Positions 1 through 37,563 of a DNA stretch of 37,563 bases are shown here, one piece after another; positions within the stretch are counted from its first letter, which is position 1, and every line of letters starts with the position of its first letter. The DNA comes from Oscillospiraceae bacterium. GTDB lineage: Bacteria; Bacillota; Clostridia; Saccharofermentanales; Saccharofermentanaceae. Under the pieces are notes generated by a model, which was not told where the DNA came from, did no database searches, and saw only the letters and a list, made by a program, of their open reading frames with translations. Both the position numbers and the translations under genes were made by a program. Location of the stretch: contig SVJC01000009.1 in NCBI GenBank assembly GCA_015069215.1, positions 1 to 37,563 of the forward strand. The letters are read 5' to 3'.

Positions 1-1
1 T

Positions 2-136
2 TCACAGATCTCTCGTCGTGCGCTCACAACGCAGCAGGCTAACGTACATAGAGTTAAGGTTGTTGTTGACGGCACCCCCAAGACAATGAACGTTTGCACT
101 CGTTGCCTGCGTTCCGGCAAGGTCAAGAGAGCGTAA
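2..136 (+). CDS. rpmB: 50S ribosomal protein L28, C-terminal part (truncated by window start)
   Basis: Frame 2 reads SQISRRALTTQQANVHRVKVVVDGTPKTMNVCTRCLRSGKVKRA*, typical L28 C-terminus; stop TAA at 134-136. Confidence 0.9.
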   Translation, partial: SQISRRALTTQQANVHRVKVVVDGTPKTMNVCTRCLRSGKVKRA

Positions 137-160
137 TCTATTTTGATTCTATAACAAATA

Positions 161-190
161 AGCTCCGGAGATTCCGGAGCTTTTGTTTTG
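161..190 (+). terminator. Rho-independent terminator downstream of rpmB
   Basis: AGCTCCGGA-GAT-TCCGGAGCT stem followed by TTTGTTTTG. Confidence 0.85.
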
Positions 191-230
191 CTTTGTTTTT
201 GTTTTCCCGAAAAGGGAGCCGGGAAGTTAA

Positions 231-1520
231 TTACTTCCCGGGAACCTCGATAACGGACTTGCCGCCCATGTAAGGCCTCAGTGCCTCGGGGATCCTGATG
301 GAGCCGTCTTCGTTGAGGTTGTTCTCTAAGAAGGCGATGAGCATTCTCGGAGGAGCAACGCATGTATTGTTAAGAGTATGAGCGAGGTATGTGCCCTCGG
401 GTCCTCTGATTCTGATCTTAAGGCGTCTTGCCTGAGCATCACCCAGGTTGGAGCAGGAACCGACTTCGAAATACTTTTTCTGTCTGGGAGACCATGCCTC
501 AACGTCGCAGGACTTGACCTTAAGGTCAGCCAAGTCGCCGGAGCAGCACTCAAGCGTTCTTACGGGGATGTCCAGTGAACGGAAGTAATCTACGGTGTTC
601 TGCCAGAGCTTGTCATACCACTTCATGGAATCCTCAGGCTTGCAGACTACGATCATTTCCTGCTTTTCGAACTGGTGGATCCTGTATACGCCACGCTCCT
701 CGATGCCGTGTGCACCGACCTCCTTACGGAAGCAGGGAGAGTAGGATGTGAGAGTCTGGGGGAGCTTGTCCTCGTCTGTGATCGTATCGATGAACTTACC
801 GATCATGGAGTGCTCGGAAGTACCGATGAGATAGAGGTCTTCGCCTTCGATCTTATACATCATGTTTTCCATCTCGGCGAAGCTCATAACTCCGGTAACA
901 ACGGAAGATCTGATCATGTAAGGCGGGATGTAATATGTAAAGCCCCTGTCGATCATGAAGTCTCTTGCATAAGAAAGGCAAGCGGAATGGAGTCTTGCGA
1001 TATCACCCTTGAGGTAATAGAAACCGTTTCCGGATGTCTCTCTTGCCTGATCGAGCTCAATGCCGTCGAGCTTTTCCATGATGTCAACGTGGTAGGGAAC
1101 TTCGAACTCGGGAACGAAAGGCTCGCCGAACTTCTCGATCTCAACGTTTTCTGAATCGTCTTTGCCGATCGGAACGGAAGGATCGATGATGTTAGGGATG
1201 ATGAGCATGATCTTTCTGATCTCTTCTTCGAGCTCTGTCTCCTTAACGGAAAGTGCCTCGAGCTCTTCGGCCATGTCAGTGACCTGCTTCTTGACCTCTT
1301 CAGCTTCTTCCTTCTTGCCCTGAGCCATGAGCGCACCGATCTGTTTGCTGACCTTGTTGCGGTTTGCTCTTAAAGCCTCCGCGCGGGTCTTGCTCTCACG
1401 GAATTCCTTATCAAGTTCGATGACCTTGTCAACCAAAGGAAGCTTTTCGTCCTGGAACTTGTTCTTAATGTTCTGCTTTACGATGTCAGGGTTGGTCCTG
1501 AGGAATTTGATATCGAGCAT
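231..1520 (-). CDS. serS: Seryl-tRNA synthetase
   Basis: 429 aa; N-terminal MLDIKFLRTNPDIVKQNIKNK coiled-coil arm; class II motifs (GTSEHSMIGKF, FRKEVGAHG-EERGVYRIHQFEKQEM, EVGSCSNLGDAQARRLKIR, LNNTCVAPPRMLIAFLEN). Confidence 0.97.
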   Translation of the reverse strand: MLDIKFLRTNPDIVKQNIKNKFQDEKLPLVDKVIELDKEFRESKTRAEALRANRNKVSKQIGALMAQGKKEEAEEVKKQVTDMAEELEALSVKETELEEEIRKIMLIIPNIIDPSVPIGKDDSENVEIEKFGEPFVPEFEVPYHVDIMEKLDGIELDQARETSGNGFYYLKGDIARLHSACLSYARDFMIDRGFTYYIPPYMIRSSVVTGVMSFAEMENMMYKIEGEDLYLIGTSEHSMIGKFIDTITDEDKLPQTLTSYSPCFRKEVGAHGIEERGVYRIHQFEKQEMIVVCKPEDSMKWYDKLWQNTVDYFRSLDIPVRTLECCSGDLADLKVKSCDVEAWSPRQKKYFEVGSCSNLGDAQARRLKIRIRGPEGTYLAHTLNNTCVAPPRMLIAFLENNLNEDGSIRIPEALRPYMGGKSVIEVPGK

Positions 1521-1577
1521 ATCGTTCTCCTTTTACCTTTTATAATTTACCTATTTTATTCTTAGGATATTGTTTTA

Positions 1578-2936
1578 TCAATCAGTTTCGACAGACATGT
1601 TGCCGTCGTATTTTCCTGCCGGATAATTGACTGAAGGATCCCATAGTATGAATTCGGTTATTCCGAGGTCCTTGCATGCCTTTATCTGCGCGTTAATCTC
1701 GTTATAGCCGTAGTTTATGTAGTTGCCCTTGCCTATGTAAGACGCCGTAAAGGACTGGATGTACGGCCTTACTTTCGTGAAGCCTTTTTGCTTGTAGATG
1801 TCCTGGCAGCTGTAAAGAACGCTGTATACGATGAGGTAAGGCTCTTTGTCGGGGAAGGGGAAAGTCCTTCCGCCGAGTCTCGTTCCGAGCGCGTAGTGGG
1901 AAGGGTAGACCATCGGGCAGCAGGAATCGATGCCTGTCATTCCGAGAGTCTCGAATTCCTGACCGATTATCCTTGCGTCAACTGGGGATGTGAGGACCGT
2001 ACCGAAGATATCGGCTGAAACAGGTACTCCCATCTTGTCCTGAAGACGGATCCTTGCTTCCTGCAGGAAGCGGTTGATGGCTTCCGCCTTGGTCGGGAAA
2101 GTTCCTTCTGCGCCGTAATACGGCGTCTTGTCGTTCTTATAACCTACGGGGAATCTGACATAGTCGTACTGGATCTCATCGATGCCGTAGGATGCGGCTT
2201 CTTCAGCAAGTTCTATCAGGTATTCCCAGTTTTCCCTGTTATATGGGCTTAAGAACGGACGCTTACCTTCGCTCGAAAAGAGCACCATTTCGCCGCTCTC
2301 ATCCTTGATCGCCCTGTCAGGGAACTTTTTGGCTGCCGTAGAATCATTGAAGGAAACGATACGTCCGATTATGCGGAGGCCGTTTGCGTGGCACTTGTCG
2401 ATCATGTCCTTGAGAACGTAATTGTCCCAGACGTAGCCGATCTTCTTGGCGGTAGCGTTCTTGGACATGTAGGGAATGCCGTATTCATTCTTGAGGTCTA
2501 ATACAATGGTGTTGAGTTCGCTCTTCTTGCAAAGGTCGATCGCGGAATCGATCTTTCCGCCGCTTCCGACATATACACCCCTGACGTTAAAATGCTCTAC
2601 TGTCTTGACTTCAGCTTCGGGGATCTCCTTGAGAGGACCGAACATCGCGTCAGCCTCCGGATTGTCGGGGAGGAGTTCAGTGTGCATCGATGCCAGCGTC
2701 GTAAAGGAATTCTCCGTGGAGATGATGGGGACGACGGTGCCTGTAGGTTTGTTGGCTTCGATCTTAGAGGAGATGGACTTGGTCAGACGCGTTATGCCTG
2801 CGACCGAGATAAGAAGAGCCATGACTACGGCTATTGCCGTCAAAACGGTAAACATGTGCTGAAGCTTGAGCAAACGCGCGGCTTCATACGGGGAATTGAT
2901 CTTTTGGGGCTGTTTTCCGTTAGTGTTCTTTTTCAT
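1578..2936 (-). CDS. Putative glycoside hydrolase (DUF4015-like), membrane-anchored
   Basis: N-terminal TM helix; FNVRGVYVGSGGKIDSAIDLCKKSELNTIVLDLKNEYG, DEIQYDYVRFP, TGIDSCCPMVYPSHY; start taken at MKKNTNGKQ (2936) rather than ORF start 2975. Confidence 0.8.
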   Translation of the reverse strand: MKKNTNGKQPQKINSPYEAARLLKLQHMFTVLTAIAVVMALLISVAGITRLTKSISSKIEANKPTGTVVPIISTENSFTTLASMHTELLPDNPEADAMFGPLKEIPEAEVKTVEHFNVRGVYVGSGGKIDSAIDLCKKSELNTIVLDLKNEYGIPYMSKNATAKKIGYVWDNYVLKDMIDKCHANGLRIIGRIVSFNDSTAAKKFPDRAIKDESGEMVLFSSEGKRPFLSPYNRENWEYLIELAEEAASYGIDEIQYDYVRFPVGYKNDKTPYYGAEGTFPTKAEAINRFLQEARIRLQDKMGVPVSADIFGTVLTSPVDARIIGQEFETLGMTGIDSCCPMVYPSHYALGTRLGGRTFPFPDKEPYLIVYSVLYSCQDIYKQKGFTKVRPYIQSFTASYIGKGNYINYGYNEINAQIKACKDLGITEFILWDPSVNYPAGKYDGNMSVETD

Positions 2937-3043
2937 AAAGATAATTATACAAGGCGATCCTGAAATGACAAACATTATACCGAAGAACGCGCGTTTATGC
3001 TAAAATACTATTGTTATGAATCTTTGATTTTTAAGAGGTTGAT

Positions 3044-3463
3044 ATGATCATACGCAATTGTGCAGGAGGTGTCGTTTTTCGCGGTGACAAGGTTCTGCTC
3101 GTTTGCAATGACAAACACGAATGGGGTTTCCCGAAAGGCGTAATCAGATCATCAGAAAAGAGCAAGCTCACTGATCTCGTTTCGAAAAGGATCAAGGAAG
3201 AGACAGGTATAACCGCAAAGGTCCTGGCACCTTGCGGCAAGACCAATTATGAGTATTATTCGATCTCACGCAATAAGCCGGTGCATAACAATATCTCCTG
3301 GTTCGTAATGGCTGCCAAGGATGCGGAGATCGTGATAACTCCCGAGACGGGCACGGTCGGAGCCAGGTTTGAACCTGTCGAGAAAGCGCTTTCCCAGATC
3401 ACTTACAGCCAGGACAAGGCCCTTTTGATGATGGCCTACCAGAAATACAGGGAGCTTGCCTGA
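3044..3463 (+). CDS. NUDIX hydrolase
   Basis: Nudix-box-like segment GFPKGVIRSSEKSKLTDLVSKRIKEETGI; N-terminal CAGGVVFRGDKVLLV. Confidence 0.85.
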   Translation: MIIRNCAGGVVFRGDKVLLVCNDKHEWGFPKGVIRSSEKSKLTDLVSKRIKEETGITAKVLAPCGKTNYEYYSISRNKPVHNNISWFVMAAKDAEIVITPETGTVGARFEPVEKALSQITYSQDKALLMMAYQKYRELA

Positions 3464-3464
3464 T

Positions 3465-4106
3465 TTGCCTTACGAGTCCAGACTTACCTCGGAGGGCAGT
3501 TCCCGTATCGAGATCAAAAAATCCGTTTTCATAGGTCATTGTGCTTCCGTGGCAAGTCCTGCTGAAGCAGCTGATTTCATTGCAAAAGAAAGAAAGACTT
3601 ATCCTGACGCCAGGCACGTCTGTTATGCGTGGCGGACAGGAGGCGAGGCCGCAAACCAGAAGTCCAGCGACGACGGAGAGCCTTCGGGAACTGCGGGACA
3701 GCCCCTTTTGTCTTTGCTGACAGATAACGATCTCAACAACACGATAGTATGCGTAACGAGATATTTCGGAGGCATTCTTTTGGGAAAAGGCGGACTCATG
3801 CGCGCATACAGGGAGAGCGGACTAGCAGCTCTTGCAGACGGAGGCCCGGTTGTAATGACTCCCGGCAGGAAACTTGGCATAAGGTGCGATTATGCTTTCT
3901 ATGAAAAGCTTTCACGAAAAGCATCACAGAAGGAATGGACATTTGAAGACGTCGGGTTTGACAGCGACGTGTCCCTGACGCTCCTTCTCCCTTTGTCAGA
4001 CGTGAAAGAAGCAGAGACATTTCTTGCTGATGAGAGCTGCGGCAAAGTAGTCCCGGAGCACGGGGATGATATACTTATCCCCGGCGGAAAAGTATCCCTA
4101 AATTGA
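3465..4106 (+). CDS. YigZ / IMPACT (UPF0029) family protein
   Basis: IEIKKSVFIGHCASV...ARHVCYAWR...SDDGEPSGTAGQPLLSLL...NTIVCVTRYFGGILLGKGGLMRAYRES; TTG start at 3465 (alternative in-frame TTG 3456) overlaps the end of the NUDIX gene region. Confidence 0.88.
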   Translation: MPYESRLTSEGSSRIEIKKSVFIGHCASVASPAEAADFIAKERKTYPDARHVCYAWRTGGEAANQKSSDDGEPSGTAGQPLLSLLTDNDLNNTIVCVTRYFGGILLGKGGLMRAYRESGLAALADGGPVVMTPGRKLGIRCDYAFYEKLSRKASQKEWTFEDVGFDSDVSLTLLLPLSDVKEAETFLADESCGKVVPEHGDDILIPGGKVSLN

Positions 4107-4199
4107 TAAAACTTAACGCATTTTTGCCTACAATTAAGGAATGTTTGCGATTAAACTTGATAATGAATTATCAGACCTTTTTCGGAATGAGGTGACACA

Positions 4200-5888
4200 A
4201 TGGAAGAGAATAACAATGACAATTCACGGGAATTGGAAAATAAGATCGAGACACCTGCAACTGAACCGGTAATACCGGCAGGTCAGCCTTCACCGTTTCA
4301 ACCGGTACCCCAGACTGCAAATCCCGCGCAGTCAGTTTCTTATCAGCAGCCCGTAGCACAGCAGATGTATTATGCAAGGCCCGTTCCGAACGGTTACGGC
4401 ATGTATGTACAGCCTGCTCAGCAGGTTCCCGTACAGCAGGCAGTTCCGACGCAGCAGGTCATTCAGTATCCCCAGAGGACACAGGTCGTTCCTGCGAGCC
4501 AGGCTCATCAGCAGGCAGCTGCAGCTGCTCCCAATGCAGGTGAACAGAAGACAGCTTCCGCACCTTCACCGAGCGGTTCAGGCAACGGCGGAAAGAGGAA
4601 CATTGTTTTCCCCGTTATATGTTCGATCCTGATTGCTGTCCTTTTCATCTATTCTGCAGGACAGACGTTATACATCATAGGCCTCAACAAGAAGCTGACC
4701 GATTCAACGTCCCAGACGACTACGGAGACGACAGAACCGACTGATGAGAGCAGTACTGATGAGAGCGGTGAGACAAGCGGGAGCGAAGAACCCACTGAGA
4801 CCACCGGTGAGAGCGGCAAGTTCTCGATCGATAAGGGCGGATCGTCCACCGATCCTAACAGGAAGTCTCTTCCTACAACTGAGATAGTTGAAGCGGCAAG
4901 CCCTGCAACGATCCCCGTATACATCATGAAGGGAAAGGGCTCATCTGCAAGGAAGGCAGCTTCCGGAACGGGATTCATTATCTCCCAGGACGGTTACATC
5001 GTAACTAATGCCCATGTAGTCAAGTATGTTGTTGATTCTCCTTCTTCTTACAAAGTTACCGTGCTCCTGCCGGACGACACGGATCCGGTCGATGCGGAGA
5101 TCGTAGGATCAGACACAACAACGGATATCGCCGTCCTCAAGGTTACGACAGACAGGACTCTTCCTTTCCTCAAGTTCGGTGACTCGGATAAGCTTAAGAG
5201 CGGTGAACTCGTAATAGCTATCGGAAACGCCATGGGACAGCTTGATGACACCGTAACCGTAGGCGTTGTATCCGCTACGAACCGTGACATCAGCTCCAGC
5301 GGATATACGATCAAGGTCATCCAGACTGATGCCGCCATCAACAACGGTAACAGCGGCGGCCCTCTCCTCAATTCTTATGGAGAAGTCGTCGGCATCACAA
5401 ATGCCAAGATCAACTCTTCGATCTCTGAAGGCCTTGGCTTTGCGATCCCCGTTAATTCCGTCAAGGATGTCATCGAAAACATCATCAACTACGGTAAGGT
5501 TACCAACCGTCCGTTCCTCGGAATCTCCGTCAGGAAATACGATGAGGGCGAATATGCTGAAGGCGCTGAAGCAGGCGTTTACTGCGTTGAAGTAACACCC
5601 GGCGGTCCTGCGGATAAGGCAGGCATCAAGGCCGGTGACAGACTTGTCAGCATTGATGGTGTTGAAATTAAGAGTTCTAATGATATTATTGGTGTACGTG
5701 ATTCGCACAAGGTTGGTGACAGCGTAGAGGTTGTCGTAGACCGTAACGGTTCAAACCGCACGTTGACACTGGTGATCGGCGATTCCGGCGATTTCCAGGA
5801 TGAACAGTCAGGAAAGAAGGCAACGCCTACTCCCAGACCGTCCAGAAGGACTGAACGCGATCCGTACGAAGATGAAGAAGACGAGTAA
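4200..5888 (+). CDS. HtrA/DegP-like trypsin-fold serine protease with PDZ domain
   Basis: Cytosolic P/Q-rich N-terminus, one TM helix, T/E/S-rich linker; catalytic triad contexts TNAHVV, TDIAVLKV, NNGNSGGPLLN; C-terminal PDZ (GPADKAGIKAGDRLVSIDGVEI). Confidence 0.93.
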   Translation: MEENNNDNSRELENKIETPATEPVIPAGQPSPFQPVPQTANPAQSVSYQQPVAQQMYYARPVPNGYGMYVQPAQQVPVQQAVPTQQVIQYPQRTQVVPASQAHQQAAAAAPNAGEQKTASAPSPSGSGNGGKRNIVFPVICSILIAVLFIYSAGQTLYIIGLNKKLTDSTSQTTTETTEPTDESSTDESGETSGSEEPTETTGESGKFSIDKGGSSTDPNRKSLPTTEIVEAASPATIPVYIMKGKGSSARKAASGTGFIISQDGYIVTNAHVVKYVVDSPSSYKVTVLLPDDTDPVDAEIVGSDTTTDIAVLKVTTDRTLPFLKFGDSDKLKSGELVIAIGNAMGQLDDTVTVGVVSATNRDISSSGYTIKVIQTDAAINNGNSGGPLLNSYGEVVGITNAKINSSISEGLGFAIPVNSVKDVIENIINYGKVTNRPFLGISVRKYDEGEYAEGAEAGVYCVEVTPGGPADKAGIKAGDRLVSIDGVEIKSSNDIIGVRDSHKVGDSVEVVVDRNGSNRTLTLVIGDSGDFQDEQSGKKATPTPRPSRRTERDPYEDEEDE

Positions 5889-5913
5889 TATTTGTTAAGG
5901 AAGGGTACGATAA

Positions 5914-6039
5914 ATGAGCAGCAGTGCAAACAGACAGAAGGTTGGAACAAAGTTGGTAGCCTGGATCATCATTGGAGCCATGCTCATGACTTTCGTGTGT
6001 ACGTTCATCATGATTCTTATGTCGCAGTTTGCGAAGTGA
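5914..6039 (+). CDS. Small single-TM protein (41 aa), function unknown
   Basis: ATG at 5914 with AAGG-type RBS; MSSSANRQKVGTKLVAWIIIGAMLMTFVCTFIMILMSQFAK*; directly downstream of the htrA-like gene and before a terminator. Not in the supplied ORF list (too short). Confidence 0.6.
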   Translation: MSSSANRQKVGTKLVAWIIIGAMLMTFVCTFIMILMSQFAK

Positions 6040-6066
6040 CGTCCTGAATTTATAACACAAATAAGA

Positions 6067-6094
6067 AAGCCCGGCAGTGCCGGGCTTTTAATTG
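6067..6094 (+). terminator. Rho-independent terminator
   Basis: AAGCCCGG-CAGTG-CCGGGCTTTTAATT. Confidence 0.8.
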
Positions 6095-6109
6095 CGTTTT
6101 GTCAGCTCC

Positions 6110-7813
6110 TTAAGGAACGTCACTTATCTGGTCAAGGCCTTCCTTGTGGAATTCCCACATGTAGTCGACTGCCTTAGAATTGATGAATTCCTGATAGTTG
6201 TTCATTCTTATGTAGCTGTTGACCCTGTCATACCATTCAGGGTTGGAAGACTCAGAGATGTAGAAGATGACATAGAAAACGCCGTCTTCTTCAACAAGGG
6301 TCTTATCCTGGAACTTACGGTCATCGGAGAAGATCCATCCGGACAGTGTGCTGGAATACTTCTCGTAATAGATGTTGTCGTCCTGCTGGATCTCGAGCTG
6401 ACCGGAAAGGACGTTGTCATTGAATACGTTCTCGATCTCGGCACAGCTGTCGGCGTCATCGATGTAATCGAAAATCTTCTGCGCCAGTGCCTGGGTTCCT
6501 GACAGATCGGGAGCCTGGCCTTCCTTTGTCTGCGAGCTGACCTTCATGATGTAGCAGCTGCGCATAGGAGCGGTCATACGCTGTCTGGATACGAATACGA
6601 GGATGATGGGGAAGCCGTCCTCATCAGGGAATATCGTGGCATCGCCTACGGTACGTCCGTCCTCAAAGAGCCATTCCCTGAATTCAGTGTGAGTGAAATC
6701 ATCGTAACGCGCATCGGGAACAAGGGTGGAATCCTCCTGCTCGAGCGTATTTGAAGCTGCGCCCTTGGGGAAGATCTTAGCTGCTTCTGCCTCGAACTTG
6801 GAAGGATCGCGGTTCATGGCATCGATGATCTCCTGGGCATGCAGGTTGGCGGTGTCGATGAATGCCTGGTCCCTCTGGTCGTAATTGATCCTGAGGAGCT
6901 TGTAGCTTACGACATCGTAGATGTTTCTTGACTCGTTGTATGCTTCCTCTGCCTGTTCGTCTGAAGCGGAGAGCTCAGCGAGCTTCTCGTCTTCTGCGTA
7001 GTCATCGGTGAAATACTTTTTCGCAAGGACCCTGATGATGCACTGCTCATCGACCTGGGATCCGAAAACGCCCTTGATGTATGTGTTGAGCGGAACGCCG
7101 AGCTCGGTGGCCTTTGTCTTGAGCCAGTCAACATAAGCGTTGGCACGGTCGTAGTGGCTGGGCTCGATCTTATACCCCTTTGCTGTCGCGTCATCGTAAA
7201 GGATCTCCATCTTCTGAAGGTCCTGAGCGGTCAGATAACGGAAATAGTCCCTGTAGGTAGGGAATGAATCGTCATCCGGGTATGTTGATGAGAGCATCGT
7301 TTCCGTTGTGGCAGCGAAAAGATCGACGCCTTCGCTCAAAAGCTCAAAGTGATACATGAAGCTGAACTCGTCGCTCGGAATGTCTCTTCCGTGAATGGTG
7401 ACCGGGCTTCTGAAGGATTTGTCCATGCCCGTGTCGATGAAGAATGAGAGCGCAGCTACGATGAATACAATCAGTACTGCGATTATGACGAAACCGATAC
7501 CTGCGTTCCTGCGTAGACGCTCTTTCTTTTCCTCGCTGTTTTCCGCGATCCTGTCAGCCAGTCTGTCGAGCTCGAAAACGGCCTGATTGACTTCTTCAGG
7601 CTCTTCATCCTTGGCTTTTTCCTTTTCCTTGTCCTTTTCTTCGGGCAGGGTTTCGTTCTGTTCTGCTGCCTCTTTGCCCGTCAGGAGCTCGGGATCGATC
7701 TCCGACGTGTTCTGGAGAGTAACGTGCTCTTCCTGTTCAGACGCAACAGCCAGTGCTTTTTCGTCTATCTTGGGTTCGCGGACCTTTTTTTCTTTTTTCT
7801 CTTTGTTCTTCAT
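6110..7813 (-). CDS. SurA/PrsA-like membrane-anchored foldase (SurA_N-like plus degenerate parvulin-like repeats)
   Basis: Long K/E-rich cytosolic N-terminus, TM (GIGFVIIAVLIVFIVAALSFF), then IHGRDIPSDEFSFMYHFE... helical region; GWIFSDDRKFQDKTLVEEDGVFYVIFYISES resembles a PPIase-like repeat. By-eye call. Confidence 0.55.
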   Translation of the reverse strand: MKNKEKKEKKVREPKIDEKALAVASEQEEHVTLQNTSEIDPELLTGKEAAEQNETLPEEKDKEKEKAKDEEPEEVNQAVFELDRLADRIAENSEEKKERLRRNAGIGFVIIAVLIVFIVAALSFFIDTGMDKSFRSPVTIHGRDIPSDEFSFMYHFELLSEGVDLFAATTETMLSSTYPDDDSFPTYRDYFRYLTAQDLQKMEILYDDATAKGYKIEPSHYDRANAYVDWLKTKATELGVPLNTYIKGVFGSQVDEQCIIRVLAKKYFTDDYAEDEKLAELSASDEQAEEAYNESRNIYDVVSYKLLRINYDQRDQAFIDTANLHAQEIIDAMNRDPSKFEAEAAKIFPKGAASNTLEQEDSTLVPDARYDDFTHTEFREWLFEDGRTVGDATIFPDEDGFPIILVFVSRQRMTAPMRSCYIMKVSSQTKEGQAPDLSGTQALAQKIFDYIDDADSCAEIENVFNDNVLSGQLEIQQDDNIYYEKYSSTLSGWIFSDDRKFQDKTLVEEDGVFYVIFYISESSNPEWYDRVNSYIRMNNYQEFINSKAVDYMWEFHKEGLDQISDVP

Positions 7814-8733
7814 CAGATCTGGTTATCCTTCCTTGGAATTACAAGATTGATCGCACGCGGCACGCAGGAAATCCTGATGGGAAGCGACGGGCCTTTTTCG
7901 CCGTCAAGATCCAGAGTGATCTTGTTCGTTGCTTCCGGTGCTTCAATCGAAAAATCGGTTGCTTGAAAATATATGACTTTATCGCTGTTGATGTGGTCTC
8001 CCACGATGATCTTGCCGAAAAGGGGCATTATCTCATTTCTTTCTATCTTTTTGAGCAGCATGACGTCGAGCATTCCGTCGGTAACGTCAGCCTGTGACAT
8101 CAGATTGCGGAAACCGCCTACGCTGCTGGTGTTGGAGACAAAGAACATTACGGCATCGGTCTCGATCGTCTCATCGCCGTTATGGATGATTATGTGCTCG
8201 GAGTTGTTGAGGGAGGGGATATCCTTCATGGCGGAGATCCAGTATGCAACGGGTCCCAAAGCCGTCTTGAGGTCGGGCTGGACGTTGTAGATGACATCAG
8301 CGAAAGAACCTGCAGCCAGAACGTTCATGAAATATGACTCTCCGGCCTTGCCGCAGTCGACCCTGACGAATTCCGGATCCTCGAGCATCCTCGCAAAATC
8401 CTGTGGGGCGGAGGGGAGACGGTTGATAGTAGCGAAATCATTGACCGTACCGGAGTTGTAGATGGCGACGGGAATATCGATCTCGGCTCTCATGAGACCG
8501 GTGACGACCTCATTGACCGTACCGTCTCCGCCGGCAGCGATGAGCATGTCATATTCTTCGGGGTCAGTATCCATTGCAAAATTCATTGCATCGAAACGCT
8601 TTGACGTGTAATTTATGTCGGCGCGCTCGATGGACCCTTTCATGGCAAGATATGACAGCACGTTCTCAATGTTAGAGCGTGCGGTCTCACGTCCCGATGA
8701 CGGGTTGAGTATTATCTTGAGTCTAAGGCCCAT
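7813..8733 (-). CDS. Diacylglycerol kinase-like (DagK/YegS-type) lipid kinase
   Basis: MGLRLKIILNPSSGRETA..., AAGGDGTVNEVVTGL, IPVAIYNSGTVNDFA; start set at 8733 (ORF extends to 8802). Confidence 0.88.
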   Translation of the reverse strand: MGLRLKIILNPSSGRETARSNIENVLSYLAMKGSIERADINYTSKRFDAMNFAMDTDPEEYDMLIAAGGDGTVNEVVTGLMRAEIDIPVAIYNSGTVNDFATINRLPSAPQDFARMLEDPEFVRVDCGKAGESYFMNVLAAGSFADVIYNVQPDLKTALGPVAYWISAMKDIPSLNNSEHIIIHNGDETIETDAVMFFVSNTSSVGGFRNLMSQADVTDGMLDVMLLKKIERNEIMPLFGKIIVGDHINSDKVIYFQATDFSIEAPEATNKITLDLDGEKGPSLPIRISCVPRAINLVIPRKDNQI

Positions 8734-8866
8734 GGGTCTCCCTTCATGAACATAATTATTGATTATTGACACTTTAACATAAAAAGCCAATGTAAAAGCC
8801 AAAAGTGTGCTATTATTAACACGTTTGTAATTTTATTATAAATAAATAAGAAAGACAGGTCATATT

Positions 8867-11848
8867 TTGAGCAATAATAAGGCACTTCTTCTAAAGCCAT
8901 GGCGCGAAAGAGTCGCGTCGATCTGGCCGCAGCTTCTCCTAGCATTCTCATTCCCGGTACTGACAGTATTGGCCGCTCTCGTTATTTGCGGATGCTATCC
9001 GTATGGCGACCGCACCATGCTGACGGTCGACCTTTACCACCAGTACGCTCCTTTTGTGGTCACATTCCGCAACAAGGTCCTGTCCGGGCAGTCCCTGCTC
9101 TACAGCTGGAATGACGGTCTGGGCCAGGAGTTCTATGCCGCGTATGCCAACTATGCGGCGAGCCCTCTCAACATCTTTGCGTTATTTTTCACAGCCAAGA
9201 CCATCCCGGTATTCATAGGGATCGTTACTTGCCTGAGAGCCGGTCTTTCAGGGCTTTTCATGCTGATGTTCCTTGCTTCGAACGACAACAAGAGGGTGGA
9301 TAACATCACCGTTGTCTTTGCCTGCACTTACGCGCTCTGCGGCTGGTACATCTCTTACTTCTGGAACATAATGTGGTGCGACGCCGTAGTCCTTCTCCCG
9401 CTTATAATGCTCGGCCTCAGAAGGTTGCTCATCGAGCGTAAATGCGCTTTCTATGCCGTCGTTCTTGCGATCGCCATCTTCAGCAATTACTATGCAGGAT
9501 TCTTCATATGTCTGTTCCTTGTCATGTTCGCACCCTGCTACTACGTAATGCTCTTCACGCCCGGAAAACCTAAGGGTGACCCGATGAGACTGTGCTTCAA
9601 AACGTTCTTCGGCGCAGCTTTCAGGTTTGCTTTTTCGAGCGCTGTAGCCGCAGGAGCTACTGCAGTACTGACAGTTCCCACATACCTTATCCTTAAGCAC
9701 TGCTCCGCTACCGGAGATACACTGCCCAAGGATTTTACACTTCAGAATAACCTTTTCGATTTCCTCGGAAGGCTTATGGTTGCGGCCAACCCCAATATCC
9801 GTGACGGTATGGACAATGTTTACAGCGGCGTTGTCGTAGCTATCCTTCTGCCGCTGTTCTTCCTGCTCCCCAAGAGCACGGGCATCACGATGAGACACAA
9901 GATCGCTTTCGGTCTCATGATCTTCGTAATGTACCTGAGCTTTACCAACAGGACCCTCAACTTCATCTGGCACGGACTTCACTTCCCGAATCAGATCCCT
10001 TACAGGGAATCTTTCCTCATGAGCTTCCTCCTTGTCTTTATCGGATTCCTTACGATAAGAAGGATCCGGAGCCTGAGTCTGGGGGCCGTCATGGGGTCCG
10101 TGGCTGCATGGTTTATCTTCCTCGTGCTCTATGAGAAATACGGCAAGGGAAATGAGAGCTACATCCAGATTGGCTGCACTCTGCTGTTCATAATCATCCA
10201 GGGTGCCGTTCTCAGGATCGTCAGCGATGCAAATTCAGGAAAATCCTCGTTCTATTGCGAGACCCTGATCACTGTCACGATGCTCCTTGAGATCTTTGCG
10301 GCATCGACCATCTCTATCGGTCTTGTTGCCCAGCACGAAGGATTTGCTTCGTATGAACCTTACGGAAGAAACCAGCCTCCCATCACGGAATATGTCAATT
10401 CGGTGGAGGGAACTCCGGGACATCAGAATTTTGAGCGTTCCGAGCTTTTCCCGAACAATATCTGCGATATCCAGGCACTTTACGACGTTAAGGGAATCTC
10501 GATCTTCTCCTCTACGGCAAGAGAGAGCTTCGTTAAGTACATGAGAAACTTCGGTTTTCACAACAACGGCATTAACGGTTTCCGCAATGCCGGACTTACC
10601 AGGGTAACCGCAACGCTCCTGGGCGTCAGGAACCTTATCGAGACCGAAAAGACGAAGACTGTTCCCGCACTTTTCGAAAAAGAGTACACAAGCGGACCTG
10701 TTACATCCTGGGGCAACCCTGATGCTTTGAGCGTCGGATACATGGTTTCAGAGAAGTTCCCTGAATATGTTCCCGAATACAATGACCAGGGCAACGCATT
10801 CATGAAGACCAACAAATGGATCCAGGCCATGGGCGTTGAAAAAGAGGTTTACAAGTCCGTAAACATCTCTGCCGTGGACTGCGTCGGAATGAGCACCAGA
10901 GACAAGCAGAATTATCTGCTCTTGTATACGATCGCAGCTGATGACGATGATGAATGCGGCTTTACAGTCAGGGTAGACAATGCCAAGATCGGCGCAGACG
11001 TATATGTTTATGCCGGTTCCAACAAGGGCGGCACCGCTACCGTCACGGTAGGCGAGACCTCCAGGTCTTTCGAGATCAGGAGCTTCCAGGTGATCACGCT
11101 CGGCGTTTTCGACGGCACTCCCATGACGCTCAAGGTTGATTACTACGATCCGCCGAGTGCTTCTCCGCTTTATGTTTACGGCTACCAGCTCGATGTTGAC
11201 GCTTATAACGAAATGGTAAAAGAGCTTTCCGACGAGCAGCTTGAAGTTACGAAATATGACGCGACTTCGCTCGAAGGAACCGTCACTGCAAAGAATGACG
11301 GACTCTTATTCCTCACCATCCCTTATTCTGAAGGATGGTATGCTTGGGTCGACGGTGAAGAGACTGAGGTCACACCCGTCAATGACGCTCTCATGGCAAT
11401 AAAAATGAGCGCGGGCAAACACGATGTCAGGATCGAATATATCCCGGCAGGATTCAAGCCCGGCGTCTGCATAACATGCGCTTCGATAGTTACGATAATC
11501 CTTTTGGCGGCGATCCCCGCGCTTATCAGAAAGGCACGCGCTTCCAAGAAGACTGCTGCAGCTGTAGTGTCTGCAACGGCTGAGACCGCAGCCCGGACCG
11601 GTTCTGAAGCTTCCGTAGAAGAGCCCGTCCCGGCAGTTCCGGATGTGCCCGCGGAACCGGCAGAACCTGCTGAGCCTGCAGAACCTTCCGAAGACAAGCA
11701 GGATGTTCCAGCCGAAGAGGCCGTAACTGAAGAACAGACCGCGGAAGAAGTTCCGGAGGAACCGCAGAAACTTGAGGAAACGGAAACTCCGTCATCCGGG
11801 GATGAACCCGAAGAACCTTCAAAAGATAACGGAGACAGCAAACAATGA
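8867..11848 (+). CDS. YfhO-family multi-TM membrane protein with acidic C-terminal tail
   Basis: 993 aa, TTG start; PYGDRTMLTVDLYHQYAPF, LSGQSLLYSWNDGLGQEF, AGLSGLFMLMFL, C-terminal FLTIPYSEGWYAWVDGEETEVTPVNDALMAIKMSAGKHDVRIEYIPAGFKPG; C-terminal ~110 aa E/P-rich tail. Confidence 0.88.
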   Translation: MSNNKALLLKPWRERVASIWPQLLLAFSFPVLTVLAALVICGCYPYGDRTMLTVDLYHQYAPFVVTFRNKVLSGQSLLYSWNDGLGQEFYAAYANYAASPLNIFALFFTAKTIPVFIGIVTCLRAGLSGLFMLMFLASNDNKRVDNITVVFACTYALCGWYISYFWNIMWCDAVVLLPLIMLGLRRLLIERKCAFYAVVLAIAIFSNYYAGFFICLFLVMFAPCYYVMLFTPGKPKGDPMRLCFKTFFGAAFRFAFSSAVAAGATAVLTVPTYLILKHCSATGDTLPKDFTLQNNLFDFLGRLMVAANPNIRDGMDNVYSGVVVAILLPLFFLLPKSTGITMRHKIAFGLMIFVMYLSFTNRTLNFIWHGLHFPNQIPYRESFLMSFLLVFIGFLTIRRIRSLSLGAVMGSVAAWFIFLVLYEKYGKGNESYIQIGCTLLFIIIQGAVLRIVSDANSGKSSFYCETLITVTMLLEIFAASTISIGLVAQHEGFASYEPYGRNQPPITEYVNSVEGTPGHQNFERSELFPNNICDIQALYDVKGISIFSSTARESFVKYMRNFGFHNNGINGFRNAGLTRVTATLLGVRNLIETEKTKTVPALFEKEYTSGPVTSWGNPDALSVGYMVSEKFPEYVPEYNDQGNAFMKTNKWIQAMGVEKEVYKSVNISAVDCVGMSTRDKQNYLLLYTIAADDDDECGFTVRVDNAKIGADVYVYAGSNKGGTATVTVGETSRSFEIRSFQVITLGVFDGTPMTLKVDYYDPPSASPLYVYGYQLDVDAYNEMVKELSDEQLEVTKYDATSLEGTVTAKNDGLLFLTIPYSEGWYAWVDGEETEVTPVNDALMAIKMSAGKHDVRIEYIPAGFKPGVCITCASIVTIILLAAIPALIRKARASKKTAAAVVSATAETAARTGSEASVEEPVPAVPDVPAEPAEPAEPAEPSEDKQDVPAEEAVTEEQTAEEVPEEPQKLEETETPSSGDEPEEPSKDNGDSKQ

Positions 11849-14172
11849 TAGGAACCCGTTCAGGAAGGGAAAAATTCATTGACGGGTTCGTGATATGTTT
11901 CCTCGCGGCGGCCTGTACTGCCACGATAGCACTCAACATCGGACTTTCCGTCAGCCCCGGCAAGATCCTTCCGACAACACTCTCGATGAGAACGGGGGAT
12001 ATGAGCGAGAACATCATCGCGGGACTTAAGGTCGCCGAAAATGATGTTGCAAGCATAAAGTCAGGACTCGGAGCCGCTGAAACCTGGGAGCTGATCTCGG
12101 ACAGGAATCTGGATCTGTTCTTCCTTATTGCTTTGCTCCTGCCGCAGAGCCTGACCAAAGCCATCCTTACTATAGGTTATTTCTTAAGGTTCGGCCTTGC
12201 AGCTTCAATGATGTATGCGTTCTGCTGCCGTCACGCAGGCCTCAGGAGGCTTTATTCGTTCCTTCTCGGAATGATGTATGCTTTCTCCTCTCAGGTCATA
12301 CTTACAGCGCAGTTTACTCCGGTAATGAACATGGTAATCCTCATACCATGTGCCCTTTCGGCATTCGATTCATATCTCAGGACAAGGACATGGAAGTCAT
12401 TTGCGCTTTCCGCCCTCGCCTGTGCGCTCATCGCTGCTTCAGGAAGCTACGGTTGCATTTCTGGCATTCCGTTCCTTATCGTCTCGGCTTTCGTACTGGC
12501 CATCGGCCTTTATGACAAGAAGGGCAAGGTTTTCTCATCCTGGATGAAGCTTGTGGGTGCGATAGTTACGGGAACCGCAATGGCAGCATTTTCGGTGATC
12601 CCGAGATTCATCGGCCAGCTCCCGAAGTTTGACGTTGTCCAGGCGGCAAAGACTGCCGAGATGAGATACGATTTCTATGATCTGCTCAGGCATATGTTCG
12701 TGGCCCAGTCCGGCGGACTCGAAAATGACATGCCGCCGGTTTTCTATATTGGCATACTGACCGTGGAAGCGATCGTCCTGTTCTGGTTCAACTTCAAGAT
12801 TCCCGTACGCGTTAAGGTAACGGCGGCTTTTGTCATTTCGGTCTGGTACATTTCATGCGCTTCGTCTTTCGTAAGCGGTGCCGTCAGCATCTTCGGCGAA
12901 AGTCCCGTGCTCAGTTCCACCAGGCTGATCTGCCTTGAAGCATTCCTGTTCTTCTACGCGGCGATAGCCCTCAAGAACATCAGGGGTGTTGAAAGGGGAG
13001 CACTTTATGCGTCGTTCCTGGTCCCGCTGGCTTTCCTTGTCTTCTCCGGCAACAACTATTCCGACATCCAGTTTTCGACGACGATAAATCTCGGAACAGC
13101 CATTGTAATGCTCGTTTGCGGCATTATCAACATCCGTCTTGCTTTAACAGAGACTTCCGGAAAGAAGTTCAAGATGTTTGTTGCCGCTCTCGGCGCACTG
13201 GCGATCACGGTAAATGCTTCATTCATAATGTTCAACAATTCCGTCAGCGCATCAGGAACAGGCCTCAATGCCATCAGCGATGCTGAAGACGAAGAGTTTG
13301 ATCTGTACGATGAAGATGAAGACATCGGCCTGTCGGTCTTTTCAAACGCTGACAAATATCTTCTGTTCTCGAATGACATAAGTTCTTACAAGGCAGAAGG
13401 TTTCGCGGACGGATTTAATTATGCGTCCGGCCAGGCTCAGGCAGGCGAGTGCTTCTCGGAATATGACCTGAACCTCGTTTACAGCGATCAGGCCGATCAC
13501 AAGGAAAAGGACATCTACAGCGTAGGAGCGGGTTTTTCTTCGATCACCTTTGAGGTGACATGCAAAGACGGTGACAGATTGTTTATCTACAGCGGCTTTA
13601 ACGGCGACATCACCATCAGGAATACCTATGGCGATTTTGAAGAGGAGACGGATATCTCCGGGCCTTCGCTCTGTGAACTTGAAGCAGTCCCGGGCAAACA
13701 CGAACTCGCATTTTTCTTCGATCTCGAAGAGGCATCCGAAAGCAGGATTGCCGTCATGTACGTCAATCCCGGCGCTGCCGAGAGGCTTCAGAAGGCAACA
13801 AGGTCAATGGAAGGCAATTCTTTCAGTTTTAAATATACCGACATACCCGGGATGCATGCCGGAACAGTGAGCTTTCTTACATCCAAGGCTTACGATCCCG
13901 GGACCCGCATCTCCGTAAACGGAAAGAACTGCAGGACGTTTGAGTATCTCGGTCTGACGGGATGTACTTTTGTTGCATCGGATAAGGTTACGGATTACAA
14001 TGTGCAGATCTCCAAGGCCATTCCGGGCCTTTCCGGAGGCATTGCGGTATCTGCAGCCGTTTGTCTGGCTATCCTTGCTATTCCTCTCATATATAAGAAT
14101 AGTAATAAAAATAAGAAGGGAAAGAGTTCCGAAGATCCTGATCTTGTGGAACAACCTGAAGTAAATGCTTAG
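11845..14172 (+). CDS. YfhO-like multi-TM membrane protein (second, divergent copy)
   Basis: 775 aa, ATGA overlap with the preceding YfhO gene; multiple TM segments, similar placement of PGKHELAFFFDLEE-type extracytoplasmic domain and single C-terminal TM. Confidence 0.7.
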   Translation: MIGTRSGREKFIDGFVICFLAAACTATIALNIGLSVSPGKILPTTLSMRTGDMSENIIAGLKVAENDVASIKSGLGAAETWELISDRNLDLFFLIALLLPQSLTKAILTIGYFLRFGLAASMMYAFCCRHAGLRRLYSFLLGMMYAFSSQVILTAQFTPVMNMVILIPCALSAFDSYLRTRTWKSFALSALACALIAASGSYGCISGIPFLIVSAFVLAIGLYDKKGKVFSSWMKLVGAIVTGTAMAAFSVIPRFIGQLPKFDVVQAAKTAEMRYDFYDLLRHMFVAQSGGLENDMPPVFYIGILTVEAIVLFWFNFKIPVRVKVTAAFVISVWYISCASSFVSGAVSIFGESPVLSSTRLICLEAFLFFYAAIALKNIRGVERGALYASFLVPLAFLVFSGNNYSDIQFSTTINLGTAIVMLVCGIINIRLALTETSGKKFKMFVAALGALAITVNASFIMFNNSVSASGTGLNAISDAEDEEFDLYDEDEDIGLSVFSNADKYLLFSNDISSYKAEGFADGFNYASGQAQAGECFSEYDLNLVYSDQADHKEKDIYSVGAGFSSITFEVTCKDGDRLFIYSGFNGDITIRNTYGDFEEETDISGPSLCELEAVPGKHELAFFFDLEEASESRIAVMYVNPGAAERLQKATRSMEGNSFSFKYTDIPGMHAGTVSFLTSKAYDPGTRISVNGKNCRTFEYLGLTGCTFVASDKVTDYNVQISKAIPGLSGGIAVSAAVCLAILAIPLIYKNSNKNKKGKSSEDPDLVEQPEVNA

Positions 14173-15166
14173 TAAAAAGATTGTTGACGGTTGCGAGTTC
14201 GTAGTATTCGATCTCGAGTGGAACCAGCCGATTCCCGGCAAAACCTATGATTTCGATTGTTCGACCCTTACCGGTGAGATCATTGAGATAGGCGCCTGCC
14301 GTTATGTGTATGAAAACGGTGACCTTATCTGTCAGGCAATCTATTCGGCTGACATAGTCCCTGCCATTTATACCAGGCTTCACTATCACGTCAGAAAAGT
14401 TACGCATAAGAAGAACAGCGATCTCAAGAACGGCCAGCCGTTTGCTGATGCTTATAAGGGATTCCGCGATTTCTGCGGTCCGGATGCCATCCTGGTCGGA
14501 TGGGGCAATTCAGATCCTGCCATGCTCAAGATGAACCTGAAGTTTTTCGGCATGGATCCCAAACTCGAAATGCCGTTCCTTGATCTTCAGCCGATCTTCT
14601 CGTTCTTTGCGGGACAGAAGGGCAAGCAGAGAAGTGTAGAGGCAGCCGTGGATTTCTACAACATAGAAAAGAAAGACATATTCCACAGTGCCACGGCAGA
14701 TGCACAGTATACGGGCGCGGTATTTGAAGAGATCTTCAGACACAACAAGCCGTCCGAGGTAATCTCCGCAATATCGAGCTCATCGATCGATCCCGACATA
14801 AAGAGCGAGTTTTCCCTTGTCGGTAATGAGGCCAAAGATGCTGACGGAGCATTGAGCCTCGTCGACGGTTTCCTTAGTAATTGCCCGGTCTGCGGTAAAA
14901 AGCTCAAGGCGGAAATAGGAAAGTTCCGCATAAGAAAGTCACAATATGCGCTTTTCAGCTGCAGCGAGCACGGGGAGATGTTCTCCAGAGCGAGGATAAA
15001 AAAGAACAAATCCGGCATGTTTTATGCTTCGGCGGTCTTAAGATTTGCCACTCAGACGGATTATTATCTGGTAGCTTCAAAGAAGGAAGAGTTCGATAAA
15101 TACGGCTCTAAAGGGGCACCGGTGGAGAAAACAGAAGAAAAAAGCGAAGAATCCGACAATTTGTAA
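14165..15166 (+). CDS. DEDDh-type 3'-5' exonuclease (DnaQ-like) with Cys-containing C-terminal domain
   Basis: VVFDLEWNQP...GEIIEIGACR (ExoI), ILVGWGNSDPAML (ExoII), DIFHSATADAQYTGAVFEEI (ExoIII, HxAxxDA); C-terminal CPVCGKK...CSEHGEMF. Confidence 0.85.
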   Translation: MLSKKIVDGCEFVVFDLEWNQPIPGKTYDFDCSTLTGEIIEIGACRYVYENGDLICQAIYSADIVPAIYTRLHYHVRKVTHKKNSDLKNGQPFADAYKGFRDFCGPDAILVGWGNSDPAMLKMNLKFFGMDPKLEMPFLDLQPIFSFFAGQKGKQRSVEAAVDFYNIEKKDIFHSATADAQYTGAVFEEIFRHNKPSEVISAISSSSIDPDIKSEFSLVGNEAKDADGALSLVDGFLSNCPVCGKKLKAEIGKFRIRKSQYALFSCSEHGEMFSRARIKKNKSGMFYASAVLRFATQTDYYLVASKKEEFDKYGSKGAPVEKTEEKSEESDNL

Positions 15167-15218
15167 ACGAAATGTTAACAAAGTATGTAAAAAAAGTTAG
15201 CAAATTTGGAATTTTCTG

Positions 15219-15247
15219 TTGAAATTTGGCCGGGAATATCATAAAAT
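15219..15247 (+). promoter_or_regulatory. Putative sigma-A promoter for the pilin-like gene at 15335
   Basis: TTGAAA - 17 bp - TAAAAT. Confidence 0.6.
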
Positions 15248-15334
15248 AAGCTCAAGAAATTGGATTTTTATGCGTGGAAAACGCGCAGACAGTTTGATTT
15301 AGGACTTTATACACATATGAAGGAAGGTGCTTCT

Positions 15335-17257
15335 ATGATGAGAAAGTTTTACAAGAAGAAAGCAGGAAGACGCGGAGCGATCCTCGTAACCGTCGTTTTC
15401 GTACTGGCATTCGCAGTAATCTTCATTGCTGCAGCCATGATGCTTACACAGGCTACAAGAAAGCGTGTGTATACTGAGGCTGAGAGCAATCAGGCAAGAC
15501 TTACGGTTACATCCGTTGCAGAGTCTTGGTATCGTGCGGTGCAGAAGTGCGAGTTTGCTGATGAGGATCTGTTAGACCTCTGCAAGGCTAAGTCACTCAT
15601 CAGGGTTTATGCATCGGCTAACGCTGATACAGTTCCTGGCCTTGAGAATGAAGGTGTTAAAAATGATGAAAGTTACACTACAGTGTATCTTTACCGTGTA
15701 CCGAATTCGGAGGGAGCTACTAAAGCAGATGATTATACATATTATGCTGACTTTACGACTCACCTTGACGGACAGGTTGAGAACGTTCGTGCAACTTTGA
15801 GCTACACGACCCCGACCAGCGGCAAAAATGCAGCACCTTTCAGCACGCAGATCGACTTGAACAACGAGTTCAATCAGAACAACCTCGAAATAATCGGTAA
15901 GGGTAAGAATGATCTTGATAATATCTTCCTCGTCAGAAAAGGCGGTAAGAACAAGAACGCTTCTTTCTCTACCTACGCTACAATGGTATATTGTGATGGC
16001 GAAGTAGCATTCAAGGATGATGATTTCCATTGTAAAGATCTCGTTTTCCTTACTGGCGCAAAGCTGGCAAATAAGAATGACAGTACCATGTTCAAGAAGC
16101 ACACTGTTGAGAACCTGTTCTTCTTCGGTGACAGTAATGAAGCGATTTCTACAGGAACAGCCACCAACTTTAGTCCCAGCGGTCTCAACTTCTACCTCTG
16201 CGACAGATCCATAGGTGATACTTCATGGGTAAGCGGCGCAAGTGTTACTTACATCAATGCTGACGGTACTCTTAAGGGCGGCGGAAAAGCATTCGCAGAC
16301 GATGATGTTAACAATGCATTTGTTAAAAAAGTAAAAAAGTATGCATCGCTTAACACAAGCTATAAGGCTGGCGGTACAAACAGCTTCCCTACCACTGACG
16401 AATTCATTTCAGCTTCTTCAAAGCTCGGAATAACAAAGACACCTCCGAGCACTCTTACGGGCAAGAAGTTTGGTAACTTCCTTGAAAATAATTGCTACCA
16501 GAAGAATGGTGGTAAAGTTGTTCCCGGTGGCACATATCTCTTCACCTCCGATGAGTCTGATAAAGGTGAGAGCCATCCTGGTTTGGGCGACAAGGAACCT
16601 TACATCATGGTTCTCAGCGGCAGTGAGAATTACACATTCTGGTTCGATGGTACTTTCAAACTTTATAACGTAGTATTCATTATCGACAAGCCTAACCCTA
16701 AAAAGCCGGCACTCTTCCTTCTTGCTAAGAACGCAAGTGTTGAATGGCCTTCAAGCGACAACGGAAAAGTAGGCGGTAACGGAATCTTTGCCGTAAAAGG
16801 AAGGAACTTCGACAGCGCAGCAGATGCTGCTAAGTTTATCAAGGATACTTTAAGCTCCAATTTGGACGGTCCTAATAAATTTGAGGATACCGAGAGTAAG
16901 GGCTACAGCCATCGTTATGATGGTAAGAATGAGCCTTGCGCAATGGTTATCGGTATGGGCAAGAATACTTTCAAAGTATGTAAGAATGCGATTCTGGAAT
17001 CATTTGTAGGCATGTTCAATGACAACTATAACGAGTCCAACCAGTCCAAGTTCTTGTTCCAGAATAACGATCACGGCGTATTCTACGGAAGACTTATGAC
17101 AGACGGTTATTTTGATAGCGACCAAGGTTCCATCTCAATGCCTGCCTGCCCCGGCTCTTCAAATATGGATGAACCGGATCCTGCAATGAAGAAACTTGTT
17201 ACAAACTTCAAACTTAAGTCAATGGTCTACTATTACGGCATACAGAGCGCAGGTTAA
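15335..17257 (+). CDS. PilX/GspK-like type IV pilin-like surface protein (large)
   Basis: MMRKFYKKKAGRRG|AILVTVVFVLAFAVIFIAAAMMLTQATRKRVYTEAESNQARL: class-III-leader-like basic N-terminus and hydrophobic stretch without Glu5; RBS AAGGAAGG upstream of 15335. Confidence 0.6.
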   Translation: MMRKFYKKKAGRRGAILVTVVFVLAFAVIFIAAAMMLTQATRKRVYTEAESNQARLTVTSVAESWYRAVQKCEFADEDLLDLCKAKSLIRVYASANADTVPGLENEGVKNDESYTTVYLYRVPNSEGATKADDYTYYADFTTHLDGQVENVRATLSYTTPTSGKNAAPFSTQIDLNNEFNQNNLEIIGKGKNDLDNIFLVRKGGKNKNASFSTYATMVYCDGEVAFKDDDFHCKDLVFLTGAKLANKNDSTMFKKHTVENLFFFGDSNEAISTGTATNFSPSGLNFYLCDRSIGDTSWVSGASVTYINADGTLKGGGKAFADDDVNNAFVKKVKKYASLNTSYKAGGTNSFPTTDEFISASSKLGITKTPPSTLTGKKFGNFLENNCYQKNGGKVVPGGTYLFTSDESDKGESHPGLGDKEPYIMVLSGSENYTFWFDGTFKLYNVVFIIDKPNPKKPALFLLAKNASVEWPSSDNGKVGGNGIFAVKGRNFDSAADAAKFIKDTLSSNLDGPNKFEDTESKGYSHRYDGKNEPCAMVIGMGKNTFKVCKNAILESFVGMFNDNYNESNQSKFLFQNNDHGVFYGRLMTDGYFDSDQGSISMPACPGSSNMDEPDPAMKKLVTNFKLKSMVYYYGIQSAG

Positions 17258-17274
17258 AATCTAAAACATAACAA

Positions 17275-17314
17275 AAGGCCCGGAGTTAAAACTTCGGGCC
17301 TTATCATTTTTTTT
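17275..17314 (+). terminator. Rho-independent terminator between convergent genes (possibly bidirectional)
   Basis: AAGGCCCGGAGTTAAAACTTCGGGCCTTATCATTTTTTTT. Confidence 0.8.
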
Positions 17315-17322
17315 GATTTTGA

Positions 17323-17727
17323 TTAGGAAAGAGTGATCAGGTGAGCAGACTGCAGTATCTGCATGGAAATGTCGGCAGCAGGGCAAACGATCACATTTTC
17401 GCCGGGAGTGTAATCGACATCAAATGCCTCAAGGCTGTCTTCGCAGACATATGAATAGCGCGAAAGGCTGAAAAGCTTCAATATCCTGGAAGAAAAGAAC
17501 GGATCGCGGATGAGATTGACTGCTGAATCGACAAGGATCACCTTAAGTATCGGTTCACCGGATTCGGAAAGTGAATCAATGAAAGAGCCGAGAAGGAATC
17601 GTCCGTGTTCCGTATCAGAAGAATAGTAATCGTGCTTTATGAGAATTGTCAGGTCACCGCTCTCATCGATCAAAGTCATTTCGGGAGCAGGGGTCAATTC
17701 AAGATTGCTTTTTTCCCAGTTGTTCAT
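17323..17727 (-). CDS. DsrE-fold protein resembling the C-terminal domain of YedF
   Basis: LTILIKHDYYSSDTEHGRFLLGSFIDSLSESGEPILKVILVDSAVNLI...YVCEDSL...GENVIVCPAADISMQILQSAHLITLS matches the general YedF C-terminal pattern; start set at MNNWEKSN (17727). Confidence 0.65.
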   Translation of the reverse strand: MNNWEKSNLELTPAPEMTLIDESGDLTILIKHDYYSSDTEHGRFLLGSFIDSLSESGEPILKVILVDSAVNLIRDPFFSSRILKLFSLSRYSYVCEDSLEAFDVDYTPGENVIVCPAADISMQILQSAHLITLS

Positions 17728-18460
17728 CAAAATCCCTCCTGTCTGAAGATAAAAAGCGCATTGATCTTTGGATAGCGTTTTTACTGTTGCCCCAGGGTTT
17801 GTCTGAGTTCCTGTAATCGAATTTAAGAGTGAAGTATTCAACATCACCTATCAGTTCCTCAAATGCCTGGTCGCTTCCGTTTGCAAGCGCGGTAACAAAT
17901 TCCGAAGCTTCATTTTGCGAAAGCTTTGTTGCCTGCCTTAGCAGCATGGAAGTATGGGGGAGACAATGGTATTTGGTGCTGCTGAATTTCTCGCGGAAAC
18001 CTTCATAGTGAAAGAACATCCATGCGGTTACTTCTGAATAATGTTTCATTGTATCCGTGAGCTTATCGCAGATGGGACACATGGCAACGCGTTTGTCGAT
18101 CCTGTCTGCGATATCGTTAAGTTTGGATTTGTAATCAGAAGAACGTCCTTTCAAAAGTCCGGCTTTCGAAGGTGCACTGCTGATCATGTCTTTAGAGATG
18201 TCTTCATGAAAGTCCTTAAGGTGGGTATGCATTACCAGTCCCAGTCCAAGCCTGTTGGTAACTGCTTTATTGAGTTTACCCATGTGTTCGGGACAAAAGC
18301 CCGTCTTATTGGTTATCTTTCTTGTATCAGGCTCCATGAGAGATGGTCCCAGATAGTATTCGAGGTAATCACTTTCCGCTTTGTCGCGAAGTGCGCAGAA
18401 CGGACATTCGGACGCGCCCGAATAAGCATCGTTGACGGGGATCATATAAATCTTTTCCAT
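17699..18460 (-). CDS. DUF6062-like Cys-rich protein
   Basis: 253 aa with ECPFCALR, GFCPEHMGKL, MCPICDKL, YHCLPHTSML metal-ligand-like motifs; overlaps the YedF-like gene by ~29 nt. Confidence 0.7.
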   Translation of the reverse strand: MEKIYMIPVNDAYSGASECPFCALRDKAESDYLEYYLGPSLMEPDTRKITNKTGFCPEHMGKLNKAVTNRLGLGLVMHTHLKDFHEDISKDMISSAPSKAGLLKGRSSDYKSKLNDIADRIDKRVAMCPICDKLTDTMKHYSEVTAWMFFHYEGFREKFSSTKYHCLPHTSMLLRQATKLSQNEASEFVTALANGSDQAFEELIGDVEYFTLKFDYRNSDKPWGNSKNAIQRSMRFLSSDRRDFDEQLGKKQS

Positions 18461-18471
18461 AAGATATCTCC

Positions 18472-19530
18472 TTACTTGGGATCAGGCGCATGCAGCAAAC
18501 GGCTGGCCCGGACATTTACACCGTTGGTGGTGATCGAAGTGTATTCCTCAACTGCCATACCGACTTTCTGCTGGGCAGTTTCCAGAACTTCCTGGGCATC
18601 ATAACCGTAATAAAGGGAAAGATCCAGGCTGATCATGACACCGTAAGTCTGTTTTTCGGTTTTAAATGCCGTGACTTCGGCAAAACCGGGAATATCCTTT
18701 AAGACGATCTTTATAAGATCCAGAAGCGCTTCATCAGAGATCGAATAAGAACCAAGTGACGAGAAAGTCGGTCTTACGACCGTTCTGTCAGAATCAGGTG
18801 CAGGCTGCATGATGCCGCGCTCCCTGTCGAAACGCTGCCTGAGTTTTGAGAACGGATCAGAGAAATAACCTGAGAACTCGTGCTTGACCTCCATGCTTGG
18901 AACGGGGATCGTATGCATTCCCTCGGTCATTCGAGTGTTTCTTGCAAGTCTTCTTTCTTCTTCAGTGGATACGTCTTCGATCCTGATAAGCATCGAAGGC
19001 TGGTTGAGCCAAAGATTATCGCAGATCTTGCCGAGCATTGAGTCGGATGTTCCGAGTATCATCAGAGCCTTAGGACCGGATTCTACAAGGGCTCGCCTCA
19101 TGACGGAGGATCTTGTCGGATCGGTAAAGATAGCCTGACGGACGGACTCCATCTTTGTGGGAGCCTTTTTTGCTGATGTTCCTGCGACGATCCTGCTTCC
19201 GTTTATCAGGAGACCGTCATCAATGATGTAATGAATATTGTTGTCTCGGGCAACCTTGATCGCTCGGGTGCTCTTACCTGTTCCGGACGGACCGACAAAA
19301 GCGATCACGGCAATTCCCGCGAGGTATTCGCGCGTTGCCTGATCGCTGTTAAGGATACGTTCAATGTCTTTGGCGGTATCGGATGACGAACCGGTGTTTC
19401 CGGAAGTGGAAGTCCTTTCAAAACGTTTCAGAGTCCCGCGAAACTCAGACAGCAGGGTCTTGCGCGGAGCTGTCTGTGTTTTTACCGGTGAAACGGTCTC
19501 GTTCTGGTTTGTATTATCAGGAGAAACCAC
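18472..19530 (-). CDS. P-loop NTPase fused to Asp23/Gls24 (alkaline-shock) domain
   Basis: Walker A FVGPSGTGKST; C-terminal YSISDEALLDLIKIVLKDIPGFAEVTAF...YGVMISLDLSLYYGYDAQEVLETAQQKVGMAVEEYTSITTNGVNVRASRL typical Asp23. Open frame runs to 19614, but that overlaps yebC; GTG at 19530 preferred. Confidence 0.75.
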   Translation of the reverse strand: MVSPDNTNQNETVSPVKTQTAPRKTLLSEFRGTLKRFERTSTSGNTGSSSDTAKDIERILNSDQATREYLAGIAVIAFVGPSGTGKSTRAIKVARDNNIHYIIDDGLLINGSRIVAGTSAKKAPTKMESVRQAIFTDPTRSSVMRRALVESGPKALMILGTSDSMLGKICDNLWLNQPSMLIRIEDVSTEEERRLARNTRMTEGMHTIPVPSMEVKHEFSGYFSDPFSKLRQRFDRERGIMQPAPDSDRTVVRPTFSSLGSYSISDEALLDLIKIVLKDIPGFAEVTAFKTEKQTYGVMISLDLSLYYGYDAQEVLETAQQKVGMAVEEYTSITTNGVNVRASRLLHAPDPK

Positions 19531-19543
19531 TGGATCACCCGGA

Positions 19544-20269
19544 TCAGCCGTTCCAGTTGTGGAAGACTTCCTGGACGTCCTCGTTTTCGTCGAACATGTC
19601 GAGCATCTTCTCAAGATGTGCTACTGCATCGGGATCGGTAACCTCTGTAGTCGTAATGGCTACGGGGCCGAGTGTTTCATCCGCGAAAGCATAACCTTTA
19701 GCCTCAAGTGCGTCTCTTACGGAATAGAAATCTGAAGGAGCCGTAGTAACAATGTAGTATTCGTCGTCTGAATCAAAATCGGAAGCTCCGCAGTCGAGTG
19801 CATCACCCATGACTACATCTTCGTCTTCATAATCTTCCTTTGAAATGAGGATCGTGCCTTTTTCTTCGAAAAGGAAGGAGACACTGCCGTCAACACCTAA
19901 GTTGCCGCCGTTCTTATCAAAGATGTGCCTGACATCGGCAGCAGTCCTGTTACGGTTATTAGTCAGTGCTTTTGCCATGATGGCAACACCTGCGGGACCG
20001 TATCCCTCATATGTGATCTCTTCGTAATCGTCGCCTTCACCGGCTTCGGCAGCCTTCTTGATGGCGCGGTTGATGTTGTCATTTGGCATATTGGCAGCCT
20101 TGGCTTTTGCTACAACGACCTTAAGTCTTGAGTTGCCGTTAATATCTGCACCGCCGGCCTTGACCGCGACGGCGATCTCTTTTGCGAACTTTGTGAAAAT
20201 AGCACCCTTTGCTGCATCAGAAGCTTCCTTTTTCCTTCTGATATTGTTCCATTTGGAATGTCCTGACAT
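19544..20269 (-). CDS. yebC: YebC/PmpR family DNA-binding transcriptional/translational regulator
   Basis: MSGHSKWNNIRRKKEASDAAKGAIFTKFAKEIAVAVKAGG; start at 20269 (ORF extends to 20362); RBS GGAGGAA upstream. Confidence 0.95.
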   Translation of the reverse strand: MSGHSKWNNIRRKKEASDAAKGAIFTKFAKEIAVAVKAGGADINGNSRLKVVVAKAKAANMPNDNINRAIKKAAEAGEGDDYEEITYEGYGPAGVAIMAKALTNNRNRTAADVRHIFDKNGGNLGVDGSVSFLFEEKGTILISKEDYEDEDVVMGDALDCGASDFDSDDEYYIVTTAPSDFYSVRDALEAKGYAFADETLGPVAITTTEVTDPDAVAHLEKMLDMFDENEDVQEVFHNWNG

Positions 20270-20405
20270 AAATTCCTCCGTGTCTGAATATGAATGACAT
20301 ATATTATAGTATAGTAATTTAATTATAAAAGTACCACTAACTCCAGTCCCGTTTTGCGACATGAAATTGTCAAAAATATTTTTTATGCACAGTGTCAGTT
20401 AAACT

Positions 20406-20437
20406 TGTTTTTTACACAATGCTGTTGTATAGTTTAG
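20406..20437 (+). promoter_or_regulatory. Putative promoter upstream of pil operon
   Basis: TTGTTT - 17 bp - TATAGT in ACTTGTTTTTTACACAATGCTGTTGTATAGTTTAG. Confidence 0.4.
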
Positions 20438-20518
20438 TACATGTATGTTTGGGTTATTGTGCCTATTTATTTTGGTGCCTGTTTTTCGTGAGGATTTACA
20501 GGTAGTCTGGAGGGTCTG

Positions 20519-22183
20519 ATGAAGAGGTTAGGAGACATTCTGGTCGAGAGCGGCTTCCTTAACGCTACTGAGCTTGCGGAGGTTCTCGGCATACAGAAAG
20601 AAACCGGAAAACGTCTGGGAGAAGTCATTGTAGAGAACGGATTGATGTCTGAATTCGACATCCTCCGCGCTGTATCCAGCCAATATGATTATCCTATTAT
20701 CGATTTGACAAGTATCGATGTTGATCCGAAAGCGACAGCGCTTTTGAATCAGAAGTTCTGCGAAGATAACGTAGTTCTTCCCATCGGTTTTGATAATGAC
20801 AATCTTGTTGTTGCCATTGATGACCCGATGAACATTACGATCGAAGACGAGTTGCAGTTCCAGACCGGTTATCAGATAACCTTAATGCTCGCAACCCACA
20901 CTTCCATTATTGATGCGATCAAAGTTAATTACGGAAAAGAGAATGCCGCAAAAGCTGCACAAGAGCTTGGTGAAGACTTCGCGAAAGACGGTGAAGAAGA
21001 GGATTCCGAGATCAGTGATGCAGTCAACAGCGCACCGGTCGTTAAGCTCGTTAACTCAATGATCGATTACGCTATACGTGCAGGCTCATCCGATATTCAT
21101 ATCGAGCCTCTCGAAGACAGAGTCCGTGTCCGTATCCGTATAGACGGTGTCATGCAGGAAGTCATGAGCAACCCTCTGACAGCAAGAGATGCTATCACTA
21201 CAAGAATCAAGATCCTCGGCGGAATGAACATCGCTGAGAAGCGTATCCCTCAGGACGGCCGTATCACAACTGAGATCAACGGCGAACCCGTGGACATGCG
21301 TGTATCCATTCTTCCTACGGTAACAGGCGAGAAGACGGTTATCCGTATCCTTGCAAAGAACGATGCCAATCTCAACAGAAAATGGCTCGGTATCAGTGAT
21401 CACAACAACGACCTTATCAATAAGATTATTAAAGTACCTCAGGGAATCTGCCTTATCTCAGGTCCTACAGGATCAGGTAAGACAACAACCCTTTATACTC
21501 TCCTTGCAGAGAAGAACACTCCTGAAGTTAACATCATCACAGTTGAGGACCCTGTAGAAATCAAGATCCCCGGTCTTAACCAGGTACAGGTTAATGCCAA
21601 GGCGGGAATGACATTCGCAAGCGGTCTTCGTTCCATTCTCCGTCAGGACCCTGACATCATCCTCGTCGGAGAAATCCGTGACGGCGAGACCGCAGAGATC
21701 GCAATGCGTGCCGCTATCACGGGACACCTTGTTTTCAGTACAATCCACACCAACGATGCTGTTTCATCCATCAACAGACTTATCGACATGGGCCTCGAGC
21801 CTTACATGGTATCCACGGCTCTTGTCGGCGTCGTTTCACAGCGTCTCGTCCGCAGAATCTGCACGAACTGCCGTGAGGCCATCACGCCTGATGAATATGA
21901 TGTTGATACACTCCGCCTTGAACCGGGTCAGAAGATCTATCACGGTAAGGGCTGCCCTGAGTGTAATGAAAAGGGATACAAAGGACGTATCGCTATCCAT
22001 GAGATCGTCGTCATGACGAAGAAGATGAAAGCCCTTCTCGAGAAGCGTGCAAGTGAAGAAGATATGCGCCAGCTCGCTGTCACGGAAGGCACTCAGATGC
22101 TGCAGGAATCTGCAAGGGCTCTTGTTCTTGAAGGTATCACCACAGTTGACGAGCTTAACAGAGTTGCTTACACGATTGACTGA
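20519..22183 (+). CDS. pilB: Type IV pilus assembly ATPase PilB (MshEN + GspE/PulE ATPase)
   Basis: MshEN motifs RLGDILVESGFLNATELAEVLGIQ and RLGEVIVENGLMSEFDILRAVSSQ; Walker A GPTGSGKTTTLYTLL; RQDPDIILVGEIRDGETAEIA; tetracysteine CTNC...CPEC. Confidence 0.96.
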   Translation: MKRLGDILVESGFLNATELAEVLGIQKETGKRLGEVIVENGLMSEFDILRAVSSQYDYPIIDLTSIDVDPKATALLNQKFCEDNVVLPIGFDNDNLVVAIDDPMNITIEDELQFQTGYQITLMLATHTSIIDAIKVNYGKENAAKAAQELGEDFAKDGEEEDSEISDAVNSAPVVKLVNSMIDYAIRAGSSDIHIEPLEDRVRVRIRIDGVMQEVMSNPLTARDAITTRIKILGGMNIAEKRIPQDGRITTEINGEPVDMRVSILPTVTGEKTVIRILAKNDANLNRKWLGISDHNNDLINKIIKVPQGICLISGPTGSGKTTTLYTLLAEKNTPEVNIITVEDPVEIKIPGLNQVQVNAKAGMTFASGLRSILRQDPDIILVGEIRDGETAEIAMRAAITGHLVFSTIHTNDAVSSINRLIDMGLEPYMVSTALVGVVSQRLVRRICTNCREAITPDEYDVDTLRLEPGQKIYHGKGCPECNEKGYKGRIAIHEIVVMTKKMKALLEKRASEEDMRQLAVTEGTQMLQESARALVLEGITTVDELNRVAYTID

Positions 22184-22200
22184 TAAGGAGGTTACAAAGC

Positions 22201-23313
22201 GTGGAAGGATTTAGTTTATCAATCGAATCGATTCTGTCAGAATCAGTAAAGATGGGAGCATCAGATACCCATATTACTGTCGGACTTCCTCCGATGATTC
22301 GAGTCGACGGTATGTTATTGCCGATGGGTGGACAGCCGTTGACAGCTGCTGACACAGAGTATCTCTGCAAGTCAATGATCGACAAGTCGAGACAGCAGTA
22401 TCTCAACGAGAGAGGAGAAATCGACTTCTCATATGTCGTTGAGGATTACAGCCGTTTCAGATGTAATGTATTCAAGCAGCGCGGAACCTATGCCCTTGCG
22501 GCAAGAACAATTACAAATGAAATCCCTACTTGTGAGCAGCTCGGTCTGCCTAACGTATTTAAGGATCTCGTATTACTCCCGAGAGGTCTTATCCTTGTCA
22601 CCGGTCCTACGGGTTCCGGTAAGTCTACGACCCTCGCGGCAATGATCGGTCACGTTAACACCTGCAAGAAGTGCCACATCCTCACACTTGAGGAACCTAT
22701 CGAGTACCTCCACATGCACGGTGAAGCTATGATCAACCAGAGAGAAGTTCACGAAGATACACTTTCATTCGCTAACGCTCTCCGTGCTGCTCTCCGTGAA
22801 GACCCGGATATCATCCTCGTCGGAGAAATGCGTGACCTTGATACTATCAGTACCGCTATCACCGCAGCAGAAACGGGCCACTTGGTTCTTTCAACACTCC
22901 ATACGTCTTCCGCTGCAGACACGGTCAACCGTATCATCGACGTTTACCCGCCGCACCAGCAGGATCAGATCAGAGTTCAGCTCTCGTCCGTTCTTTCCGC
23001 TGTTATCTGCCAGACTCTCGTTCCGAGAATCGGCGGAGGAAGATGTGCAGCATTTGAGATCATGATCACGAATGACGCTATCAAGAACAACATCCGTGAA
23101 GGAAAGACCTATCAGATCGACAGTACGATAGCTACGAGCTTGCAGCAGGGAATGTGCCCGCTCGACTTCTATCTTGCTGAGCTTGTTAAGAGAAAGATTA
23201 TCACCAGGGATACAGCTCTTGAGAGATGCCATGCCCAGGATGATCTTAAGCGTTTTATCAACAACCCCGGTTCCTCGAACAGCCCTCTGTTTGGCGATCT
23301 GGAGTATACCTGA
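22201..23313 (+). CDS. pilT: Type IV pilus retraction ATPase PilT
   Basis: GASDTHITVGLPPMIRVDG, VTGPTGSGKSTTLAAMIG, ILTLEEPIEYLH, REDPDIILVGEMRDLDTISTAITAAETGHLVLSTLHT. Confidence 0.95.
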   Translation: MEGFSLSIESILSESVKMGASDTHITVGLPPMIRVDGMLLPMGGQPLTAADTEYLCKSMIDKSRQQYLNERGEIDFSYVVEDYSRFRCNVFKQRGTYALAARTITNEIPTCEQLGLPNVFKDLVLLPRGLILVTGPTGSGKSTTLAAMIGHVNTCKKCHILTLEEPIEYLHMHGEAMINQREVHEDTLSFANALRAALREDPDIILVGEMRDLDTISTAITAAETGHLVLSTLHTSSAADTVNRIIDVYPPHQQDQIRVQLSSVLSAVICQTLVPRIGGGRCAAFEIMITNDAIKNNIREGKTYQIDSTIATSLQQGMCPLDFYLAELVKRKIITRDTALERCHAQDDLKRFINNPGSSNSPLFGDLEYT

Positions 23314-23358
23314 TTATTGCGCTTGCAATAGTAATCTAAATAAGGAGGAAAAAGATTA

Positions 23359-24567
23359 ATGCCTAATTTCAGATATCAGGTAATTGATTCTGCCGGTAAG
23401 AAGTCGGAAGGCTTAATCGAGGCTGCTACCATCGGTGAAGCAACTCGTAAACTTAAGACCGACGGTAAATACATATCATCACTTACACTCGACAGAGGAT
23501 CCGGTATTGCCAATATCAATATCGGTAGCCCGATGCTTAAGACAAAGGATCTCGTTCTTATTTCAAGACAGCTCGCATCCCTTTTGTCTGCCGGTATTAC
23601 GGTTGTCAGGGCATTGGACATGCTTTACCAGCAGCTTGACAGTAAAAAAGCCAAGAAGTGCATCGGTGAAGTTTACGAGTCAGTTCAGGGAGGACGTTCT
23701 CTCTCTGAAGCATTCAGGGAACAGAAGGGTGTTATCCCTAACATCATGATCAGTATGATCGCGGCAGGTGAAGAGTCCGGCCGTCTCGATGAAGTTATGG
23801 AGCGTCTCGCTGAGCACTTCCAGAAAGCACAGAAACTCAAGAACAAGGTTTCGTCCGCAATGGTCTATCCTAAGATCCTTGCAGGACTTACACTTGCAGT
23901 TTCCGTCGGATTGCTTACATTCCTCGTTCCTAAGATCGGCGACACTATCAAGAGCTTGGGCGGTGAACTTCCTACGCTTACAAAGTGCCTGCTTTCAATT
24001 TCAGGATCACTCGTTCATTACTGGTACATCTATATCGCAGTAGCCGCACTTTTGGTGTATGGCTTCAAGGTTTGGAAGAGCTCCGACAAGGGCGGCGAGC
24101 AGTGGTCATACCTCATGCTCAAGATGCCTGTAGTTGGTAAAGCAACCAGAATGAACGCAGCAGCAAGATTCACAAGAACGGTTTCTACACTTCTTAAGTC
24201 TGGTATCTCCGTTCTGCAGTCCGTTGAAATCACCGAGAAGTCATTGGACAATCTCATTTTGGAGAGAAAATTGGCTGAGGCCAGAGTAGAGATCAGAAAG
24301 GGTACTTCGCTTTCCAAGTCCATCAGAGGCATTACGGAGTTCCCGCCCATGATCTACGCCATGGTTTCTATCGGAGAAGAGTCAGGTACACTTGACTCCA
24401 TCCTCGATAAGGCTGCTGACTTCTTCGAAGATGAGGCAGATTCCGCAACAGCAAAAATGACAGCTGCTCTCGAGCCTATCATGATCATCATCATGGCAAT
24501 CATCGTAGGTCTCGTTGTAGGCGGTATCGCAATGCCTATCTTCACGATGGCTCAGTGGATCATGTAA
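23359..24567 (+). CDS. pilC: Type IV pilus inner-membrane platform protein PilC (GspF family)
   Basis: LVLISRQLASLLSAGITVVRALDML, GGRSLSEAF, MISMIAAGEESGRLDEVMERLAEHF, two GspF repeats. Confidence 0.95.
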   Translation: MPNFRYQVIDSAGKKSEGLIEAATIGEATRKLKTDGKYISSLTLDRGSGIANINIGSPMLKTKDLVLISRQLASLLSAGITVVRALDMLYQQLDSKKAKKCIGEVYESVQGGRSLSEAFREQKGVIPNIMISMIAAGEESGRLDEVMERLAEHFQKAQKLKNKVSSAMVYPKILAGLTLAVSVGLLTFLVPKIGDTIKSLGGELPTLTKCLLSISGSLVHYWYIYIAVAALLVYGFKVWKSSDKGGEQWSYLMLKMPVVGKATRMNAAARFTRTVSTLLKSGISVLQSVEITEKSLDNLILERKLAEARVEIRKGTSLSKSIRGITEFPPMIYAMVSIGEESGTLDSILDKAADFFEDEADSATAKMTAALEPIMIIIMAIIVGLVVGGIAMPIFTMAQWIM

Positions 24568-24598
24568 TTAAGGAACAGTATTTGAAAGGAGAAAACAG

Positions 24599-25711
24599 AT
24601 GGATTTTTCAATAGGTAGAGGCGGATCCGAATTAGTAATCGACTGCTCAAGCTCTGACCTCAAGATCGCTGTCGGAAACTATAACCCGAAGTCCGGGAAT
24701 ATTCAGATCGACACAATAGGAATCGTTCCTCTTGAGACAGATGCTATCAACGACGGTGCTATCGCAGACTCTTTCGGCATCGTAATGGCAGTTAAGCACG
24801 CCATAGCAAGACTCGGAATCAGGAATAAGAGCTGCATTCTTACAACAGAAGGCGCTTTCGTTCATACAAGAGACTTGGAGCTCCCTGTAGCAAAAGAAGA
24901 GCAGCTCAAGGATATGGTTAAGTACGAAGTTATCGGTCAGGGTACAAACCGTGACCTCTCAATCGACTATATCGTTTACGGAACAACAAAGGACGAGGAG
25001 ACAAACGCAGACAAGCTCAAGGTAAGAGCTACGGCTATTCCTACAGACACGATCAAGGATTATCGTGAATTCCTCAAGGAAATGGAACTTCAGCCGACTG
25101 CTCTCGACATGAACCCCAATGCGGTAAGAAAGCTCTTCTCGCATGGTATCATCAACGGCAATGTCAACATCACACAGTCAACATTGCTCCTCATCGAGCT
25201 CGCAAGCAGAACAACAACAGTTACGGTTCTTGATAAGGGCTTCCCGGTTCTTTCAAGAAGACTCCAGTTCGGTCACTCCAACATCCGTCAGGTTGCTGAT
25301 TCCGTTAAGAAGCTGCAGGGCACAAACCAGCAGTCCTCTCTCGCAAGACGTCTCAGCATCACTACAACTGATGCTGCAGCAAGCGTACCGATCGAGGATA
25401 TCGATGTCTGGAATGAAACAGTTGCAAATACACCGGCTCTCCAGAGTGCTGTCAACGCTTACTTCAAGAGCCTTGTTGATGCAGTTTCACGTACAGCTCA
25501 GTTCTCCATATCGAAGTATCATATCGATGCTATCAGCACATGCTTCCTTTATGGTTCCGGTGCAGGTTACAAGAAGATCGACAAGGAATTGTCACGTCAG
25601 CTCGGAACATCTGTGGAGATATTAAAGTCACTCAGTACAGTCAACGGCCCGAAGAATTTCGAACTGCATCAGTTTGTTAACTGCTGCGGCGCGTTGATCC
25701 GTAATGATTAA
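24599..25711 (+). CDS. pilM: PilM-like actin-fold pilus assembly protein
   Basis: LVIDCSSSDLKIAVG, LELPVAKEEQLKDMVKYEVIGQ, LDMNPNAVRKLF, syntenic position. Confidence 0.85.
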   Translation: MDFSIGRGGSELVIDCSSSDLKIAVGNYNPKSGNIQIDTIGIVPLETDAINDGAIADSFGIVMAVKHAIARLGIRNKSCILTTEGAFVHTRDLELPVAKEEQLKDMVKYEVIGQGTNRDLSIDYIVYGTTKDEETNADKLKVRATAIPTDTIKDYREFLKEMELQPTALDMNPNAVRKLFSHGIINGNVNITQSTLLLIELASRTTTVTVLDKGFPVLSRRLQFGHSNIRQVADSVKKLQGTNQQSSLARRLSITTTDAAASVPIEDIDVWNETVANTPALQSAVNAYFKSLVDAVSRTAQFSISKYHIDAISTCFLYGSGAGYKKIDKELSRQLGTSVEILKSLSTVNGPKNFELHQFVNCCGALIRND

Positions 25712-25727
25712 AGGAGGGGTGTAATTC

Positions 25728-26675
25728 ATGGCTAGCGGAATTAATAAGAAACTTCTTGCTAAGAGGGACATGAACTTCTTCCGGGAGTTCACGGCCAATG
25801 CAGCAAGAGCAGCAAGGATGTTAGGCTACGCAATGTTCCTTGGTATCCTTGTAGTAGTTATCGTACTCGGATTGATCGGATTCCTGGCAGTTAGAAACTT
25901 CATGAAGCAGCAGGAAATCGATGCTATCAATGCTGAACTTGCAGGTCCCGACTATGCAGGACTCGAAGAAAAGGCTAAACAGCTTCAGGAAGAGTTAAAG
26001 CAGAAGAACAATTATTTCTACGCACTTACTTCAATGCGTACAAGTGTTGACAGAACTGCAACTGTTCCCATGGAAATTCCCGGAATTCTTGGCAAGAGCA
26101 TTCCGAGCGATTCATATGTAACTGATTATAAGATCGATGGATCAGTCATGAGCCTTAACGGTTTCTCATTCAGTTATTACAGCCCTGTTGATATGGTCAA
26201 TATTCTCCAGGCTTCAAAGGTATTTACCTCCAGGCCTAAGTTCTTGGTTGAACGTGTTGACGGTACAACGCTTGGCACGCCTTCTGAGTTCTACAACAGC
26301 AAGACCGGCGATGCTGTAATGCTCAACAACTATTATTCGTTCTCAATCGAAGGTACACTTATCAGCAAGGTCTACATCTCTATCGGACGTTTCCTGAACG
26401 GCGCTACGATCTCGAGCCTTTCCGGTGTTGAGACAACTGAGTTCGCAGCAGGTTCTGAGTACAACTTCACAGAAGGTATTGATACATTCAAGACCGGCGG
26501 TGTTACTTATAATCTCGTTAAGATCACAGTTAACGGAACCGACGTTGATGCAGAGAGCCTTGCGAAGATCAGAGCATCTCACGCTTTGAGCGGAACAGCA
26601 AAAGCTAATGCTGAGATCAACCTGTATTACGAAGTAGCAGTTGCACAGACTGCAGCTTCGCAGCCTGCAGCGTAA
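25728..26675 (+). CDS. PilN-like bitopic pilus assembly protein
   Basis: DMNFFREFTANAARAARML then single TM, coiled coil, periplasmic-type domain; position after pilM. Confidence 0.65.
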   Translation: MASGINKKLLAKRDMNFFREFTANAARAARMLGYAMFLGILVVVIVLGLIGFLAVRNFMKQQEIDAINAELAGPDYAGLEEKAKQLQEELKQKNNYFYALTSMRTSVDRTATVPMEIPGILGKSIPSDSYVTDYKIDGSVMSLNGFSFSYYSPVDMVNILQASKVFTSRPKFLVERVDGTTLGTPSEFYNSKTGDAVMLNNYYSFSIEGTLISKVYISIGRFLNGATISSLSGVETTEFAAGSEYNFTEGIDTFKTGGVTYNLVKITVNGTDVDAESLAKIRASHALSGTAKANAEINLYYEVAVAQTAASQPAA

Positions 26676-26690
26676 GGAGGTACCAAACAG

Positions 26691-27731
26691 ATGAATAATT
26701 TATCAGCTCGTGAGAAAACCGGAATATATGTTATCTCTTTGTTGATTCTTATATTGCTCGGATATATTCTCGGAATAAGAAATTTAAATAATAAGTATGA
26801 AGAACTCAACAACAGGTACAATGAGCTTGTTGCCAGAAGAGATTATCTTAATCAGCTTAAGGCAAACGTAGCGCAGACAACTGAAGAGATTCAGAGAATC
26901 AATGAAAACATATCCAAGGTTGAGCTTTCTTTCATAGACAAGCTTGAGAATGAATGCCTTATGCAGTATGTACTTAAGACATTCGAGACCAGCGGAATTC
27001 CTTATATGTCTAACATTACTACTGAAGACGTTAAGTGCCCGCAGTTCTCCTATGCAGACGGTACAACATCTCCTGATTCACTTCAGTGCACCAGAGTAAA
27101 TGTTACTTATGCATCTACAGACGGCTATATCATTCCTCAGTACAACAGAACACCCGATACGACTCGCGCTAACGAGAATCGTAAGGCTGACATCAAGACC
27201 CTGATCGGCCAGATGAAATATAAGTTAGGCGAAGCAAAGGGTTACGATGAATTCATTAAGGCTCTTGAAAAGATGTCCAAGGAAAATCCCGGATGCATCA
27301 AGGTTACAAATCTCGCTGCTACAGGTAATAATGGTTTCTTTATTCTTGAAGCATCCATCGATTTCTTTGGAACAGTTCTTACCAACCGTGTTTCAGTTGA
27401 TAACAGCAAGGATCCTTACACAGCATGGGCAGGCGATACCAACGTTGATACATCCGGCGGATTCATTGGATTCCCTTATGTTGTTACCAACGAGAAGAGC
27501 TTGTGGTATGGCTTCATTTACAAGGGATTCAGCGCTTATGAGAAGAGACCTTTCGCAGCTTACTGGGCTAATGCAGCATTTGCTACTCAGTATGATGCTA
27601 AGGGCGGCACACTTGCTAAGTTCTTTGGCTACCCGGATCCTCGCGTTCTTGAAGTCACTCAGGCTCCCAAGAAGGGTAAGGGCAAGGCTAAGGCTACGCC
27701 CACACCTACCCTGACAAAGATCACCGGATAA
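26691..27731 (+). CDS. PilO-like bitopic pilus assembly protein
   Basis: Short cytosolic N-terminus, TM (GIYVISLLILILLGYILGI), coiled coil NNKYEELNNRYNELVARRDYL; position after PilN-like; basic/Thr-Pro C-terminal tail KKGKGKAKATPTPTLTKITG. Confidence 0.65.
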   Translation: MNNLSAREKTGIYVISLLILILLGYILGIRNLNNKYEELNNRYNELVARRDYLNQLKANVAQTTEEIQRINENISKVELSFIDKLENECLMQYVLKTFETSGIPYMSNITTEDVKCPQFSYADGTTSPDSLQCTRVNVTYASTDGYIIPQYNRTPDTTRANENRKADIKTLIGQMKYKLGEAKGYDEFIKALEKMSKENPGCIKVTNLAATGNNGFFILEASIDFFGTVLTNRVSVDNSKDPYTAWAGDTNVDTSGGFIGFPYVVTNEKSLWYGFIYKGFSAYEKRPFAAYWANAAFATQYDAKGGTLAKFFGYPDPRVLEVTQAPKKGKGKAKATPTPTLTKITG

Positions 27732-27789
27732 GACGAAAAAAGTGAAAATGCAAATTGTGGCGAAAATTTGAAAAAATTTGAAAAACCTA

Positions 27790-27817
27790 TTGCATTCTTT
27801 CACAATCGTGTTATACT
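27790..27817 (+). promoter_or_regulatory. Putative sigma-A promoter for the mini-pilin gene
   Basis: TTGCAT - 16 bp - TATACT, 42 bp upstream of the ATG at 27859. Confidence 0.6.
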
Positions 27818-27858
27818 GACAGTACAAACTCAATAAACCTTACAGGAGGAAATTCAAA

Positions 27859-28059
27859 ATGAAGAAGATTCAGAAGTCAAAGAAGGGTTTCACCCTCGTA
27901 GAAATGGTCCTTGTTATCGCTATCATCGTTATCCTTGCAGCGGTTCTCGTTCTCGGTATCGGTACATACCTCAACAAGGCTAAGGCAGCATCTTCATCCA
28001 TCCAGGCTCACAACAGCTCTATCTCTATCGTAAACTCTGAGATCAACGCTGCTATGTAA
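27859..28059 (+). CDS. Mini type IV pilin (candidate major pilin), 66 aa precursor
   Basis: MKKIQKSKKG|FTLVEMVLVIAIIVILAAVLVLGIGTYLNKAKAASSSIQAHNSSISIVNSEINAAM; class III signal, Glu5, strong AGGAGG RBS. Confidence 0.88.
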   Translation: MKKIQKSKKGFTLVEMVLVIAIIVILAAVLVLGIGTYLNKAKAASSSIQAHNSSISIVNSEINAAM

Positions 28060-28090
28060 TCCTAGCGGATTGAATTGAAGCAACCAACGG

Positions 28091-28117
28091 GCGGGGAAAG
28101 CAATTTCCCCGCTTTTG
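28091..28117 (+). terminator. Rho-independent terminator/attenuator after mini-pilin gene
   Basis: GCGGGGAAA-GCAA-TTTCCCCGC followed by TTTTGATTT. Confidence 0.85.
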
Positions 28118-28157
28118 ATTTATTTGTAAACTTTTTTAACAAATTGTAAACATTCTA

Positions 28158-28185
28158 TTGAAAAAATACGAAAACCATATATAAT
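28158..28185 (+). promoter_or_regulatory. Putative sigma-A promoter for the second pilin gene
   Basis: TTGAAA - 16 bp - TATAAT. Confidence 0.65.
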
Positions 28186-28234
28186 TGAATTGTAAAAGTG
28201 TGGATTAATAGCATCTTAAAAAACGGAGGCTGTT

Positions 28235-28459
28235 ATGCGTAGAATATGCAAACAAAGTAGAAACATCCGTGGCTTTTCATTGGTTGAAGTGCTGCTGGTT
28301 GTCGGAATCATCGTCATTCTTGCCGGGGCCGTAGCTCTTGGTGTTAATGATGTTCTGAACCCTGCAAAGAAGGCTCAGAGCAGCGTGGCAGCCGACAAGA
28401 TCACACAGTCTAAACTCATTCATTCGAGTGAGTCAAAACTCAGAGGCTACGGTTTTTAA
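28235..28459 (+). CDS. Second mini type IV pilin-like protein, 74 aa precursor
   Basis: MRRICKQSRNIRG|FSLVEVLLVVGIIVILAGAVALGVNDVLNPAKKAQSSVAADKITQSKLIHSSESKLRGYGF; GGAGG RBS. Confidence 0.8.
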   Translation: MRRICKQSRNIRGFSLVEVLLVVGIIVILAGAVALGVNDVLNPAKKAQSSVAADKITQSKLIHSSESKLRGYGF

Positions 28460-28469
28460 GGAGGTCAAT

Positions 28470-29135
28470 ATGAAAAAATTTGCTAAGATCAAATCCAAAA
28501 AGGGATTTACCCTCCTCGAGACCCTGCTTGCAACAGCTATTCTCGTAATAATCGGATCCATGCTTATGGAAGGCTTTATAACGGCCATGGGTTATTCTTA
28601 TAACTCATCAGTATATGCAAGGTCTGCTTCATTTAACAGTCAGCTTTGTGTTAAGCAGCTTGCTAAGTGGACAATGTTAGCTGAGAATAAGAAGGGAATT
28701 AAGGCCGATGGTTCTTATGAAGAAGAAGAAGCTCCATATAAGGACGTCGGCACTTATGGATATAACCAAACCAACAATTATACACAGCCTAAAACACTTA
28801 AATTTGGCGGCGGTGTAGGTGGTTCATCACTCGGTAAGATCAGAGTTGCAGTCTATGAGCATAAAAATGTCAATGACGCATTAGGCATGGGAAATCTGAA
28901 CAGTTTCCAGGGTGAGGCTATTAAAGATAACAATGACGCTTTTGCAGATAACCGTACGATCCTCTTCTATTTCCCGACAGTAAACGGTACACCTACCAAT
29001 GATTACTTTGGTAAGACCAATCTCTACATGATGACTTATGAAGAAGATGGTACAACAAAGACTAAAAAAGTATGGGGATATGATGACGATAGCGGTAACG
29101 GCGTTTATGTAGCCGATTACGTTAAGCCGAAATGA
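28470..29135 (+). CDS. Minor type IV pilin (PilV/PilE-like N-terminus)
   Basis: MKKFAKIKSKKG|FTLLETLLATAILVIIGSMLMEGFITAM; AAGGAGG RBS upstream of 28470; ORF listed from 28428. Confidence 0.82.
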   Translation: MKKFAKIKSKKGFTLLETLLATAILVIIGSMLMEGFITAMGYSYNSSVYARSASFNSQLCVKQLAKWTMLAENKKGIKADGSYEEEEAPYKDVGTYGYNQTNNYTQPKTLKFGGGVGGSSLGKIRVAVYEHKNVNDALGMGNLNSFQGEAIKDNNDAFADNRTILFYFPTVNGTPTNDYFGKTNLYMMTYEEDGTTKTKKVWGYDDDSGNGVYVADYVKPK

Positions 29136-29169
29136 GCATTTATCAGAGTAGATTTGGAGGATGAATATT

Positions 29170-29772
29170 ATGAAACGTATACATAATTCAAAACGAGGTT
29201 TTACCCTTGTTGAGATGATGCTTGCGCTCGCGATCATCACAATTATCGGGTGGACAACCGTTGCTCTGATGATTGCTACTAAAGACTCGTTCATGACAAC
29301 ATATAATACGAACGACTCCGCAGACTATGCAGTCCTTTACTCTAATGGTTTTGAGAACTCATTCCTTGAGCATTCTCAGAATGGACACGCCGGTAAATTC
29401 GGAGTAAGAATGACTGATTCGGTACTCGAACAGAATACCGGTGTTGCGGTCTTTGAACCGAGGCAGATGAAAACTACGAATGTAAATACCGGATTGGAAG
29501 TTGACAAGTGGAAAGTCAGAATGTTCTTCAAGATTGATGCCAATGATGCTTCCAGGTTAGTTCAGTATAAGATCATCGTTGTTGACAATTATTACAGCCC
29601 TACACCGAAGGTAGTTTGCACTATGGATGGCGCTGTATGGCCGCCGCATGTTCCGAAGGAAAAGTTGACGCTGTCTAATTATAGTTCCCCTGATCAGCTT
29701 GATACTGATTTGAGATCCACATATAGTTTGGACGCATCCGTTTGGAAAAACTACGTTAGCTTATCAGCCTAA
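29170..29772 (+). CDS. Minor type IV pilin
   Basis: MKRIHNSKRG|FTLVEMMLALAIITIIGWTTVALMIAT; GGAGG 9 nt upstream of ATG at 29170. Confidence 0.82.
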   Translation: MKRIHNSKRGFTLVEMMLALAIITIIGWTTVALMIATKDSFMTTYNTNDSADYAVLYSNGFENSFLEHSQNGHAGKFGVRMTDSVLEQNTGVAVFEPRQMKTTNVNTGLEVDKWKVRMFFKIDANDASRLVQYKIIVVDNYYSPTPKVVCTMDGAVWPPHVPKEKLTLSNYSSPDQLDTDLRSTYSLDASVWKNYVSLSA

Positions 29773-29796
29773 AGTGTCCGATCACGATTTTCCCGT

Positions 29797-29827
29797 CTCC
29801 GCAGGATTGCCCTGCGGAGCTTTTTTA
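29797..29827 (+). terminator. Rho-independent terminator ending pil operon
   Basis: CTCCGCAGG-ATTGC-CCTGCGGAG followed by CTTTTTTATT. Confidence 0.9.
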
Positions 29828-29876
29828 TTGGAGCTCTCTGTGTGATACAATAAGGCATTATTGAAAGGCAGGAACT

Positions 29877-30725
29877 ATGATGAAGATAAACGTCGGACTT
29901 GATATCGGCGGGAGCACAACAAAGATCGTGGCGATGCGGAACAAAGAGATCGTCGCATCGGAGATCGTCAGGGCAGGGGATCCTGTTACGTCTGCTTTCG
30001 GTGCTGTCGGAAAGCTCATCAACGACCACGGACTTAAGACTGATGATATCGGAAGGATCAACATTACCGGTGTGGGTGCGTCTTATACGACTACACCTGT
30101 ATTCGGAATAGAAACCGTAATTGTTGAGGAATTCATTTCAACAGGTCTTGGCGGATTATATCTTTCAGGTCTTGATCATGCAGTAGTTGTCAGCATGGGT
30201 ACAGGAACGGCTTATCTTGATGCTTCATATGAAAGTGTCAGGCACATAATAGGATCCGGAGTCGGCGGCGGAACACTTGCCGGACTTTGCAATGCCGTCT
30301 TGGGAGTAGAAGACGTCCTTAAGCTCTCTGACATGGCAAAGGAAGGATCACTGCCTGCGTGTGATCTCACGATCGGAGATATTTCAAAGAAAGAGATCCC
30401 CGGCCTTCCTATGGATGCGACGGCATCTAACTTCGGCAAGGTCGCAGATGACCTCAAGCGAGAGGATAAGGCTGCAGGTATTTTTAATCTTGTTTATCAG
30501 GCCATAGGTTCGATGTCAGTTCTTACGTCGAAGATCTGTGGCATAAATGACATCGTTTTCACGGGGCAGCTTACTGCCATTCCGGTATGCAGGGATTTTC
30601 TTATTCCGTTTGCAGACCTCTATGATGTCAATTTCATCGTTCCCGATAATGCGGTATTTGCAACCGCCATCGGAAGTTGTCTGGCCGGAAGCCAGGGGAA
30701 TAGTGATGGTCTCAAAAAAGAGTAG
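29877..30725 (+). CDS. coaW: Type II pantothenate kinase
   Basis: VGLDIGGSTTKIV, VSMGTGTAYL, HIIGSGVGGGTLAGLCN, DIVFTGQLTAIPV, DNAVFATAIGSCLA. Confidence 0.85.
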   Translation: MMKINVGLDIGGSTTKIVAMRNKEIVASEIVRAGDPVTSAFGAVGKLINDHGLKTDDIGRINITGVGASYTTTPVFGIETVIVEEFISTGLGGLYLSGLDHAVVVSMGTGTAYLDASYESVRHIIGSGVGGGTLAGLCNAVLGVEDVLKLSDMAKEGSLPACDLTIGDISKKEIPGLPMDATASNFGKVADDLKREDKAAGIFNLVYQAIGSMSVLTSKICGINDIVFTGQLTAIPVCRDFLIPFADLYDVNFIVPDNAVFATAIGSCLAGSQGNSDGLKKE

Positions 30726-31482
30726 AGCTCCTGAACTGGATTTCCTGAGGGGATTTGCATTGTTCATGATGATACTCATGCACTTTGCGTATGATCTCAG
30801 GTATGAATTCAAACTTCCGGTATTTGCTTTTCTGGAAGCGAACTGGTTCTGGGCATTTGTACATCCGTTCTTCATAGTGATATTCGTCGGCGTATCAGGA
30901 GTGTGCAGTACATTTTCGAGGAATAACTTCTTAAGAGGACTAAAGCTCCTTGGCGTTGCGGCAGCTCTTACGCTGGGAACGTATCTTGTTTCCCGTTACC
31001 TGAAGATCAACTGCCTCATCATTTTTAACGTGCTGGCTCTTTTGGCCGTATCGATACTTGTTTATGCAGTGATCCAGCTGATAGAGAAGAGCGCGAAGAT
31101 AAGGCCGGCAGTTACAAATGTCATATTGGGTCTGACCGGAACATATTGCACTGCCATCGGAAGCACAATCAGGGAGATGGATTACTCTACTAAGAATCTC
31201 ATATTCCTGCCGGTAGGTTTTGCGATCAAGAATTCACCTGCAGTCGCAGATCACCTGAATCTGTTCCCGTGGCTCGGGGTGTTCCTGATCGGATGCGTCA
31301 TCGGAAGAGTATGCTATTCGAATAAGAGTTCGCTGCTGCCTGAAAGCCTCAAAAAGCTCCATCTGGTCGCAGCACCGTTTGAATTCATGGGAAAACATTC
31401 GCTCATCATATATCTTGTTCATCAGCCGCTGGTATACGGGATCCTTTACGTGATTTTTCTTGCATTAGGAAAGATTGGATGA
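30706..31482 (+). CDS. DUF1624 / heparan-alpha-glucosaminide N-acetyltransferase-like membrane protein
   Basis: RAPELDFLRGFALFMMILMHFAYDL...FWAFVHPFFIVIFVGVSGVCSTFSRNN...GKHSLIIYLVHQPLVYG; ATG 30706 overlaps coaW end. Confidence 0.82.
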   Translation: MVSKKSRAPELDFLRGFALFMMILMHFAYDLRYEFKLPVFAFLEANWFWAFVHPFFIVIFVGVSGVCSTFSRNNFLRGLKLLGVAAALTLGTYLVSRYLKINCLIIFNVLALLAVSILVYAVIQLIEKSAKIRPAVTNVILGLTGTYCTAIGSTIREMDYSTKNLIFLPVGFAIKNSPAVADHLNLFPWLGVFLIGCVIGRVCYSNKSSLLPESLKKLHLVAAPFEFMGKHSLIIYLVHQPLVYGILYVIFLALGKIG

Positions 31483-32675
31483 TAATTCGTACAAAGAAAA
31501 AGAAAAAGACAGTCCGTAGGGTAATTACACTGATAGTTTTTACCGTTGTTATCCTGGCATCGTATCTTTGCGGACGGTTTATGCCTAGAAGCATTGCCGA
31601 CAATTATTCGCGCGAGATATTTCCTCTCCTGGCATCTTTTCCGCAGCGCATCAGTGCTCTGACAGACATTTCGATCACTGAATTTACTGTCCTGATATTA
31701 GGAAGCCTTGCATTGCCTTTGCTGGTGGTATGGATAGTGTTCCTCATAAAGAAGTCGCTTACATGGGGAGTTAAGGAATTTCTTTACAAGAGCATAAGAA
31801 ACGTGCTTGCCGTAAGCATGGCCGTTCTTATCCTTTTCGAAATGTTTCACGGTATAAATTACCGCCGTACGCCGGCCAGGACGCTGCTTGGATTGGGAAC
31901 TGATCAACTGACACTGGATGACTACTGTGAGACCTTTGAGTGGGCTTACAGGGGCATGCTGAAGGCAAGGGCAGAACTTAAGGAAAATGAGAACGGAGTT
32001 TCGGTAATGTCGACGGATTTCGAAGGCATCTCTGAACACGCATCTAAGATCGTGGATTCGTTTTGTGCTTCATACGGCATCGCACCCTATGTAAGCCATG
32101 CGAGGGCGAAGTCAGTCAGGCTGAGCCACTATTGGAGCTGGACAAACATCGTGGGACTGTATAATCCCATATACGGCGAAGCAAACATCAACACTGATTA
32201 TCTCGATTCGACGGAGCTCCCCGTGACGGTCTGTCACGAACTCTGTCACGCAAAGGGATTTGCAAACGAGACTGACTGCAATCTTGTTGCCGCGCTGGCA
32301 TGCGTAACTTCCGACAGAGCGGACTTCAGGTATTGCGGCTATTACACGATATTTGTCAATCTTCTCACCGTGATCCAGTACAACATCAAGACATTCGGGT
32401 TTGAATATGACACGCATCTGGAAGACGAGGCAATAATCCCTGTTGCCATTGACGTTCAGGCATCTTACGAATATTGGCGTTCGATCGACAAAGAGGTCAA
32501 GGCGTTTGAAGAACGCACAGGCATTAACATTACCAAGCAGGCGCTTGCGGCCAATGACAAATATCTACAGTCAAACGGCGAAAAGGAAGGCGAGAAGACA
32601 TATAACGTTCCACAGAACGAATACGTTGATTTCTACCTGAAGTTCTTTTCGCAAAGGGGCGGCAAAAATGCTTAA
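31479..32675 (+). CDS. DUF3810-like membrane metalloprotease-like protein
   Basis: Three N-terminal hydrophobic segments; GLYNPIYGEANINTDYLDSTELPVTVCHELCHAKGFANETDCNLVAALAC with HELCH zincin-like motif. Confidence 0.78.
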   Translation: MIIRTKKKKKTVRRVITLIVFTVVILASYLCGRFMPRSIADNYSREIFPLLASFPQRISALTDISITEFTVLILGSLALPLLVVWIVFLIKKSLTWGVKEFLYKSIRNVLAVSMAVLILFEMFHGINYRRTPARTLLGLGTDQLTLDDYCETFEWAYRGMLKARAELKENENGVSVMSTDFEGISEHASKIVDSFCASYGIAPYVSHARAKSVRLSHYWSWTNIVGLYNPIYGEANINTDYLDSTELPVTVCHELCHAKGFANETDCNLVAALACVTSDRADFRYCGYYTIFVNLLTVIQYNIKTFGFEYDTHLEDEAIIPVAIDVQASYEYWRSIDKEVKAFEERTGINITKQALAANDKYLQSNGEKEGEKTYNVPQNEYVDFYLKFFSQRGGKNA

Positions 32676-34083
32676 GGTGATATTGAAAGGCCACGATAAG
32701 TATTACGGCATTTCGGACATCTTAAGGATGTTCTTCGGGATGATCTCGGAGGATCACGATAACTCGTGCGTGACTGCAGAAGACGCACCTGATCTGACAC
32801 TCGTCAACACGCTCGAAAATGACGGCAGATCAGTAACAACCGTAAACGGAAAAACATATTCATATGACGGACCGGTCCTTGAGATCGGCCGCGAAGTTAA
32901 GCGATCACTCTATATTGCACTCTCTGACATTACGGGGATGAAGATGCCGTGGGGGTGCCTTTCCGGCATACGTCCGACGCTGGTCGCCTCGGAGGAGAGG
33001 TCGGCAGAAGATCTTACAAAGAAATACCTTGTCCGTGAGGATAAGGCGGCACTGGGTTTTGAAACGGCACTGGAGGAAAACAGGCTTTTAGGGGTCATTC
33101 CTCCCGAAGACTTGAACATATATGTCGGCGTGCCGTTCTGCCCGTCAAGGTGTTCATATTGTTCCTTCATTTCGCAGGATATCTCGCATCACATGAAGAG
33201 GCTTGGAGAATACGGGCAGGCTCTTGAAAAAGAGATCAGGACGCTCGCGCCTTTCATCAACAGGAGGATATCGTCACTTTACATGGGCGGCGGAACGCCG
33301 ACTGTGTTTGATGACGCACAGTTCGAAAGCATACTTGACTGCATTTTCTCGAATCTGAAGATCGGTGACGGTTGTGAGGTTACGATCGAGGCGGGCCGCC
33401 CTGACACGATCACGGAAAGAAAGCTCGATGCGATGCGTTCGCACGGGATCAGCAGGATATGCATCAATCCCCAGACCATGCGCGATGAGACCTTGGAAAA
33501 GCTCGGACGCCGTCATTCTTCAGCTGACATAATCAGGGCATACGTTCAGGCCTCCCAAAGAGGCTTTGAGGTCATTAACATGGATCTTATCGCCGGGCTC
33601 CCCCATGAGACGGGAGACGATTTCGTAAGATCAGTGATGAAGCTTATAGAGCTCGGTCCGGCAAACATCACTGTTCATACGCTCTATAAAAAGCGCAGGG
33701 CGACGTTGTCGAGGGAGACAGTGCTGGACAGGGATGATTCCAGGGGAGACATCGATTCGGCTGTCAGAGAGGGCTACAGGCTCCTCTATGAGGCGGGTTA
33801 CCATCCGTATTATCTGTACAGGCAGAAGGATACCGGCCACGGGCTCGAGAACACCGGATTTGCTAAGAAAGGCACGGAATGTCTTTATAACATTGCCATG
33901 ATGAGCGACGCCAGGGATGTCCTTTCATTCGGTGCAGGAGGCATGAGCAAAAGGTGCTTTGAACAGGAGGGAACGGCCTCAAAACACAGGGTCGAAAGGT
34001 GCCCTACAGTCAAGGATGTATTGACTTACATCGAGCGCAGCGACGAGGCCGCAAGGCGGAAAGCGGCATTTTTCGAGCTTTGA
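32668..34083 (+). CDS. hemZ: HemZ-type coproporphyrinogen dehydrogenase-like radical SAM protein
   Basis: VGVPFCPSRCSYCSFIS (CxxxCxxC), SLYMGGGTPTVFD, NMDLIAGLPHETGDDF, MKMPWGCLSGIRPT N-terminal extension typical of HemZ. Confidence 0.88.
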   Translation: MLKVILKGHDKYYGISDILRMFFGMISEDHDNSCVTAEDAPDLTLVNTLENDGRSVTTVNGKTYSYDGPVLEIGREVKRSLYIALSDITGMKMPWGCLSGIRPTLVASEERSAEDLTKKYLVREDKAALGFETALEENRLLGVIPPEDLNIYVGVPFCPSRCSYCSFISQDISHHMKRLGEYGQALEKEIRTLAPFINRRISSLYMGGGTPTVFDDAQFESILDCIFSNLKIGDGCEVTIEAGRPDTITERKLDAMRSHGISRICINPQTMRDETLEKLGRRHSSADIIRAYVQASQRGFEVINMDLIAGLPHETGDDFVRSVMKLIELGPANITVHTLYKKRRATLSRETVLDRDDSRGDIDSAVREGYRLLYEAGYHPYYLYRQKDTGHGLENTGFAKKGTECLYNIAMMSDARDVLSFGAGGMSKRCFEQEGTASKHRVERCPTVKDVLTYIERSDEAARRKAAFFEL

Positions 34084-34118
34084 TAGTATAATGTAAGTTG
34101 CGGAGTAAATAATTCGTA

Positions 34119-35030
34119 ATGAGAGGAATGGAGAAAAAGCGCAACAGACTGATCGTTTTCTTGCTGATTCTGTCCCTGGTGGCAGTGCAGATTGTCACGG
34201 GCTGCAATAAGAAAAACGAAGATCTTTATCAGTTTGTCGTGACGTCCACCACCAAGTCCGAGACTTCTGAAGAGAGTGAAACAGAGGCTGCAGAGCCTAC
34301 TGATACACGGCCGGCTGAAACGACGGAATCCGAGACTACCGAGTCTGAGACAACGGAATCTGAGACGACCGAAGCCGAGACTACCACCAAGGCTGAGGCT
34401 AAGCAGGAGACGAAAAAGGCCACCACGAAGGCCACGACAAAGAAAGCGACCAAGGCTCCGACCAAAAAGGCGGCAAAGACCACAACAAAGAAAAAGAAGG
34501 CTACGCCGACTCCCACAAAGAAACCTACAACGAAACCCAAATACACCCAGTACCTTTTTGTCGGCGACTCCAGAACGGTCGGCCTTGACGAGGCTGTTGA
34601 CGGTATTTCGAGCATCGCAAAGGTCGGTGCTAAGGTTACTTATCTCCAGAGTGTCATGAGCGATGTTACCAAGACAAGGGGAAAGAATGTCATCTTCAAT
34701 TTCGGCGTCAATGATCTGGGAAACATCAGCAAATACATTTCGGTCTACAAATCCATGCCGAAGGAATTCATCCAGAAAAACAACGTAATAATCATGTCGG
34801 TAAATCCTACGGACGGCAGCAAGTACGGAAGCTGGAACACTGACATCGATAAGTTCAACAAGAAGATGAAAGCGAATCTTCCGAGCGGTGTTAAATATCT
34901 CGATACAAATTCGACATTAAAGAAGGAAGGCTTCAGCACGCGTGACGGAGTGCATTATAAGGCTGTAACTTACAGGCGCATAGCCCAGCTCGTCTTTAAT
35001 TTCTGCGGTGATAAGAACCGCAAGCCGTAA
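34119..35030 (+). CDS. Lipoprotein with charged low-complexity linker and SGNH/GDSL-like hydrolase domain
   Basis: Lipobox VTGC; TTESE repeats then K/T-rich linker; FVGDSRTVGL, FNFGVNDLGN, DGVHYKAVTYR (block I/III/V-like). Confidence 0.75.
   Translation: MRGMEKKRNRLIVFLLILSLVAVQIVTGCNKKNEDLYQFVVTSTTKSETSEESETEAAEPTDTRPAETTESETTESETTESETTEAETTTKAEAKQETKKATTKATTKKATKAPTKKAAKTTTKKKKATPTPTKKPTTKPKYTQYLFVGDSRTVGLDEAVDGISSIAKVGAKVTYLQSVMSDVTKTRGKNVIFNFGVNDLGNISKYISVYKSMPKEFIQKNNVIIMSVNPTDGSKYGSWNTDIDKFNKKMKANLPSGVKYLDTNSTLKKEGFSTRDGVHYKAVTYRRIAQLVFNFCGDKNRKP
34312..34379 (+). repeat. Short in-frame repeat encoding (TTESE)n
   Basis: ACGACGGAATCCGAG/ACTACCGAGTCTGAG/ACAACGGAATCTGAG/ACGACCGAAGCCGAG encode TTESE x3 + TTEAE. 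Confidence 0.75.
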
Positions 35031-35129
35031 GTTTGCAGACGGCTGAAAGTCCTTAATTTATTAATATTATGTAACCTCGGTGTAAATGTAATCTTTTACG
35101 CTTGATGTTAAAATGTACTCATAGTCATT

Positions 35130-37418
35130 ATGGAAAGGTGTGCTATGAGGGCAACAATATCGGTCATATTTGCATTTCTGATAATCGCACTTCTTGTATG
35201 TGCGGTGCTTGCCCTTCGTTCGAAAAAGGCAGTCAAAGGATCGGTCGCGAATCTTCTGGTATCCCTTTCCGTCCCCGTTCTCGGAAATCTTATGCTGGTT
35301 GCCTCATCTGATCAGTTCATCGCGACGATCGGATGCTATGTATATTTCCTGGGAATGGATGCCGTGATATGCTCCATTTTCTATTTCACTCATTCTTATT
35401 GTGAGCTGGGCAGCCCGAAGCGTTCACTCCTCATAATGATCTACAGCCTCTTCGGCATCGACCTTGTCCTCTATGCTCTTAATCCGGTCTTCGGTTATTC
35501 TTTCTCGACAGAGAGGATAGTAGTTGACGGACGTGATTATTTCAGGCTCATCCCTTATTTCGGACAGGCATACCACAGGATAGTCTGCTACAGCCTTTTC
35601 TTTGCCTGCCTGATAATCTTTGTCGTAGTTACCTCGAAGACTTCAAAAGTCTATGCAGAGAAGTACATTGTCATCCTCTGCTCCCTGGTCATTACCGGCG
35701 CGATCGAGTCTTATTACATCTTCTCAGGACAGCCCCTCGACATGTCCATGATCGGATTCGGAATCTTCGGTCTGCTCGTATACTTCTTTGCACTTCGTTA
35801 CAGATCCATGAGAGTCCTGGACAGACTTCTTGCAAGTCTTGCTTCCGATCTGCCTGACGCGATCTTCTTCTTTGACCAGAGCGGTAAGTGCATATGGCTG
35901 AATGAACCCGGCAAAAAGCTAATCGGAAGTGCGAAAGACAAATACGATGATGTCAAGGAAAACCTTCTTTTCCTGTTTGACGACATAGATTTCGAAAACA
36001 GCGGATGGGAAAAACAGGTAATTGTAGGTGCCGGCGATGACGCTCAGTACCTCGAGCTTTCAATGCGTTCAGCCGTGGATGAGAACGGGATCAAGACCGG
36101 TTCATATCTTAACGTTCACGACTATACCGATGAACAGCTCGCAATGCAGAAAGAGATCTACAACTCGACGCACGATTCGGTTACCGGATTATATACCAAG
36201 GAATATCTTTTCGAGCGCATCAGCAAGAGACTTAACAACGATAAGACGACCGATTATATGGCCGGCTATATCGAAGTATCCAATTACAAGATGATCAATG
36301 ACGTTTTCGGAAGCGAATTCGGTTTGCTTACAATCAAGAGGGTTGCCCAGACGATACAGGAGAACTCAAGCGAAAAGACTTTATATGGCAGACTCGGAAA
36401 CGATTCTTTCGGTATGCTGCTCGATAAATCGCATTTTGATGTTGAAAAGCTCGAAAAACTTCTTGAGACGTTTTCTGTCGAAGATAACAACATGGAGCAT
36501 CATATTGTCATTCACTTCGGCGTTTATGATTTCAGCAAAGATGAAGACATCGACTTGCCGCTCTTCTTTGACAGCGCGCGTCTTGCCACTACCGTCATTG
36601 ACAGCAACTATCACAACAAGGTTGTCTTTTATGATGATAAGCTCAGAAGTGATGCGGTCCATGACCAGCTCATTTCCAATCAGCTTAAGGAAGCCATTGA
36701 GGCTAAGCAGGTAAGACCTTATCTTCAGCCGATCGTTGATTCACGCGGCATGCTCGCCGGTGCGGAAGCTCTTGTCAGATGGATCCATCCTGATGAAGGC
36801 TTCATGAATCCCGGACAGTTCATCCCGATCTTTGAGAGAAACGGACTGATCTCCGTCGTAGACAAGTACATGTGGAGATGCGCATGTGAGCTTTTGGCTT
36901 CATGGAAGGAAAGGGGGATCAAGAGCTTCATTTCCGTAAATGTCTCGCCCAAAGATTTCTACCGCCTTGATGTCGTATCCGAGATGAAATCTTTGGTCGA
37001 AGAGTTTGGAATCAAGCCCGAAAGACTCAGGATCGAGATCACCGAGGCCTCCATCACCACCGAGGACATCAACATGGCCAAGATAATCTCTGATCTCCGT
37101 GAATATGGCTTTATCGTTGAGATGGACGATTTCGGAAGTGGCTATTCGTCACTCAATCTGCTTAAGGACATCAACCTTGATCTTATCAAGATCGACATGC
37201 AGTTCCTTAAGGATTCAGAGCGCAACATGAAGGCCGGACTGATCATCAAGAACATCATCAACATGTCTGAGGATCTGGGGATCGATACGCTTACGGAAGG
37301 CGTTGAGACCGCCAAGCAGTTCGAAAAACTGTATGACATGGGCTGCAAGCTCTACCAGGGTTACTACTTCTCCAAGCCGGTCCCTGTTGAGGATTTTGAG
37401 AAGCAGTGGTTTGATTAA
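35130..37418 (+). CDS. Membrane GGDEF(degenerate)-EAL c-di-GMP phosphodiesterase with N-terminal 7TM-type and PAS-like regions
   Basis: Multiple N-terminal TM helices; PAS-like LPDAIFFFDQSGKCIWLNEPG; degenerate GNDSF at 36397-36411; EAL domain with AEALVRW, SVNVSPKDF, RIEITEAS, VEMDDFGSGYSSLN, LIKIDMQF, LTEGVET, YQGYYFSKP. Confidence 0.92.
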   Translation: MERCAMRATISVIFAFLIIALLVCAVLALRSKKAVKGSVANLLVSLSVPVLGNLMLVASSDQFIATIGCYVYFLGMDAVICSIFYFTHSYCELGSPKRSLLIMIYSLFGIDLVLYALNPVFGYSFSTERIVVDGRDYFRLIPYFGQAYHRIVCYSLFFACLIIFVVVTSKTSKVYAEKYIVILCSLVITGAIESYYIFSGQPLDMSMIGFGIFGLLVYFFALRYRSMRVLDRLLASLASDLPDAIFFFDQSGKCIWLNEPGKKLIGSAKDKYDDVKENLLFLFDDIDFENSGWEKQVIVGAGDDAQYLELSMRSAVDENGIKTGSYLNVHDYTDEQLAMQKEIYNSTHDSVTGLYTKEYLFERISKRLNNDKTTDYMAGYIEVSNYKMINDVFGSEFGLLTIKRVAQTIQENSSEKTLYGRLGNDSFGMLLDKSHFDVEKLEKLLETFSVEDNNMEHHIVIHFGVYDFSKDEDIDLPLFFDSARLATTVIDSNYHNKVVFYDDKLRSDAVHDQLISNQLKEAIEAKQVRPYLQPIVDSRGMLAGAEALVRWIHPDEGFMNPGQFIPIFERNGLISVVDKYMWRCACELLASWKERGIKSFISVNVSPKDFYRLDVVSEMKSLVEEFGIKPERLRIEITEASITTEDINMAKIISDLREYGFIVEMDDFGSGYSSLNLLKDINLDLIKIDMQFLKDSERNMKAGLIIKNIINMSEDLGIDTLTEGVETAKQFEKLYDMGCKLYQGYYFSKPVPVEDFEKQWFD

Positions 37419-37443
37419 ACTTGAGTTTTAAATGACACAAAAA

Positions 37444-37486
37444 ACCTGCTAACAAAAATCAAGAGCTTGTTGGCAGGTTTTTGTTT
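37444..37486 (+). terminator. Rho-independent terminator
   Basis: ACCTGCTAACAA...TTGTTGGCAGGT followed by TTTTGTTTT. Confidence 0.8.
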
Positions 37487-37509
37487 TGAAACAACTAGGC
37501 ACAGCAAAC

Positions 37510-37539
37510 AGACCGGAGTCAAATCCGGTCTTTGTTTTA
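37510..37539 (+). terminator. Second tandem Rho-independent terminator
   Basis: AGACCGGA-GTCAAA-TCCGGTCT followed by TTGTTTT. Confidence 0.75.
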
Positions 37540-37563
37540 GCATTAATGGATTTATGCTGCTTG

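Follow-up and report, generated by a model that had tools for sequence, protein, structure and literature searches.

How would a fibre built of headless single helices hold together? The question is raised by an open reading frame at positions 27,859-28,059 of a 37,563-nucleotide stretch of DNA (the window, analysed at its full length). The globular head is the variable part of a type IVa major pilin. The frame encodes a 66-amino acid prepilin, here called mini-pilin 1, whose mature form of 56 amino acids would consist of the α1 helix only and which is proposed as a major pilin. The window belongs to a 2.45-Mb draft genome (192 contigs, 92% complete), and its nearest named relatives are metagenome-assembled genomes (MAGs) of Saccharofermentans and Mageeibacillus, mostly from rumen or other herbivore gut samples. 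The genes and signals of the pilus cluster described below are all located on the forward strand.

A short prepilin gene in a type IVa pilus cluster

A first-pass annotation of the window had described a 66-amino acid frame with a class III leader, Phe1 and Glu5, and a 56-residue mature pilin in which Phe1 and Tyr27 were the sole aromatics. All of these features were confirmed on reading the sequence, and the protein passed the cut-offs of Pfam N_methyl (PF07963; 31.8 bits against 21.2) and NCBIfam TIGR02532. The cleavage site predicted from the motif is MKKIQKSKKG^FTLVEMVLVIAIIVILAAVLVLGIGTYLNKAKAASSSIQAHNSSISIVNSEINAAM, and the matches in PHROGs and NCBIfam consisted of N-terminal similarity only. 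In an alignment of 35 mini-pilin 1 sequences (A1), the class III signal peptide with Gly-1, Phe1, Glu5, and the hydrophobic N-terminal helix was invariant. The frame stops at mature residue 56, leaving no C-terminal globular head, and a search past the stop for a continuation of any frame as a head domain found none. Position 22 is occupied by Leu in the window and by Pro in none of the A1 sequences. A possible role as an aromatic-dense conductive pilin was rejected because mini-pilin 1 has only 2 aromatics per 56 residues.

Strong full-length orthologues were recovered in 103 of the 115 genomes of the family set (Saccharofermentans/Mageeibacillus-type MAGs). Every genome had some match, and the remaining 12 had weak matches only. 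In three of these 12 (G060, G070, and G005), the contig ends fall inside the gene, and the apparent damage is a gene cut by the contig end and not a pseudogene. The recurrence of short pilins beside pil genes in related genomes, which the first-pass annotation had put forward as a check, was observed in a set of 53 pil clusters (from named genomes plus the window itself): the mature length was 53-64 amino acids throughout and exactly 56 in 27 of them. Synonymous change exceeded replacement change (pN/pS 0.32 overall), with values of 0.02 for the leader and hydrophobic stretch and 0.47 for the second half. This wide conservation of the full-length gene, together with the layout of a stop followed by a terminator, excludes a chance frame or a frameshift; the sequencing frameshift near the gene end that had been considered at first pass is contradicted by the same 103 orthologues and by the lack of a head-encoding frame beyond the stop.

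The gene has a dedicated promoter at 27,790-27,817 (TTGCAT-16-TATACT, with an extended -10 TG), a site that was absent from those listed by the promoter scan. The pattern TTGCAN-16/17-TATAMT was present upstream of mini-pilin 1 in all 53 clusters, 41 of which also carry the TG. A TACAAAC box (27,823-27,829) begins 5 nt past the -10, at or near the expected transcription start; exactly this spacing was found in 52 of the 53 clusters, the surroundings usually reading TACAAACTCAATAAA or similar. When Rfam was searched for a structured RNA at this 5' box, no match was obtained, and the box could be a transcription element or an mRNA-stability element. A ribosome-binding site (AGGAGG, 27,844-27,849) is positioned nine bases upstream of the gene and is present in 53/53 clusters. 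Downstream, the scan placed an intrinsic terminator with a terminator-like hairpin at 28,089-28,114. Such a hairpin occurred 3' of mini-pilin 1 at 52 of 53 loci compared with 5 of 265 shuffles, which preserved base composition and not dinucleotides; the single locus without it was the second copy of a tandem mini-pilin pair. The own promoter, strong ribosome-binding site, and downstream terminator claimed at first pass were thus all borne out, and mini-pilin 1 is, as read from these signals, a monocistronic transcription unit.

The gene order in the window is PilB, PilT, PilC, PilM, PilN, PilO-like, mini-pilin 1, mini-pilin 2, and two larger prepilins, which links mini-pilin 1 to machinery of type IVa. 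The extension ATPase PilB (20,519-22,183) combines a T2SSE domain (5e-133) with an MshEN domain (5e-20) that contains two RLG..Q motifs. It is followed by the retraction-type ATPase PilT (22,201-23,313; T2SSE 3.3e-47 and position after PilB), the platform protein PilC (23,359-24,567; two T2SSF domains), PilM (24,599-25,711; PF11104, 2.7e-18), PilN (25,728-26,675; PF05137 over the cut-off), and the PilO-like protein (26,691-27,731), assigned mainly by position and with weak T2SSM similarity. Outside the main operon and on the same strand, a gene at 15,332-17,257 with a weak GspK match encodes a possible PilX/GspK-like large minor subunit. A similar 634-amino acid gene adjoins the pil cluster in one relative (L214), and the product presumably belongs with the pilus system. 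In other PilB/MshE proteins, RLG..Q motifs bind c-di-GMP. Downstream of the pil cluster, positions 35,130-37,418 read as a protein that seems to have both a GGDEF and an EAL region. This nearby protein and the MshEN domain in PilB suggest c-di-GMP control of pilus extension, which seems plausible from the sequence.

The first-pass annotation described only one headless pilin and overlooked a second one, mini-pilin 2, encoded at 28,235-28,459. This 74-amino acid prepilin is a proposed minor subunit. Its mature residue 61 was aromatic in all 50 sequences measured, and in 38 of them the protein ends right there; in some relatives the gene was missed by the first motif and was recovered by admitting Thr at position 4. 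A promoter at 28,158-28,185 (TTGAAA-16-TATAAT, 11 of 12 consensus positions) precedes mini-pilin 2 and the minor pilins, and a loose promoter pattern was present ahead of mini-pilin 2 at 46 of 50 related loci in an uncontrolled count. The start of mini-pilin 2 lies 122-370 nt downstream of mini-pilin 1, and the distance from mini-pilin 2 to the PilV-like gene is typically 10-20 nt; mini-pilin 2 almost abuts this gene and therefore looks co-transcribed with the minor pilins. The latter are PilV-like (28,470-29,135) and PilW-like (29,161-29,772) by position, and both have a large C-terminal domain, an N_methyl match above the cut-off, and a position kept in relatives. Past these minor pilin genes, a terminator was placed by the scan at 29,797-29,819. 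The order mini-pilin 1, mini-pilin 2, and two larger prepilins was repeated in related clusters.

Predicted helix and comparison with known pilins

AlphaFold2, supplied with 35 homologues, predicted mini-pilin 1 as one helix covering residues 13-65 (mean pLDDT 89.4). Mini-pilin 2 was also predicted as one helix, less confidently (pLDDT 75.7). Together with the conserved short length, the single-helix prediction agrees with the headless state described at first pass. Residues Y27, A34, H41, and N42 were invariant in the 35 mini-pilin 1 sequences, the first three being spaced by seven residues, and over residues 23-55 conservation and hydrophobicity both peaked near the helical angle (permutation p ~0.004). 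The annotation had further envisaged an exposed Ser/Ala/Asn-rich tail. This picture does not fit the invariant residues and the helical periodicity: given the single-helix prediction and the periodic conservation, the segment is better read as a packed helix, and the Ser/Ala/Asn-rich second half is predicted to form the helical α1-C half. The conserved helix face may replace the head contacts.

Mini-pilin 1 shares the leader, Phe1, Glu5, and a conserved α1 with canonical type IVa major pilins (KEGG K02650). The canonical α1 averages 51 amino acids (PMC11046646), and the whole of mini-pilin 1 has the size of a canonical α1. In contrast, the K02650 pilins have a mean mature length of 141 amino acids, a head domain, and a conserved Pro22, and mini-pilin 1 has neither the head nor Pro22. 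KEGG major pilins span 42-297 amino acids after leader removal; very short entries already exist among them, hence the mini-pilin is not categorically new. A type IVa machine with an α1-only major pilin would be a variant of an already known pilus type.

The nearest solved sequence is that of Geobacter PilA-N (GSU1496, 'geopilin domain 1'; PDB 2M7G, 6VK9, 7TGG, and 9EGP), whose chains matched the mini-pilin profile with E values of 2.7e-11 to 5.7e-7. Both proteins have the GFTL.E leader, a mature chain of about 60 residues that forms one helix, and assembly by type IVa machinery. Geobacter PilA-N retains Tyr27 and Asn42, as mini-pilin 1 does. The first-pass annotation had named PilA-N as the closest well-known analogue, which holds for solved sequences; the Tad/Flp pilins, treated below, are also well-known headless pilins. 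The Geobacter major pilin consists of PilA-N (61 amino acids) and PilA-C (104 amino acids) joined as a heterodimer (PMC11046646); the two genes lie side by side, and PilA expression may be lost when the neighbour gene of Geobacter PilA is deleted (PMC5174107). Since PilA-N makes up only half of a subunit with two chains, the mini-pilin could likewise have an unlinked head partner; it would then be the helix half of a split pilin whose separate, secreted PilA-C-like head is encoded elsewhere. The short helix with Tyr27 and the profile similarity to PilA-N are both present in mini-pilin 1. However, among linked genes in the 53 clusters, no β-sheet head gene of the PilA-C type was found separating or flanking the pilin genes; the pilin gene that follows downstream encodes another single-helix pilin, and the mini-pilin helix does not have Pro22. 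We regard the split arrangement as unlikely.

The PilA of Caulobacter crescentus, a Tad/Flp pilin with 45 mature residues, is a single amphipathic helix that forms the entire filament without a head, and Tad pilins depend on Glu5-Tyr6 hydrogen bonds (PMC11067988). Mini-pilin 1 is of similar size and has the same single-helix, headless architecture by prediction, and a third filament system of the host genome, a Tad-like locus on contig C147, encodes an ATPase resembling CpaF along with a protein that matches T2SSF weakly. The mini-pilin might then be a Tad/Flp pilin served by this Tad-like machinery and not by the Pil cluster. However, where Tad pilins have a Tyr after Glu5, 35/35 mini-pilin 1 sequences have Met6, and the Flp1_like profile gave 18 bits against a cut-off of 33.5. 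Instead of linked CpaF/TadA, TadB, and TadC, the neighbours are PilB, PilT, PilC, and PilMNO in the window, with pilin genes in the same order in the other clusters, while the CpaF-like gene lies on C147. Service by the Tad-like locus is therefore extremely improbable. Mini-pilin 1 is Tad-like in shape and nearest to PilA-N in sequence, and it satisfies the full definition of neither.

Mini-pilin 1 as the candidate shaft subunit

Codon adaptation indices (CAI) were calculated with weights derived from 13 ribosomal proteins of the host genome. The CAI of mini-pilin 1 was 0.782, compared with 0.68-0.78 for the ribosomal proteins (n=13), and exceeded that of all 105 background genes. CAI is noisy for a hydrophobic protein of 66 codons; the control with random synonymous versions still gave z = 5.8. 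Values were lower for mini-pilin 2 (0.376), the two large minor pilins (0.50 and 0.43), and an orphan mini-pilin copy (0.48). With window-genome weights used throughout, mini-pilin 1 had the top CAI among the four pilins in 52/53 clusters. Such ribosomal-protein-like codon usage points indirectly to abundant synthesis of the protein.

At first pass, a longer conventional pilin encoded at another genomic site had been named as a finding that would speak against a major-pilin role. One does exist: a second system on contig C160 contains a 140-amino acid Pro22 pilin (CAI 0.673), its own PilB-type ATPase, and two candidate prepilin peptidases. Apparent giant minor pilins, with prepilin N-termini on open frames of 1,264-3,441 codons, were seen in the host at L016:7640-11434, inside this second pilus system, and in relatives at G023:C10:59681, G037:C5:21375, G064:C2:266596, G060:C1:59983, and G013:C1:50767. 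The C160 pilin, or one of the large minor pilins, might form the shaft, with the mini-pilin as a minor or initiating subunit; the window copy of PilC was the only one found in the host draft genome, which is compatible with this arrangement. However, a further complete PilC is encoded at a separate locus in many relatives, and six near-complete relatives (G047, G051, G067, G097, G099, and G006; 96-99% complete) have a single PilC and keep the mini-pilin cluster. No conventional major pilin of 110-180 amino acids was found outside the two minor positions in these six drafts. Their N_methyl proteins were the mini-pilins, the two minors, orphan mini-pilins, and sometimes an orphan of 223-284 amino acids; a 153-amino acid open frame in G006 was the mini-pilin with an in-frame upstream extension. 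If the systems of these six genomes make fibres, mini-pilin 1 would be their sole plausible shaft subunit. Considering also its top CAI in nearly all clusters, a minor or initiating role for mini-pilin 1 seems very unlikely to us.

The first-pass inference of a major pilin, based on promoter and terminator, thus gains support from conservation, helix prediction, codon usage, the conservation of both transcription signals, and the six single-PilC relatives. On these genomic grounds, we consider it likely that a type IVa-type pilus with a single-helix shaft has mini-pilin 1 as its major subunit. For a truly headless shaft with no second chain, we see an even chance.

In the mechanism that we propose, a PilD-type peptidase would cut mini-pilin 1 after Gly10 and leave Phe1, as the motif indicates; candidate peptidases are encoded on C160. 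To judge from the genes present, PilB, probably c-di-GMP-gated via MshEN, would polymerise the 56-amino acid helix together with PilC and PilMNO, and PilT would retract the fibre. The headless subunits may pack along the unbroken amphipathic helix, the conserved stripe of Y27, A34, H41, N42, and I52 taking over the contacts usual for heads, and the outcome would be a thin, Tad-like filament. Operon structure and codon usage suggest that the low-expressed mini-pilin 2 and the large minor pilins may start the fibre and carry an adhesive tip. As a whole, a type IVa machine would build a filament of single helices only, lacking a head, a split partner, and a Pro22 melt alike; its continuous-helix packing and symmetry would be new for type IVa and convergent with Tad, and mini-pilin 2 would serve as a dedicated co-subunit that perhaps initiates or caps the fibre. 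We consider the arguments for and against this combined model to be evenly balanced.

Orphan copies, other lineages, and significance

Orphan second copies of the mini-pilin were observed off the pil clusters at L012:4795-4995 (G000:C118) and at L049, L050, L060, L065, L112, and L125. They have a different leader (~MKKxxKTRKG) and average codon usage; the promoter was found in 4 of 22 orphan paralogues and the TACAAAC box in 2 of 22. Two near-identical 61-amino acid prepilins (GFSLVETIMVIAIIVIILSATAF...NPFTVSATK) are encoded at L013:7166-7351 (G000:C113) and on G000:C124 (around L010:1477), and their contigs each bear an integrase and an excisionase-like gene, so that they are possibly mobile-element cargo. 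A prepilin-like frame of 51 amino acids (MKKIIKNTDSKKGFNLVELICVIAIICIIAGAILFNYIHIFRNVIDALGGI; L011:1471, G000:C142, ~8625) is shorter than the mini-pilins and has no pilus genes near it. Orphan prepilin-like proteins of 245-279 amino acids, which begin like a mini-pilin and end in low-complexity sequence, were seen at L017:6470-7309 (G000:C174) and L220:3997-4734; at both loci, the neighbour gene resembles a tRNA/polyA nucleotidyltransferase.

Beyond the family, at the levels of order, class, and phylum, nearly all other strong matches listed were pilins in open frames of at least 108 amino acids. These profile matches mostly reflect the N-terminus that pilins have in common and thus establish no more than the confinement of close headless relatives to the family, G219 and genus g260 excepted; the headless cases counted among the genomes sampled and the matches listed are a minimum. 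The exceptions are a 77-amino acid prepilin in G219 and prepilins of 68-69 amino acids in three g260 genomes, encoded between pilT and pilD at L215:2406-2639, L290:6298-6504, L291:6024-6230, and L292:1273-1482. Like the mini-pilin 1 system, these headless proteins have about 60-65 mature residues and lie in clusters of the PilB-PilT-PilD-PilC-PilM type. Unlike mini-pilin 1, all of them keep Pro22, occupy a different cluster position, and have no mini-pilin 2 nearby; their C-terminal half is heptad-like. They represent a second kind of headless type IVa pilin, probably through an independent loss of the head; within Bacillota, type IVa pilins may have become headless on more than one occasion. 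A literature search found no account of these headless pilins, the main survey of type IV pili in gut Gram-positive bacteria being outside its reach.

The helix-only pilin of Geobacter still obtains a head from a second protein, whereas the family described here appears to operate a complete type IVa machine with a helix-only pilin and no linked head partner. The mini-pilin family would thus lend itself naturally, as a minimal system, to the question of what α1 alone can achieve in assembly, retraction, resistance to force, and crossing of the Gram-positive wall, with the paired headless pilins and the independent headless cases in other lineages at hand for comparison.
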